This document shows positions 1-64,000 of a stretch of 64,000 nt of DNA, piece by piece. Below the pieces are notes generated by a model. That model ran no database searches. It was not told the DNA's origin and worked only from the letters and a program-made list of their open reading frames with translations. Within the stretch, counting starts at the first letter, position 1, and each line of letters begins with the position of its first letter. Both the position numbers and the translations under genes were made by a program. The stretch comes from Ciceribacter lividus (GTDB lineage: Bacteria > Pseudomonadota > Alphaproteobacteria > Rhizobiales > Rhizobiaceae), in the NCBI RefSeq assembly GCF_003337715.1, contig NZ_QPIX01000001.1, positions 364,682-428,681 on the forward strand. Direction: 5' to 3'.

Positions 1-236
1 TGACGCTCTTCGAGAGCTTCAAACCACCCTGTCCCATTGACGCCCATACTGTCCCATGCTATCCCATACGAGTACCGTTTCAGGGTGGTTCTCCACCCCA
101 AGAATCGAAGTTCAGGGAACGTCACCCGCGGCGGGTGATCGGCAGTTCTCCCTGCCTTCGGGCACGGTGTACGTGTTCTCGCGTTTCGGGGGGTGGATGG
201 TTCGCCTCCCGTCTGAAGGAGCGGCGGTAGGCTTTG
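1..236 (+). promoter_or_regulatory. mraZ upstream region with four MraZ-type boxes
   Basis: The 5-mer NCCCA occurs at 32-36, 42-46, 52-56 and 62-66, an exact 10-bp period. On the complementary strand these read as TGGGN separated by 5-bp spacers. This is the known architecture of the MraZ operator in front of mraZ in other bacteria, where MraZ binds as a ring-shaped oligomer and represses its own dcw operon. The boxes lie about 170-205 bases before the mraZ start, so a long leader follows. I cannot place the -35/-10 elements with confidence, and I see no gene in this stretch. Confidence 0.75.
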
Positions 237-677
237 ATGGACCGCTTCTTGTCCAATGTGACAAACCGGATCGATACGAAGGGGCGGGTGTCCGTTCCGG
301 CGGCGTTCAGGTCTGTCCTCGCGAAGCGCGATATTCAGGAGCTCTATTGTCTCCAGGATTTCGTGTTTCCGGCGATCAATGTCGGCGGGCCCGATCTGCT
401 GGAGCGTTACGAGCGGCAGATTTCCGTCGAGGATCCGTTTTCGCCGCTGGCGAACGAGATGTCGCTGCTTGTGCATGGTGGCGGTGTCTTCATGAAGCTC
501 GATGCCGAAGGGCGGTTGATGGTGACCGACTTCATTCGCGACTTCACGGGCATCACCTCGGAGGTCGCGTTCGTCGGGCGGGCGGATCATTTTCAGCTCT
601 GGCAGCCGCAGGCCTTTCTCGAGGCGCAGGCGGCGGCGAGGCAGGCACGCAAGCTACGAGGGTTGCGGCCACAGTAA
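237..677 (+). CDS. mraZ: MraZ, transcriptional regulator of the dcw cluster
   Basis: MraZ is a SpoVT/AbrB-fold DNA-binding protein, usually the first gene of the dcw cluster, that controls it through repeated TGGGN boxes. The 146-residue product matches the family's usual length. It contains the typical N-terminal sequence [13 protein letters not shown] and a second copy of the fold around residues 75-115 ([10 protein letters not shown]). I chose ATG 237. A TTG immediately in front (234) would add one Met and cannot be excluded; AAGGA at 216-220 is rather far from either. The four-box operator upstream at 32-66 supports autoregulation. rsmH starts 14 bases after the stop. Confidence 0.95.
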
Positions 678-691
678 GGCGGGGACTTGGA

Positions 692-1717
692 ATGGTGGCT
701 AATCCTGGCGCGGAAATCTCTGGTGCCGATGGCGGACCGGTTCGCCACATTCCAGTCCTGCTGCCCGAGGTGCTCGCGGCGCTCGAGCCGGCATCCGGCA
801 AGATCATCCTCGACGGAACGTTCGGGGCTGGCGGCTATACGAGCGCCATCCTCGATGCCGGCGCAGACGTGATTGCGCTCGACCGCGACCCGACGGCGAT
901 CGCCGCCGGCCAGCCGCTGGTGGCGGCGCGCGGCGGCCATCTCACGCTCATCCATTCCCGCTTTTCCGAGCTTGACCTCCATGCGCCCGCAGACGGGCTC
1001 GACGGCGTCGTGCTCGACATCGGTGTGTCTTCGATGCAGATCGACGAGGCCGAGCGTGGCTTCTCCTTTCAGAAGAACGGTCCGCTCGACATGCGCATGT
1101 CGGCCGAGGGGGTCTCGGCGGCGGACGTCGTCAACCGTGCCAAGGTCGGCGACCTCATCCGCATCTTCGGTTTCCTCGGCGAGGAAAAGCAGGCGGGGCG
1201 CATCGCCCGCGCTATCGAGAAGAAGCGGGCGAGCGAGCCGTTCCGTACGACGCGCGACCTTGCCGGCCTGATCGAGATCGTGACGCCGCGCAAGGCGAAG
1301 GACAAGATCCATCCGGCGACCCGCGTCTTCCAGGCGCTGCGCATCTTCGTCAACGACGAGCTCGGCGAGCTTGCGCAGGCGCTCTTTGCCGCCGAGCGGG
1401 CGCTGAAGCCCGGCGGCCGGCTCGTGGTGGTGACCTTCCATTCGCTCGAAGACCGCATCGTCAAGAAATTCTTCACCGAGCGTTCGGGCAAGGCGTCCGG
1501 CTCGCGCCACCTGCCGATGGTGCAGGGGATGCCGGCGACCTTCGAGCCCGTCGGCAAGGGCATGGTCGCGGCGAGCGAAGCGGAGGCCGAGGCCAATCCG
1601 CGCGCCCGCTCCGCCAAACTTCGGGCCGGTATCCGCACCCACGCGCCGGTACCGAAGGCGGACATGTCGATCTTCGACCTGCCGGACCTCGCCAGCCTCG
1701 ACCGGATCGGAGGATGA
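692..1717 (+). CDS. rsmH: 16S rRNA m4C1402 N4-methyltransferase RsmH (MraW)
   Basis: RsmH methylates N4 of C1402 in 16S rRNA in the ribosomal P site, using SAM. The product is 341 residues. It begins with the conserved [10 protein letters not shown] block, followed by the SAM-binding [10 protein letters not shown]. Further along it has [11 protein letters not shown] and, near the C-terminus, [15 protein letters not shown], all hallmark MraW blocks. The reading frame is open far upstream (from 56), but homology begins at ATG 692 and the upstream part only overlaps mraZ in another frame. AAGGCGGGG just ahead can serve as the ribosome binding site. It is second in the dcw cluster, as in most bacteria. 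Confidence 0.97.
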
Positions 1718-1720
1718 GAC

Positions 1721-2095
1721 ATGCTGAAAACCCTTGATCTCATAATGATCGGTTCCATGGTCGCGGCGGCGACCGTCACCTATTCGATCAAGCATCATGC
1801 GGACGAGAAACTGCAGGAGGTTCGCCGTATCGAGGCCGAGATCAAGCTCGAGAAGGATACGATCGATCTCCTGAAGGCCGACTGGGCGCTCTTGACCCAG
1901 CCGAACCGGCTCGAGCGGCTGCTTGCCGTCTACGGGCCGGAACTGCAGCTGCAGCCGACGGCGCCCGAACAGCTCGTGCGGCCCGTCGAGTTGCCGATGT
2001 TGAAGAGTGAGTTGCCCAAGCCGGAGGTGGCCGAGGGCGAGAAGAGCAAGGATCCCGTCTCGGATCTCATCACAACAGGATCGGTGAAGCCCTGA
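1721..2095 (+). CDS. ftsL: Cell division protein FtsL
   Basis: FtsL is a small bitopic divisome protein that works with FtsB and FtsQ to recruit and activate FtsWI. The 124-residue product has one membrane segment at about residues 7-23. A heptad-rich, charged stretch (KLQEVRRIEAEIKLEKD) typical of the FtsL coiled coil follows. The C-terminal tail after residue 85 is Pro-rich. Sequence conservation in this family is low, so the call rests on the architecture plus the position between rsmH and ftsI. It starts 3 bases after rsmH and its stop overlaps the ftsI start by one base (TGATG), suggesting translational coupling. Confidence 0.9.
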   Translation: MLKTLDLIMIGSMVAAATVTYSIKHHADEKLQEVRRIEAEIKLEKDTIDLLKADWALLTQPNRLERLLAVYGPELQLQPTAPEQLVRPVELPMLKSELPKPEVAEGEKSKDPVSDLITTGSVKP

Positions 2096-3840
2096 TGTCT
2101 TTCCTCTCACGCATCATGCTCTTGAAAAGCCAGGCGCATTTCGCGACCGGCGGCGACCGCGCCGTCGTCGGCAAGACCGTCGCCATCAAGGGGACCGGCA
2201 AACGCAAGTCGGAACTCGCCCGCAAGCGCGTCGGCCTGATGATCGCCGGCTTCGTCGTCGCCTACGGCGTGATCGGCGGGCGGCTGGTCCAGTACGGTTA
2301 CGCCCACCCCGAGACCGTCTCCAGCATCGTGCCGGCGGACCGGCTGATGGCGTCGCGACCGGACATCCTCGACCGCAACGGCGAGGTGCTGGCGACTGAC
2401 ATCCGCACCGTCTCGCTCTTTGCCGAGCCGCACAAGATCGTCGATCCCGACGAAGCGGTCGAGAAGCTCGCGACGGTGCTGACCGATCTCGACATCAAGG
2501 GAACCTACAAGAAGCTCTCCTCCGACTCCCGCTTCCAGTGGCTGCGCCGCCAGCTCACGCCGAAGCAGCAGAGCCAGATCCTGGCACTCGGCATTCCGGG
2601 CATCGGCTTCCGCCCCGAGAAGCGCCGTTTCTATCCCGGCGGCACCACGGCCTCGCACATCGTCGGCTATGTCAATATCGACAACCGCGGCATGGCCGGC
2701 ATGGAGCGCTACATCGACAGCCAGGGGCTGGCCGACCTCACCGCGCTCGGCATGACGACCGATACGCCGCTCGAACCGGTTCGCCTGTCGATCGACCTTC
2801 GCGTGCAGAACATCGTGCATGACGTGGTGGTCGACGCGGTGAAGAAATTCGAGGCGCTCGGCGCCGGCGGCGTCGTCCTCGACGTCCATACCGGCGAAGT
2901 GCTGGCGATGGTCTCTGTTCCCGATTTCGATCCCAACAATCCGGCGGCGAGCGCCCAGGAAGGCTGGCTCAACCGCATGTCGAACGGCACGTTCGAGATG
3001 GGGTCGACCTTCAAGTCCTTCACGCTGGCCATGGGTCTCGATTCGGGCAAGGTGAAGCTCTCCGACACCTTCGACGCCCGCTACCCGATCCGCATCGGCC
3101 GCTACACGATCAAGGACTTCCACGGCAAGAACCGCATCCTGAGCGTGCCCGAGATCTTCCAGTATTCCTCCAACATCGGCACCGCCAAGATCGCCGACAC
3201 GGTCGGCACGGAAGGGCACAAGGCGTTCCTGGAGCGTTTGGGCCTCACCACGCGCATGCAGACCGAGCTGCCGGAGGTCGCGACCCCGAGCCAGCCGCGC
3301 GAATGGAAGAAGATCAACTCGATCACCATTTCCTTCGGTCACGGGGTCTCGACGACGCCGCTGCAGACCGCGGTTGCAGGCGTCGCGCTGATGAACGGCG
3401 GCAAGCTCATTCAGCCGACCTTCCTGACGCGCACGCGGGAACAGGCCGACCAGGTGGCCCAGCAGGTCCTCCGTCCGTCGACCAGCGACGACATGCGCTA
3501 TCTGTTCGAGGTGAACGGCATCAAGGGTTCCGGCAAGAAAGCGCGCGTCGAGGGCTTCAACGTCGGCGGCAAGACCGGCACGGCGGACAAGGTCGTCAAC
3601 GGGCGCTATGTCAGCGACAAGAACTTCAACGCCTTCCTCGCTGCCTTCCCGATCGACAATCCGCAGTATGTCGTGCTCACCGTCATCGACGAGCCGAGGA
3701 CGGACAAGGGCAACGGCGCGGCGCTCGCAGGCAATTCGGCCGCTCCGATGGTGGCGGACATCATTCGCAGAAGCGCCGCAATTCTCGGTGTAGAACCCAA
3801 ATTCGGGGAAGACGGCTCGGCGCTGCTCGTCTCTTATTAG
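2095..3840 (+). CDS. ftsI: Septal peptidoglycan transpeptidase FtsI (PBP3)
   Basis: FtsI is the division-specific, monofunctional class B penicillin-binding protein that cross-links septal peptidoglycan with FtsW. In the 581-residue product a cytoplasmic N-terminus of about 45 residues precedes one membrane segment at about 46-62. The transpeptidase motifs are all present: S304-T-F-K307 (catalytic serine), S358-S-N360, and K493-T-G495. The dimerization (pedestal) domain lies between. The start codon overlaps the ftsL stop. The gene is intact and of usual length. After the stop there is a 67-base gap before murE. Confidence 0.97.
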
Positions 3841-3907
3841 AAATAATGCTCGAATTATGCAGGCGATTCGCACGCGAGTCGCCTGTTCTGCAAGGAAACG
3901 AAAATAC

Positions 3908-5368
3908 ATGCGACTGCGCGATCTGGCCGATGACGAGTTTGGAACGCTGAAAGAACAGCTTGGCGGCGAGGTCGGGGAACTCGCGATCTCGGGCATTTCC
4001 GCCGACAGCCGCAAGGTCACGCCCGGAATGCTGTTCGTGGCCGTCGCGGGAACGAAAGCCGACGGTGCGGCCTACGCGGCGGATGCCGTCGCACGCGGTG
4101 CGGTCGCTGTCGTCGCGGGCCATGCCGTCGAGGCGAACGTTCCGGTCTTCACGGTTTCCAATCCACGCCGCTTCCTGGCGCTCGCGTCCGCTCGCTTCTA
4201 CGGTGCCCAGCCCGCGACCATGGTCGCCGTCACCGGCACGGCCGGCAAGACCTCGGTTGCCTCCTTCACCCGGCAGATCTGGGCCGAGGCCGGCCATCCG
4301 GCCGCGCAGATCGGCACCACCGGCGTCGTTTCGCCCTCGCGCAACGACTACGGCTCGCTCACCACGCCCGATCCGGTGGCGCTGCACAAGCTGCTCGCCG
4401 AGCTTGCGGCGGAAGGCGTGACCCACGCCGCGATGGAAGCCTCCAGCCACGGTCTCGACCAGTGCCGCCTCGACGGTGTGCGGCTTTCGGCCGCCGCCTT
4501 CACCAATCTCGGCCGCGACCACATGGACTACCATCCGACGGTCGAGGAATACATGTCGGCCAAGATGCGGCTCTTCGACACCCTGTTGCCCAAGGGGGCT
4601 CCGGCGGTGATCTTCGCCGACGATCCCTGGTCGGGCGAGGCGATCCGCGTCGCACGCGCCGCCGGCCATGATGTGCGCACCGTCGGCCGCAACGGCGATT
4701 TCCTGGCGCTGAAGCGTGTCGAGCACCTGCGTCACAAGCAGGTGGCCGAAGTGCATTTCGGCGACGAGATCCACGAGGTCCACATTCCGCTCGCGGGTGA
4801 TTTCCAGGTCGCCAACGCGCTGGTCGCGGCGGGGCTCGCGATTTCCACCGGCGTTCCGGTCGCAATCGCGATGAAGGCGCTCGAAAAGCTGCAGGGCGCG
4901 GCCGGTCGTCTCGAACTCGTCGCGCATACAGAAGACGGGGCGCTCGCCTATGTCGACTACGCCCACAAGCCGGATGCGCTCGAAAACGTCCTCAATTCGG
5001 TCCGTCCCTTCACCACCGGCCGCGTCATCGTCGTTTTCGGCTGCGGTGGCGACCGCGACCGCGGCAAGCGCCCGATCATGGGCGAGATCGCCTGCCGGCT
5101 CGCCGACGTGGTGATCGTGACCGACGACAATCCGCGCTCGGAGGTCGCCTCCGAAATCCGCGCGGAGATCATGGCCGCCGCGCCGACCGCGATCGAGATG
5201 GGCGACCGCGCCGCAGCGATCCGCCATGCGGTCTCGATGCTGTCTTCCGGCGACACCCTGATCGTCGCGGGCAAGGGGCATGAGGAAGGGCAGGTGGTCG
5301 GCGATGTGACGCTGCCGTTCTCCGATCATGCCGAACTGCGCAAGGCACTGGAGGAGCTTGGACATTGA
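3908..5368 (+). CDS. murE: UDP-MurNAc-L-Ala-D-Glu:meso-DAP ligase MurE
   Basis: MurE adds meso-diaminopimelate to UDP-MurNAc-L-Ala-D-Glu in the cytoplasm. ATG 3908 (486 residues) is preferred over the longer open frame because AAGGA at 3892-3896 is well spaced and the homologous start (RLRDLADD) begins there. The Mur ligase P-loop reads [13 protein letters not shown], with Ala where many homologues have Asn. The DNPR motif (VTDDNPRSE, near residue 405) is the signature for meso-DAP rather than lysine as substrate. The C-terminal domain ends GKGHEEGQ. Its stop overlaps the murF start by 3 bases. Confidence 0.96.
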
Positions 5369-6798
5369 CGTTTCTCTGGACGACGGACGAGATGATCGAG
5401 GCGATGGCGGGCCGGCCGTTCGGCACGCCGCCCGAAGGGATCATCGGCATCTCGATCGACAGCCGCACGATCACCGCCGGCGAGGCCTTCTTCGCCATCA
5501 AGGGTGACCGTGTCGACGGACACGATTTCGCAAGCCTTGCCGTTGCCAACGGCGCTTCCCTGCTTGTCGTCGCCGAGGCGAAGCTTCCGGCGCTCGGCCG
5601 CGTCACCGTTCCGATGATCGTCGTCGAGGACGTGCTGGCGGCTTTGGAGAAGCTCGCCGCCGCCGCGCGTGAACGTTCGTCCGCGAAAATCGTCGCCATC
5701 ACCGGCTCGGTCGGCAAGACGACGACGAAGGAGATGCTGCGCCGCGCGCTGGAGCCGTCGGGCAAGGTGCACGCGGCCGTCGCCTCGTTCAACAATCACT
5801 GGGGCGTGCCGCTGACGCTCGCCCGCATGCCGGCGGATACCGAATTCGGCGTCTTCGAGATCGGCATGAACCATCCGGGCGAAATCCGCCCCCTGGTGCA
5901 GCTCGTGCGTCCGCATGTGGCGATCGTCACCACCATCGCCGCCGCCCATCTCGGCAACTTCGCGAGCCTCGAGGAGATCGCCGCAGCCAAGGCCGAGATA
6001 TTCGAGGGCGTCGAGCCCGACGGGCACGTGCTGCTCAATCGCGACAACGCGCAGTTCGGCTTTCTCGAGAAGGCGGCGCAGGAGGCAGGCGTCGAGAACG
6101 TCCACAGCTTCGGCCAGCACGCCAAGGCGGAGTTCCGCCTGGCGGAGTTCGACGGCGCTGCGGAAAGCTCGACGCTATGGGTCTCCTTCGGCGGCGAAAC
6201 GCGGGAAATCGTCATCGGTGCGCCGGGCCGCCACATCGCCGAGAACGCCGTTGCGGTGCTCGGGGCCGTGTCGCTCGTCGGCGCCGACGTCGCCGCGGCG
6301 GCGGATGCCTTCGGATCGCTTTCCGCCGTCAAGGGACGCGGCGAGCGGCATACGCTGAAGGCCGGCAACGGCAGCTTCACGCTGATCGACGAGAGCTACA
6401 ACGCCAATCCGGCCTCCATGCGCGCGGCGATCGCCGTGCTCGCGGCGGCTCATCCCTCGGGCGACGGACGGCGGATCGCCGTCATCGGCGACATGCTGGA
6501 GATGGGCGAGTTTTCAGCCAAGGTCCATGCCGAGCTTGCCGGGCCGCTGCTTGCTGCCGGCATCGAGCATGTCTGGCTCGCCGGTCCGGAAATGGCGGCG
6601 CTTCGCGATGCGCTTCCGGAGAGCGTTCAGGTGGAATACCGCGAGACGACCGCGGAGCTTGCCGATTTCGTGGTGGCGTCCGTCCGCCCCGGCGACGTGC
6701 TGATGGTCAAGTCCTCGCTCGGCACCGGTTTCGGGAAGATCGTCTCGGCCTTGCTTGACAAGTTTCCGGCGGTCGCCGACATCGGGCGCCGCGATTAA
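5365..6798 (+). CDS. murF: UDP-MurNAc-tripeptide:D-Ala-D-Ala ligase MurF
   Basis: MurF adds the D-Ala-D-Ala dipeptide, completing the UDP-MurNAc-pentapeptide. The 477-residue product has the ATP-binding [12 protein letters not shown]. It also has the central domain motif [11 protein letters not shown] and the late motif [11 protein letters not shown], all characteristic of MurF. The start appears to be TTG at 5365, overlapping the murE stop. The next ATG (5391) would remove the conserved first residues (TFLWTTDE), so the TTG is preferred. Tight coupling to murE fits a single operon. Confidence 0.95.
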
Positions 6799-6822
6799 TC
6801 AGGGGTTTCGGAAAGGGCTCTT

Positions 6823-7923
6823 ATGCTGATCTGGCTTGTGGAACTGGCGGACCACCTCCAATTTTTCAATCTCTTCCGGTACATCACGTTCCGGACCGGT
6901 GCTGCCTTGTTCACCTCGGCGCTGATCGTCTTTCTCTTCGGGCCGGCGATGATCGCCTCGCTGCGCATTCGGCAGGGCAGGGGACAGCCGATCCGTGCCG
7001 ACGGACCGCAGACCCATTTCAAGAAGGCCGGAACGCCGACGATGGGCGGTCTGATGATCCTCGCGGGGATCGTCGTCTCCTCGCTGCTCTGGGCGGATCT
7101 TTCGAGCGTCTACGTCGTCTCGACGCTGCTTGTCACCCTCGGCTTCGGCGCGATCGGCTTCTACGACGACTACCTGAAGGTGACGAAACAGACGGAAAAG
7201 GGCTTCTCCGGCAAGGCGCGCCTCGGCATCGAATTCGTCATTGCCGGCATTGCCGTCTACTTCATGATGAACACGGCGCTGACCTCCGGCCCGCAGGGTT
7301 CGACCTTCGGCTCCTCGGTCGCCTTTCCGTTCTTGAAGGACTTCCTGATCGACCTCGGCATCTTCTTCGTGCTTTTCGGCGGCTTCGTCATCGTCGCCGC
7401 GGGGAACGCCGTCAACCTGACCGACGGCCTCGACGGGCTGGCGATCGTGCCGGTGATGATCGCGGCGGCGTCCTTCGGCATCATCGCCTATCTGACCGGT
7501 AACGCGGTCTTTTCGAACTATCTGCAGATCAATTTCGTGCCGGGCACCGGCGAACTCGCCGTCGTTCTCGGCGCCGTCATCGGTGCGGGCCTCGGCTTCC
7601 TCTGGTTCAACGCCCCGCCGGCGGCGATCTTCATGGGCGACACCGGGTCGCTCGCACTCGGCGGGCTCATCGGCACCGTCGCCGTCGCCACCAAGCACGA
7701 GATCGTCATGGCGATCATCGGCGGCCTCTTCGTCATGGAGACGCTGTCGGTCATCATCCAGGTCGGCTATTTCAAGATGACCGGCAAGCGCGTCTTCCTG
7801 ATGGCGCCGATCCACCATCATTTCGAGAAACTCGGCTGGACCGAGAGCCAGGTGGTGATCCGCTTCTGGATCATCGCCGTGGGGCTCGCCATGCTTGGCC
7901 TCTCGACCCTCAAACTCCGGTGA
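6823..7923 (+). CDS. mraY: Phospho-MurNAc-pentapeptide translocase MraY
   Basis: MraY transfers phospho-MurNAc-pentapeptide to undecaprenyl phosphate, making lipid I on the inner face of the plasma membrane. The 366-residue product is a polytopic protein with about ten hydrophobic segments. Signature motifs are visible: the N-terminal loop [20 protein letters not shown], the catalytic Asp region [19 protein letters not shown], and the late loop [13 protein letters not shown]. The length is typical. It lies between murF and murD, the canonical place, with 24 bases to the former and 7 to the latter. Confidence 0.97.
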
Positions 7924-7930
7924 GGGGGCG

Positions 7931-9340
7931 ATGATCCCGGTCTCCACATTCAGGGGCAGGAAGGTCGCACTCTTCGGGCTCGGCGGGTCGGGGCTCGCGA
8001 CCGCGAAGGCGCTGATTGCGGGCGGGGCCGAGGTCATCGCCTGGGACGACAATCCCGACAGCGTGGCGAAGGCCGGCGCTGAAGGGGTTGTGACGCAGGA
8101 CCTGCATGACGCTGACTGGAACACCTTTGCTGCCTTCGTGCTGTCGCCGGGCGTGCCGCTCACCCATCCGAAACCGCACTGGACGGTCGGGCTGGCGCGC
8201 GCCGCGGGCGTCGAGGTGATCGGCGACGTCGAGCTCTTCGTGCGCGAGCGGAGGGCTCACGCCCCCGATTGTCCGTTCATCGCGATCACCGGCACCAACG
8301 GCAAGTCTACCACCACGGCGCTGATCGCCCATATCCTTTCGGCGAGCGGCAGGGACACGCAGCTCGGCGGCAATATCGGCCGGGCGGTGCTGACCCTCGA
8401 TCCGCCGAAGGCGGGACGCTATTTCGTCGTCGAGTGTTCCTCCTACCAGATCGACCTTGCGCCCACGATCGACCCCACCGCCGGCATCCTCCTCAACGTC
8501 ACGCCGGACCATCTCGACCGCCACGGCACGATCCAGCACTATGCCGACGTCAAGGAGCGTCTCGTCGCCGGCAGCGATACGGCGGTGATCGGCGTCGACG
8601 ACAGCTATTGCGAGCTGATCGCCGATCGCGTCGAGCGCGCCGGAACCAGGGTCGTGCGCATTTCGAAGCGGCAGCCGCTCGCCGATGGCTTCTACAATGA
8701 CGGCCACCGGATCATCGAGGCCCAAGGCGGCGCGACCTCGGTCGTCGCCGATCTCAACGGTATCCAGACACTGCGCGGCAGCCACAATGCCCAGAACGCG
8801 GCGGCGGCGATCGCCGCCTGTCTCGCCGTCGGCGTCTCCCCCGACGAGGTCCGGGCCGGGCTTCGCTCGTTTGCGGGCCTCAAGCATCGCATGCAGCCTG
8901 TCGGCCGCCGCGGCGAGGTCGTCTTCGTCAACGACAGCAAGGCGACCAATGCGGAAGCGGCCGCACCTGCGCTTTCGAGCTACGACCGTATCTACTGGAT
9001 CGCCGGCGGCCTGCCCAAGGAGGGCGGCATCGCGAGCCTCGCACCGCTCTTTCCGCGCATCGCCAAGGCCTACCTGATCGGCGAGGCGGCGTCCGCGTTT
9101 GCGGCCACGCTCGGCGAGGCGGTGACTTACGAGATTTCCGGCACGCTCGAGCGGGCGGTCGCCCACGCCGCCGCCGATGCGGCGGCGGACGGCCAGCCCG
9201 TCGCGGTGATGCTTTCCCCGGCTTGCGCAAGCTTCGACCAGTACAAGAACTTCGAGGTCCGCGGCGATGCCTTCGTCCGCCACGTTGCGGCGCTCGAAGG
9301 GATCGAAATGCTGATCGACGCTCCTGAAGGAGGCAACTGA
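7931..9340 (+). CDS. murD: UDP-MurNAc-L-Ala:D-Glu ligase MurD
   Basis: MurD adds D-glutamate to UDP-MurNAc-L-Ala. ATG 7931 gives 469 residues and follows a strong GAGGGGG at 7922-7928. A longer open frame from 7895 would run into mraY. The N-terminal UDP-binding domain starts [13 protein letters not shown]. The P-loop is [14 protein letters not shown], and the C-terminal domain carries NDSKATN and the near-terminal [19 protein letters not shown], diagnostic for MurD. ftsW begins one base after its stop. Confidence 0.96.
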
Positions 9341-9341
9341 C

Positions 9342-10496
9342 ATGGTGAGCCGCGTTGAGAGGGGGCCTGTGGCCGAGTGGTTCTGGACCATAGACCGTCT
9401 GTTCCTTGTGACATTCGTCCTGCTGATGGGCATCGGTTTCATGCTCTCCTTCGCGGCCTCGCCGGCGGTTGCCGAGCGCCTCGGCCTCGACAGCTTCCAC
9501 TTCGTCAAGCGCCACGCGGCGTTCATGTTGCCGGCGCTCGGCGTGATGTTCGGCCTGTCCTTCCTCTCGCCGCGGCAGGTGCGGCGGACCGCGATCGTCA
9601 TCCTGGCCGTCTCGCTGCTCATGATGGTGCTGGCGCTGTTCTTCGGCATCGAGGTCAAGGGCGCACGGCGCTGGGTGACGCTCGCCGGCATCTCGATCCA
9701 GCCGTCCGAGTTCATGAAGCCTGCCTTCGTGGTCGTCTGCGCCTGGCTCTTCGCCGAACATGCCCGCCAGCCCGAAATCCCCGGCAACTTCTTCGCGATC
9801 ATCCTCTTCGGCATGGTCGCCGCGCTGCTGATTGCCCAGCCTGACCTCGGCCAGACGATCCTGACCTCGGTCGTCTGGGGCGGGATGTTCTTCATGGCCG
9901 GCATGCCGTGGCTCTGGATCATGGTGCTCGGTGGGCTCGGCGGTGTCGGCCTCGTCGGCGCCTATCTGACGCTGCCGCACGTCGCGGGCCGTATCGACCG
10001 CTTCCTGACGGGCGAAGGCGACACCTTCCAGGTTGATACCGCACGCGAGGCGATCATCCGCGGCGACTGGTTCGGACAAGGGCCGGGCGAGGGCATGGTC
10101 AAGCGGATCATTCCCGACAGCCATACCGACTTCATCTTCTCCGTCGCGGCGGAAGAATTCGGCATCGTCTTCTGCATCGTTCTCGTCTCGATCTTTGCCT
10201 TCCTGGTGCTGCGCGGCCTCAACCACGCCTTCAAGGAACGCAACGACTTCAACCGGTTCGCGGTTGCGGGCCTCGTGCTGCAGATCGGTGTCCAGTCGCT
10301 GATCAACATCGGCGTGAACCTCGAACTGCTGCCGGCGAAGGGCATGACGCTGCCGCTGATCTCCTATGGCGGATCGTCGATGATCGCGATCTGCGTGACG
10401 GCGGGTTTCATCCTGGCGCTCACGCGGCGGCGGCCGGAAAAGCGTGCGCAGGAGCGGAGCCTGTTCCGCTCGGTCCACGGCGTTCCGGCGGAGTAA
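9342..10496 (+). CDS. ftsW: Septal peptidoglycan glycosyltransferase FtsW
   Basis: FtsW is the SEDS-family polymerase that, with FtsI, makes septal glycan strands from lipid II. The 384-residue product is polytopic. The SEDS block [19 protein letters not shown] is clear, with the catalytic-loop region and the late motif [13 protein letters not shown] that marks FtsW/RodA/SpoVE. Position between murD and murG points to FtsW rather than RodA. GAAGGAGG upstream gives a good ribosome binding site. The stop overlaps the murG start by one base (TAATG). Confidence 0.96.
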
Positions 10497-11620
10497 TGGC
10501 AATGGCAAAGGGCCTTATCCTTCTCGCCGCCGGCGGAACCGGCGGACACCTCTTTCCGGCCGAAGCGCTCAGCCACTCGCTGGTGGATCGCGGCTATACG
10601 GTTCATCTCGTCACCGACAACCGGGCCGAACGCTATGCCGGCATGTTCCCCGCCGAGATCATCCACACCGTGCCGTCCGCGACGATCGGCTCCAAGAGCC
10701 CGGTCGCGGTGGCCAAAGCGCTCCTGACGCTCTGGCGCGGCTATCGGGCCGCCCGGCGGCTGATCCGGGAGCTGAAGCCGCTCGCCGTCATCGGCTTCGG
10801 CGGCTATCCGACCCTGCCGCCGCTGATGGCGGCGGTCCGTCTCGGCATACCGACGGCGATCCATGAACAGAACGCCGTCATGGGCCGCGCCAACAAGGTG
10901 CTCGCAAGCCGCGTGACGGCGATCGCGGGCGGCTTCCTGCCGGAAGGCGGAGCATACTCGGAGAAGACGACGGTCACCGGCAATCCGGTGCGGCCGGCGG
11001 TCGTCGCGGCGTCGAGCATTCCCTACGCCCCGTCGCGGGAAGGGCAGCCCTTCCGTCTCGTCGTGTTCGGCGGCAGCCAGGGCGCGCAGTTCTTCTCCTC
11101 CGCCGTACCGGACGCCGTCGCGCTTCTCGATGAACCGCTTCGGCACCGGCTGACGGTGACCCAGCAGGCGCGACCGGAGGATGCCGAGCAGGTGGCCGCC
11201 CGCTACCGGGCGCTCGGGATCACCGCGGACGTCTCGCCGTTCTTCACCGACATGGCGGCGCGCATCGCCGCCGCCCATCTCGTCGTCTGCCGCTCGGGCG
11301 CCTCGACGGTGTCGGAACTCTCGATCATCGGGCGACCCTCGATCCTCGTGCCCTATCCTTACGCACTCGACCACGACCAGGCGGCGAATGCCGCCGCACT
11401 CGCGGCGAACGGCGGCGCCGAGGTGATTCAGCAGAAGGACCTTTCCGTCGAGCGGCTCGCCGGCCTCTTGAAGGCGGCGATGAGCGAGCCGGAGCGTCTT
11501 TCCGAGACGGCAACGGCGGCGCGGCGATCTGGCATGCCTGATGCATCGAACTTGCTTGCCGATCTCGTAGAGGCTATTGCCGGCAAGACGCGAGCGCATG
11601 TGAAGGGAGCCAAATCATGA
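10496..11620 (+). CDS. murG: UDP-GlcNAc:lipid I N-acetylglucosaminyltransferase MurG
   Basis: MurG converts lipid I to lipid II at the cytoplasmic membrane face. The 374-residue GT-B protein opens with the Gly-rich [15 protein letters not shown]. It carries [12 protein letters not shown], the second Gly-rich loop [11 protein letters not shown], and the donor-site [14 protein letters not shown], all MurG family blocks. Two in-frame ATGs (10496 and 10502) are possible starts; the first overlaps the ftsW stop. The 3' end overlaps murC by 4 bases (ATGA). Confidence 0.96.
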
Positions 11621-13032
11621 AAATGCCGACGACAATCGGCCTGGTCCATTTCATCGGCATCGGTGGGATCGGCATGAGCGGGATCGCCGAGGTCCTGCAC
11701 AATCTCGGCCATCGCGTGCAGGGCTCCGACCAGAGCGACGGCGCCAACGTCCAGCGCCTGCGCGCCAAGGGCATCGAGGTCTTCGTCGGTCACAAGGGGG
11801 AAAACCTCGGTGATGCGGAAGTCGTGGTCGTCTCGACGGCCATCAAGAAGGACAATCCGGAACTCGTCGCGGCGCGCGAAAAGCTGCTGCCGGTCGTGCG
11901 CCGGGCGGAGATGCTCGCCGAACTCATGCGCTTCCGCAACGCGATCGCCATCGGCGGTACCCACGGCAAGACGACGACTACGTCGATGGTCGGCGCGCTT
12001 CTCGAGGCGGGCGGTCTCGACCCGACCGTCATCAACGGCGGCATCATCAACGCCTACGGCACCAATGCCCGCATGGGCGAGGGCGAGTGGATGGTCGTCG
12101 AGGCCGACGAATCGGACGGCACCTTCCTGAAGCTGCCGGCGGAAGTGGCGGTCGTCACCAACATCGATCCCGAGCACCTCGACCACTACGGCAATTTCGA
12201 CGCGGTGCGCGCGGCCTTCCGCCAGTTCGTCGAAAACGTGCCCTTCTACGGCTTCGGCGTGATGTGCCTCGACCATCCGGAAGTGCAGGCGCTCGTCGGC
12301 AAGATCGAGGACCGCAAGGTCATCACCTATGGTGCGAACCCGCAGGCCGATGTCCGCTTCTCCAACGTCCGGCTCGAAGGAACCCACTCGACCTTCGACG
12401 TCGAGATCCGCCGGCGGCGCACGGGCCGGGTCTTCACCTTCAAGGACCTGACGCTGCCGATGCCCGGCCGTCACAACATTTCGAACGCCTGCGCGGCAAT
12501 TGCCGTCGCCAACCGGCTCGACATTCCGGAAGAGGCGATCCGTAAGGGCCTGTCGGGCTTTTCCGGCGTCAAGCGCCGCTTCACGCTGACCGGGACCTGG
12601 AACGGCGTGTCGATCTTCGACGACTACGGCCATCACCCGGTTGAGATCAAAGCCGTGCTCAAGGCAGCACGCGAAGCGTGTAGCGGACGGGTCATTGCTA
12701 TCCACCAGCCTCACCGTTATACCCGTCTTTCAAGCCTCTTCGAGGACTTCGCCAACTGCTTCAACGATGCCGACTGCATCATGCTGGCGCCGGTCTATGC
12801 GGCGGGCGAGGACCCAATCGAAGGGGTAAACGCCGAGGCGCTGGTCTCGCGCATCAAGGCGAGCGGCCACCGCGACGCACGGTATCTGCCGGGACCGGAA
12901 GGTCTCGCGCCGATCGTCGCGGAGCTGGCCAAACCCGGTGACTTCGTCGTGCTCCTCGGAGCGGGCAACATAACCCAGTGGGCTGCCGCCTTGCCCAAGG
13001 AACTGGAAGCGATTTCGGAAGGTCGGAAATGA
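11617..13032 (+). CDS. murC: UDP-MurNAc:L-alanine ligase MurC
   Basis: MurC adds the first amino acid of the stem peptide, L-Ala. The 471-residue product begins with the Rossmann-like [15 protein letters not shown]. The P-loop is [12 protein letters not shown], followed by the family blocks [24 protein letters not shown], and in the C-terminal domain [10 protein letters not shown] and HQPHRYTR. Length is usual. It is coupled by ATGA overlaps at both ends, to murG and murB. Confidence 0.97.
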
Positions 13033-14003
13033 AACAGGTCGATGGAGAAAAGCTGCTCGCCTCGCTCGGGGACGGCGTCAATCAACTGCGCGGGCGTCTG
13101 ACGCCGGATGCGCCGATGGACCGGGTCACCTGGTTCCAGGCCGGCGGCCTGGCCGAGCTCATGTTCCATCCGCACGACCTCGACGACCTCGTCACCTTCC
13201 TCAAGCTTCTGCCGGAAGATGTGCCGCTGACCGTGGTCGGTGTCGGTTCCAACCTGCTCGTGCGCGACGGCGGGATACCGGGCGTCGTGCTGCGGCTCTC
13301 CGCCAAGGGCTTCGGTCAGGTGGAGCTTGCGGGCGAGAACCGCATCCGCGCCGGCGCCATCACCCCGGACAAGCACCTCGCCGCCATGGCGATGGACCAC
13401 AATATCGGCGGCTTCCACTTCTATTACGGCATTCCGGGAAGCATCGGCGGCGCGCTGCGCATGAATGCCGGCGCCAATGGCGGCGACACCTCCCAACGTC
13501 TGGTCGAGGTCGAGGCGGTCGACCGCAAGGGCAACATCCACGTGCTTTCCGCGGCTGACATGGGCTACAGCTACCGGCATTCCACGGCGCCCGCGGACCT
13601 GATCTTCACCAGCGCGGTCTTCGAAGGCTATCCCGAGGAGAAGGCGAAGATCCGTGCCGACATGGATGCCGTGCGCCATCACCGCGAGACCGTGCAGCCG
13701 GTCAAGGAAAAGACCGGCGGCTCGACGTTCAAGAATCCGGAAGGCCATTCGGCCTGGGAACTCATCGACGAGGCGGGTTGCCGCGGGTTGATGATCGGCG
13801 GCGCGCAGATGTCGTCGCTCCACTGCAACTTCATGATCAATATCGGCCACGCGACCGGCTACGATCTCGAATATCTCGGCGAGACCGTGCGCCAGCGAGT
13901 CTTTGAGAATTCCGGCACCAAGCTGCAGTGGGAGATCAAGCGGCTCGGCATCTTCATGCCGGGACGAGAGATCAAGCCGTTCATGGGCGTCACCGAAGAA
14001 TAA
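13029..14003 (+). CDS. murB: UDP-N-acetylenolpyruvoylglucosamine reductase MurB
   Basis: MurB is the FAD enzyme that reduces enolpyruvyl-UDP-GlcNAc to UDP-MurNAc with NADPH. ATG 13029 overlaps the murC stop and gives 324 residues. FAD-domain blocks [15 protein letters not shown] and [16 protein letters not shown] are present. The catalytic Ser is in the [10 protein letters not shown] block, and HCNFMIN lies further on. Although murB acts before murC in the pathway, its place after murC is usual for Rhizobiales. It is the last gene before an intrinsic terminator. Confidence 0.96.
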
Positions 14004-14368
14004 ATACGCCCGAGGGCGAGGGGCGGACAGGTCCCTCCGGTCATCGAGGGAATCATCGAAAACGGGCGGCGATTCCGCCCGTTTTTTCGTTTCCGGCCCC
14101 TCTTGCCCGTCGCCGTGGAGCGTCGGAGGCTTGCCGCCGGCTTCTTCCGTTCGTCCGCGGAAATCAATAAAAACAAATAGATATCAACATCATAGCAAGT
14201 GCGTCCGGTGTCCGGCGCTTGAAAAAAAATCAGCACCCGATGCGCGCCGGTTAACGAAAGTAAACGCTTCATTAACCTTAATGTCGTTTTACTCAGGCAA
14301 CGGGTCATGTCTCGCCCAGATGGCGGCGGACCTCAACAATGTTCGGTCTTTCGCAGCCGGGGGCGTAA
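14004..14368 (+). promoter_or_regulatory. murB-ddl intergenic region, probable ddl-ftsQAZ promoter
   Basis: This 365-base gap is the first real break in the dcw cluster. It starts with the murB terminator (14060-14088) and then becomes AT-rich, unlike its surroundings. The stretch 14160-14290 holds three TTAA cores (14251, 14272, 14278). TTAAC-type elements are the half-sites of the cell-cycle regulator CtrA, which controls ftsQA and ftsZ in Caulobacter. However, the spacing here does not give the classical TTAA-N7-TTAA, so CtrA control is only a possibility. No gene is seen. Confidence 0.4.
14060..14088 (+). terminator. Intrinsic terminator after murB
   Basis: ACGGGCGG (14062-14069) pairs with CCGCCCGT (14075-14082) around a 5-base loop (CGATT). 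It is extended by flanking A/T pairs and followed by a run of T (14082-14087). It lies 57 bases after the murB stop, a classical rho-independent terminator that ends the first dcw transcription unit. Confidence 0.85.
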
Positions 14369-15295
14369 ATGAGTGGCAAGCATGTAGCCGTCCTGATGGG
14401 TGGTCTTTCTTCGGAGCGGCCTGTGAGCCTGTCCTCCGGGAATGCATGCGCCGAGGCGCTGGAAGGCGAGGGCTATCGCGTCACCAAGATCGACGTCGGT
14501 CGTGACATTGGTCAGGTGCTTGCCGATCTGCGGCCGGACGTCGCCTTCAATGCGCTCCATGGTCCCTTCGGCGAGGACGGCACCATCCAGGGTGTCCTCG
14601 AATATCTGCAGATCCCGTATACCCATTCTGGCGTGCTCGCCTCGGCCCTCGCCATGGACAAGGGGCAGGCGAAGATCGTTGCGGCGAACGCCGGGATTCC
14701 GGTTGCGGAAGCGCGGGTGATGTCGCGCTTCGACATCGGTTCCGAGCATCCGATCAAGCCTCCTTATGTCGTCAAGCCGGTGCGCGAGGGCTCGAGCTTC
14801 GGTGTCGTCATCGTCAAGGAGGATCAGTCCCATCCGCCGCAAGTCCTGACGTCGTCCGAATGGCGTTACGGCGACCGGGTCATGGTCGAGCACTACGTGG
14901 CCGGCCGCGAGCTCACCTGCGGCGTCATGGGCGACCGGGCGCTCGGTGTCACCGAGATCGTACCGCAGGGGCACAGCTTCTACGACTATGATTCGAAGTA
15001 CGTCGCCGGCGGTTCCAGGCACGTGTTGCCGGCGGAAATTTCACCGAAAATTTACCAAAAAATACAAGAATTGGCCATGAAGGCGCATCAGGCGATCGGC
15101 TGCCGCGGCGTGAGTCGGTCGGACTTCCGCTACGACGACCGGTTCTCCGAAGACGGTGAGCTCATCTGGCTGGAGATCAATACCCAGCCGGGCATGACCC
15201 CGACCTCGCTGGTTCCTGAGATGGCCGCTCACGCCGGTTTCGGCTTTGGTGAATTCGTTCGTTGGATGGTGGAGGAAGCATCGTGCTTGCGCTAG
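14369..15295 (+). CDS. ddl: D-alanine--D-alanine ligase
   Basis: This ATP-grasp ligase makes D-Ala-D-Ala for MurF. The 308-residue product has the N-terminal [17 protein letters not shown], the [10 protein letters not shown] block, [11 protein letters not shown], and the C-terminal ATP/Mg site [11 protein letters not shown]. It corresponds to the DdlB type found in dcw clusters. It is the first gene after the 365-base gap and overlaps ftsQ by 13 bases. The short downstream run AAAATTTACCAAAAAA inside the gene is unusually AT-rich for this genome but does not break the frame. Confidence 0.96.
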
Positions 15296-16209
15296 GCGGC
15301 AGAAAGCATAAGTCCCGGGCCGGGATTTCGGCTGCGTCGCCGGCAGGCGAGGCGGTGGTGCTTCCGCGTCCGCTGCGCCGTGCCACGCGCTTCGCGCTCG
15401 GGCTCTGCTCCGGTCGAATCGGCATCCCGCACTATGTCGGGCGTCTCTCCTTCGTTGGCTATTGCTCCTTCGTCGGCGTCTACGGCGTCGTCGCGGGCGG
15501 GCATGGGGCGCAGGTTGCACAGTCGCTGACCTCGTTCGCGGGCTTCGCCATCGAGGACGTCAAGGTCGCCGGCAACGAGCAGACCTCGGAAATCGACATC
15601 CTGCAGCTGCTCGGGCTCGACGGCACGACGTCGCTCATCTCCCTCGACATCGATGCTGCCCGTGACCAGCTTTCCAGGCTTCCCTGGGTGGAAAGTGCCG
15701 AGGTCCGCAAGGTCTACCCCTCGACGATCCAGGTCGCGCTGCATGAGCGCAAGGCCTACGGAATCTGGCAGCACGGCACGGAACTTTCGCTGATCGAGCG
15801 CAACGGCAGCGTCATCGGCCCGCTGCGCGACAACAAGTTCGCGACGCTGCCGCTCTTCGTCGGCCGTGACGCCGAGACGGCGGCCGCTTCCGTCGAGCAG
15901 GAATTTGCCAAGTGGCCGCAGATCGCCGGCCGCGTGAAGGCCTTCATTCGCGTCGCAAGCCGCCGGTGGGACATCCATCTCGACAATGGCGTGGTGGTGA
16001 AACTTCCCGAGGAGAACCTCGACGACGCGCTGGCACTGCTCTCCAAGCTCGATGCCGAGCAGCAGGTGCTGGCACGCGACATCGCGGCGATCGACCTGCG
16101 GCTTCCCGATCGCACGACGATCCAGCTGACGCCCGAAGCACAGGCGCGTCGTCAGGTGGTGCTGGAACAGCGGGCCAAGGCCCTCAAGAAGGCGGAGCAG
16201 AGTATATGA
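15283..16209 (+). CDS. ftsQ: Cell division protein FtsQ
   Basis: FtsQ is a bitopic divisome scaffold that bridges early and late division proteins. The GTG at 15283, 6 bases after GGAGGA (15271-15276), gives 308 residues and lies within the ddl 3' end. A basic N-terminus is followed by a hydrophobic segment at about residues 46-70. The POTRA domain then begins near residue 87 ([20 protein letters not shown]) and contains the typical [14 protein letters not shown]. The beta domain fills the rest. The stop overlaps ftsA by 4 bases. Confidence 0.93.
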
Positions 16210-17537
16210 GCCTTTTCGGTAGCTCCAGTTTCGGTCTGCCGCGCATGAAGCCCCTTTCGGCGAAGCGGTCGCATGTCGTGTCGGTCCTCGACATCGGCTC
16301 GACCAAGGTCGTCTGCATGATCGGCCGGCTTACGCCACGCAAGGAAAGTTCGGTCCTGCCGGGTCGCACCCACAATGTCGAGATCATCGGCATCGGCCAC
16401 CAGCGCTCCCGCGGCGTGAAGTGCGGCGTGATCGCCGATCTCGATGCCGTCGAGAGCGTCGTCCGGCTCGCCGTCGATGCGGCCGAGCGCATGGCCGGCC
16501 TCACCGTCGAGAGCCTGATCGTCAACGTCTCGGCCGGGCGGCTCGCCAGCAACGTCTATACGGCGACCATCGATCTCGGCGGCCAGGAAGTCGAATCGAG
16601 CGACCTGAAGAAGGTCCTCGTCGCCGCCGGCCAGCAGTCGCAGCGTCACGACCGCATCGTCCTGCATTCGCTGCCGACGGGCTTCTCGCTCGACGGCGAG
16701 CGCGGCATCCGCGATCCGCTCGGCATGTATGGCGACGAGCTCGGTGTCGACATGCACGTCGTCACCGCGGAACGGCCGGCGCTGCGCAATCTCGAACTCT
16801 GCATCAACCGTGCGCATCTGTCGGTCGAAGGCGTGGTCGCGACCCCCTATGCCAGCGGGCTGGCGGCCCTCGTCGACGACGAAGTCGAACTCGGCTGCGC
16901 GGCAATCGACATGGGCGGTGGCATGACCACCATCTCCGTCTTCGCCGAAGGCAAGCTCATCCATACCGATGCGATCGCGATCGGCGGCCATCACGTCACC
17001 ACCGACCTCGCACGCGGTCTGTCGACCCGGATCGAGGATGCCGAGCGCCTGAAGGTCGTCCACGGCTCGGCGCTCTCCAACAGCACCGACGAGCGCGACG
17101 TGATCTCCGTTCCGCCGATCGGCGAGGACGATCGCGACCAGCCGACTCAGGTGCCGCGCTCGCTGGTGACGCGAATCATCCGCGCCCGTATCGAGGAAAT
17201 TCTCGAAATGCTGCGCGACCGGATCCAGCAGTCGGGTTTCAGCCCGGTCGTCGGCAAGCGCGTGGTCCTGACCGGCGGCGCAAGCCAGCTGACCGGCCTT
17301 CCGGAAGCCGCCCGCCGCGTGCTCGCACGCAATGTGCGGATCGGCCGCCCGATGGGGGTCGCGGGCCTGCCGGTGGCGGCCAAGGGGCCGGCGTTTTCGA
17401 CCGCGGTCGGTCTTCTGATCTATCCGCAGGTCGCCGACCAGGAGACACATGCAGGGCAGGGCGGGCTGTTCTCGCCCTTCGGCAACGGAAACAGCCGGAT
17501 CGCCCGTGTCGGGCAATGGCTGAAAGAGAGTTTTTGA
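16206..17537 (+). CDS. ftsA: Cell division protein FtsA
   Basis: FtsA is the actin-fold membrane tether that anchors FtsZ filaments. ATG 16206 overlaps the ftsQ stop and gives 443 residues. The frame stays open upstream inside ftsQ, but that part is not FtsA. The phosphate-1 motif VLDIGSTKVVCMIG, the phosphate-2 motif AAIDMGGGMTTISVF and the adenosine motif VVLTGGASQLTGL are present. The C-terminus (GQWLKESF) resembles the amphipathic membrane-targeting helix of the family. ftsZ follows after 92 bases. Confidence 0.96.
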   Translation: MSLFGSSSFGLPRMKPLSAKRSHVVSVLDIGSTKVVCMIGRLTPRKESSVLPGRTHNVEIIGIGHQRSRGVKCGVIADLDAVESVVRLAVDAAERMAGLTVESLIVNVSAGRLASNVYTATIDLGGQEVESSDLKKVLVAAGQQSQRHDRIVLHSLPTGFSLDGERGIRDPLGMYGDELGVDMHVVTAERPALRNLELCINRAHLSVEGVVATPYASGLAALVDDEVELGCAAIDMGGGMTTISVFAEGKLIHTDAIAIGGHHVTTDLARGLSTRIEDAERLKVVHGSALSNSTDERDVISVPPIGEDDRDQPTQVPRSLVTRIIRARIEEILEMLRDRIQQSGFSPVVGKRVVLTGGASQLTGLPEAARRVLARNVRIGRPMGVAGLPVAAKGPAFSTAVGLLIYPQVADQETHAGQGGLFSPFGNGNSRIARVGQWLKESF

Positions 17538-17629
17538 GTTTCTGCCTCGCCGTGGCGGCGCAAGGCAAGAAGAGTTGAAGAGATCAGGCCGGCGTGGCGA
17601 TGCGGCCGGAGAAAGAAGGAACGGGTAAC

Positions 17630-19357
17630 ATGACCATTAAGCTGCAGAAGCCAGACATCACCGAGCTGAAGCCTCGGATCACGGTATTCGGGGTCGGTGG
17701 CGGTGGCGGCAACGCCGTCAACAACATGATCACCGCCGGGCTCCAGGGCGTCGATTTCGTCGTCGCAAATACCGACGCGCAGGCGCTGACGATGACGAAG
17801 GCCGAGCGGATCATTCAGCTCGGCGCCAGCGTCACCGAAGGTCTCGGCGCCGGTTCGCAGCCGGAAGTCGGCCGCGCAGCCGCCGAGGAATGCATCGATG
17901 AGATCATCGATCACCTGAACGGCACCCACATGTGCTTCGTCACCGCCGGCATGGGCGGCGGCACCGGCACGGGTGCGGCTCCGGTCGTCGCCCAGGCCGC
18001 CCGCAACAAGGGCATCCTCACCGTCGGCGTCGTCACCAAGCCCTTCCACTTCGAAGGCCAGCGCCGCATGCGGCTGGCGGAAGCCGGCATCGAGGAACTG
18101 CAGAAGTCCGTCGATACCCTGATCGTCATCCCGAACCAGAATCTCTTCCGCATCGCCAACGACAAGACCACCTTCGCCGACGCATTCGCCATGGCTGACC
18201 AGGTGCTCTATTCCGGCGTGGCATGCATCACCGACCTGATGGTCAAGGAAGGCCTGATCAACCTCGACTTCGCCGACGTCCGCTCGGTGATGCGCGAGAT
18301 GGGCCGCGCGATGATGGGAACCGGCGAAGCTTCCGGCCCGGGCCGTGCGATGCAGGCGGCGGAAGCAGCGATCGCCAACCCGCTGCTCGACGAGACCTCG
18401 ATGAAGGGTGCACAGGGCCTCTTGATCTCGATCACCGGTGGCCGCGACCTCACGCTCTTCGAAGTCGACGAAGCCGCGACCCGCATCCGCGAGGAAGTCG
18501 ATCCGGACGCCAACATCATCCTCGGCGCGACCTTCGACGAAGCGCTGGAAGGCCTGATCCGCGTGTCGGTCGTCGCGACCGGCATCGACCGCACCGCCGG
18601 TGCCATGGCTCCGAAGACCTACGAAGCGCCGGCCGCACGGCCGGTCATGCGCCCGGCCGCAGCCGTCGCTCCGGCCCCGGCTCGCCCCGTCGTGGCACAG
18701 GCTCCGAAGGCCGCCGATCCGGTTGCCGACACCATCCGTTCCGCGGAGGCGGAAATGGAGCGTGAACTCGAGATCGCTATGGCCCGCCAGATGGCTCCGG
18801 CCCCGGCCGCAGCCGCAGCGCAGCCGGAGTTCCGCCCGCAGAGCAAGCTCTTCACCGCACCGGCACCGGCCGCTCCGCAGCAGCCCGTCGTCCGTGAGTC
18901 GGTCGTCGCTCCGGCTCCGGTCATGAGCCGTCCGGCCGCGCCGGTCGAGGCTGCCCCGGCCCGCATCGAGCCGGTCGCCCAGCCGGTCCGCCAGACGGTC
19001 GAGCCGGTCCGCATGCCGAAGGTCGAGGACTTCCCGCCGGTCGTCCGCGCCGAGATGGATCAGCGGGCGAGCGTCGCTCCGGCCCCGCAGGACGAACGCG
19101 GCCCGATGGGTCTCCTCAAGCGGATCACGAGCTCGCTCGGCCGTCATCACGAGGAAGAACCGGTCAACGCCGACATGACGACGTCCGCTCCGGCCGCCGC
19201 CTCGCAGCAGCGCCGCACGCTCTCTCCGGAAGCGAGCCTCTATGCGCCGCGCCGCGGCCAGCTCGACGACCAGGGCCGCACGGTGCCGCAGACGCGCGTG
19301 GCGCATGAGGACGACCAGCTCGAGATCCCGGCGTTCCTGCGCCGCCAGTCGAACTGA
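17630..19357 (+). CDS. ftsZ: Cell division GTPase FtsZ (long rhizobial type)
   Basis: FtsZ is the tubulin-like GTPase that forms the division ring. ATG 17630, 9 bases after AAGGA, gives 575 residues. The GTP-binding signature GGGTGTG is at residues 109-115, with NTDAQAL and the T7 catalytic loop NLDFADV further on. The globular part ends near residue 320. After it comes an approximately 230-residue Pro/Ala/Val-rich linker. The protein ends with the conserved peptide [10 protein letters not shown] that binds FtsA and other partners. Such long linkers are typical of Rhizobiales FtsZ1. Confidence 0.98.
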
Positions 19358-19379
19358 GTCTCGAAGCGGAGTGATTTCG

Positions 19380-19418
19380 GCGCCCGGGTCGCAAGGCCCG
19401 GGCGCTTCCATTTTCCGC
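19380..19418 (+). terminator. Hairpin after ftsZ, probable terminator
   Basis: GCGCCCGGG (19380-19388) pairs perfectly with CCCGGGCGC (19397-19405) around an 8-base loop, 22 bases after the ftsZ stop. A moderately T-rich tail (TTCCATTTTCC) follows. The stem is strong but the U-tract is interrupted. Confidence 0.6.
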
Positions 19419-19638
19419 ACCTGCGAAAGAGCAGTGATTGTGCAATGGTTCCAATTGTTTGCCTTCGTAACAATACGAAAGAAACAGTGATTTGTGCTAT
19501 CGGAGCGCTCTCCATATGTATGGGTTCGGGACAGGGGTGGATTCGGTGTGCAATGCCGATGTCATGCCCCCCAGAACGATAAACGGCAGGCGCGTTCGCC
19601 AGGCGAGACGCCGCCGCGGCAGATAAAGGCACTCTTCT

Positions 19639-20595
19639 ATGGCAATCGGATTGCTGGGTTTTCAGACCACCATCGCGGCGCCGGTCACGCTGACCGGGAT
19701 CGGCGTGCATTCGGGGACGCCAGTAACCATCAGCTTCCTGCCGGCCGAGGCCGGCACGGGTATTGTCTTCCATCGTCAGCATGGGAACGGGGCGATCACG
19801 GAACTGAGGGCGGTTTCCTCGCAGGTCGGCAATACCGATCTCTGCACCGTGCTCGGGACCTCGGCGGCCAGTTCGATCGCGACGGTCGAGCATGTGATGG
19901 CGGCGATCTATGCGCTTAGCATCGACAACCTGATCATCGAGGTCGACGGGGCGGAAATGCCGATCATGGACGGCAGCTCGGCGCCGTTCATCGAGGCGAT
20001 CGACCAAGTAGGCGTCAAGAATCTCGGCGTGAAGCGCCGCTACATCCGCGTCACCAAGCCGGTGCGTATTGAATCGGGTGCTTCCTGGGCCGAGTTCCGC
20101 CCGCATGACGGCACACGCTTCGAGGTGGAGATCGATTTCGATAGCCCGCTGATCGGTCGCCAGATGTGGCAGGGCGAGATGACGGCTGCGGCCTTCCGCA
20201 ACGAATTGTCGCGCGCCCGTACCTTCGGCTTCATGCGCGACGTCGAGCGGCTCTGGGCGGCCGGCTTCGCGCTCGGTTCGTCGCTCGAAAACTCGGTCGT
20301 CATCTCCGACGACGACACCGTCATCAACATGGAAGGCCTGCGCTATGCCGGCGACGAATTCGTCCGCCACAAGACGCTCGACGCCGTCGGCGATCTCGCC
20401 ATGGCGGGCGCACAGTTCATCGGCTGCTACCGTTCCTACCGCGGCGGCCACAAGCTGAACGCCAATGCGCTCAAGGCCCTGCTCGACGACCGCAGCGCCT
20501 ACGAGGTCGTGGAAGCGCCGGTGCGCAGCCAGCAGGTGCGCGCGCGGGAGTTCGTGGCGGTCAATGTTCCAGAATTCGCGCCATGGTCTGCCTGA
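19639..20595 (+). CDS. lpxC: UDP-3-O-acyl-N-acetylglucosamine deacetylase LpxC
   Basis: LpxC catalyses the committed step of lipid A synthesis, zinc-dependent deacetylation. The 318-residue product starts with the conserved TTIAAPVTLTGIGVHSG. It has the metal-ligand helix TVEHVMAAIYAL, the MDGSSAPF block, and the second metal/active-site block HKTLDAVGDLAMAG. Length is normal. It follows ftsZ as in many dcw clusters but is separated by a terminator and 281 bases, so it probably has its own promoter. LpxC abundance is usually controlled by proteolysis; nothing in the sequence bears on this. Confidence 0.97.
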   Translation: MAIGLLGFQTTIAAPVTLTGIGVHSGTPVTISFLPAEAGTGIVFHRQHGNGAITELRAVSSQVGNTDLCTVLGTSAASSIATVEHVMAAIYALSIDNLIIEVDGAEMPIMDGSSAPFIEAIDQVGVKNLGVKRRYIRVTKPVRIESGASWAEFRPHDGTRFEVEIDFDSPLIGRQMWQGEMTAAAFRNELSRARTFGFMRDVERLWAAGFALGSSLENSVVISDDDTVINMEGLRYAGDEFVRHKTLDAVGDLAMAGAQFIGCYRSYRGGHKLNANALKALLDDRSAYEVVEAPVRSQQVRAREFVAVNVPEFAPWSA

Positions 20596-20613
20596 CATCG
20601 CGCAGATGACACG

Positions 20614-20646
20614 AAAGGCCGCCCGTCGAGGCGGCTTTTCTTTTTT
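20614..20646 (+). terminator. Intrinsic terminator after lpxC
   Basis: GCCGCC (20618-20623) pairs with GGCGGC (20630-20635) around CGTCGA. A/T pairs extend the stem, and TTTTCTTTTTT (20636-20646) follows. It lies about 20 bases after the lpxC stop. Confidence 0.85.
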
Positions 20647-20837
20647 GAACGGCGGGGAAGAGAAGAACTGCGGCAGAGCCTCTGCGGGCGATCGTCCAAA
20701 TTCGGGATTTCCTTCGGAGCCTGCCACAAAATTGCGTCAAATCACCATCATTGCGTTGCTCTCTCCACGCTTTTATGGCTAGAAACGCCAGTTGGAAGCG
20801 GCGGTATTCACGCAGCGCTGCAATCGGGAACTGTCGA

Positions 20838-21707
20838 ATGAGTGAAGTTAAGTCGGGAATGCTTGGAACCGCCGCTCGGATCGCCGGCGTGTTCTTGATG
20901 ATCACTGCGACAGGTTCCCTGCTGGCATCGTGCCAGTCGGATCCCGACATCGACATCACCAAGCTCGCGGCCGAAACCGAGCCGGCGGAAGTGCTGTACA
21001 ATCAGGGCCTTGCCAACATCAAGGCCGGCAACATGGCCGAGGCGGGGCGCAAGTTCGACGCAGTCGACCGCCAGCACCCCTTCTCGGAATGGTCACAGAA
21101 GTCGCTGGTGATGAGCACCTTCGTGAAGTACCGGCTCGGGCGCTATACGGAAGCGACCGCGACAGGCAAGCGCTATCTCAGCCTCTACCCGCGTGCGGAC
21201 GACTCGGCCTATGTGCAGTACCTGGTCGGCCTTTCCTACTGGAAGCAGATCACCAACGTGACGCAGGACCAGAAGGCCTCGAACCAGACGATCGAAGCCA
21301 TGCAGAAGGTGGTCGACGAGTATCCGGACTCCGAATATGTCGACGACGCGCAGGCGAAGATCCGCTTCGCGCGCGACCAGCTCGCCGGCAAGGAAATGCA
21401 GATCGGCCGCTACTATCTGGAGCGCAAGGAATATCTGGCGGCGATCTCGCGCTTCCGCGTCGTCGTCGAGAGGTATCCGACGACGAACCAGGTCGAAGAG
21501 GCACTTGCCCGTCTCGTGGAATCCTATTACGCGCTCGGCGTCGTCGAGGAGGCGCAGACCGCCGCGGCCGTGCTCGGGCACAACTATCCCGACAGCCAGT
21601 GGTATGCCGACTCCTACAAGCTCCTGAAGACCGGTGGTCTGGAACCGCGTGAGAACGCCGGCTCCTGGATCTCCCGTGCCGGCAAGAAGCTCCTGCTCGG
21701 GAGCTGA
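20838..21707 (+). CDS. bamD: Outer membrane assembly lipoprotein BamD
   Basis: BamD is the essential lipoprotein partner of BamA in outer-membrane protein insertion. ATG 20838 gives 289 residues with a signal peptide (hydrophobic about 12-28) ending in a lipobox LLASC. Cleavage before that Cys and lipidation are expected. The rest is TPR-like, with the BamD blocks [26 protein letters not shown] and [14 protein letters not shown]. The open frame extends upstream to 20751, but that would bury the signal peptide. recN follows after 35 bases, the same order as in other Rhizobiaceae. Confidence 0.93.
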
Positions 21708-21742
21708 TCGTCAGTCTCAAACCAGGCGAGATCTGAAAGCCC

Positions 21743-23416
21743 ATGCTGGTCCAGCTATCGATCCGCGATATCGTTCTGATCGAGCGGCTCGACCTGTCCT
21801 TCGAGGCGGGGCTCTCGGTGTTGACCGGCGAGACGGGCGCCGGCAAGTCGATCCTGCTCGACAGCCTCTCGCTGGCGCTCGGCGGCCGTGGTGACGGCTC
21901 TCTGGTGCGCCACGGCGAGGACAAGGGCCAGGTAACGGCCGTGTTCGACGTGGCTCACGCCCATCCGGTGCGCCTGCTGTTGCAGGAAAACAGCGTCGAC
22001 GAGGACGGTGACCTCATCTTCCGGCGGGTACAATCGGCGGACGGCCGCACCCGCGCCTTCATCAACGACCAGCCGGTGAGCGTGCAGCTGATGCGCCAGG
22101 CCGGGCAATTGCTCGTCGAGATCCACGGCCAGCACGACGACCGTGCGCTCGTCGACACCGACGCACACCGTACCCTTCTCGATGCCTTTGCCGGACTGAC
22201 GGACGAGGTGGGCGACCTCTCCGAGGCCTACCGCCGCTGGAAGGATGCCGATCGGCAGTTGAAGGCGCACCGCGCACGGGTCGAGGCAGCAGCCCGCGAG
22301 GCGGAATATCTGAGAGCCTCCGTCGAGGAACTGGAGATCCTCTCGCCGCGCGACGGCGAGGAGGACGAACTCGCCGACCGCCGCTCGCAGATGCAGAAGG
22401 CGGAGCGCATCGCCGGCGATATCGCCGAGGCATCCGAATTCCTGAACGGCAACAGTTCCCCCGTGCCGATGATCGCCTCGCTGATGCGGCGCCTGGAGCG
22501 CAAGAGCCACGAGGCGCCCGGCCTTCTCGAAGACACCGTGCAGCTTCTCGATGCGGCGCTCGACAGCCTCTCCAACGCCCAGATGGAGGTCGAGGCGGCG
22601 CTACGCCGGACCGAATTCGACCCCCGCGAACTGGAGCGGGTCGAGGAGCGGCTGTTCGCGCTCAGGGCGGCGGGCCGCAAGTACTCCGTGCCGGTCACCG
22701 AGCTTCCGGCGCTCGCCGAGCGGATGGTCGCGGAGCTCGCCGATCTCGACGCCGGCGAGGAGCGCCTCGGGCAGATGGAGACCGCGGTCGCCGAGGCGAA
22801 GGCCGCCTACGACCACCGTGCGACCGCACTCTCCTCGAAGCGGGTGAATGCGGCGACGGCCCTTTCCGATGCGGTAATGGCGGAGCTTCCGGCGTTGAAG
22901 CTCGAGCGTGCCCGCTTCATGGTCGAGGTGATGTCCGACCCGGAGGCTGCGACCGCCGAGGGCATCGATACCGTCGAATTCCACGTCCAGACCAATCCTG
23001 GCACGCGGCCGGGGCCGATCATGAAGGTGGCGTCGGGTGGCGAACTCTCGCGCTTCCTGCTCGCGCTCAAGGTGGCGCTCGCCGATCGCGGTTCCGCGCC
23101 GACGCTCGTCTTCGACGAAATCGACACCGGCGTCGGCGGCGCCGTGGCGGATGCGATCGGCCAGCGCCTGAAGCGGCTCTCCTCGACGGTGCAGGTGCTT
23201 TCCGTCACCCATGCGCCGCAGGTGGCCGCCCGTGCCGCGACCCATCTGCTCATTTCCAAGGGGCCGGTCGGCGACGCCGGCGACAAGATCGCGACCAGGG
23301 TCGCCACCATGGAACCCGAGCACCGTCGCGAGGAGATCGCGCGCATGCTCGCCGGCGCGTCGGTGACCGACGAGGCGCGGGCGGCGGCGGCACGGCTTCT
23401 CGCCGGAGAAAACTGA
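21743..23416 (+). CDS. recN: DNA repair ATPase RecN
   Basis: RecN is an SMC-like ATPase acting in double-strand break repair. The 557-residue product has Walker A GETGAGKSILLDSLSLALGG near residue 30 and the ISIRDIVLIE-type start (LSIRDIVLIERLDLSF). The middle is a long charged coiled-coil region (about 155-370). The C-terminal ABC half has signature ASGGELSRFLLALK and Walker B PTLVFDEIDTGVGG. Length matches the family. It is probably co-transcribed with bamD. Confidence 0.97.
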   Translation: MLVQLSIRDIVLIERLDLSFEAGLSVLTGETGAGKSILLDSLSLALGGRGDGSLVRHGEDKGQVTAVFDVAHAHPVRLLLQENSVDEDGDLIFRRVQSADGRTRAFINDQPVSVQLMRQAGQLLVEIHGQHDDRALVDTDAHRTLLDAFAGLTDEVGDLSEAYRRWKDADRQLKAHRARVEAAAREAEYLRASVEELEILSPRDGEEDELADRRSQMQKAERIAGDIAEASEFLNGNSSPVPMIASLMRRLERKSHEAPGLLEDTVQLLDAALDSLSNAQMEVEAALRRTEFDPRELERVEERLFALRAAGRKYSVPVTELPALAERMVAELADLDAGEERLGQMETAVAEAKAAYDHRATALSSKRVNAATALSDAVMAELPALKLERARFMVEVMSDPEAATAEGIDTVEFHVQTNPGTRPGPIMKVASGGELSRFLLALKVALADRGSAPTLVFDEIDTGVGGAVADAIGQRLKRLSSTVQVLSVTHAPQVAARAATHLLISKGPVGDAGDKIATRVATMEPEHRREEIARMLAGASVTDEARAAAARLLAGEN

Positions 23417-23482
23417 CGGCGGGCCGCTTTCGCGGTAACCGACGATTGCATTCCTTCTGCAAACCTGTTTCCCTCCGCTTCG

Positions 23483-24931
23483 ATGTTCGAAACGCTGCAA
23501 AGCTACTGGCCGGAGGTCCTTGCCGTCCTGTCGATCGGGATGGGCACGATCGCGGCCGTTCACGCGGCGATGACGAAGCGCGAGGTGCGTTCGGCGATCG
23601 GCTGGGTCGGCATCATCATCCTGTCTCCGATCGTCGGTGCGCTCGTTTATGCGCTCGTGGGTGTCAATCGCATGCGCCGGAAGTCCATCCTGCAGCGGCG
23701 GACCCACCGCCACGAGGCGCTCCGTCGCGTCTTGTCGCAGTTCCACCTGCCGGCCGGCGAGGTCGAGCGGCAGTTCGGCCGGCCGATGGCGGCGCTGAAG
23801 GTCCTCGGCGATCGGGTGACCGGCTATTCGCTCTCGTCCGGCAACAGCCTTTCGATCCTCTCCTCCGGCGACGAGACCTATGACGCCATGGCGGCGGCGA
23901 TCGAGGGCGCACGGCGCTCGATCCTCGTCGAAACCTACATCTTCGATCGCGACACGGCGGGGCTCAGGATCGCCGACTGCCTGATCGCCGCCCACAGGCG
24001 CGGCGTTGATGTGCGGGTACTGGTCGATGCGGTCGGCGCCCGCTACAGCACGCCGAGCATTCTGAGCTATCTGAAGGACGCCGGCGTCGCGGCCGCCGCC
24101 TTCAACGGCAAGGTCATCCTCGGGCTCCGCCTGCCTTACGCCAATCTTCGCACGCACCGGAAGATCACGGTGGTGGACGGCGCGGTCGCCTTCGCCGGCG
24201 GCATGAATATCCGCGAAGGGTTCATGGGCAAGGGGGGCGCCCGCGACACGCATTTCCGGCTGACCGGACCCGTGGTCGCCGATCTGTTCGCGGTGGCGGC
24301 GGAGGACTGGGCCTTCGAGACGGGGGAGGAACTGAAGAGCGATGCCTGGAACGTGTCGGTCGGCGAGGCGGCACCGGGAACGCCGTCCTATGTCCGGGTG
24401 ATCTCATCCGGGCCGGACACCAACCTCGAATGCAATCACAAGGTCCTGATGGGCGCGTTTTCGGTCGCCGAGCGCTCGATCCGCATCGTCTCGCCGTACT
24501 TCCTCCCAGACAACATCCTGCTCGGGGCGCTCGCGACTGCGGCAAGGCGCGGGGTGGCGGTCGACATCATCGTTCCCTCGCAGAACAATCTCGCCATCGT
24601 CAGCCACGCGATGATGGCGCAGTTCGACCAGATCCTGAAGGACGGCTGCCGGATCTGGAGCGCCAAGGGGCCGTTCGACCATTCCAAGCTGATGACCATC
24701 GACGGGCAATGGAGCTTCATCGGCTCCTCAAACCTCGATTCTCGTTCGCTGCGGCTCAATTTCGAGGTGGACCTCGAAGTGTACGACCGGCATTTCGCCG
24801 AACACATCGACGCTAGGATCGCCGCCGCGCGAGGCGGCGCGGAGGAGATCACGCTCGAGGCGCTTCGGCTCCGACCTTTCGTCTTGAGGCTTTTCGACCG
24901 TGTTCTCTGGCTCGGTTCGCCCTATCTTTGA
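23483..24931 (+). CDS. Cardiolipin synthase-like phospholipase D family protein
   Basis: The 482-residue product has two N-terminal membrane segments (about 10-30 and 40-58), the usual layout of Cls-type cardiolipin synthases. It has two phospholipase D HKD motifs: H225-R-K227 with D232, and H400-S-K402 with D407. The second is followed by GSSNLDSRS. The reaction expected for the family is condensation of two phosphatidylglycerols, or of phosphatidylglycerol with another donor, to cardiolipin at the inner membrane. It is tightly linked to the following EEP gene (9 bases) and lies between recN and ligA. Substrate cannot be fixed from sequence. Confidence 0.88.
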   Translation: MFETLQSYWPEVLAVLSIGMGTIAAVHAAMTKREVRSAIGWVGIIILSPIVGALVYALVGVNRMRRKSILQRRTHRHEALRRVLSQFHLPAGEVERQFGRPMAALKVLGDRVTGYSLSSGNSLSILSSGDETYDAMAAAIEGARRSILVETYIFDRDTAGLRIADCLIAAHRRGVDVRVLVDAVGARYSTPSILSYLKDAGVAAAAFNGKVILGLRLPYANLRTHRKITVVDGAVAFAGGMNIREGFMGKGGARDTHFRLTGPVVADLFAVAAEDWAFETGEELKSDAWNVSVGEAAPGTPSYVRVISSGPDTNLECNHKVLMGAFSVAERSIRIVSPYFLPDNILLGALATAARRGVAVDIIVPSQNNLAIVSHAMMAQFDQILKDGCRIWSAKGPFDHSKLMTIDGQWSFIGSSNLDSRSLRLNFEVDLEVYDRHFAEHIDARIAAARGGAEEITLEALRLRPFVLRLFDRVLWLGSPYL

Positions 24932-24940
24932 GGAAGGTCG

Positions 24941-25786
24941 ATGTTTGTCTTGGGAAAGAGCGGTTCAGGCATGAGAAGAAAGACCGGGAACATCGCGCGG
25001 ACGATGATCACCTCGATCCGGAACCGGCACGACCGGCCGGCGGCGCACACGCCGCATCACCGCTCCGAGGAGAGCATGGTCGTCGCCTCCTACAATGTCC
25101 ACAAATGCGTCGGCACCGACGGACGGTTCGATCCCGAACGGGTGATGGAAGTGATCCGCGAGATGGACCCGGACGTCATCGCGCTGCAGGAGGCGGACGA
25201 GCGCTTCGGTGAACGTTCGGGCCTCCTCGACCTGCCGCGGCTCAGGCTGGAGCTGGGGCTCACGCACATTCCGGTCCTGCACAAGCCGAAATCCCACGGC
25301 TGGCGCGGCAACGTGCTGCTCTTCAAGGAAGGGGCGGTCAAGGACGTCCACCAGGTCGCGCTGCCGGGGCTTGAACCGCGCGGCGCCGTCGTGGCCGAGA
25401 TCGATCTTCACCGAGGGCTGGGGCTTCGCGTCATCGCCGCCCATCTCGGGCTCTTGCGCTGGGCGCGGCGCCAGCAGGCGGACGTGATCGTCGACATCAT
25501 GACGGAGCGGGAGGAAAAGCCGACGGTGCTGATGGGCGATTTCAACGAGTGGCGGCTCGGCGAAGGCTCCTCGCTCATGCGGTTCGAAAAGGTCTTCGGC
25601 CCGCTGCCTCCGCCGGTGCCGAGCTATCCGGCGCGTCTGCCGGTGCTTGCCCTCGACCGCATCATGGCCAACCGGTCGGGGCTGGTCGCCAATGTCGTCG
25701 TGCACGATTCGCCACTTGCCCGCGAGGCCTCCGATCACCTGCCGATCACCGCCCGGATCGACATTTCGAAAGCAGTGCTGGGCTGA
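24941..25786 (+). CDS. Endonuclease/exonuclease/phosphatase (EEP) family protein
   Basis: The 281-residue product carries the EEP fold motifs in order: VASYNVHKC (Asn), IALQEADERFG (Glu, metal ligand), AAHLGLLRWARRQQ, MGDFNEW (Asp/Asn) and SDHLPI (Asp-His). These are metal-dependent phosphodiesterases acting on nucleic acids or phospholipids. ATG 24941 is preceded by GAGGAAGG at ideal spacing and 9 bases from the preceding gene. The first 45 residues are basic and show no homology to the fold. The pairing with a phospholipase D-type gene suggests a phospholipid or phosphodiester substrate, but this is inference. No clear signal peptide is seen. Confidence 0.85.
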   Translation: MFVLGKSGSGMRRKTGNIARTMITSIRNRHDRPAAHTPHHRSEESMVVASYNVHKCVGTDGRFDPERVMEVIREMDPDVIALQEADERFGERSGLLDLPRLRLELGLTHIPVLHKPKSHGWRGNVLLFKEGAVKDVHQVALPGLEPRGAVVAEIDLHRGLGLRVIAAHLGLLRWARRQQADVIVDIMTEREEKPTVLMGDFNEWRLGEGSSLMRFEKVFGPLPPPVPSYPARLPVLALDRIMANRSGLVANVVVHDSPLAREASDHLPITARIDISKAVLG

Positions 25787-25822
25787 GCGGAGGTGTCTTT
25801 TCATTCGCGAGAATTCGGCTAA

Positions 25823-28006
<2,184 letters not shown>

Positions 28007-28387
28007 GGCCGATCGACATTCAGGTTTCGGGCGTGGCGCGTGACGGATTTTGTCGCCGGACAGGAGGAGCGGCCGCAGTGGAGCTCACCTCCACAAGGCC
28101 GTTCCGACGCATCCGGAGGAAAAATCCGCCGCGTCCCGAAGGGATATGGTGAAAATCGCCCATGCCGGCGTCGCAAAACCTCGATGGAGATCGACTCCAC
28201 CTTCGGTTTTTCTCCTGGCCATGAACGATTTTCCCTCATACCACGCTCCAAATCCTGAATGTCGATCGGCCCTAGGGGCCGCGGCATTTGCGAACAGGTC
28301 GCGTCTCGCTGGCCCCTTCGTCGCTTCTGGTGTATAGGCCTGCCAGATTGCGGGCCAAGGGCGCGCGCGAGAAGGTTGATCCATCCG
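28007..28387. other. ligA-U32 intergenic region
   Basis: These 381 bases contain no ORF with coding character that I can support. A symmetric element at 28175-28210 may end ligA transcription (listed separately). GAAGG at 28371 is 12 or 13 bases from the next start. I see no recognisable RNA gene. Confidence 0.4.
28175..28213 (+). terminator. Possible terminator after ligA
   Basis: AAAACC (28175-28180) and GGTTTT (28205-28210) enclose an inner stem TGGAG/CTCCA (28185-28189 with 28195-28199), with a small internal loop. The 3' arm ends in a run of T. It lies 169 bases after the ligA stop, which is far, so the assignment is tentative. Confidence 0.35.
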
Positions 28388-30049
28388 ATGACAGCAAATG
28401 CCAGACGTTCCGAACTCCTGATGCCCGCCGGCTCGCTCGAGCGGTTGAAGGTGGCCGTACTCTACGGGGCGGACGCCGTCTACATGGGTACGCCCGACAT
28501 GTCGCTCCGGACCAAGTCGCAGCTTTCGCTGGACGACGTGAAGGAGGGCATCCGCTTCGCCCATGAGCATGGCGTGCGGGTCTACCTGACGCTCAACCTC
28601 TTCACCCACAACAAGGACGTGCCGAAGGTCGCCGAGTACGTCGCGATCTTGAAGGATGTGCAGCCGGACGGCGTCATTGTCGCCGATCCCGGCGTCTTCC
28701 ATTACCTGCGCAAGCACGCGCCGGAACTGAAGCTGCATGTCTCGACGCAGGCCAATGTCTGTTCGTGGCTCACGGTCGATGCGTGGAAGGAGCAGGGCGC
28801 CGAACTCGTGGTGCTCGCCCGCGAGGTGACCTTCTCCGAACTTACCGAGATCCGGGAGAAATGCCCGGACGTGCGGCTCGAAACCTTCGTCCACGGCGCC
28901 ATGTGCATGACCTATTCCGGGCGTTGCCTGCTCTCCAATTTCATGGCCGAGCGCGGTGCGAACCAGGGCAACTGCGCCAATTCCTGCCGCTGGCAGTACA
29001 AGGTGCACCTGAGGCTCCGCGACGGGACGATCAAGGAGCTGGAGATCAACGAGCACAATGAGGGGCTCTTCGAATTCGTGCTGGAGGAGGGCGCTCGCCC
29101 CGGCGAACTGATGCCGATCGAGGAGGATTCGCGCGGCTCCTATATCCTGAACTCCAAGGATATGTGCCTGATGCCGAAGCTGGACGATTACCTGAAGCTC
29201 GGCATCGACAGCCTGAAGGTCGAGGGCCGCAACAAGTCGCCCTATTACGTCGCGACGGTCGCGCGCACCTATCGCCGCGCGATCGACGACTACTATGCCG
29301 ATCCGGAGAGCTGGTCGCCGGAACCGTATATGCGCGAGCTGGAAACCGTCGGCAGCCGCGGCTTCACCATCGCCTTCCACGAGGGGCGGCTGCAGAACTA
29401 CGCGCACAACTACGAGAACACCAAGACCTTCGGCACCTGGGAGTTCGCGGGCATCATCCAGGAGGTTCGCGAGGACGGCTTCGTCGTCTCCGTGAAGAAC
29501 AAGCTCGAAGCCGGTGATGTGCTGGAACTCATCCCGCCGAAGGCGACGGACGAGACCGTCTTCCTGCGGCTTTACGAGTTCCGCCATGCCGATGCGCCGG
29601 ACGTGGCGCTCGAAACCGTCAATGCCGGGCCACAGCGGCCGATCCTCGTTCCGTTTACCGCCTTCGACCGCGAAAAGGTCGAGGACCTGATCGCCAAGTT
29701 CCCGCCCTTCACCATCATCCGCAAGGAGGCGCCGCTCACCGAGGAGGAATGGCAGCGCCTGCGCGTCGACAAGGTGGCGCAGAAGATCGAGCTCGGCCAG
29801 ACGGTCTACGAGGGCGCCTATCGCAACGGCGTGAAGAAGCTGCAGGAGGCGATTTCCGAGGACGTTATGGAGAAGCGCTCCAAGACCTCGCGCAAGGGCG
29901 CGGAAGGCTGCTGCGGGCGCGGCTGCAACGGCTGTCTGATGTTCTGGAACGACCCGGAATACGCCAAGGCCCGCGAACTCCTGGCGAAGAAGAAGCACGG
30001 CGAGATGCTGGAGCGGGATATGCGGGAGGTCGCTCCGGCAGCGGAGTGA
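28388..30049 (+). CDS. U32-family protein (TrhP/RlhA-type RNA hydroxylation superfamily)
   Basis: U32 proteins were first called peptidases. Well-studied members (TrhP, RlhA, UbiU/V) are Fe-S proteins acting in RNA or ubiquinone hydroxylation. ATG 28388 gives 553 residues starting with the conserved LLMPAGSLERLKVAVLYGAD. The family signature ETFVHGAMCMTYSGRCLLSN is present, followed by GNCANSCRW. These four Cys match the cluster ligands of the family. At the C-terminus is a second Cys group, CCGRGCNGC (C508, C509, C513, C516), outside the core. The protein is longer than TrhP (about 450). The exact target cannot be named. Confidence 0.82.
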   Translation: MTANARRSELLMPAGSLERLKVAVLYGADAVYMGTPDMSLRTKSQLSLDDVKEGIRFAHEHGVRVYLTLNLFTHNKDVPKVAEYVAILKDVQPDGVIVADPGVFHYLRKHAPELKLHVSTQANVCSWLTVDAWKEQGAELVVLAREVTFSELTEIREKCPDVRLETFVHGAMCMTYSGRCLLSNFMAERGANQGNCANSCRWQYKVHLRLRDGTIKELEINEHNEGLFEFVLEEGARPGELMPIEEDSRGSYILNSKDMCLMPKLDDYLKLGIDSLKVEGRNKSPYYVATVARTYRRAIDDYYADPESWSPEPYMRELETVGSRGFTIAFHEGRLQNYAHNYENTKTFGTWEFAGIIQEVREDGFVVSVKNKLEAGDVLELIPPKATDETVFLRLYEFRHADAPDVALETVNAGPQRPILVPFTAFDREKVEDLIAKFPPFTIIRKEAPLTEEEWQRLRVDKVAQKIELGQTVYEGAYRNGVKKLQEAISEDVMEKRSKTSRKGAEGCCGRGCNGCLMFWNDPEYAKARELLAKKKHGEMLERDMREVAPAAE

Positions 30050-30095
30050 GGGAAGTGGAGCCGTGGCGTAACGCCGCCGGTTGTTCCCTACTGCC

Positions 30096-30932
30096 TCATC
30101 CCGCCTGCGCGGAGGATTCCGTCGCCGGCAGGTTGGCTGCCGCCAGCGCGGTGAGTTCGCCTTCATCGACGATCCGGTTGCGGCCCGAACCCTTGGCGAG
30201 ATAGAGCGCCTTGTCGGCGGCGGAGTAGGCCGCCGCGTAGTCGCGTCCGGGGCCGATCGCCGCAAGACCGCCGGAGATGGTGACGCGGATCGTCTGACCG
30301 CCTGCGGAAATCGCCCTTGTCTCGACGGTTTGCCGCGCCTTGTCGGCCGCCCGTTTCGCCTCTTCAATCGTCATGCTGCGGAAGAACATCGCGAACTCCT
30401 CGCCACCGATGCGGGCGACGAGGTGGTGGTCTCCGGCGAGGCCGGCAAGCGCGCGGGCGACGGCCACGATGACTTCGTCACCGGCGAGGTGGCCGTAACG
30501 GTCGTTGATCTGCTTGAAGCGGTCGATATCGAGCAACAACAGGACCCCGCGCTCGTCGGCGGCGAGCGCCTCGGTAAAGGCGCGCCGGTTCGGGAGCCCG
30601 GACAGCATGTCGGTGCGGCTCTGGCGGAGGTATTCGAGCCGTGCATCCGCAAGTGCCGCGATCGAGCGTCCAACGACGTGGGTGGTGAACACGCCGAGTG
30701 CCATCGTGAGCGGGACGCCCATGACCGTGCCGATGACGATGCCTTGCCAGACAGAGTACGGCAGCAGGCCGAGTGCGTGGAAGAGGAGGTGGAGGAGGAC
30801 GATCAGCACCCAGGCGACGAGGGCCATGCGGGCGGAGAGGTGCCACGCATATCGCAGCACGATCGCGCGGTCGTTGAAGTCCATCAGGCTGATGTTCGGC
30901 GTCAGCCATCGTTCCAGGAAATCCATCAGCAT
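30096..30932 (-). CDS. Membrane-bound GGDEF protein, probable diguanylate cyclase
   Basis: The 278-residue product has two membrane segments (about 34-56 and 62-84) and a C-terminal GGDEF domain. The active-site motif is GGEEF at residues 176-180, preceded by the metal site LLLLDIDRFKQINDRYGH. Synthesis of c-di-GMP from GTP is therefore expected. No RxxD inhibitory site is found at the usual position ahead of GGEEF (residues there read GDHH), so product inhibition through an I-site is unlikely. There is no recognisable sensory domain beyond the membrane part. A second in-frame ATG lies 6 bases downstream. It converges with the U32 gene. Confidence 0.9.
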   Translation of the reverse strand: MLMDFLERWLTPNISLMDFNDRAIVLRYAWHLSARMALVAWVLIVLLHLLFHALGLLPYSVWQGIVIGTVMGVPLTMALGVFTTHVVGRSIAALADARLEYLRQSRTDMLSGLPNRRAFTEALAADERGVLLLLDIDRFKQINDRYGHLAGDEVIVAVARALAGLAGDHHLVARIGGEEFAMFFRSMTIEEAKRAADKARQTVETRAISAGGQTIRVTISGGLAAIGPGRDYAAAYSAADKALYLAKGSGRNRIVDEGELTALAAANLPATESSAQAG

Positions 30933-31202
30933 GCGCGCTCGCGAGAACGTAAGGCCTTTGATACCGGATCGGCCAGAGATTCAATCATGGGTTATCTCTG
31001 ATCGATTGCCATCAACCTTCGATGCAGATTTGTGGACATGACTACCGCGCCATCCGTTAACGGCGCCTTCATGGGCCGCGTCACGCCGGACGTTCCCTCA
31101 CCCGATGATGAAGGAACGGTAAACGGCCGCGACAGACATGCTCGTTCGACGGCGAGCGAGCACATATCCGGTCGAGAAGCGAGGTGATACGCCGCGGGCG
31201 CG
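30933..31202. other. Gap between helicase and GGDEF gene
   Basis: This stretch of 270 bases lies downstream of the helicase stop and upstream of the GGDEF start, both genes on the - strand. It probably contains the GGDEF promoter. I see no ORF with a convincing product and no perfect hairpin with a U-tract. Confidence 0.3.
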
Positions 31203-33269
31203 TCAGCCCCTCTTCCCCGAAGGCTTTCCCTTCTTCGGCGCACCGTTGCCGGCCCCGCCGAACTTGCCTTTCGGCTTTCCTGCGAAGTCCTTTTTGCCGG
31301 AAAAATCCTTCTTGCCGGCAAAGGCTTTCCCGTCGCCCTTCGGCCGGTCGCTCCTGCGATCGTCGGAGGCCCGGTTCCGGTCGGACCATTCGGGTTTCGC
31401 CTTCTTGGCGTAAGGCTTCTGCGCGGGGCGGTCGTTGCGGTCGTCGAAGCGTTTCGGCCGTGCCGGAGCATCGGCCCAGACTTCGGCATCCACCGCCGAA
31501 AGATCGTCCCTGCGCGGCCGGCGACCGGTTTCCTCGGCTTTCTTTGCGTAGGGTCGTTTGTCACCCCGCGGTGCGAATTCCTCGCGTTCGCGCGGCGGCC
31601 GCGGCGCTCTCTCTTTGGGCGGTGCGGAGAAGTCGGGCGTGCCGGGAAGCTGCCGGACGGTGATGCCCCGCTCCAGTGCGCCGCTCGTTCCGATCGCCTG
31701 CAGGAAGGTGTCGAGGCCGTCCTGGGCGATCTCGACGAAGGTTTCTTCCGGCTGCATCTTGATCGCGCCGATCTCGTTCTTGGTGATCTTGCCGTTGCGG
31801 CAGAGCATCGGGATCAGCCAGCGCGGCTCGGCGTTCTGCCGTCGGCCGACCGAGAGCGAGAACCAGACGCTCGGGCCGAAATCGCCGCGTGGCTTGGTAG
31901 CGGCGCTCGACGGATTGGCGTAGTCCGGCTCGCGACGCTGCCTGCTTGCTTCGAGATTGACCGGGAGAAGGTCTTCCGGTGCCGAGCGACCGGCGCGATA
32001 GAGACGGAGGAAGGCGGCAGCGACCTTCTCCGGCCCGTGCGCCGCGAGAAGATCGGCGATCATCGGCTGCTCGTCCTCGGCCACGGTCTCGGCGAAGGCC
32101 TGGTCGGCGAGGATGCGCTCGCCGTCGCGGGCGAGAACCTCGTCGGCGGACGGCGGGTTCGCCCAGACGGGCGTGATTCGTCCGCCCAAGAGCAGGCGCT
32201 CGGCCTTGCGGCGCTGGTTGACCGGCACGATGAGCGCCGAGATGCCCTTGTTGCCGGCGCGGCCAGTGCGGCCGGAGCGATGGAGCAGCGTCTCGGAATT
32301 GGTCGGCAGGTCGGCGTGTATGACGAGTTCGAGCCCCGGCAGGTCGATGCCGCGGGCGGCAACGTCGGTCGCGATGCAGACGCGGGCGCGGCCGTCGCGC
32401 ATCGCCTGCAGCGCGTGGGTGCGCTCGTTCTGGCTGAGTTCGCCGGAGAGGGCGACGACCGAGAAGCCGCGATTGTGGAGCCGCGCCGTCAGGTGGTTCA
32501 CGGCCGCGCGGGTCGAACAGAAGACGATCGCATTGCGCGCCTCGTAGTAGCGCAGCACGTTGATGATGGCATTCTCGCGGTCAGAAGGGGCAACGGCGAG
32601 CGCCCGGTATTCGATGTCGACATGCTGCTTCTGCTCGGAGGTCGTGGCGATGCGGCGTGCATCGCGCTGGTAGCTCCGGGCGAGGTCGGCGATCGAGCGC
32701 GGCACGGTCGCCGAGAACATCAGCGTCCGGCGGTCGTCCGGCGAGGCTTCGAGAATGAACTCGAGATCCTCGCGGAAGCCGAGATCCAGCATCTCGTCCG
32801 CCTCGTCGAGGACGACGGTGCGCAACGCCGAGAGGTCGAGCGCGCCGCGGTTGAGGTGGTCGCGCAGGCGACCCGGCGTGCCGACGACGATGTGGGCGCC
32901 GCGTTCGAGCGCGCGGCGCTCGTTGCGGATGTCCATGCCGCCGACGCAGGAGGCGATCGTCGCGCCGGTGAACTCGTAGAGCCATTCGAGCTCGCGCTTC
33001 ACCTGCATGGCGAGTTCGCGCGTCGGGGCGATGGCGAGCGCGAGCGGCGCCTCGGCACGGCCGAAGCGGCTCTCGCCGGCCAGCAGCGTCGACGCGAGCG
33101 CGAGCCCGAAGGCGACGGTCTTGCCGGAGCCGGTCTGGGCGGAGACAAGCGCGTCGCGTCCCTCGAGCTCGGGATCGAGCATGGCCTGCTGCACGGGGGT
33201 GAGCGTCTCGTAGCCGCGCTTGCGCAAGGCCTCGGCGATCGCCGGAACGATGCCGTCAAAATCAGTCAT
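31203..33269 (-). CDS. DEAD-box RNA helicase with basic C-terminal tail
   Basis: The 688-residue product has all superfamily 2 DEAD-box motifs. These are the Q motif (TPVQQAML), motif I AQTGSGKT at 44-51, motif Ia PTRELAMQ, motif Ib TPGRL, DEAD at 155-158, SAT (MFSATVP), ARGIDLPG and HRSGRTGRAG. A DbpA-type RNA-binding domain seems to follow (about 470-545). The last 130 residues are Lys/Arg/Gly-rich repeats (GKKDF, GKFGG) likely to bind RNA. Roles in rRNA maturation or mRNA turnover are expected for this group. It resembles DeaD/CsdA- and DbpA-like rhizobial helicases. The final assignment within the family is open. Confidence 0.92.
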   Translation of the reverse strand: MTDFDGIVPAIAEALRKRGYETLTPVQQAMLDPELEGRDALVSAQTGSGKTVAFGLALASTLLAGESRFGRAEAPLALAIAPTRELAMQVKRELEWLYEFTGATIASCVGGMDIRNERRALERGAHIVVGTPGRLRDHLNRGALDLSALRTVVLDEADEMLDLGFREDLEFILEASPDDRRTLMFSATVPRSIADLARSYQRDARRIATTSEQKQHVDIEYRALAVAPSDRENAIINVLRYYEARNAIVFCSTRAAVNHLTARLHNRGFSVVALSGELSQNERTHALQAMRDGRARVCIATDVAARGIDLPGLELVIHADLPTNSETLLHRSGRTGRAGNKGISALIVPVNQRRKAERLLLGGRITPVWANPPSADEVLARDGERILADQAFAETVAEDEQPMIADLLAAHGPEKVAAAFLRLYRAGRSAPEDLLPVNLEASRQRREPDYANPSSAATKPRGDFGPSVWFSLSVGRRQNAEPRWLIPMLCRNGKITKNEIGAIKMQPEETFVEIAQDGLDTFLQAIGTSGALERGITVRQLPGTPDFSAPPKERAPRPPREREEFAPRGDKRPYAKKAEETGRRPRRDDLSAVDAEVWADAPARPKRFDDRNDRPAQKPYAKKAKPEWSDRNRASDDRRSDRPKGDGKAFAGKKDFSGKKDFAGKPKGKFGGAGNGAPKKGKPSGKRG

Positions 33270-33478
33270 GGAAGTCGTCTTTCGAAATTCGGGTCTGTCG
33301 CATCCTTAACCGATGATGCGATCGGGCAGCATTGATACGCTGCTTCCCACACATGGCGGGTCATTCATGCGGCGTACGTACTTTGCAATCACGACAAAGT
33401 ATAGAGCAGAATCGGGCCGCAAGGCGAGAAAAGCCACTCGACGGCCCGAAAAGGCGGTCCGGAAGGTCCGGTTGCCGG

Positions 33479-34015
33479 TCACTCGGGCCGAAACCGCGCC
33501 ATCGCAAGCGCATCGACGTACCGGCCACCCCTGAAGGCGAAGGCGCGGTGCATACCCTCGCGCTCGAAACCGAAGCTTTCGTAAAGGGCGATCGCGCCAG
33601 CATTGTCGATGAAGACCGTCAGTTCTAGGCGCCGGATGTTCAGCCATTCGTCGGCGATCCTGACGATCTCGCTGAGGAGCGCGCGTCCTATCCCTCGACG
33701 GATGTAGTCGTCATGCACACCCATACCGATCATGCCGGCATGTGCTCTGCGGCCCTGAAAACCATGCAGGCCTACATCTCCGACGATCCGGCCGTCCATT
33801 ACGGCGACGAGAGCCGTGACGCTGGAGCCTTGAGCTTCGATTGCGCGCCTGACGTCGTCGGCGCTCTGGTAGGGCAGGCGTAGCGTTCCGGACCGGCAAC
33901 CCGGCATGTTGTGCAAGTCCGCCAAGCCCGCTACATCCGTCGCAGTCCTCGCGCGGATCTGCAGCCCGTCCGGCCAATTCGACGGGGCGCTTGAACTCGG
34001 ATTTTGAAGGGACAT
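33479..34015 (-). CDS. GNAT family N-acetyltransferase
   Basis: The 178-residue product has the GNAT fold: an N-terminal strand (QIRARTATDVAGLADL), a central strand (ALVAVMDGRIVGDVGLH), and the acetyl-CoA loop HDDYIRRGIGRALLSEIV. The C-terminal NAGAIALYESFGFEREGMHR is typical of RimJ/PhnO-like members. Substrate is unknown; many relatives acetylate small amines or protein N-termini. AGGAG upstream of ATG 34015 is well placed. It lies alone between convergent and divergent neighbours. Confidence 0.88.
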   Translation of the reverse strand: MSLQNPSSSAPSNWPDGLQIRARTATDVAGLADLHNMPGCRSGTLRLPYQSADDVRRAIEAQGSSVTALVAVMDGRIVGDVGLHGFQGRRAHAGMIGMGVHDDYIRRGIGRALLSEIVRIADEWLNIRRLELTVFIDNAGAIALYESFGFEREGMHRAFAFRGGRYVDALAMARFRPE

Positions 34016-34273
34016 TGCACTCTCCTAGGCTTGCGCGGGGAGAGCAGGCGTCTCGAACCCTGCTCGCCTCCGCAGGGTTTCTGAGATGGTTCGTTCCTTA
34101 CCGACGCGACCCGACCCAGACACCCTGATAAGGGGTGACTGCCACGAGGGTCATCACTGCGGTCTGTCGGATGGCGAACATTGTCTCAGAATGGAGGCTG
34201 TCGGCAGCCGGGTCAAGCTCGGAAGCTCATGCGGAGTGATCTTGCCCGAATCCCCGGTCCGCCCTATGGCTTT

Positions 34274-34912
34274 ATGATGTCCAGCTATCCGTTCCCCGGC
34301 AAGACCATTGCCATCGACTTCGAAACCGCGAGCGAAGCCCGCGCCAGCGCGTGCTCGATCGGGCTGGCATGGATCGAAGACGGTGAGGTCGTGCGCGTCG
34401 AGGAGCGGCTGATCCGCCCGCCGGGCATGCGGTTTTCGTCCTTCAACATCGCGATCCACGGCATCCGCCCGGAAGACGTCGCCGACCAGCCGGAATTCCC
34501 CGATGTGATGGCGGAGTTCTTCGAGGACTTCCACGGAGCGGCGATGATCGCGCACAACGCGTCCTTCGACTTTTCGGTCTTGCGGGCGAGCCTCGATTTC
34601 TATGGGCTCGCCTATCCGGAACTCTCCTACTACTGCAGCGTCAAGCTCGCGCAGCGCCACTGGCCGGACCTGCCGTCTCACCGGCTGAACTGCCTCGCCG
34701 ATCATCTCGGGCTTTCCTTCGACCATCATAATGCGGCCGAGGACGCGCGCGTCTGCGCGCTCGCCACGCTTGCCATGGCCGAGGAGGCCGGTGTCAGCGG
34801 GATCGGTGCGCTCGCCGAGCGGACGGGCGTCAGGCCCGGACGTCTGCACAGGGACGGCTACGAGGCCTGTTCCTTCGTCAAGCGGGCGCGAAGGGCGCCT
34901 GTCCTGCAGTGA
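34274..34912 (+). CDS. DEDDh 3'-5' exonuclease (DnaQ-like)
   Basis: The product from ATG 34274 is 212 residues. The DEDDh exonuclease residues are visible: D15 and E17 in AIDFETAS, D99 in HNASFDFSVL, and H152 with D157 in HHNAAEDARV. This fold is that of the proofreading subunit DnaQ and of stand-alone exonucleases, but the short length and lack of a clamp-binding extension point to a stand-alone 3'-5' exonuclease. The frame is open upstream to 34181 with a TTG and another ATG (34229), so the start is uncertain. The end carries a small basic tail. Confidence 0.83.
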   Translation: MMSSYPFPGKTIAIDFETASEARASACSIGLAWIEDGEVVRVEERLIRPPGMRFSSFNIAIHGIRPEDVADQPEFPDVMAEFFEDFHGAAMIAHNASFDFSVLRASLDFYGLAYPELSYYCSVKLAQRHWPDLPSHRLNCLADHLGLSFDHHNAAEDARVCALATLAMAEEAGVSGIGALAERTGVRPGRLHRDGYEACSFVKRARRAPVLQ

Positions 34913-35034
34913 TGGTGACCACACCGCGTCGGCACGGAGCGCAGAGCTTGTCGCGGGCGGGCTCCGACGCCACATAAGGCGCGACCGGGTCGTATCCTCA
35001 CCCAAGACCCGCAGACAAGTACAGGAGCGAAGCC

Positions 35035-35523
35035 ATGCCCTTCCGCAAACCGATTTTCGCCACAGCGCTCGTTCTCGCGGGCGCGATTCCCGCCGCCGCC
35101 GAGGTGGTCGGAAAGGTGGGCGTGGACTGGGTCGGCAACGACATCGTCATCGAGGCCGTCACCGATCCAGAGGTGAAGGGCGTCACCTGCCACGTGACCT
35201 ATTTCGACCGCTCGATCATCGACCGCCTTTCCAAGGGCAACTGGTTCGAGGACCCGTCGAACAATTCCATCGCCTGCCGGCAGACCGGCCCCATCGAGAT
35301 CGGCGACATCGACCTGTCGGAAGAGGGCGATGAGGTGTTCCGTGAAGGCATGTCGCTCATCTGGAAAAAGCTCGTCGTCAACCGCATCTACGACAAGGCG
35401 AACGACACGCTCATCTATCTCGTGCATTCGCGCCAGGTGGTGGACGGATCCGCGAAGATGGCGATCTCGACCGTTCCCCTGTTCGATCAGCCGGTGACGT
35501 GGAAGAACGGCAAACCGCGGTGA
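35035..35523 (+). CDS. creA: CreA family periplasmic protein
   Basis: CreA is a small conserved exported protein of unknown biochemical function in many Proteobacteria. The 162-residue product has a Sec signal peptide (hydrophobic about 7-20, cleavage likely after AAA). The family blocks are VGKVGVDWVGNDIVIEA, KGVTCHVTYFDRSI, DPSNNSIACRQTG and the late LIYLVHSRQVVDGS. Two Cys (in VTCHV and IACRQ) could form a disulfide. CAGGAGC upstream of ATG 35035 is well placed. It is followed by a hairpin terminator. Confidence 0.9.
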   Translation: MPFRKPIFATALVLAGAIPAAAEVVGKVGVDWVGNDIVIEAVTDPEVKGVTCHVTYFDRSIIDRLSKGNWFEDPSNNSIACRQTGPIEIGDIDLSEEGDEVFREGMSLIWKKLVVNRIYDKANDTLIYLVHSRQVVDGSAKMAISTVPLFDQPVTWKNGKPR

Positions 35524-35579
35524 GACGGGATGCCGGCGACGGCCCGGTGTTCCAAAATGACCCAAAAAAGGTCGGTCAA

Positions 35580-35612
35580 CCGTGCCGAAAACGCGGCACG
35601 GCCCCATCTTTT
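35580..35612 (+). terminator. Terminator after creA
   Basis: CCGTGCCG (35580-35587) pairs with CGGCACGG (35594-35601) around AAAACG, followed by CCCATCTTTTA. It is 57 bases after the creA stop. Confidence 0.6.
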
Positions 35613-35747
35613 ACCTTCAGATGTGATGGGATTTGAGGCAGGATACAACCGATGTGTTGTGGAATCGGCGATCTACCCCATCACCATATTTCACAGGCAT
35701 GTCTTGCCAGTATTGCTCGGCCGAGGGCTTGCGTCCGAGGTCGTTGA

Positions 35748-35792
35748 AAAATGAAGGCCCTGGAAACAATCCGTTTCCAGGGCCTTTTCCAT
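35748..35792. terminator. Strong bidirectional hairpin terminator
   Basis: AAGGCCCTGGAAAC (35754-35767) pairs perfectly with GTTTCCAGGGCCTT (35773-35786) around a 5-base loop. The + strand reads into TTTT; the - strand reads into CATTTTT. It therefore fits a terminator in both directions and probably serves cheW on the - strand. Confidence 0.8.
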
Positions 35793-35881
35793 TCCGGGGA
35801 TGTTCATGCGGATGCGGTGATGCCGCCGGAGGCCGCCTCGCGGAGGCGGCCGAGCGCATCAGTCAGGAAGGCCGGTCAGGC

Positions 35882-36346
35882 TCAGGCGGCCTGCGCCAGC
35901 TCGTCGGCGATGACGGTGTCGAGGTTCAGGAAGCAGACCATCGACTTTTCGAGGGCGACGATGCCGCGGCAGAAGGCACGCTGGGCTTCCGGAATGATTT
36001 CCGGCGCCGGCTGCAGGTCTTCGGCGCGGATCGTCATCATGTCGGAAACCTGTTCGACCAGCAGGCCGACCAGCTTGCCGGCGATGTCGGTGACGATGAT
36101 GGCGGCGCGCTCGGAGGGTTCCGTCATCTTCATGCCGAGCCGGCAGGCCATGTCGATGACCGGGATGACGGCGCCGCGCAGGTTGATAAGGCCGAGGACA
36201 TATGGCGGTGTGTGCGGCATCGGCGTTACCGGCGCCCAGCCGCGGATTTCGCGGATCGCCATGATGTCGATGCAGAATTCCTGGTCGCCGAGATGAAAGG
36301 ATACGATCTCCAGATAGGCGCCTGACTGCTTGATTGCGTTCGTCAT
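35882..36346 (-). CDS. cheW: CheW-like chemotaxis coupling protein
   Basis: CheW couples chemoreceptors to the CheA kinase. The 154-residue product is a single CheW domain with the family pattern EIVSFHLGDQEFCIDIMAIREI, then NLRGAVIPVIDM and VSDMMTIRAED. There is no kinase or receiver domain. No other che gene or receptor is in this window, so it is a solitary coupling protein. It may serve the main chemotaxis system or another CheA-based pathway. A promoter is expected in 36347-36607. Confidence 0.9.
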   Translation of the reverse strand: MTNAIKQSGAYLEIVSFHLGDQEFCIDIMAIREIRGWAPVTPMPHTPPYVLGLINLRGAVIPVIDMACRLGMKMTEPSERAAIIVTDIAGKLVGLLVEQVSDMMTIRAEDLQPAPEIIPEAQRAFCRGIVALEKSMVCFLNLDTVIADELAQAA

Positions 36347-36607
36347 GTCTGAACTCTTCCCGGTTTGTCGGCCGTGCGGATCGGGTCCTGTCTGCGCGGC
36401 GGCATTGCGTCGTCCGCTGCGTCACGACGGAGCCGTGCCCCGCTTTCGCGTCGGTGGTGCATGATCACTGCGGAGAGCCGAGGAGATGGGTCGGCCATCC
36501 CGGCGGACATGATGTCCAAACGATCCTTGCGGAATCATCTTCGCCCCGCGACACTGGCAGAGATTTCTTAAACATCCGCTAATCGAGGGGCTTTGCCGGC
36601 CGTCGCC

Positions 36608-37396
36608 TCAACTGAGCGCCACGACGCGACGGTAGAGATGCCAGGTCGCGTGTCCGAGAATCGGCAATGCCGCGAGCAGGCCGACGAACAGCGGGACCAT
36701 CGCCAGGATCGCCGCCGCGGCGACGATGACGCCGAAGCCCAGCATCGCTACGGGGTTCTCGACGACAGCACGCACGCTGGTGATCATCGCCGTGACGAAG
36801 TCGATGTCGCGGTCGAGCAGCAGCGGCATCGAGATCACCGTCACGGTGAAGAGTACGGTCGCGATCACCGCGCCGACGATCGTGCCGACCGCCAGGAAGA
36901 GCAGGCCTTCCGGTGTCGTGGTCACGACCGTGAGGAAGGCCGGCAGCGAGGCGGAAATCTTGAAGCCGAGGAAAAGTGCGAGCAGCAGGCGTACCTGGTA
37001 GATCCAGACCCAGAAGACGAAGAGCACCACGAAGGCCATCCAGGACAGTTGCCGCTCGCGCTGGCGGAAAACCTCCGCGAGGATGCCGCGCCACGTGACG
37101 GGCTGCCCCGCTTCGTCCCGGCGGCTGATCTCGTAGAGTCCGACCGCGACGAAGGGGCCGATCAGCGGAAAGCCGATCGCGATCGGGATGATCATCCACG
37201 GCTGGTGATAGAGGCTGAGCATGGCGACGATGAAGACACCACCCACGGCATAGATGCCGCCGAAGAACAGGCCGAAAAGCGGGTAGCGCCGAAAATCCTT
37301 CCAGCCCTCCCGCAACGCCGCCCGGACATCGGCGAGGCCTATGGTGTTGATGCGGATCTTGTGCGGCGGTGCCGCGCCGATTGCCTGTTTTCCCAT
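36608..37396 (-). CDS. DUF2189 polytopic membrane protein
   Basis: ATG 37396 follows GGGAGG at 5 bases and gives 262 residues. The product has the DUF2189 pattern: a soluble start with the motif DVRAALREGWKDFRRYPLFGL, then about six hydrophobic segments (about 40-63, 64-85, 125-150, 155-180, 205-230, 235-255). The function of DUF2189 proteins is not known. The open frame extends upstream without homology. It is divergent from the small membrane gene at 37523. Confidence 0.85.
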   Translation of the reverse strand: MGKQAIGAAPPHKIRINTIGLADVRAALREGWKDFRRYPLFGLFFGGIYAVGGVFIVAMLSLYHQPWMIIPIAIGFPLIGPFVAVGLYEISRRDEAGQPVTWRGILAEVFRQRERQLSWMAFVVLFVFWVWIYQVRLLLALFLGFKISASLPAFLTVVTTTPEGLLFLAVGTIVGAVIATVLFTVTVISMPLLLDRDIDFVTAMITSVRAVVENPVAMLGFGVIVAAAAILAMVPLFVGLLAALPILGHATWHLYRRVVALS

Positions 37397-37522
37397 GCGT
37401 CCCTCCCAAGACTTCCGGCAGACATTCCGGAACACAGGATTGCAGATCGGTGGCCGTTGTCCATCGCTTTTCGCAAGGCTTAAGAGCAAGATTGGGACTT
37501 CTCCGAGGCGGCAGGAGGCGAT

Positions 37523-37693
37523 ATGTATGGGCGCATGGAGCAGCCGGCCTCAAAATCACCGCGGATCGCCCTATGGGCCGCGCTTTTCGGCGCCGGCGCA
37601 GCGGCGACGGGTGCGGTTTTCGCAGGCTGGCTGAACTATGGCTCGGCGATCGTGCTCGCCTATATGGAAAACGGGCTTTCCAGCTGCTTCTGA
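37523..37693 (+). CDS. Small hypothetical membrane protein (56 residues)
   Basis: ATG 37523 follows AGGAGG (37512-37517) at ideal spacing. The 56-residue product begins MYGRMEQPASKSPRI and has one strong hydrophobic segment (about residues 16-40, including AALFGAGAAATGAVFAG). It ends NGLSSCF. Signs that it is real are the good ribosome binding site, the coherent one-TM topology with basic residues before the segment, and its position just ahead of a SCO1-type gene. I do not recognise a family. Confidence 0.65.
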   Translation: MYGRMEQPASKSPRIALWAALFGAGAAATGAVFAGWLNYGSAIVLAYMENGLSSCF

Positions 37694-37835
37694 GCCGGCG
37701 AGACAAATCCGCGCGCTTTTCCCGGATAACCACCTATTGAATTGCGCCGGCCGCCGCCGGGTTGTATCAGCGGGACATCATGTGCGGTGGAACGACTCCC
37801 GTGCGTTCGGCCCGATAGAAACAGGACAGGGATAC

Positions 37836-38435
37836 ATGAAGACGCTGCGGATCATTCTCTGGGGAGGCGTTCTGGTTTTCGCCGGGCTGCTCGGATGGCT
37901 GACCTTCCAGGTCACACAGTCGAAGGAGCAGATCGCGGAAGCGCCGTTCGGCGTGCCGTTCCAGCTCATCGACCAGACCGGCAAGCCCATCACCGAACAG
38001 GCCTTCCGCGGCAAGCCGACGGCGCTCTTCTTCGGCTTCACCCATTGCCCGGAAATTTGCCCGACGACGCTCTTCGAACTCAACGGATGGCTGGAGAAGG
38101 TCGATCCGGACGGCACCCGGCTGCAGGCCTATTTCGTGACCGTCGATCCGGAGCGGGATTCGCCGGAAATGCTCAACAACTACATTTCCAACGTCACCAA
38201 GCGCGTGATCGGCATCGGCGGCCCGCCGGAGAAGGTGGCCGAGGTCGTCAAGGGCTTCCGGGTCTATGCCAAGAAGATCCCGCTCGACGAGAAGGACCCG
38301 AACGGCGACTACACGATGGATCATACGGCGTCCGTCTTCCTGCTCGACGCCGAGGGCCGGTTCAAGGGCACCATCTCCTACGGCGAGAACCCCGACGTGG
38401 CGGTGCAGAAGCTCGAAAATCTCAAGAACGGCTGA
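37836..38435 (+). CDS. SCO1/SenC family copper chaperone
   Basis: SCO1 proteins deliver copper or reduce thiols for the CuA centre of cytochrome c oxidase. ATG 37836 gives 199 residues. An N-terminal membrane anchor lies at about 6-25, then a thioredoxin-fold domain. The copper ligands are C71 and C75 in HCPEIC (CxxxC), and H163 in MDHTAS. The FFGFTHCPEICPTTL and VTVDPERDSPE blocks are typical. It acts in the periplasm. The 56-residue gene at 37523 precedes it by 142 bases; both could be one unit, but a separate promoter is possible. Confidence 0.93.
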   Translation: MKTLRIILWGGVLVFAGLLGWLTFQVTQSKEQIAEAPFGVPFQLIDQTGKPITEQAFRGKPTALFFGFTHCPEICPTTLFELNGWLEKVDPDGTRLQAYFVTVDPERDSPEMLNNYISNVTKRVIGIGGPPEKVAEVVKGFRVYAKKIPLDEKDPNGDYTMDHTASVFLLDAEGRFKGTISYGENPDVAVQKLENLKNG

Positions 38436-38557
38436 TGCCGACGCCGGCCTCGCCGGCATCTCCCAGGTTGCCAGCGGCGGCCGGGCGTTGTACCGGAGAC
38501 GACGACAGAGGGCAGGGCCGGTGGTCCTGCCCGTTTCCATGACCAGGAAGGCCCGTC

Positions 38558-39433
38558 GTGAGTGAAATCCGCCTCTACGTAACCGTCACCGAAAAAGTGG
38601 CGAACGACATCCTCGAGCTGATGACCAACTTCTTCGGCGAGGAGGATTACGCGATCGCGACCACCGAGGTCGACGAGAAGAACGACGTCTGGGAAGCCTC
38701 GATCTACCTGATGGCGGAGGAGGAGGCGGAGGTCCACGAACGCCTGCGAGAAATGCTCGCCGAAGATTTTTCGTCGCTCGAGATCGAGCGCGAAGTCATC
38801 CCCGACATCGACTGGATCGCCAAGTCGCTCGAAGGACTGACGCCGGTCCGCGCCGGGCGCTTCCTCGTCCACGGCTCGCATGACCGCGACAAGGTCCAGG
38901 TCAACGACCTCGCCATCGAGATCGACGCCGGCCAGGCCTTCGGGACCGGCCATCACGGCACGACGGCGGGATGCCTCGAAATGATCGCCGACGTTACGCG
39001 GGCGGAGCGCCCCCGCAATGCGCTCGACCTCGGCACGGGAAGCGGCGTTCTGGCGATTGCCGTGCGACGCCTGCTGCCGATCCCGGTGCTTGCGACCGAC
39101 ATTGATCCGATCGCGGTCCGGGTCGCCAAGGAAAACGCGCGCCGAAATGGCATTGCTACCGGCATCGAATTCCGGGTCGCTCCCGGCTTTCACTCCACCG
39201 CTTTCGGCAAATACGGCCCGTTCGACCTGATCATTGCCAACATTCTCGCACGACCGCTGATGAAGATGGCGCCGCAACTGGTCGCCAACCTTTCGAGCGG
39301 CGGTTCGGTCATCCTGTCGGGGATTCTCGCAAGCCAGCGGTGGAAGGTGATCGCCGCCTATAACGGCGCCGGGCTGAAGCACGTCCGCACGATCTGGCGC
39401 AACGGCTGGGTGACGATCCACCTGCGCGGCTGA
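38558..39433 (+). CDS. prmA: Ribosomal protein L11 methyltransferase PrmA
   Basis: PrmA trimethylates ribosomal protein L11. GTG 38558, with AGGAAGG at 38545-38551, gives 291 residues. An N-terminal L11-binding domain (about 1-100) is followed by a linker. The SAM-binding domain has AFGTGHHGTTAGCLEM, NALDLGTGSGVLAIA and the catalytic-loop IIANILARPLMKMA. Length and blocks match the family. It is convergent to the small-RNA region that follows on the - strand. Confidence 0.95.
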   Translation: MSEIRLYVTVTEKVANDILELMTNFFGEEDYAIATTEVDEKNDVWEASIYLMAEEEAEVHERLREMLAEDFSSLEIEREVIPDIDWIAKSLEGLTPVRAGRFLVHGSHDRDKVQVNDLAIEIDAGQAFGTGHHGTTAGCLEMIADVTRAERPRNALDLGTGSGVLAIAVRRLLPIPVLATDIDPIAVRVAKENARRNGIATGIEFRVAPGFHSTAFGKYGPFDLIIANILARPLMKMAPQLVANLSSGGSVILSGILASQRWKVIAAYNGAGLKHVRTIWRNGWVTIHLRG

Positions 39434-39497
39434 GGCGGGTGGGGTCGAAGTTCTGCTGCATTGCAGTATTGCTTCTGATGCATGGCTCAATACAGGT

Positions 39498-39540
39498 CCC
39501 GAAATACGAAAGGCGGCATCCGGGGATGCCGCCTTTCCGA
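39498..39540 (-). terminator. Terminator of the CcsR/MmgR-like RNA
   Basis: GAAAGGCGGCATCC (39508-39521) and GGATGCCGCCTTTC (39524-39537) form a perfect 14-bp stem with a minimal loop. On the - strand it is followed by GTATTTCGG, a T-rich tail. It may also end prmA from the + side, though the + strand lacks a T-run beyond the stem. Confidence 0.75.
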
Positions 39541-39650
39541 TCAGATCGACTGATCGATGCATGGGCCTGGGAGGAGGAGAAGCCCATGCGTGTCGCGTAT
39601 TCCGGCACCGGCGCAGACCTGGGAGGAGGAGGAGGAGGGGCCTGCGCGGC
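39500..39650 (-). ncRNA. Small RNA of the CcsR/'cuckoo'/MmgR type, two CCUCCUCCC hairpins plus terminator
   Basis: Read on the - strand, just after the 57-residue gene at 39657-39830, there are three hairpins. Hairpin A pairs 39639-39647 with 39611-39619 (9 bp with one G-U) around a loop of repeated CCU ending CCUCCUCCC. Hairpin B pairs GCATGGGC with GCCCATGC (39582-39589 with 39559-39566) around UUCUCCUCCUCCCAG. The third is the intrinsic terminator (39508-39537). Two stem-loops with anti-Shine-Dalgarno CCUCCUCCC loops plus a terminator, behind a DUF1127-type gene, is the layout of the CcsR/cuckoo family; S. meliloti MmgR belongs to this kind. Exact ends are not known. Confidence 0.75.
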
Positions 39651-39656
39651 GTTCAA

Positions 39657-39830
39657 TCAGAATACGGAGCCTGTCGCCCGCTTGCGGCGGAGTTCCGCGC
39701 GGCTGGTGCCGATGGTTTCCAGCGTCTTGTCGTCCAGAGACAGCAGCGCGTCGTTGACATAACGGCTGGCCTGACGCTCGCGCGCTTCGATGATCCGCTG
39801 ATACGCCCTGCGAAGGAAAGAGCTTGCCAT
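39657..39830 (-). CDS. DUF1127-like small basic protein (57 residues)
   Basis: ATG 39830 on the - strand, 8 bases after AAGGA, opens a 57-residue frame. It begins MASSFLRRAYQRI and contains ARERQASRYVN, LLSLDDKTLETIG and SRAELRRKRAT. The pattern Arg-rich N-terminus, LDD, IG.SR.EL is that of DUF1127-like proteins, which are abundant in Rhizobiales. CcaF1 of Rhodobacter, a DUF1127 protein, is encoded just ahead of CcsR small RNAs and binds RNA. Here the same order is seen. A hairpin (39851-39867) lies in the 5' leader. Confidence 0.82.
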   Translation of the reverse strand: MASSFLRRAYQRIIEARERQASRYVNDALLSLDDKTLETIGTSRAELRRKRATGSVF

Positions 39831-39850
39831 CTTCGTATTCCTTTCGTGCC

Positions 39851-39886
39851 GGGCGGCGATCCCGCCCGTTCGATGAGTTGAATATA
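39851..39886 (-). promoter_or_regulatory. Possible -10 element and leader hairpin of the DUF1127-like gene
   Basis: On the - strand TATATT at 39881-39886 could be a -10 box about 50 bases ahead of the start; no good -35 stands at 17 bases. GGGCGG/CCGCCC (39851-39856 with 39862-39867) forms a hairpin in the leader, about 20 bases before the start codon. RpoH control, known for CcsR loci, cannot be shown here. Confidence 0.3.
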
Positions 39887-40120
39887 GTGACTCCGGCGCG
39901 GGGCGGCAGAGGGTAATCCCTCATGGGTGTTATGCGTTTTGTGCATGGATGGCTCGCCGCTTGGGCACTGCCCCTGCTGTTCTGAACAAAAACGAGGCAG
40001 GCTGCCGCTGATGTCGGCTGACGCTGCTTTGTCCCGCGTGCGCCGATCCGAGAAAACCTGATGAACCGGGCTCGGCTCTTGCTATAAGGCAAATCAGTCA
40101 TCAGTCAGAGCGAGTCCGCC

Positions 40121-41956
40121 ATGTTCCAGTCCTTCGAGGTGAAGTCCACTCCACAGTTCGGTCGCGCGCGTGTCGAGGCGCTACGGGCGCGGTTTGCCGC
40201 GCTCGGCATCGACGGCTTCCTGGTGCCGCGTGCCGACGAGTATCAGGGCGAGTATGTTCCCGAATCCGCCGAGCGGCTCGCCTGGCTCACGGGCTTTACG
40301 GGATCGGCGGGGCAGGTGCTGGTCACCATGGCGGAGGCGATCGTCTTCGTCGACGGCCGCTATGTGACGCAGCTTGCCGAGCAGGTCGATCCTTCCGTCT
40401 TCAAGGGCGGGGATCTCGTCGGCGAGCCGCCGCACAAGTGGATCGCGGCCCGCGCGCCGAAGAGGTTCCGCTTCGGCATCGATCCGTGGCTGCACACCGG
40501 CGCGGAAGTCCGACGGCTGGAGAAGGCGCTCGCGGAGAAGGACGGCGCGCTGGTGCTGCTCAGGGAGAACCCGCTGGATGCCCTTTGGACCGGCCGGCCG
40601 GCCGAGCCGCTCGGCGCCGTTTCGATCCAGTCGCAGTCCTATTCCGGTGTTCCGGCCGAGGAGAAGATCGCCCGCATTGCCCGGGAGCTCGGGGAGAAGG
40701 ACCTGTCCGCCGCCCTCGTCACCGATCCCTCGTCGGTCGCCTGGATCTTCAACATTCGCGGTAGCGACGTGCCGCATACGCCGCATCCGCTGGCCCGCGC
40801 GATCATCGAGGCGAACGGACATGCCGTGCTCTTCCTCGACAAGCGCAAGACGGGGCTCGAGGCGGAAACCTATCTCGCCGGGCTGTGCACGCAGGTCGAG
40901 CCGCTGGAGCTTTCGCCGCGGCTGCAGGCGCTCGCCGCCTCCGGTGCCCGCATCCTCGTCGATCCCGACCTGACGCCGTTCGCTCTCTCGGAACTGATCC
41001 GCGATCACGGCGGCACGGTGGTGGAGGGCAACGACCCGGCGAAGATCCCGCGCGCGGTCAAGAATACCGTCGAGCTCAACGGCTCGGCCGTCGCCCATGT
41101 GCAGGATGGCGTTGCCGTCGTCGAGTTCCTTTCCTGGTTCGACCGCCAGCGGCCGGGCACGGTGACGGAGATCGGTGCCATCCAGGCGCTCGAAGAGGCC
41201 CGCCGGCGGGTCGGCGAGCGCATGCAGAACCCGCTCAAGGACATTTCCTTCGACACGATTTCCGGCACCGGCGACCATGCAGCGATCATGCACTACCGGG
41301 TGACGACCGAGACCGACCGGACGATCGATTCCGGCGAACTTTTCCTCATCGATTCCGGTGCGCAATACGTGAACGGCACGACGGACATCACCCGCACCGT
41401 CGCCGTCGGGCCGGTGTCGGACGAGAAGAAGCGCTTCTTTACGCTGGCGCTCAAGGGCATGATCGCGATCAGCACGGCACGGTTCCCGAAGGGGACGCGT
41501 GGCTGCGACCTCGATCCCCTTGCGCGCATCGCGCTCTGGAAGGCGGGGGCGGATTTCGCCCACGGAACCGGCCACGGCGTCGGCTCCTATCTTTCGGTTC
41601 ATGAGGGGCCGCAGCGCATTGCAAGACTTTCGACGCAGGAACTGCTGCCGGGCATGATCCTCTCGAACGAGCCCGGCTACTATCGCCCCGGCGCCTTCGG
41701 TATCCGCATCGAAAATCTCGTCTATGTGCGGGACGCCGAGCCGGTCGAGGGCGGCGACATGCCGATGCTCGGCTTCGAGACGCTGACCTATGTGCCGATC
41801 GACAAGTACCTCGTCGTCACCGACCTCCTGACGGCGGAGGAGCTCGACTGGCTCGATGCCTATCATCGCCGCACGCGCGAGGAGCTGATGCCGCTCATCT
41901 CGGATGAAGAGACGCGGGCCTGGCTCGAACGGGTGACCGAGCCGTTCAGCCGATGA
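40121..41956 (+). CDS. pepP: Xaa-Pro aminopeptidase (M24B)
   Basis: This metallopeptidase removes N-terminal residues before proline. The 611-residue product has two creatinase-like N-terminal domains (about 1-310) and a C-terminal pita-bread catalytic domain. The metal ligands are in IDSGAQYVNGTTDITRT (two Asp), HGTGHGVGSYLSVHE (His), LSNEPGYY (Glu) and RIENLVYV (Glu). The three-domain form of about 600 residues resembles eukaryotic-type aminopeptidase P1, common in Rhizobiales. The last 11 bases overlap the convergent azlD gene. Confidence 0.94.
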   Translation: MFQSFEVKSTPQFGRARVEALRARFAALGIDGFLVPRADEYQGEYVPESAERLAWLTGFTGSAGQVLVTMAEAIVFVDGRYVTQLAEQVDPSVFKGGDLVGEPPHKWIAARAPKRFRFGIDPWLHTGAEVRRLEKALAEKDGALVLLRENPLDALWTGRPAEPLGAVSIQSQSYSGVPAEEKIARIARELGEKDLSAALVTDPSSVAWIFNIRGSDVPHTPHPLARAIIEANGHAVLFLDKRKTGLEAETYLAGLCTQVEPLELSPRLQALAASGARILVDPDLTPFALSELIRDHGGTVVEGNDPAKIPRAVKNTVELNGSAVAHVQDGVAVVEFLSWFDRQRPGTVTEIGAIQALEEARRRVGERMQNPLKDISFDTISGTGDHAAIMHYRVTTETDRTIDSGELFLIDSGAQYVNGTTDITRTVAVGPVSDEKKRFFTLALKGMIAISTARFPKGTRGCDLDPLARIALWKAGADFAHGTGHGVGSYLSVHEGPQRIARLSTQELLPGMILSNEPGYYRPGAFGIRIENLVYVRDAEPVEGGDMPMLGFETLTYVPIDKYLVVTDLLTAEELDWLDAYHRRTREELMPLISDEETRAWLERVTEPFSR

Positions 41957-42257
41957 AATAACGCATCGCCATCACCGCGACCCATCCGGAAAGGAGGAGC
42001 GGGATGGCGGAGAACCGCAGACCGACGGCAAGGGCGACCGCCATGGCGACCTTGACGTCGGTGCCGCCGGCAAAGAAGGCGGGCGCGACGAGCGTCGTCA
42101 GCACCGCCGCCGGCACGGCACTGAGTGCTGCCTCCAGGCGCGGCGGCACGGTCTTCAGCCGCGCGATCAGCAGATAGCCGCCGATGCGGGTGAGGTAGGT
42201 CGCGACCGCGGCGGCGACGATCAGGAGCGTCATGTAGGGGGGGAGGAACTCGCTCAT
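41946..42257 (-). CDS. azlD: AzlD family small membrane subunit
   Basis: AzlD is the small partner of AzlC in branched-chain amino acid (or azaleucine) export. The 103-residue product has about four hydrophobic segments and the conserved RIGGYLLIARLKTVPPRLEAAL. It overlaps azlC by 4 bases (ATGA) and overlaps pepP 3' end convergently. The substrate has been shown in few species. Confidence 0.9.
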   Translation of the reverse strand: MSEFLPPYMTLLIVAAAVATYLTRIGGYLLIARLKTVPPRLEAALSAVPAAVLTTLVAPAFFAGGTDVKVAMAVALAVGLRFSAIPLLLSGWVAVMAMRYFIG

Positions 42258-42973
42258 TCGCCGGCCTCCGCGCTGGCCGGTGCGGGCACCGGCGTTGCTG
42301 CCTTCGGCGGCAGCAGTGCTGCGAGCGCCACGCCGGCGAGCGCGCCGATGCTGACATGCCAGGGCGTGCCGACCATGCGGTAGGCGACGATGGAGACGGC
42401 GGCGCTGACGGCGACCACCGGCAGGAAGTTCGCCCGGCGGCGGAAGCCGAGGACGAGCCCCATGAAATAGATCGGCAGCAGCACGTCGATGCCGATCGCC
42501 GCCGGATTACCGATCATGCTGCCGAAGTAGGCGCCCACCGTCGTCGTCGCCACCCAGCCGACATAGATCGTCGCGGCGAATCCGAAGTACCAGGCGAACG
42601 AGACGGACCGTCCGGTCTCGCCGCGCGTCAGCGTCTCGGCGAACTGCGGATCGGTCAGCAAGAAGAAGGAAAGCGCCTTCTGGAGCGGCGAGAAATGCCG
42701 GATGAAGGGAGCGATCGCCGCCGAATAGAGGATGTGGCGGAAGTTGACGGCGAAGATCGACAGCACGATCACCCACATCGGCACGTCGTGGCCGAAAAGC
42801 TCGATGCCGACGAGCTGGCTCGCCCCGGCAAAGACGATCGCGCTCATCAGGGTCGCTTCGGCGACCGTTTGCCCGTTGGCGACGGCGACGGCTCCGTAGA
42901 GCGCGGCAAAGGGAATTGTCGAGATCAGGATCGGCGAACTGCCGCGCAGGCCGTCGAAAAGGTCGGATTTCAT
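42254..42973 (-). CDS. azlC: AzlC family branched-chain amino acid permease
   Basis: AzlC with AzlD forms an exporter (YgaZH type in E. coli exports valine). ATG 42973 gives 239 residues, polytopic. The family blocks are GLRGSSPILISTIPFAALYG, MSAIVFAGASQLVGIELF, VNFRHILYSAA and LTDPQFAET. The open frame upstream up to 43132 has no homology. AzlD is translationally coupled downstream. No Lrp-type regulator gene is adjacent. Confidence 0.92.
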   Translation of the reverse strand: MKSDLFDGLRGSSPILISTIPFAALYGAVAVANGQTVAEATLMSAIVFAGASQLVGIELFGHDVPMWVIVLSIFAVNFRHILYSAAIAPFIRHFSPLQKALSFFLLTDPQFAETLTRGETGRSVSFAWYFGFAATIYVGWVATTTVGAYFGSMIGNPAAIGIDVLLPIYFMGLVLGFRRRANFLPVVAVSAAVSIVAYRMVGTPWHVSIGALAGVALAALLPPKAATPVPAPASAEAGE

Positions 42974-43109
42974 GGAAGGCTTCCTTTTGCCGAACAGATA
43001 GAGGCGAGGCGCCTGCCGGACAATTGAATTTGCCTGATGGATCGATTGATTCGCCTTACCGGTCGTGGCAGGCTCCGGCGACAGCGATCCTCTCCGAAGG
43101 AGCAGGCGG

Positions 43110-43358
43110 ATGCCGAAACTCGATTTCTCCAATGACGATCAGGCGGCGATCGTCGCGCGGGTGAGGGACTATTTCCTCTCCGAATTCGACCTCGACGTCG
43201 GGCGCTTCGAGGCTGAGGCGATCCTGACCTTTTTCGCCAAGGAGATTGGCGCGCATTTCTACAATCGCGGACTTTACGACGCGCAGTCGGTGATCGTGAA
43301 CCAGGTGGACGTCATCAACGACGCAATCTACCAGCTCGAAAAGACGCCCGGCGACTGA
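43110..43358 (+). CDS. DUF2164 family protein
   Basis: ATG 43110, 8 bases after GAAGGAG, gives 82 residues. The product has the DUF2164 pattern: an opening MPKLDFSNDD, then DYFLSEFDLDVGRFEAE, FFAKEIGAHFYNRGL and a closing DVINDAIYQLEK. It looks fully helical, cytoplasmic and acidic. Function is unknown. It is divergent from azlC and convergent to panB. Confidence 0.85.
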   Translation: MPKLDFSNDDQAAIVARVRDYFLSEFDLDVGRFEAEAILTFFAKEIGAHFYNRGLYDAQSVIVNQVDVINDAIYQLEKTPGD

Positions 43359-43388
43359 AGGGTGCCGGGCCAGATCGTGCCTCCGGTC

Positions 43389-44216
43389 CTACTTCTTCGG
43401 GCGGACCTGAAAGGTATGCTCGGGGCCTGGAAATGTCCGCGCGCGGACCTCCGTCGCATAGTCCTCGGCCGCCCTGGAGATGACGTCGGCCAGTTCGGCG
43501 AAGTGTTTGACGAAGCGCGGCCTGAAATCGTTGAACAGGCCGAGCATGTCGTCCGACACGAGCACCTGGCCATCGCAGGCGGGCGACGCGCCGATGCCGA
43601 TCGTCGCGGCCGATACCGCCCCGGTAATCTCCCGGGCCAGCGGCTCGACCGTTCCCTCGATCACCATGGCGAAGGCGCCGGCTTCGTCGATGGCGCGGGC
43701 ATCCCTGCGGATCTTGTCGGCTTCCTTGTCGGTGTGGCCCTTGGAGCGGTAGCCGCCCGAGGTGTTGACCTGCTGCGGCATCAGCCCGACATGGCCGAAG
43801 ACCGGTACGCCGCGGGATACGAGGAAGGCGACGGTTTCCGCCATTTCCTCGCCGCCTTCGAGCTTGACGCCGTCGCAGCCGGTTTCCTTCATGATGCGGG
43901 CGGCGGTGCGGAAGGCCTGTTCCTTTGATTCCTGATAGGAGCCGAAGGGCAGGTCGACGATGACGCAGGCGCGGTTGACGCCGCGCATGACGGCCTGGCC
44001 ATGGGCGATCATCATCTCGACGGTGACGCCGACCGTGGTGTCCATGCCGTAGAGCACCATGCCGAGGCTGTCGCCGACGAGCAGCAGGTCGCAATGCGGG
44101 TCGAACAGGCGCGCCATCGGCGTCGTGTAGGCGGTGAGAGAAACGACCGGACGCTCACCCTTGAGTGCCGTGATGTCATTCGGGGTCAGCCGCTTCTGGC
44201 GGGGCGGGGTGCTCAT
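43389..44216 (-). CDS. panB: 3-methyl-2-oxobutanoate hydroxymethyltransferase PanB
   Basis: PanB makes ketopantoate from alpha-ketoisovalerate and methylene-tetrahydrofolate, the first committed step of pantothenate synthesis. The 275-residue product has [16 protein letters not shown], the metal-site [13 protein letters not shown], the block [19 protein letters not shown] and the closing [20 protein letters not shown]. It is of usual length. It starts one base after the panC stop, so panC-panB form an operon. Confidence 0.96.
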
Positions 44217-44217
44217 G

Positions 44218-45090
44218 TCAGGCGGCCTCCATGCCGGTTTCGGATGCGATGTCGATCACGCGGTTGTCGAGCAGCTTTGTCCTGCCGATGCGCACATAGA
44301 GCAAGATCAAGGCGGCGCCGGAGATCGTGTCGAGCGGCGCCAGCGTGTCCGGGTGACGGACGGCGACGACTTCCGGCGTGGCGAGCGGCTCGCCGCGGAT
44401 GAAGGCGTCGAGCTTCGCTTCGAGCTCGGCCGGGTTACGGACACCCTCACGGATCAGGCGGTCGGCTTCGTCGAGGGTCCGCGGCACGATCACGGCCGCG
44501 CGGTGCTCCTCTGCCGAGAGATAGACGTTGCGCGACGAGCAGGCGAGGCCGTCCGCCTCGCGCACGGTCGGGACCGGAACGATCCGCACCGGCTGGGCGA
44601 GGTCCTCGACCATGCGGCGGATGACCGCGACCTGCTGGTAGTCCTTCTCGCCGAAATAGGCGGTGTCCGGCTGAACGATGTTGAAGAGCTTGGTGACGAC
44701 CGTCGCAACGCCGGCGAAGTGGCCGGGGCGGGCCGCGCCTTCGAGCTCGCCACCGAGCTTCGGCACATCGACCACCGTCTCCATCGGCCGCGGATACATG
44801 TCCGTGACGGTCGGGGCAAAGAGGAAATCGACGCCGGCGGCTTCGAGCAGCGCGCTGTCGCGCGCGAGATCACGCGGATACTTGTCGAGGTCCTCGCTGG
44901 CGCCGAACTGCAGCGGGTTGACGAAGATGGAGACCACCGTCACGTCGTTCCCAGTCCTGGAATTTGCCACGAGCGTCATATGCCCGTCATGGAGGTAGCC
45001 CATGGTCGGCACGAAGCCGACCGTCTTTCCCGCCCTTCTGAGCGGTGCCAGGCGCAGGCGCAACTCCTCGATGGTGCTGACCGTTTCCAT
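44218..45090 (-). CDS. panC: Pantoate--beta-alanine ligase PanC
   Basis: PanC joins pantoate and beta-alanine using ATP. ATG 45090, after GGAGGAGG, gives 290 residues. The nucleotidyltransferase HxGH motif lies in [15 protein letters not shown] (HDGH), and the second motif in [11 protein letters not shown] (KMSKS-like region). [18 protein letters not shown] and FGEKDYQQ are further family blocks. It is the first gene of the panCB unit. The upstream in-frame extension is not conserved. Confidence 0.96.
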
Positions 45091-45177
45091 CCGGCCTCCT
45101 CCTTTTCGCACTTGCGAAGGCTCACTAGCGCGCGCGTGAAAAAAAGGCAATTGATGAAATCGGGTGCAGCCCTTCGG

Positions 45178-45804
45178 CTATAGGAGTATGTCGGCGCTGC
45201 GGACGATCTCGACACCCTTTTCCCGCATCTCGGCGATCGCCGTCTTGACGCCTTCCGGGTCGATGCCGCGGCTCGCATCCTCGACGAAGCGGACCTTCAC
45301 GCCGGGCAGCATTTCCACGGCATCGATCGCCGAGAACTTCACGCAATAGTCGGTTGCAAGGCCGCAGATGTCGACCTCTCTGACGTCCTTTGCCTTCAGG
45401 TAGTCCGTAAGCCCGGTGAGCGCCGCACGGTCGTTGTCGCGGAAGGCGGAATAGCTGTCGACGGCCGGGTTCTGACCCTTGCGCTGCACATGGTCAATGC
45501 GGCCCACGTCGAGGTCCGGATGGAAGGCGGCGTCCTGCGTCCCTTGCACGCAATGGTCCGGCCAGAGCATCTGCGGCTTGCCGGAGAGTTCGCCCATCTC
45601 GAAGGGCGATTTGCCGGGATGGGAGGAGGCGAAGCTGCCGTGGCCCGGTGGATGCCAGTCCTGCGAGGCGACCACGAGGTCGTATTTGCCGGTCGCCATC
45701 AGGGCGTTGGCGACCGGTACGATTTCGTCGCCGCCGGCGACCGGCAGGTTTCCGCCGGGGCAGAAGCCGTTCTGGATATCGATCAGCAGCAGGGCTCGGG
45801 CCAT
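45178..45804 (-). CDS. pncA: Nicotinamidase PncA
   Basis: PncA deaminates nicotinamide to nicotinate in NAD salvage. ATG 45804 gives 208 residues. The catalytic triad is D9 (LLIDIQNGF), K109 (QRKGQNP) and C154 (ATDYCV). The metal site is D49, H51, H55 (QDWHPPGH). Length is normal. It probably forms its own unit; panC begins 88 bases after its stop on the same strand. Confidence 0.95.
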   Translation of the reverse strand: MARALLLIDIQNGFCPGGNLPVAGGDEIVPVANALMATGKYDLVVASQDWHPPGHGSFASSHPGKSPFEMGELSGKPQMLWPDHCVQGTQDAAFHPDLDVGRIDHVQRKGQNPAVDSYSAFRDNDRAALTGLTDYLKAKDVREVDICGLATDYCVKFSAIDAVEMLPGVKVRFVEDASRGIDPEGVKTAIAEMREKGVEIVRSADILL

Positions 45805-45998
45805 CGTGGTTCCTCTTTTGCGTTCTGACGGCAGGATGGCGACCGCTTCGTCCGGGATCAAGGGTGAAAGCGTGTCCTTCTGCGGGAAACTGGCGACAAA
45901 TGACTGAGACCGAAAGGGATTTCGATCGCATCTATTGCGCCATGGACCGCTGGCGCTATGCTTCCGGTGGTTGAACGGGAGGCGAGGAAACAACGCAG

Positions 45999-47084
45999 AT
46001 GTCGATACGGAGACTACACCGGAAGGCACCGTCGCTCACCGCCGTCACGTTTGGTTTCGTGGCGGCCAGTGTCGTCGTCGCCGGCCTCTTGCTGTTCCTG
46101 CTGATGCGCGAGCGCCTCGAAACCTATGGACGCGAGACCATTGCGACGGAGATCGGTATCCGCGCAACAGGTGTTCAGACAGCGCTTGCCCAGCTCCTGC
46201 ACGAGGAGTGGTCGACCGTCAAGGCCATGGCGCAGGATGTGGCCACGGACGACCCCGAGACGATCCACCAGAAGCTGCAGATGCTGGTGGGCGAGGGGAG
46301 GCGGCTCTCGTGGGCGGGTTATGCCGGTCTCGATGGAACAATTCAGGCATCTTACAATAACGTCTTGCTCGGCGAGGACGTGTCCACGACGTCGTGGTTC
46401 GAGACCGGCGTTACGAAACCTACGGCGCAGGATGGGCCGCAAGCCCTTCAACTGCCGCGAGGGCATGGAAGGCTGCCATCGTTCGTGCTGTTGGCTGCAC
46501 CTGTCCGCAACGCCGACGGTCAGGTTCGCGGCGTGCTTTCTGCTCATCTCGATCGGTCGTGGGCCGCTGGACAGTTGCGGGACGTTGCAAGGGCGCTGGA
46601 TATCGAGGTTCTGCTCATCGATTCCAAGGGCAATATCATCGTGGCGACGGGTGGAGACGTCGAGGAAATGCCTGATCTCCCCAGTGTTCGGGCGGCGCAA
46701 ACAGGAGCGCCGGCCATCAGTCTCGAACGCTGGCCGGACGGCCGGCTCTATTTCAGCGCATCGGTTCCCAGCATTTCCTACCGCGATCTTCCCTCGCTCG
46801 GGTGGAGCCTCGTTGCGAGCATTCCGGCAGACGTGGCGGCGGTGCCGGCTGAGCGGCTTTCCCGGGGCATGATCTTCTACCTCGCGAGTTTCGGATTGAT
46901 GTTGCTCTTGCTGACGATGATCTTCGTGGAGTCCTTCATCCGTCCGTTCGGTGTGCTGGCGCGGATCGCAAGCAAGATCGCCGATGGTGCCGAGATCTAT
47001 CCGCCGGACACCAATCGCACACGTGAATTGCAGATGATCACGGCGGCGATCGTACGCCTCCAGACCCGGCTGCACCGGCACTGA
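45999..47084 (+). CDS. Two-TM periplasmic sensor protein without output domain
   Basis: The 361-residue product has a first TM at about 14-36 and a large periplasmic region (about 37-290) with Cache-like features (RRLSWAGYAGLDGTIQAS, VLLAAPVRNADGQVRGVLSAHLD). A second TM lies at about 291-312, and then a short HAMP-like segment (about 313-361). The protein ends there: no kinase, GGDEF, EAL or methyl-accepting part is attached. The stop is real in sequence and no continuing frame is seen before bgsA. It lies tail to tail with bgsA (9 bases). What it signals to is unknown. Confidence 0.75.
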   Translation: MSIRRLHRKAPSLTAVTFGFVAASVVVAGLLLFLLMRERLETYGRETIATEIGIRATGVQTALAQLLHEEWSTVKAMAQDVATDDPETIHQKLQMLVGEGRRLSWAGYAGLDGTIQASYNNVLLGEDVSTTSWFETGVTKPTAQDGPQALQLPRGHGRLPSFVLLAAPVRNADGQVRGVLSAHLDRSWAAGQLRDVARALDIEVLLIDSKGNIIVATGGDVEEMPDLPSVRAAQTGAPAISLERWPDGRLYFSASVPSISYRDLPSLGWSLVASIPADVAAVPAERLSRGMIFYLASFGLMLLLLTMIFVESFIRPFGVLARIASKIADGAEIYPPDTNRTRELQMITAAIVRLQTRLHRH

Positions 47085-47093
47085 GCCCGACGT

Positions 47094-49067
47094 TTACCGC
47101 GCGTGAGGGCCGATGACGAGATCGTGCAGGATCGCGCCGATCCGGGTCCGTGTGACACCCGGCGCCGATCCCTCGGCGTAGAGGCGACGGAGCAGTGCTT
47201 CGTACTGCCGGTCGGTGGTATCGAGCGAGATCAGGCCACCGTCGGACGTCGTCTCGATGACGTAGCCCGAGACATCCCCGACATCCCTTACCGCGATTTC
47301 GACAGACGAACCCTCCGCCAGAACCAAACCGCGCACGCGAGCCGATTGCTGGGTAAGGTCGGTCAGCCAGACGCGGTGCAGACCGTCGTCGAGGCGCATC
47401 AGCACCCGTTGCGGCCGGTCGTCGAGATGGCTCTCAATGCGGGGCATCTCCACGCAGACCGTCATCGTCACGGCAAGCGTCATCAGGTTGTAGAGGCTCC
47501 AGAAGAGTACGATGGATTTGCCTTCTCCGGCGTCGCTGAAGACGAAGCGGTCGGAGAGGAGGCCTATGACGAGGCCGAGGAGCGTCAGCGCCGCGAGAAT
47601 GAGGAACGGCGCCATCATGCGCCACTGCACGACGAACTGGCTGCGATCGCCGCCCTTCGCCGTCACCTTGAAACTGCGGTTCCTAGGTCGGATGAGGCCG
47701 GTCCAGGTCGCACGGATGATCGGGATCGCGCCGAGCAACTGGCTGACGTCGTTGACGATCGGGATGACGAGGCCGCGCGAGATGAAGTTCAGGGCAAAGA
47801 GCGTCCATACGTAGTAGGCGCCGAAATGCGAGAGGATTTCCGGCACCGAGGCATAGACGGCGATGGTGCCGAAATACCAGTAAAGCAGGGGGTAGACGAA
47901 GGCGGCGAGACGGAAGGGATAGGTCGTCACCCAGTAGAGCAGGCTGTCGAGGACGCTCCAGCGGTCGCGCAGGCGTAGAGGCTTGCGCAACGAGAACGGG
48001 CCGTAGTCGCTGCGGACGATCTGCATCAGGCCGAGGCACCAGCGTGCCCGCTGCGTGACGTATTCCTTGAGGCCCTCCGGCGCAAGGCCCTCCGTCAGCG
48101 CCTCATTGAGGTAGGCGGTGTGCCAGCCCTTGGCCTCCAGCACCAGTGTCATCAGGAAATCCTCCGTCACGCTTTCGGTCGGGAAACCGCCGACATCGAC
48201 GAGTGCCGTCCAGCGGACGACGGAGGAGGTACCGCAGCAGAAGGCGATGTCCCAGCCGTCGCGGCTCGGCTGCAGGTGATCGAAGAAGAAGCGCTGTTCG
48301 TCGGGATAGGAGCGACTCAGCCCGAGATTGTGCTGGATCGGGTCCGGATTGAAGAAGTGCTGTGGTGTCTGGACGAGCCCGACATTGTGGCGATGAAACA
48401 GGGCGAGCGCCCGCGTGAGAAAGTTGCGGTGCGGTACGAAGTCCGCGTCGAGGACGGCGACGAAGTCGGGGACCTCGCCACGCTCGGTGAGCCAGGCGAT
48501 CGCATGATTGAGATTGCCGGCCTTCGAGCCCTTGTTGTCCGGTCGGCGGAGATAGTTCACCGCCTGTTCCCGGCAATAGTCCGCCAGCCAGTCGCGCCGG
48601 CCGTCGTCGAGGACGTAGACCGCGGTGTGCGGGTGGTCGAGTGCCTTGGCGCCGGCGATCGTGCGGGCGAGCACCTCCTCTTCTTCGTTATAGGTGGCAA
48701 TCAGCACAACGACCTTGGGAGGAGGGGCGGGGTGCCACCAGTTGCGGGCCGCCGTCGCTTCAGGCGATCGGTTCTTGCGGCGCATCAGGATGACGAAGGC
48801 GCTGAAGGAGGAGACGAGGGCGGCGGCCTCGATCAGGAAGAAGCTCCAGGTGACTACGCAGTCCCAGGTCGCCCCGAAGGGCGCCAGCGTCTCGGTCGCG
48901 CGCCAGACGATGTAGCGGGCCGAAAGGATGATGGCGACGGCGAAGATCAGAGCCCGGTGGGAGACGGTCTCCCGGCGCAACACGAAAGGGGCGACGAGGG
49001 TGATGCCGAAGACGATCGCGACCACTGCGTAAGCCGATTGCAGCTCCGTCGGATGCAGCTCGAGCAT
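47094..49067 (-). CDS. bgsA: BgsA-type mixed-linkage beta-glucan synthase (GT2)
   Basis: BgsA of S. meliloti makes a linear (1,3)(1,4)-beta-glucan at the inner membrane and is activated by c-di-GMP. The 657-residue product has N-terminal TMs and a processive GT2 domain with DDG (VLDDGRRD), DAD (VLDADFVPH), TED (SVTEDFLM) and QRARW (Q-x-x-R-W). Several C-terminal TMs follow, then a cytoplasmic tail (about 530-657). The tail has RVLMR at 554-558, similar to a PilZ RxxxR, but no following DxSxxG. Cellulose synthase is the alternative; the partner gene and size favour BgsA. Confidence 0.82.
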   Translation of the reverse strand: MLELHPTELQSAYAVVAIVFGITLVAPFVLRRETVSHRALIFAVAIILSARYIVWRATETLAPFGATWDCVVTWSFFLIEAAALVSSFSAFVILMRRKNRSPEATAARNWWHPAPPPKVVVLIATYNEEEEVLARTIAGAKALDHPHTAVYVLDDGRRDWLADYCREQAVNYLRRPDNKGSKAGNLNHAIAWLTERGEVPDFVAVLDADFVPHRNFLTRALALFHRHNVGLVQTPQHFFNPDPIQHNLGLSRSYPDEQRFFFDHLQPSRDGWDIAFCCGTSSVVRWTALVDVGGFPTESVTEDFLMTLVLEAKGWHTAYLNEALTEGLAPEGLKEYVTQRARWCLGLMQIVRSDYGPFSLRKPLRLRDRWSVLDSLLYWVTTYPFRLAAFVYPLLYWYFGTIAVYASVPEILSHFGAYYVWTLFALNFISRGLVIPIVNDVSQLLGAIPIIRATWTGLIRPRNRSFKVTAKGGDRSQFVVQWRMMAPFLILAALTLLGLVIGLLSDRFVFSDAGEGKSIVLFWSLYNLMTLAVTMTVCVEMPRIESHLDDRPQRVLMRLDDGLHRVWLTDLTQQSARVRGLVLAEGSSVEIAVRDVGDVSGYVIETTSDGGLISLDTTDRQYEALLRRLYAEGSAPGVTRTRIGAILHDLVIGPHAR

Positions 49068-49070
49068 GGG

Positions 49071-50309
49071 CTACCGCCAGAGCCGCCGCAGCCAGTCGAG
49101 CGGCCGTGCCTCGAAGAAGGCCCGGCCGGTGCGACCGATCGCGCAGCGCAGCTTGTCGTCGCCGAGGAGGCCGGGAACGGAAAGGGTGACATCGAATCGC
49201 TCGAGATGCCGCGGGCTCGCGGCGACGGCGAGATTTCGGTAGACACTCTCCGCACCCGAACCCGCGAGACGGATGATCGTGGCATCGAAGACGCGTGTTT
49301 CCCCGGTCGGGCGAAACTGCGCCCGCTGCCCGTGCTGCAGGGTGTTGTAGGTGCTTTCGCTCACACTCAGCGTCACCATGGTGGAATCGCAGTCCACCAG
49401 TTGGAACAGCTCCTGTCCCTGCCCGATCCGCTCGCCACCGGTCGTCATCAGCGTCCAGAGGATGCCGTTGACATTGGCGGAGAGGGTGGCGTGGGAGGTC
49501 CGGGTAAAGCGCAGGCGTTCGGCATTCAGGCGCTCGCGCTGTGCCGCAAGGATGGCGATCTGTGCGGTGAGGGCAGTCGTCAGTTCCGATTCCTGCCAGC
49601 GAAGTTCACTGATCCGCTGCTCGGAATAGGGCGCGTCGTTGTAACCGTCGCCGAGGAAGACACCGCGCCCTCCGGCGTTGAGACCGACCTGTGCGGCGGC
49701 GGTTTCCGCCTGCGCCCTTTCGAGCTCGCGCTCGGCGACCTGCAGGCGGGATTCGGCCTGTTCGAGCTCGCTCATCCTCTCGGCCCCGGTCGTGGTGAGC
49801 TTGCTCGCCCGGTCCAGCATATGTTGGTAGAGATGGATCTGCGCCTGCCACGCCTCTTCGGCGGCCTTCGACGCGGCAAGCTCCGCCTTCATCTGTTCCT
49901 GCCGCTCGCGTTGATAGACGTTGGCGCGCTCTTGCAGCTTGGCGATCGCCTCGCGAACCGCGCCGAGTGCGCCTTCGAGCCGCGTGCGCTCGGCCTCGGC
50001 CCTCGCCCTTTCGTCGGCGAGGTCGGAGAGGCGGGAATTGTTGGCGAGATCGTCGTCGATGAAGCCGAGCGTCTGGCCGGCGCGCACCCGTGCGCCGAGG
50101 ACCGGCGCGTCGAAGGTCAGCAGACCGGCGATCGGCGCTCTCGCCGTGGTCAGCCTGGCATTGATGACCGCATCCGCGCTGGCACCGGCCAAATGTTCGC
50201 CGATGATCACGAACAGCGCAAGTCCGACCAGAAGGACCCCGATTGTCAGCTGTGCAAGTCTCATCCGCCGCCTCCCGTATTCCGTGTTGAGGACTGTCTG
50301 GTCGGCCAT
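49071..50309 (-). CDS. bgsB: BgsB-type membrane fusion protein (HlyD family)
   Basis: BgsB is the presumed periplasmic adaptor that takes the glucan from BgsA across the envelope. The 412-residue product has one N-terminal TM (about 20-40) and a lipoyl-like half (VINARLTTARAPIAGLL). A long coiled coil (about 95-275, rich in Glu/Ala/Arg) is followed by the second lipoyl half (LSANVNGILWTL) and a beta-barrel region. It precedes bgsA by 3 bases, as in the known bgsBA operon. A pair of GGTTAAC sites stands 47-75 bases ahead of its start. Confidence 0.82.
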   Translation of the reverse strand: MADQTVLNTEYGRRRMRLAQLTIGVLLVGLALFVIIGEHLAGASADAVINARLTTARAPIAGLLTFDAPVLGARVRAGQTLGFIDDDLANNSRLSDLADERARAEAERTRLEGALGAVREAIAKLQERANVYQRERQEQMKAELAASKAAEEAWQAQIHLYQHMLDRASKLTTTGAERMSELEQAESRLQVAERELERAQAETAAAQVGLNAGGRGVFLGDGYNDAPYSEQRISELRWQESELTTALTAQIAILAAQRERLNAERLRFTRTSHATLSANVNGILWTLMTTGGERIGQGQELFQLVDCDSTMVTLSVSESTYNTLQHGQRAQFRPTGETRVFDATIIRLAGSGAESVYRNLAVAASPRHLERFDVTLSVPGLLGDDKLRCAIGRTGRAFFEARPLDWLRRLWR

Positions 50310-50481
50310 TCAAGATAGCGGTAAACGGGGAGCGCTGCAGCTGGAAAGAGCGGTTGTTAACCGCAAAAGTTGAATCAGGTTAACGGGATGGCGCCATCTC
50401 TTTCCAATGAACAGGAGCTTGAGGTGGCCTCGATGAGGAGATCGCGTGCCATTCCGTTACAACCGCGGCGAACGGCCGTCT
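50310..50481 (-). promoter_or_regulatory. bgsB upstream region with GTTAACC inverted repeat
   Basis: GTTAACC at 50356-50362 and GGTTAAC at 50378-50384 form a 7-bp inverted repeat with a 15-base gap, centred about 60 bases ahead of the bgsB start. The spacing places both arms on almost the same face of DNA (about two turns). It may be an operator for a dimeric regulator. Such TTAAC cores also resemble CtrA half-sites. Confidence 0.4.
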
Positions 50482-52569
50482 TCAGTGGAGAAAGACGCCG
50501 ACGCTCGCTGCCCGCCCGGCGGCGTCGATGACCGTCAGCGTCGAGAAGCCGATACCCTCGGGCGTCCATTCCGTCGTGCGCCTGCGCGAGCGGTCGCCCA
50601 GCGGGACGCCGTTCGCAAGCCAGCGGAACGGCGCGCGGCCGGCCTGCAGCTTGACGACGAGGGGAAGCGGCTTGCCGTCGGGGCCGGCTCCGAGTTCGAC
50701 ATGGGCGCCTTCCGGCGGGTAGACGATGCGTGGCGCCTTCTCCCGCGAGGATGTCGCGAGCAGGCCGTTGGCGCCCATCGAATAGCGTCGGAGGGCGGGC
50801 GGCAGATCGGCCTGCGCGATCCGTTCAGCGCCGGGCGGCGGGGAGGGCAGCGGCGTGCCGCCGACACCGGATTTGGCGAAAGCCTGGAAGAGTATCGGTG
50901 CGGCCGAACCATAGCCGGTGATGCCGGGAACGGCGGCATTGTCCGGCCGTCCCACCCAGACACCGAGCACGTAGCGCCCGTCATAGCCGACAGACCAGGC
51001 GTCGCGGTAGCCGTAGCTGGTGCCGGTCTTGTAGGCGATGCCGAGCGGACGGCTGCCGAGCGGCGGCAGGACGCCGCGCAGGATATCCGTGACGTTCCAG
51101 GCGGCGACCGGCTCCATCAGCGGCGCGCCGTCGATGATCGTTTCGGCAGTGTCGCGCACCCCGTCACCGAGGTGGATCGGCGAGCCGCGATTGGCCAGAG
51201 CCGCATAGGCCTGGACGAGGCCCTTGAGCGTCACGCCGGCACCGCCGAGCGCGATCGCCAATCCCGGCGCCTCGCCGGTCGGCAGTGCCAGACGAACAGC
51301 GGTCCGGCGCAGCCGGGACAGCAGTTCCGCCGCGCCGACGGCGTCGAGCAGGCGGACAGCCGGCACATTGAGCGAGAGTTGCAGCGCCTGGCGGATGCTG
51401 ACGTCGCCCTGGTAGGTCATGTCGAAGTTGCGCGGCCGGTAGCCGAAGAAGTCGGCGGGCCGGTCCTCGATGATCGTCTCCTGCGCGATCAGGCCCTGCT
51501 CGAAGGCGAGACCGTAGATGAAGGGCTTGAGGGTCGAGCCAGGCGAACGCTCCGCGCGCGTCATGTCGATCCAGCCGGAACGGGCGGCATCGAAATAGTC
51601 GGCGGAGCCTACCTCCGCGACGATTTCGCCGGTCGTGGCATCGGCCATCAGCATGGCGAGCGAGGTCCGTGCCGGCAGGTCGACGGCCGCTTGACCGGCG
51701 ACGGCTTCCAGCTCCGCCTGCACGGATTTCCGGAGTGTCGAGTGATGGATGCGGGCCTGCGGGTCGCTGCGCCGCGCCGCCTCGGCGAGATGGGCGGCAA
51801 GGGCGGGCAGCGCCAGCCGTTCCTTCGGCACGGGTGCTATGCCCGCGCGGGCGACCTCGCGCGCCTCCATCATGCCGTAGGCCTGCATGCGTTCGAGGAC
51901 GCGCTGCCGGGCGGTGTGTGCGGCTTCCGGGTTGCGGTCCGGCCGGCGCAGTTCGGGAAGCTGCGGCAGCGCCACCAGCAGGGCCGCCTCGGCGACCGTC
52001 AGCCGCTTCGGCTCCTTGCCGAAATAAGCGAGGCTTGCGGCGCGCACGCCCTCCAGGTTTCCGCCGTAGGGGGCATGGGTGAGGTAGAGATCGAGGATCT
52101 GCTGTTTCGACAGCCGGCGCTCGATCTGCAGCGCCCGCAGGATCTGCAGGAACTTTGCCGAAAAGGAGCGCTCCCGGCGCGGCTCCATGAGGCGGGCGAC
52201 CTGCATCGACAGCGTCGAACCGCCGGACACGATGCGACCGTTCGAGACAAACTGCAGCGCGGCGCGCGCGAGAGCGACGACGTCGACGCCCGGATGGTCG
52301 TAGTACCGGCGATCCTCGTAGGCGATCAGCATCTCGACGAAGCGCGGATCGACGTCGGCGCTCGTCGTCTTCAGCCGCCAGCGTCCCTCGCGGGTGGCGA
52401 AGGCCCGGAGCAGTTGCCCGTCTGCATCCAGAAGTTCCGCCGATACGGCGTCGTCCGCCGCAATCGGCGGCGGATATGCCGCGTCGAGGGCGTCGAGCCC
52501 CCAAAGGGCACCCGCCGCCATGAGAACGGCGAGGCCGGCGGCAGCGGCGATTTTCTTCCAGCCGGGCAT
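50482..52569 (-). CDS. pbpC: Penicillin-binding protein 1C
   Basis: PBP1C is a bifunctional glycan polymerase and transpeptidase-like protein. The 695-residue product has a signal-anchor (about 5-25) and a GT51 domain with catalytic E85 in YEDRRYYDHPG and the SGGSTLSMQVAR block. The transpeptidase domain has S345 in SPGSTLKPF, SLN (LSLNVPA) and KTG (AYKTGTSYG). The C-terminal PBP1C domain ends near 695. It starts one base inside the stop of the alpha-2-macroglobulin gene. The pair is the same as yfhM-pbpC of E. coli. Confidence 0.95.
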   Translation of the reverse strand: MPGWKKIAAAAGLAVLMAAGALWGLDALDAAYPPPIAADDAVSAELLDADGQLLRAFATREGRWRLKTTSADVDPRFVEMLIAYEDRRYYDHPGVDVVALARAALQFVSNGRIVSGGSTLSMQVARLMEPRRERSFSAKFLQILRALQIERRLSKQQILDLYLTHAPYGGNLEGVRAASLAYFGKEPKRLTVAEAALLVALPQLPELRRPDRNPEAAHTARQRVLERMQAYGMMEAREVARAGIAPVPKERLALPALAAHLAEAARRSDPQARIHHSTLRKSVQAELEAVAGQAAVDLPARTSLAMLMADATTGEIVAEVGSADYFDAARSGWIDMTRAERSPGSTLKPFIYGLAFEQGLIAQETIIEDRPADFFGYRPRNFDMTYQGDVSIRQALQLSLNVPAVRLLDAVGAAELLSRLRRTAVRLALPTGEAPGLAIALGGAGVTLKGLVQAYAALANRGSPIHLGDGVRDTAETIIDGAPLMEPVAAWNVTDILRGVLPPLGSRPLGIAYKTGTSYGYRDAWSVGYDGRYVLGVWVGRPDNAAVPGITGYGSAAPILFQAFAKSGVGGTPLPSPPPGAERIAQADLPPALRRYSMGANGLLATSSREKAPRIVYPPEGAHVELGAGPDGKPLPLVVKLQAGRAPFRWLANGVPLGDRSRRRTTEWTPEGIGFSTLTVIDAAGRAASVGVFLH

Positions 52570-55500
52570 CAGGGGGCCGCCTTGACCTCCATGCGGCCGG
52601 TTGCGGTCCGCGCGGAGTATTCCGGCCGGTACATGTCCTCGACCTGCGCCGCTGGATGGGCGTAGCTGCCCGGCGTCACGGCGCGCACGACATAGGCGAG
52701 GGTGATTTCCTCGTCGTTGTCGGCAGGGCGGTCGATCGCCGCCACGAAACGGTCGTTGCGGAATTCGAGATGCGCCGGCTCGGTCTCGCCGATCCAGTCG
52801 AAGTTTTCGAGCTGTGCGCTGTCGACGAGGCTCGGATTGTCGATCTCAAAGCCTGCCGGCAGCAGGTCGCTAATAAGGATCTGCGAGGGCCAGCTGTCGG
52901 CTTCGGTGACCGACAGCACGACGACGTAGCGCTCGTTCTGCTGCGCTTCGGTGACGTTCGCCTCCTCGCCGTCGAGCGTGTAGTAGGTACGCTCGATGGT
53001 GAAGCCCTCGCCGCCGGCCGGGGGCGCTTCCTTCGGTGCGGCGACCGTCGTCACTGCCGCGGTGATCGGCGCGCTGCTGCGGTTGGTGAGCACGACCGGT
53101 TGGGCGAGCAGCTGGTCGCCGGGAATGGTCGCCATGTAGCCGCCGGTATGGCTCGCGCCGTTGACGTCGACCTTGAGCGCATCGTCACCCTTCTGCAGGG
53201 CGCGGGCGGCGAGCAGCGTCCAAGTCTGCTCCTGGGTGCTGGTGTAGCGCTTCGTCGAAAGCTCGCGGGAGACGGTCTTGGTGAGCCCCGACAGGATCGG
53301 CGGCACCGGCCGGCTCTCGGCGGCGAGCGCGAGGATCGCCGCGCCGTCGCGCAGCGTGCTGCCGTAATAGTCGGCATAGTTGAAGCTGACCTTGGTCAGA
53401 ACGGCCTTTTCCGTCATGCCGGCGGCCTCGGTGAAGATCGCCTTGGAGCGCTGGCCGTCGCCGTAAAGCGCAAGCGCCGCGGCGAGATGGGCCTTGGAGA
53501 GCGGCGTCGGGAACTCGCCGAGGCGGGTGTCGGCATAGTAGCGCAGGTCGCTGATGGCCGCCCGCTTGTTGCGCGCGAGCACGTAGAGCGCATAGGCCAG
53601 CTCGTCGCCGCGGTCCTTGATGTCGATGTCGTAGCCGGTCTGGTTCTGCAGGTTGTCGAGCGCCTGGATCATCGCCTGGTCCGGCACCTCGAAATTCTGC
53701 TCGCGGGCACGGGTCAGGAACTCGGTGACGTAGGAGTCGAGCCAGAGGTCGCCGTAGCCCGGCGACCACAGGCCGAAACTGCCGCTCGACGACTGGTAGG
53801 AAAGGACGCGGTAGATCGCATCCTGCACGCGCTTGGTGATCTCCTCCTGCTGCGGCAGGCCGGAGACGGCCGACAGCTCGTTGAAATAGAGGAGCGGCAG
53901 GGCGCGGCTGGTGGTCTGCTCGGCGCAACCGTAGGGGTAGCGGTCGAGGCTCATCAGCAGGGCAGGGATGTCGAAGCCTTCGGCGCGCATGACGTTCAGG
54001 CTGACCGAGGCATCCTGCAGGATGCTGTCGGCAAGCAGTTCGCCGTCGACGATCAGGCTCTTGCCCGCGGCAATCGTCAGCGAGCGGCGCTCGGTGACGG
54101 GGAGCGCGGCCGGACGGACGGGAATTTCCAGCGACTGGTCGATGGAAAGCCCGGCGCCGGTGAGCGCGATGTCGATGCGTCCGGTCCCTGCTTCGGTACC
54201 GGTGAGGGGCAGGTTGATCGCGGTCTTTCCGCCCTGGGTCAGGTTCACCGTCTGGCTGGCGGCCGTGGTGTCGACCGCAAGCGCGGTGTTCGTCGTGACC
54301 TCAAGCTGGTAGTCGCCGGACGGCGCGTCGGTCGCGGCGATCTCAAGCCTCAGGCGGCTCTCGTCGCCGGGGCTCAGGAACCGCGGCATGCTGGCGGTGA
54401 CGACGACCGGATCGCGGATGACGACATCGGTGCTGGCATGCCCGACGCCGGTCTTGCTCCAGGCGACCGCCATGACGCGGGCCGTGCCGTTGAACTGCGG
54501 AATATCGAAGCTCACTTCCGCCTTGCCTTCGCTGTCGAGCTTCAGCGGTCCGGAGAAGAAGGCGACCAGTTTTTCGGTCGGGGGCTTGCCCTGCAGCGGC
54601 ATCTGCGCGCCGTCGCCGCCGGTGCGAAGCCGGCCCATGGCGCCGAGCGAGCCGTCGATCAGCCGCCCGTAGAGGTCGCGGATCTCGAGGCCGAGGCGGC
54701 GCTGGCCAAAATACCAGCCCTCCGGATCGGGCGCTTCGTAGCGTGTCAGGTTCAGGATGCCGACGTCGACGGCGGCGATCGTGACATAGGCCTCCTCGCC
54801 GATGCCGGCGCCCTTCACCTGAACGGGAATGGTGAGCGGCTGGCGCGGCAGGGTCTTTTCCGGTGGCGCGAGGCTGACCTCGAGCTTGTTGGCACCCGGA
54901 TCGACGGCGAGCCAGGTGACGCCGATTGCCCGCATCGGCATGCGGCTTTCCTGGGCCTCGCCGGGGCGGAAGAGGGTCGCCGTCACATAGGCGCCGGCAC
55001 CCCACTTGTCGGTGACTGGCAGGTCGACCTCGCCGCCTTCGGCGGGGATCGTCGCCGTCTGCGTGGTGATCAGGTTGTCGGTGCCGACGGTCACCAGCAG
55101 TTCGCCGGCGAAGCGCGGCGACACCTTGAGCTTGGCCGTCTCGCCGATCGCGTAGTTTTCCTTGTCGAGCCCGATTTCCAGCGCGTCCGGGGTTTCGGTC
55201 GAGCTTGCCTCGACGTACCAGCCCGCCTCGAACTCGACACTGCTCGCGGGTCCGTCGGCAACGGCGGACTCGACTTCGAGGCGATAACGCCCCCAGGCGA
55301 CGGGCACCGAGATCGCAGCGCCGTCGGCGGTGACGTCGACGGTGCCGTCGGCGATCTGCTTGGTGGTGATGATCGGCTCATAGGTCCAGGAACTGCCGTC
55401 GCGATACCATTGGTAATTACGCTCGAGATTGACGAGGCGCCACCTGGCACCCTGCAGCGGCTGCTTCTTGCCCTCCGCGTCGATCGCGATCACGTGGAAG

Positions 55501-58028
55501 CGGGCCTGCGTGTTTTCGGCGAGATCGCCGGAGAATTCCGGCTTGATGCCGATCATCGGCCCTTCGGGGCGGACGGGCAGGGTCAGCGTCCGCTCGACGG
55601 CGCGGCCGCCGCCTTCCTGCATCCGCACGACGATGTCGGCGTTCAGCATCTGCGTCGTCGAGGGCACCTCGTCCAGCGACACTTCGAAGCTCGCCTTGCC
55701 TTCCTCGTCGAGGACCGGCAGGTCTTCGAGCGTCAGGCGGGTCTCTTCATCCGTTTCCTCGTCTACGAGGCCGAACTGGTAGTTCTCGAACGCTGCGCTG
55801 GTGCGGCTGCGCTTCAGGTTGACCTCGCCTTCGAGCATAAGGCCCGCCGCCGGCGCGCCGTAGAGATAGCGGCCGTCGACGTCGACGGTCACCGGTGTGC
55901 CGATCGCGATGTCCTTCGCCTCGCTCGTCAGGTCGAACTCGGTGCGGTCGGGCACGAAATCGTCGACGAGGAACTGCTTCTGGCCGATCGCCGCCTTCTT
56001 GGGGTCGGTGTAGATCTGCATGGTCCAGGTGCCGCGCATGGCGCTTGCGAGCAGCGGCAGGTCGACGGCGTAGCCGCCGAGCTTCGAGTCCGTCTCGACC
56101 ATGCGGCGGTATTCGACGCCGTCGGGCCGCGTGAAGACGAAGGTGAGCGGCAGGTCGGTGATGGCGCTTGCACCGGTGTCGCGGGCAAGTGCAGCGGCAT
56201 GGACCGTCTCGCCGGGGCGGTAGATGCCGCGCTCGGTCCAGGGCAGGATGTCGATCGCGCCCGGCGCCGGACGGCCCGTCACGCCGCGGTCGGAGAGGTC
56301 GAAGCCTGCGCGTTTCATGTCGAGGAAGACGTAGTCGTCCTCGCCCTTCTTCGCGGTGATTGCAGCGGGCGCGAGTGCTGCTCCACCGCGGATCAGTCCG
56401 GCATCGAAGCGCGCGTGGCCGTCGGCATCGGTCACCGCCGTGCCGAGGACCTCGTTGTTGGTCGCTAGCAGTTGCAGTTCGACCCCGGAAAGCGGCTTGG
56501 CACTTGCGAGCGAGCGGGCGAAGACGTTCAGCCCGTCCGTGCCGGCGAAGGTCTGCAGCCCGATGTCGGAGACGAGGAACCACTGCGTGGCGCGCTGGTT
56601 CCAGTCCTCGACGCGGCTGCCGGCGGCGGCCGCCGTCAGGACGTAGATGCCCGGCTGGCGCTTCGGCAGGGCCTCGTCGACGGGGAAGCTCGTCACGACG
56701 TCCTTGTTGAGCTCGCTCCCGATCTCGATCTTGCCCTGCCAGACGAGTTCGCCGGATTCGTCCTCGATGCGGCTCGCATCATAGCCGTCGAGCTGGGTCA
56801 GGAATTTCGACTGTGCAAGCAGCGGCGCGATGTTGCGCTCGCCGATGCGGTAGAGTTTCAGGTCGGCGCCGTCGGTGTTGACCGAGATGATCGGGATGCC
56901 GCGCCGGGCGGTGGACGGCAGGACGAAGCTGTCGCCGGTGAAGCGGACGGTCGGCGAACGGTCGCGGACGTAGATCGAGAGGTCGACCTGGGAGAGCAGC
57001 GGCTCGTCGACGGAAGAGGGCAGGCCGGCACGCAGCGCAAGCGTATAACGCGCGCCGTGCTGCAGGCCCTCGACACAGATCTGGTTGTCCTTGGCCTCCA
57101 CCGCCTTGGCCGGAGCGCCGTCGAGGAGGACGAAGGGTGCATAGTCGACGCCGCGCTTGACGAGCGGATCGGAAAACTGGACGCAGGCCCGCGGGGTCGC
57201 GCTGTCGGTGTCGATCGTATGCTCGACGACGCGGAAGCCCTTGGTCTCGCGCAGTTCGTTGTAGGCGGTCTGGACGGTCTTCGCCGTCACCAGTGCAAGG
57301 CTCGCCTTGTAGGAGCTGAGCGCGGCGCGGTAGTTCTCGCTGTTTTCGAAGGCCTTGGCGAGCACGGCGAGCACGTCGGCGCGCGCCTGCGCGGTGCGGG
57401 TGAGCTGATAGCCATTCAGCGCCATTGCTGCGGCTTCGGCGGCGATGTCGGTCCGGCCAGTGACGGTATTGAGTGAGCGGGCAGTTTCCGTCCACAGTGC
57501 GGCGTCGTCCGGTGTGACGGACAGTGCGGCCTTGAAGACGGCGAGCGCCGAATCGTAGTTGCCGGCGGAGAGTTCGTTGTTGGCGAGCATCAGGAGGCCG
57601 GCCTGCCCGAGCTGCTCCTGCTCCTCGGTGATCGAGAGGTTGTCGCGCATCGCCTGCGCATCCTGGCGCAGCTGGTCGGAGACGAAGGGCAGACGGGACG
57701 GTGCGCCGATGTCCGGTTCGGCGGCAGTGACGACGATCTTGCCGGCGATGGCGCCGGGGAAAGTGTCGAGGCGGCTGAAGTCGGATTTCAGGAAGCACCA
57801 CTTCACCTTCGGGTTGTAGGTGAAGGCGCGGCAGGACTGGTCGGCGATGCAGCTCTCGCGACACTGGTCGAGGGAGACGTTCTGTTCGGTCCTGAGATCG
57901 AACCCGAAATAGTCGCCGTCCCTGGTGATGACGACCGAGCGCGTCGGCTCGGCGGCGCCGGCGGCGAGCGCCGAACTCAAGAGGCTGAAGGCAAAAACGA
58001 AGAAACCGATAGACCTGCGCATCGACAT
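52569..58028 (-). CDS. Bacterial alpha-2-macroglobulin with N-terminal PAN domain
   Basis: Bacterial alpha-2-macroglobulins trap proteases in the periplasm and are thought to work with PBP1C in wall repair. The 1819-residue product has a Sec signal peptide (about 1-26) without a lipobox. A PAN/apple-like domain with six Cys follows (about 35-90, SLDQCRESCIADQSC, then AFTYNPKVKWCFLK), then a helical stretch (about 110-250) with TPR-like character and many MG domains. The thioester motif is C1368-A-E-Q1371 in YPYGCAEQTTSRAL. The receptor-like C-terminal domain ends near 1810. The gene is intact. It overlaps pbpC by one base. Confidence 0.92.
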   Translation of the reverse strand: MSMRRSIGFFVFAFSLLSSALAAGAAEPTRSVVITRDGDYFGFDLRTEQNVSLDQCRESCIADQSCRAFTYNPKVKWCFLKSDFSRLDTFPGAIAGKIVVTAAEPDIGAPSRLPFVSDQLRQDAQAMRDNLSITEEQEQLGQAGLLMLANNELSAGNYDSALAVFKAALSVTPDDAALWTETARSLNTVTGRTDIAAEAAAMALNGYQLTRTAQARADVLAVLAKAFENSENYRAALSSYKASLALVTAKTVQTAYNELRETKGFRVVEHTIDTDSATPRACVQFSDPLVKRGVDYAPFVLLDGAPAKAVEAKDNQICVEGLQHGARYTLALRAGLPSSVDEPLLSQVDLSIYVRDRSPTVRFTGDSFVLPSTARRGIPIISVNTDGADLKLYRIGERNIAPLLAQSKFLTQLDGYDASRIEDESGELVWQGKIEIGSELNKDVVTSFPVDEALPKRQPGIYVLTAAAAGSRVEDWNQRATQWFLVSDIGLQTFAGTDGLNVFARSLASAKPLSGVELQLLATNNEVLGTAVTDADGHARFDAGLIRGGAALAPAAITAKKGEDDYVFLDMKRAGFDLSDRGVTGRPAPGAIDILPWTERGIYRPGETVHAAALARDTGASAITDLPLTFVFTRPDGVEYRRMVETDSKLGGYAVDLPLLASAMRGTWTMQIYTDPKKAAIGQKQFLVDDFVPDRTEFDLTSEAKDIAIGTPVTVDVDGRYLYGAPAAGLMLEGEVNLKRSRTSAAFENYQFGLVDEETDEETRLTLEDLPVLDEEGKASFEVSLDEVPSTTQMLNADIVVRMQEGGGRAVERTLTLPVRPEGPMIGIKPEFSGDLAENTQARFHVIAIDAEGKKQPLQGARWRLVNLERNYQWYRDGSSWTYEPIITTKQIADGTVDVTADGAAISVPVAWGRYRLEVESAVADGPASSVEFEAGWYVEASSTETPDALEIGLDKENYAIGETAKLKVSPRFAGELLVTVGTDNLITTQTATIPAEGGEVDLPVTDKWGAGAYVTATLFRPGEAQESRMPMRAIGVTWLAVDPGANKLEVSLAPPEKTLPRQPLTIPVQVKGAGIGEEAYVTIAAVDVGILNLTRYEAPDPEGWYFGQRRLGLEIRDLYGRLIDGSLGAMGRLRTGGDGAQMPLQGKPPTEKLVAFFSGPLKLDSEGKAEVSFDIPQFNGTARVMAVAWSKTGVGHASTDVVIRDPVVVTASMPRFLSPGDESRLRLEIAATDAPSGDYQLEVTTNTALAVDTTAASQTVNLTQGGKTAINLPLTGTEAGTGRIDIALTGAGLSIDQSLEIPVRPAALPVTERRSLTIAAGKSLIVDGELLADSILQDASVSLNVMRAEGFDIPALLMSLDRYPYGCAEQTTSRALPLLYFNELSAVSGLPQQEEITKRVQDAIYRVLSYQSSSGSFGLWSPGYGDLWLDSYVTEFLTRAREQNFEVPDQAMIQALDNLQNQTGYDIDIKDRGDELAYALYVLARNKRAAISDLRYYADTRLGEFPTPLSKAHLAAALALYGDGQRSKAIFTEAAGMTEKAVLTKVSFNYADYYGSTLRDGAAILALAAESRPVPPILSGLTKTVSRELSTKRYTSTQEQTWTLLAARALQKGDDALKVDVNGASHTGGYMATIPGDQLLAQPVVLTNRSSAPITAAVTTVAAPKEAPPAGGEGFTIERTYYTLDGEEANVTEAQQNERYVVVLSVTEADSWPSQILISDLLPAGFEIDNPSLVDSAQLENFDWIGETEPAHLEFRNDRFVAAIDRPADNDEEITLAYVVRAVTPGSYAHPAAQVEDMYRPEYSARTATGRMEVKAAP

Positions 58029-58167
58029 GCCTCCTCCATGCTGTCTGTCCAGACGGCTAAAGTGTTCTGACTAAAGCGGTCGGTTGTCAATCGCGCGCAT
58101 GCGCAAGTCATGCGTCAGCCTTCGTCGAAAACTGGGTGAACGTTGACGTGGAAGGCGTGTCTGACGC

Positions 58168-59403
58168 TCAACCGTGACTTGCCTGGTCGTGCAACCAGGA
58201 TTTCATGCCTTCGGCGGCGGCCTTTCCCGTGGCAAGGCAGGCGGTCAGGAGATAGCCCCCGGTCGGGGCCTCCCAGTCGATCATCTCGCCGGCGACGAAG
58301 ATGCCCGGCAGCGCCTTCAGCATGTAATGCTCGTCGATGGCGTCCCAGCGGACGCCGCCGGCGGAGGATATGGCTTCGGCGATCGGGCGCGGGCGAAGCA
58401 GCGGGATCGGCAGCCGCTTGATCACCGTGGCGAGCGTTTCCGCCGTCGCCCTGCCGGCCTCCGGGACACATTCCCGGACGAGCGCGGCCTTGACGCCCGC
58501 GAGCCCGGCGCCCTTGCGCAGCCGCGTCGAGAGACTTGCCTTCGGGTCCTGTTTCGCAAGGTCGCGGGCGAGCCGTTCGAGGGGGCGCCCCGGTGCGAGG
58601 TCGAGAAGGAGGGAGGCCTGGCCCTCCCGCTCCAGCGTGTCGCGGAGGCTTGCGGCATGGGCGTAGACGAGGCTGCCCTCGATGCCGTGGCGGCTAATCA
58701 CGAATTCGCCCGGCAGCGTGCCGGCGGCCGAGGAGGCGGTGACCGCCTTGACCGGTTCGCCGGCGAAGCGTTCCCGGAAGCTCTCGCTCCAAGCGACATC
58801 GAAGCCGCAATTGGCCGGCCGGAAGGGGGCGATGTCGACGCCCTTTTCGCGAAGCGCCCCGATCCAGGCTGCGTCCGACCCCAGTTTCGGCCAGCTCGCG
58901 CCGCCGAGAGCGAGGAGTGTGACCTTGCTCGCGACGCGCTTCTCCCCGTCCGGCGTTTCAAAGAGGAGATCGCTGCTCGCAAAGCCTGTCCAGCGGTGGC
59001 GGGTGCGGATCGTCACGCCCTGGGTGTCGAGCCGCCGCAGCCAGGCGCGCAGCAGCGGCGAGGCCTTCATCACCTTGGGGAAGACGCGGCCCGACGAACC
59101 GACGAAGGTTTCCGTCCCGAGCCCTGCGGCCCAGTCGCGGACTTCTTGCGGGGTGAAGGCATCGAGGGCGGCACGAAGCCTTGGTGAAGCGCTGCCGAAG
59201 CGTTCGGCAAAGCGCTCGAACAGCTCGGAATGGGTGATGTTGAGGCCCGACTTGCCGGCGAGCAGGAACTTGCGCGCGACGGTCGGCATGGCGTCGTAGA
59301 CGGTGACCGCGTAGCCGTCGCGCGACAGAAGCTCCGCGGCGGCGAGGCCGGCCGGCCCGCCGCCGACGATCGCGACATCTGTCTGCTCCACCGAAACCAC
59401 CAT
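58168..59403 (-). CDS. BaiN/HI0933 family FAD-dependent oxidoreductase
   Basis: The 411-residue product begins with the FAD dinucleotide-binding DVAIVGGGPAGLAAAELL. It has the family block KFLLAGKSGLNITHSE, FVGSSGRVFPKVMKASPLL, ALGGASWPKLGSDAAW, and near the end FVAGEMIDWEAPTGGYLLTAC. This corresponds to the HI0933/YhiN family, related to BaiN. The substrate is unknown; some members are proposed reductases of steroid-like or quinone compounds. It starts 10 bases after the MBL-fold gene stop, so the two may be co-transcribed. Confidence 0.88.
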   Translation of the reverse strand: MVVSVEQTDVAIVGGGPAGLAAAELLSRDGYAVTVYDAMPTVARKFLLAGKSGLNITHSELFERFAERFGSASPRLRAALDAFTPQEVRDWAAGLGTETFVGSSGRVFPKVMKASPLLRAWLRRLDTQGVTIRTRHRWTGFASSDLLFETPDGEKRVASKVTLLALGGASWPKLGSDAAWIGALREKGVDIAPFRPANCGFDVAWSESFRERFAGEPVKAVTASSAAGTLPGEFVISRHGIEGSLVYAHAASLRDTLEREGQASLLLDLAPGRPLERLARDLAKQDPKASLSTRLRKGAGLAGVKAALVRECVPEAGRATAETLATVIKRLPIPLLRPRPIAEAISSAGGVRWDAIDEHYMLKALPGIFVAGEMIDWEAPTGGYLLTACLATGKAAAEGMKSWLHDQASHG

Positions 59404-59413
59404 CCGCTATCCG

Positions 59414-61003
59414 TTACTCGGTCAGCGCGCGACGCAGCTTGCGCAGGATGACGCCGCGGGCCTTGTCGTCGGCAGCCTTCGCCAGTTCCTGCTGCAGGTC
59501 GAGGACGAGGGACTGGAAGTCGTTGTGCCAGTCGCGGTGACCGACCCGCGCGGGGTCGATGCGTGGTTCTGGCAGCTTCTCCGAGATATCGACGGCACGC
59601 TCCGGCCTGAGTTCGAAGGCGCTGTCGAGGTGCGGCACGTTGATCATCTCCTCGGCAAGGAAGGCGGAAGCGCGCTTGCGCAGGCCGGCGATGCCGTCCT
59701 CTTCTCCATGGACGAGGAAGAGGCCGGCACGGATCGGCTGGCGCGTCCGCAGCCATGCGGCGAGTTCCGGCCCGTCGGCGTGGCCGCTGTAGATGTCGAG
59801 GCGGCGAATACGGGCCCGCACATTGATCTCGTCGCCCTGGATGCGCACGACGGAGGCGCCTTCCTCGAGAATCCTGCCGAGTGTGCCGGTCGCCTGGAAC
59901 CCGACGAGCAGAACCGTTGCCTCGTCGCGCCAGAGCCAGTTCTTCAGCCGGTGACGAATGCGGCCCGCCTCGCACATGCCGCTTGCAGCGATGACGATGT
60001 GGAAGCCGCGCATGTGGTCGAGCGCTTTCGACTGTTCGACCGATTCCGTGAACCGCACGTTGCGGGCATGCAGCGCGTCGGCGAGGAGATGACCGTCCTC
60101 CAGCTCGCGGGCGTGGCGAAGAAATATCTCGCTCGCGCGTGTGGCGAGCGGTGAATCGATGATGACGGGGCAGGTCGGGATCTTCTCCGACCGCATCAGG
60201 AAGATGAGGTCTGCGAGCAGTTCCTGCGTGCGTTCGACCGCGAAGGAGGGGATGAGGAGCGCCCCGTCCAGGTTATAGGCGTCGGCGACCTCGGCGCGCA
60301 GGGCCTCCCGGCGCGTGGCGTCGTTCGCCTCCTCGCGGTCGGTATCGCCATAGGTGCTTTCGCAGATCACGTAGTCCCAGCCGGACGGTGCTTCGGGAGC
60401 GTATTGCAGCAGCTTGTGGCTGGGGCCGATGTCACCGGAAAAGAGGATGCGGAGCGTCTTCTCCGGCGTCTCGACCTCCATCTCGACCGAGGCCGAACCG
60501 AGGAGGTGGCCGGCGTTCCAGAAGCGGAAGCGAACGCCATCCGTCGCGCGCTGCCAGGTTTCGAGTTCCACCGGGCGCAGCAGCGTGACGGCGATCGCCG
60601 CATCGCGGGCCTCGTAGATCGGCGTCACCGGATCACGGCCGCGGCGGAGGTTGCGCCGGTTGAGGAATTCGACTTCGCTTTCCTGGATGTGGGCGGAATC
60701 CGGCAACATGACCGAGCAGAGGTCGATTGTTCCTCTCGTCGCGTAGATCGGCCCCTGATACCCCGCCTTGGCGAGCTTCGGCAGCAGGCCGGAATGGTCG
60801 ATATGGGCGTGCGTGAGAATCACCGCGTCGATCGCCGAATGGTCGAACGGGAAATCGCGGTAGTTGAGTTCCTTCTCGGTCTTAGAACCCTGGAAGAGGC
60901 CGCAGTCGACGAGGATCTGTCGCTTGCCGATGTCGAGCCGGAAGCACGATCCGGTGACGGTTCCGGCAGCGCCATGAAAACGCAGGACGGGATGGTCGTT
61001 CAT
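59414..61003 (-). CDS. MBL-fold/beta-CASP RNA exonuclease-like protein
   Basis: ATG 61003, after GGAGGAG, gives 529 residues. The metallo-beta-lactamase core has FHGAAGTVTGSCFRLD and HTHAHIDHSG (HxHxDH type), then SGDIGPSH. The beta-CASP part has CESTYGD, PSFAVERTQELL, ASGMCEAGRIRHRL and the RMMBL-like VHGEEDG. The layout matches the CPSF73/RNase J-like group of RNA nucleases in bacteria (the Thermus TTHA0252 type). The tail (about 460-529) is an extension. It is likely a cytoplasmic ribonuclease with two zinc ions. Confidence 0.9.
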   Translation of the reverse strand: MNDHPVLRFHGAAGTVTGSCFRLDIGKRQILVDCGLFQGSKTEKELNYRDFPFDHSAIDAVILTHAHIDHSGLLPKLAKAGYQGPIYATRGTIDLCSVMLPDSAHIQESEVEFLNRRNLRRGRDPVTPIYEARDAAIAVTLLRPVELETWQRATDGVRFRFWNAGHLLGSASVEMEVETPEKTLRILFSGDIGPSHKLLQYAPEAPSGWDYVICESTYGDTDREEANDATRREALRAEVADAYNLDGALLIPSFAVERTQELLADLIFLMRSEKIPTCPVIIDSPLATRASEIFLRHARELEDGHLLADALHARNVRFTESVEQSKALDHMRGFHIVIAASGMCEAGRIRHRLKNWLWRDEATVLLVGFQATGTLGRILEEGASVVRIQGDEINVRARIRRLDIYSGHADGPELAAWLRTRQPIRAGLFLVHGEEDGIAGLRKRASAFLAEEMINVPHLDSAFELRPERAVDISEKLPEPRIDPARVGHRDWHNDFQSLVLDLQQELAKAADDKARGVILRKLRRALTE

Positions 61004-61287
61004 GGGCGGCTCCTCCAAATTGCGGTTCAACGGCACCAGGATAGCCGGGATCGGCTACCGGTCATTTGACAGGCATCAATCCCTGATAAGCCGCAAGAGG
61101 TGTTCGCGTCCACAGGCCGACGGTGGAAAACATCCCGGATCGCCGCCGCCCTGCCGAAGCAATGACGATGGACCTGGGTCTTCTTCGCAGACGGACGTCC
61201 CTGGTTCCGGCTGGAAAATTCGCGCCATACGTGTATGATGCCTGCCGAGCCGCGCCGACAGGTGGCGGCTGTGCCGGAGGGGGTGTG

Positions 61288-62340
61288 ATGCCGAACTATG
61301 CCGACCTCAAGCGGATACCGGATATCGACAAGCGCAAGCGGATCGTCCGCGGCCTCAAGGCGCTCAGGGCGGGGATCAATGCGGAAGGCGGCGCGATCCC
61401 GCCGAAAACGGCGTCCGACACGCTGCTGCTCGCCTCCTGGAACCTCCGCGAATTCGACTCCGGCAAGTACCGCTACCGCGATGTCGAGCCCTATCACTAC
61501 ATCGCCGAGATCATAAACCGCTTCGACATCGTCGCGATCCAGGAGGTTCGGAAAAGCCTGTTCCCGCTGCAGCAGCTGAAGCGCATGCTGGGGAGTTGGT
61601 GGGATTTTCTCGTCACCGACGTGACGCTCGGCCGGTCCGGTAATTCCGAGCGCATGGCCTTCTTCTACGATCGCCGCAAGGTCGATTTCACCGGGCTTGC
61701 CGCCGAACTCGTGCTGGAGGAGGCGATCCCCGCCGCGGACCGGCAGGTGCAGTTCGCCCGCTCGCCCTACGTCGCCGGCTTCCGGGCGGGCTGGGCCTAT
61801 TTCACGCTCGTCACGGTCCATATCTACTACGGCGAAGGTACGCCGGTCGATGCCCGGCGACTTGCCGAAATCACCGCACTCGGCAAGACGATCGCGAGCT
61901 ATGCCGGCGATTTTTCCGGCGCCAACGTCTACGGTCCGGAGGACAAGCCGAAGCGCGACAACCTGCTGCTGCTCGGCGATTTCAACATCTTCAACCGCAA
62001 GGACGTGACGATGGAAGCCCTGACTACGGCCGGCTTCCGCGTTCCCGAGGCATTGCAGACCATTCCCGGCTCGAACGTCACCAAGGACAAGCATTACGAC
62101 CAGATCGCCTATTACAGGGAGCTCCGCAGCATGAAGCCGACCGGCAGGGCGGGCGTCTTCGATTTCTACGACTGCGTCTATTGCGAGGACCAGGAGGCCG
62201 ACTATGCCGCCGAGCGGCAGGAGAAGCCCGGCCGCAGTTTTCGCGACTGGCGCACTTACCAGATGAGCGACCACCTGCCGATGTGGGTCGAGTTCCAGGT
62301 GGACGACAGTGACGCCTATCTCGACGAGCTCGGGGCGTGA
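61288..62340 (+). CDS. Endonuclease/exonuclease/phosphatase family protein
   Basis: ATG 61288, with GGAGG about 8 bases ahead, gives 350 residues. The EEP motifs are ASWNLREFDSG (Asn), VAIQEVRKS (Glu), FTLVTVHIYYGEG, LLGDFNIFNRKD (Asp/Asn) and MSDHLPMWVEF (Asp-His). It is a metal-dependent phosphodiesterase or nuclease. The frame is open upstream to 61123 but without family features. It is not closely similar to the other EEP protein at 24941. No signal peptide is seen. The substrate is unknown. Confidence 0.85.
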   Translation: MPNYADLKRIPDIDKRKRIVRGLKALRAGINAEGGAIPPKTASDTLLLASWNLREFDSGKYRYRDVEPYHYIAEIINRFDIVAIQEVRKSLFPLQQLKRMLGSWWDFLVTDVTLGRSGNSERMAFFYDRRKVDFTGLAAELVLEEAIPAADRQVQFARSPYVAGFRAGWAYFTLVTVHIYYGEGTPVDARRLAEITALGKTIASYAGDFSGANVYGPEDKPKRDNLLLLGDFNIFNRKDVTMEALTTAGFRVPEALQTIPGSNVTKDKHYDQIAYYRELRSMKPTGRAGVFDFYDCVYCEDQEADYAAERQEKPGRSFRDWRTYQMSDHLPMWVEFQVDDSDAYLDELGA

Positions 62341-62431
62341 AATGACCGAAAACGATCCATTTTCAAGGTGAGGAAACCGAACGTTAACCATGACCGTCCT
62401 AGACCGGAAGCATCACGTCAGGATGGTATGG

Positions 62432-62725
62432 ATGACCGTAATCAAGACCGAGTATCCGGCCGCAACGCCGAAGGTCGCATTTTTCCCCCTCAAGGGGCGT
62501 CGTGCCCTCATTCGTCGGTGCGCCCGCGAACTCGACGAGAGGAACGGTGAGGCTGCGCTCACCTATTGGCGCACGACCTGCCGCGGGCTCGGGGCCGAGC
62601 TTCTGGAGCGTGGTTGCCCGGAGCCGGAGATGCGCCGGCAGATCCTCGACTTCCAGGACATGGTCCAGCAGGAACTCCAGTGGCTGCATTGCGGCGACCG
62701 CCGCCAGGGCCGCGCCGACAGCTGA
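62432..62725 (+). CDS. DUF6074 family protein
   Basis: The frame runs from 62390; ATG 62432 is chosen because AGGA (62420-62423) stands 8 bases ahead. The product of 97 residues has the pattern VAFFPLKGRRALIRRCARELDER, then EAALTYWRTTCRGL and FQDMVQQELQWLH. Small proteins of this kind, with FPL near the start and a helix-rich rest, are assigned to DUF6074 and are common in Rhizobiales. Function is unknown. Other starts: 62390, 62423. Confidence 0.65.
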   Translation: MTVIKTEYPAATPKVAFFPLKGRRALIRRCARELDERNGEAALTYWRTTCRGLGAELLERGCPEPEMRRQILDFQDMVQQELQWLHCGDRRQGRADS

Positions 62726-62761
62726 GCGAAAGCGCTATTTCGAAACGCCGGTCGTGCCGTT

Positions 62762-64000
62762 CTACTCGCCGAGCCGTGTCTTGAGCGATGCGAGGATACG
62801 TCCGGCGAGGGCTTCGTAGTCCTCGTCGAAGTGGTGTCCGCCGGTAATGCCGATGCTCTCGACGCCGCGGTCCTTGAGCGTCGGGCAGGGGTCGTCCTCT
62901 TCCTCCGTGCCGTAGATGCACTGGACGCGCTTCGGATCGATCTTCGCGATGTCGTCGACGGGATCTCCGGCACCTTGCCCTGAAACGCCAAGCCAGCCCT
63001 CGACCGAGATTTCATAGTCGACCTGATGCGACAGCGCCATCAGGGTTACCTGGGCGATCCGTGCCTTGTCGTCCGGCGGCAGCAGGTTGTAGGTCGCCGG
63101 CAGGACGTCGGCCCCGAAGGAATAGCCGGCCAGCAGCACATGGCGGACCTTCCATTTGCGGCGATAGGTGTCGATGATCCGCGCGAGATCCTCGGCGGTC
63201 TCCTTGGGAGTGCGCTGCGACCAGAAATAGTGCAGCGAGTCTACGCCGACGACAGGGATACCCTTTTCCTGCAATACTGCACCGACCTGCCTGTCGAGGT
63301 CCCGCCAGCCGCCGTCGCCCGAGTAGATGATCGCCATCGTGTCCATGGCGGGCGTCGTATCGAGGAGCGTGAGCGGAAGCCCGAGCGGGTCGTCGGCATT
63401 GCCGCCGGCATCGACCCGGTCGCCGAGCGCCTGGGCAAGGGCGTCGCCAGCGGTATCCTCGACATCGCGAACCTCGATGTCACCATGATCCTTCACCAGC
63501 GAGGCGACGTGGTCGCGACCGGCCTTGTCGGCTGCGGGCGAGAAGAGAACCGTCACCGGAGCCGGCAGCGGGCCGTCGGTCAGACCGTAGACCATGCGGT
63601 CGCCGACCCGCTCTTTGGTGGCGGGCGTGCAAAGCTCCTTGTCCAGCGGAATGCCGGCCACCGGATCGACGGCGATCGCCTCGCCGATGGTGGCTGCCGG
63701 GCTCTGGGCGATCATCGCGAGCGCCAGTGCGGCACCTTCGCCGATGCCGGCGACGATCGGCGGATTGAAGACGCTCGTTTCCGCCGCCCGCTGGACCTGG
63801 TGGGCGAGGGATTCCACATCCGAAATCATGTAGACGCAGTCGCCGTCGTCGGCGCGCAGTGCCTTGAGGTAGGTGGGCAAGTCGATGCCGACGACGATCG
63901 CGCCCTTGTCGACGAGCGCCTGCGCCTGCTGCTCCTCGTTGTCGCCCCAGCCGCCGGTGTCCGAGATCAGGAAGATGTCGGCGCGCACTTCGCCCTTCGG
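62762..64000 (-). CDS. acvB: AcvB/VirJ family protein (3' part; N-terminus beyond the edge)
   Basis: The frame stays open to the right edge, so this is a 412-residue C-terminal part. It shows two related lipase-like alpha/beta-hydrolase halves. The second has the nucleophile motif AGYSFGADVLP, IYSGDGGWRDLD and HYFWSQRTPKETAEDL, the classical AcvB/VirJ blocks. GGHHFDEDY near the end carries the likely catalytic His. AcvB of Agrobacterium acts on lysyl-phosphatidylglycerol in the periplasm and is encoded behind lpiA. The signal peptide should lie outside this window. Confidence 0.88.
   Translation of the reverse strand, partial: PKGEVRADIFLISDTGGWGDNEEQQAQALVDKGAIVVGIDLPTYLKALRADDGDCVYMISDVESLAHQVQRAAETSVFNPPIVAGIGEGAALALAMIAQSPAATIGEAIAVDPVAGIPLDKELCTPATKERVGDRMVYGLTDGPLPAPVTVLFSPAADKAGRDHVASLVKDHGDIEVRDVEDTAGDALAQALGDRVDAGGNADDPLGLPLTLLDTTPAMDTMAIIYSGDGGWRDLDRQVGAVLQEKGIPVVGVDSLHYFWSQRTPKETAEDLARIIDTYRRKWKVRHVLLAGYSFGADVLPATYNLLPPDDKARIAQVTLMALSHQVDYEISVEGWLGVSGQGAGDPVDDIAKIDPKRVQCIYGTEEEDDPCPTLKDRGVESIGITGGHHFDEDYEALAGRILASLKTRLGE

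Follow-up and report, generated by a model that had tools for sequence, protein, structure and literature searches.

A candidate anti-Shine-Dalgarno RNA and an LsrB-type promoter box kept around an exchangeable small open reading frame in Ciceribacter lividus and its relatives

The window analyzed here, a 64,000-nucleotide stretch of the Ciceribacter lividus genome (4.52 Mb in 32 contigs), contains a small minus-strand locus between two plus-strand genes: what we take to be a prmA-like gene (38558..39433), convergent with the locus and a marker of its syntenic place, and presumably a pepP-like gene (40121..41956), divergent from it. Read along the minus strand, the locus begins with a putative LsrB/VtlR-type box, TGCACAAAACGCAT (TGCA-N6-GCAT; 39932..39945), recognized by its sequence pattern and genus-wide spacing, and a -10 element of the rhizobial sigma-70 type, CTATAT (39882..39887), from which transcription would be expected to start near 39875. 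A 57-codon open reading frame (ORF; 39657..39830), from an ATG at 39830 to a TGA ending at 39657, encodes an arginine-rich protein of 57 amino acids with a distantly DUF1127-like C-terminal half, and the nearest named record fetched, from Rhizobiales bacterium AFS003181, has a small protein 98% identical to it. Behind the ORF lie hairpins A (39606..39651), B (39559..39589), and C (39538..39556) and an intrinsic terminator (39508..39537), the last evident in sequence, fold, and alignment. A simple scan of 39400-40120 yielded no second promoter-like site, a weak result given that the scan found zero promoters there.

Two further stretches caught our attention. Between the terminator and prmA, at 39450-39487, is a second TGC/GCA-rich stretch (ATGCATCAGAAGCAATACTGCAATGCAGCA on the minus strand), and by eye several relatives within the genus have a comparable one at the same place; it may represent a further LysR-type site or belong to an antisense start. 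Folding of the putative 5' leader gives a CGGGCGG/CCGCCCG hairpin at 39850-39868, near which, by eye, other stems occur in some relatives.

An earlier note on this DNA had described a minus-strand gene of 57 codons, two hairpins with CCUCCUCCC loops, and a perfect 14-bp terminator, and sequence and fold bear out all of these. Hairpin A has a core stem GCGCAGGCC/GGUCUGCGC and a 19-nt loop, (CCU)5 CCC; the note had called its run of five CCU units expanded, and the close relatives L048 and L019 have three. Hairpin B, the conserved core of the RNA according to fold, covariance model, and relatives, consists of the stem GCAUGGGC(UU)/(AG)GCCCAUGC enclosing the loop CUCCUCCUCCC. Hairpin C (39556-39538), a third hairpin that the note had not listed, is found by both fold and covariance model, with a stem CGAUCAG/CUGAUCG and a loop that is not C rich. 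The 14-bp inverted repeat of the terminator forms 13 pairs around a 4-nt loop in the fold and is followed by a weak U tract, UUUCGUAUUUCG. The minimum free energy of the 157 nt from 39656 to 39500 is -79.2 kcal/mol, compared with -50.05 +/- 3.47 for 200 dinucleotide shuffles (z = -8.4), none of which was as low. Across both strands of the genome CCTCCTCCC occurs at 64 sites and its reversed pattern at 80, so with no enrichment the motif count was dropped as evidence; because CCTCCTCCC alone is not rare, the case for this RNA is built on structure, position, and conservation.

Conservation was followed with a covariance model, R1, covering hairpin B to the terminator and made from 17 of 26 sequences, leaving out the window clade, near-copies, and a sequence from another family (L043). 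The model finds 39595-39505 in the window at 38.5 bits (E 3.6e-7), the sole match in that genome at E 0.001, and its low score there, relative to a maximum of 99.6 bits, goes with a hairpin B stem that is wholly different in the window clade; the window's relative L019 scores 32.4 bits. Matches comprising hairpin B and the terminator occur in 58 of 60 genus genomes, including 55/55 good ones, and the two misses are a genome in which the protein gene sits at a contig end with just 26 bases behind it (G018) and one that is 88% complete (G030). R1 also matches the terminator more weakly on the other strand, as at 39448-39540 (+) in the window (25 bits). In an alignment of 63 matches (57 distinct rows; L048 and L150 seem to be the same record, and two other-strand matches, L024 and L028, minus, remain inside the pairing counts), 98.3% of cells pair and both partners vary in 10 of 20 pairs, a covariation reached by 0/500 shuffles and favored by the fitting of the alignment to the structure. 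Of the 62 loci searched for that alignment, L019 fell below threshold. A plain MAFFT alignment of 17 rows gave 97.1% pairing and six pairs changed on both sides, a number that 10 of 500 shuffles reached, and further pair types in these rows were no better than shuffles (346/500).

Of 61 same-strand matches, 60 have CCTCC in the loop of hairpin B; the remaining one (L142, in genome G218) has kept the stem and lost the C-rich loop. Of 29 loci that have a window-type ORF and offer enough sequence, 10 carry a CCTCC motif upstream of hairpin B; one of these is L062 (G120), a deep branch with three C-rich stretches, the third of them in the terminator loop. The motif of hairpin A is not general among relatives. 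The earlier note had staked its reading on conservation of both loop motifs in relatives, which is what we see for loop B and not for loop A. One alternative is that the hairpins are merely the 3' end of a small-protein mRNA, stabilizing and terminating it with no action in trans. The terminator does belong to the structure, as this alternative would have it, but a loop that stays nearly constant as the stems change speaks against it.

Comparison with described RNA families gives a partial identity. At gathering thresholds Rfam has zero matches in the window, and both candidate families fall short of them: ar14 (RF02344) reaches 31.5 of 58.8 bits (E 4e-4 in 551 bases) and CcsR1 (RF02791) reaches 14.5 of 65.3 bits. 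The E value for ar14 in the whole genome is 8e-4, and sub-threshold ar14 matches (E 1) appear in 3 of 14 unrelated control genomes as well. The window genome has two ar14 copies above the cut-off, and the RNA of L062 scores 39.3 bits with the ar14 model. Two other weak ar14 matches were set aside: C7:237202-237296 (L054) was left unclassed, and C13:4418-4519 (L056) starts just 3' of a coding region and looks like chance.

The cuckoo family is characterized, in the accessible part of its description, by a variable number of CCUCCUCCC hairpin modules with variable stems (PMC3927594), and the accessible text on ar14 gives it three hairpins, each with a CCUCCUCCC loop. The RNA at this locus fits the broad sense of cuckoo, with CCUCCUCCC loops and with stems and module number that vary. 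It resembles ar14/NfeR1 in its C-rich CCUCCUCCC loops and variable stems, and L062 shares with ar14 a C-rich stretch in the terminator loop. Unlike ar14, the window has two CCUCCUCCC hairpins and most relatives have one, and the window RNA would lie toward the 3' end of a transcript that also encodes a protein. As for MmgR (ar8), which the available portion of the literature describes as having an anti-Shine-Dalgarno stretch in a loop and as regulated by NtrC and AniA, the loop stretch is alike; no such family is among the Rfam matches up to E 10 in the 551 bases searched, a null result that counts provided Rfam includes an ar8 model. The earlier note had proposed a CcsR, cuckoo, or MmgR type. 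What survives of this is a cuckoo/ar14-kind anti-Shine-Dalgarno RNA behind a small-protein gene, for which the conserved loop and covarying stem argue; the score for CcsR proper does not sustain that part, and nothing points to MmgR.

The note had also called the protein DUF1127-like, a label without a Pfam DUF1127 match behind it, the link coming solely from profile-profile comparison. The window protein has zero Pfam or NCBIfam matches, and neither it nor five relatives reach the Pfam DUF1127 cut-off (PF06568, 23.3 bits); the relatives' proteins give sub-threshold matches only, to unrelated families. A PF06568 search of the genome returns six other genes. Compared by hhalign with these six DUF1127 proteins, the family gives 91.7% probability over 24 columns, a figure without a negative control, and the profile of the 57-aa family also matches a true DUF1127 gene of the genome (E 7.6e-4). 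These profile comparisons suggest that the protein is distantly akin to DUF1127. AlphaFold2 on the single sequence predicts three helices (pLDDT 87.8, pTM 0.57), and a PDB fold search with that model returned zero matches at E 0.001 or better. In 12 of the 12 pairs printed, synonymous changes per site outnumber nonsynonymous ones, some pairs having few changes (2 versus 1, 3 versus 3). Diverged versions of the protein, 51-54% identical to the nearest query, are found in L135, L136, and L165, and in the first two the LDD core common to DUF1127 is altered and the box and RNA are kept. At another locus (L123; G125:C91:8225-8717), the small-protein profile matches three times in tandem within about 500 bases.

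This distant kinship matters for a second alternative, that this is a CcsR/CcaF1-type locus proper, in which the small protein would be an RNA-binding DUF1127 protein needed to mature the RNA behind it. As far as the available text describes them, Rhodobacter CcsR1-4/CcaF1 and the CIN1 arrangement (a DUF1127 gene with a CcsR-like RNA) have C-rich hairpins and a single terminator behind a small-protein gene, an order that the window shares; this and the two profile results above are in its favor. Against it stand the missing Pfam DUF1127 match and the low CcsR1 score. A further difference lies in the promoter, which for CcsR is of the RpoHI/RpoHII type in the accessible part of the source, whereas that of the window looks like sigma-70 with an LsrB-type box, and the ORF appears exchangeable. 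DUF1127 proteins of A. tumefaciens are given as 47-48 and 72-102 aa in the portion of the literature available, unlike the 57 aa of the window protein.

According to the accessible text, the NfeR1 promoter has a binding site for LsrB, TGCA-N6-GCAT, at -72 to -60 (PMC10746234). The window box has this pattern 58 nt before the -10 element, matching the published NfeR1 site. Judged from sequence only, this is an NfeR1-type promoter with a putative LsrB site at about -72 and, as for ar14/NfeR1, a sigma-70 -10 CTATAT. All 25 genus loci examined (out of 26 genus genomes in which the protein search had a match) have TGC[AG]-N6-GCA 57-58 nt before the -10 hexamer, and mononucleotide-shuffled upstream regions contain the box anywhere in 3%; it is present in all of 20 further window-type loci. 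The full box with CTATAT has one site in the genome, the window locus. A relaxed pattern, TGCA-N6-GCA-N42..47-TATAT, written after the window locus and the DUF1127 site on contig C5 were already known, has three sites in 4.5 Mb and zero in the reversed control: the window locus, the DUF1127 gene on C5 adjoining an ar14 RNA, and an ar14 (NfeR1-type) RNA on C7. The box is also close to the general LysR-type palindrome. In L009 (900-2700), two DUF1127 genes directly follow an ar14 copy, and the first of the two has a window-like box-to-minus-10 layout.

In the part of the literature available, VtlR drives expression of small RNAs as well as of small (DUF1127) proteins. Known VtlR/LsrB targets (AbcR1, VrsA, atu1667, Brucella DUF1127 genes) have a similar promoter box, and unlike them the window would carry RNA and protein on a single transcript. 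The AbcR (ar15) RNA of the window genome is adjoined by an ORF of 306 aa that we take to be of the LysR type and that, from its place and length, is likely LsrB itself. The RNA behind the 57-codon ORF is probably switched on by LsrB.

The gene is more widespread than the RNA. The 57-aa profile has matches in 110 of 151 family genomes and 79 of 109 genera (E 0.001), a count that includes short or weak matches and some DUF1127 genes, one of them in the window genome. In 95 of 101 parsed loci the small gene faces prmA, an arrangement that would suit a third alternative, in which the RNA would restrict the convergent prmA message as an antisense to its 3' end. We give this alternative very little credence; L067 has gene and RNA with prmA absent from the flank fetched, and the constant part of the RNA is a C-rich loop, which suits Shine-Dalgarno sequences over a single neighbor. 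Many loci outside the genus have the gene and a short gap behind it, with the C-rich hairpin absent, an arrangement that counts in favor of a merely structural 3' end. By eye, genera without the RNA (L063-L112) often have GTGGAGGA well before the start codon of the small gene, a sequence that ar14-type loops might target.

On a PrmA tree of 90 rows (11 of the 101 loci were left out for too little PrmA), RNA presence was labeled by hand, with 27 rows as carriers, and the label needs two changes, which can be read as one gain (support 100/94) and one loss in Neorhizobium alkalisoli (L049). Neorhizobium alkalisoli has kept the protein gene without the hairpin, and its linker, GGAATACG, common to RNA-bearing loci, leads directly into the terminator, the picture that a deletion of hairpins B and C would leave. 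Outside the group labeled by hand as carriers, 61 rows, apart from L049 and a few rows at order level, have the protein gene and lack the RNA, a further point against a protein dedicated to maturing it. Several rows labeled as lacking the RNA weaken the count of one gain and one loss: L043 has a 6-bp hairpin with UUCUUCCUCCCU in its loop, L045 has UUUCCUCCCU behind the gene, L083 and L085 have unpaired CCTCCC, and L080 lies outside the RNA clade in the first tree and inside it in a second, on a long branch with weak support (80/52). The gene seems to be the older of the two, with the RNA a later gain behind it. Outside the RNA clade, the box is found within 230 nt in 35 of 71 loci, compared with 3% in shuffles, and therefore control through the box is probably older than the RNA.

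The finding that is new here concerns genomes of the genus that fail the search for the window-type protein and still carry the RNA. Among 60 genus genomes, 45 have the window-type ORF, 14 have a replacement, and one (G030) has neither, so that in 14/60 genomes the same RNA and the same kind of box surround an unrelated, selected ORF. The replacement has 51-54 codons, begins MTS, is mutually alike among the sequences listed, and is absent from the window genome. Whole-genome searches found no replacement ORF in genomes with the window type, and no window-type protein was found in the 14 replacement genomes, 8 searched whole (E 0.001) and 6 at the locus only. Where wider flanks were fetched (6 of the 14), the replacement ORF sits between prmA and pepP in 6/6. 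Two replacement sequences have no Pfam match. In the family sample the ORF is found in 1 of 199 genomes, and that one belongs to the same genus; the six carriers placed in a tree form one clade (93/88). A profile of the replacement searched against six frames of 12 ancestral-type loci gave nothing convincing (best E 0.15), so an origin by frameshift is not supported.

The replacement ORF differs between L132 and L133 by 19 synonymous and 0 nonsynonymous changes, and in 9 of the 9 pairs printed nonsynonymous changes per site are the fewer, a pattern that marks it as coding and under selection. The box keeps its six-base spacer in 12 of 14 replacement loci, and L131 and L146 have five bases. At the place of the -10 element, 58-59 nt past the box, 10 of 12 have TTAGAA, with TTATAT in L137 and TTATAA in L149; as TTAGAA makes a poor -10 element, the core promoter of these loci has changed. 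Judging from these comparisons, a new ORF has displaced the old one, with the box on one side and the RNA on the other both kept. That the ORF was replaced and the RNA kept argues against the protein as a dedicated partner of the RNA, and with the same RNA standing behind an unrelated ORF, we regard a CcsR/CcaF1-type locus proper as unlikely. A purely structural 3' end is similarly improbable, as the ORF that it would have served was replaced and the RNA stayed.

Comparison across genomes shows a predicted promoter with an LsrB-type box, a small ORF under selection, a structured RNA with C-rich loops, and a terminator, all set between prmA and pepP. In the reading that we prefer, and hold to be quite probable, the locus encodes a cuckoo/ar14-like anti-Shine-Dalgarno RNA from the 3' part of an LsrB-type transcript for a small protein whose ORF is exchangeable. 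One transcription unit on the minus strand would give a transcript of about 375 nt, from a promoter activated by LsrB as are those of NfeR1 and AbcR1. Cleavage, either past the ORF but ahead of hairpin A or in the linker that joins A to B (the place is a guess), would free an RNA of 100-150 nt, whose CUCCUCC loops could reduce translation of other mRNAs by pairing with their Shine-Dalgarno sequences. Because the ORF is replaced in relatives, the RNA and its LsrB-type control would be the constant output of the locus and the small protein an exchangeable passenger on a shared promoter. A search combining L11 methyltransferase, small RNA, and rhizobia found no paper, and in the papers retrieved on LsrB, DUF1127, sRNAs, and anti-Shine-Dalgarno motifs the locus goes unnamed in titles and abstract openings; supplements and most subscription papers lay outside this scope, so it may be listed already.

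When a small RNA lies toward the 3' end of an mRNA, it is usually seen as a partner or by-product of the gene concerned. The exchange of the coding sequence, with promoter box and RNA kept, is a natural experiment that separates the RNA from the protein, and it hints that the RNA is the most important part. We think it fairly likely that the locus is a regulatory chassis, in which an LsrB-type promoter and a 3' anti-Shine-Dalgarno RNA were kept as a unit and the protein passenger was replaced by an unrelated, selected ORF absent from other genera of the family sample, the RNA being the conserved product that outlived its host gene. The locus also offers a family-wide case of an RNA apparently gained behind an older gene, and it extends the LsrB/VtlR regulon by a predicted target with two outputs, a matter of relevance to the association of rhizobia and related bacteria with their hosts.
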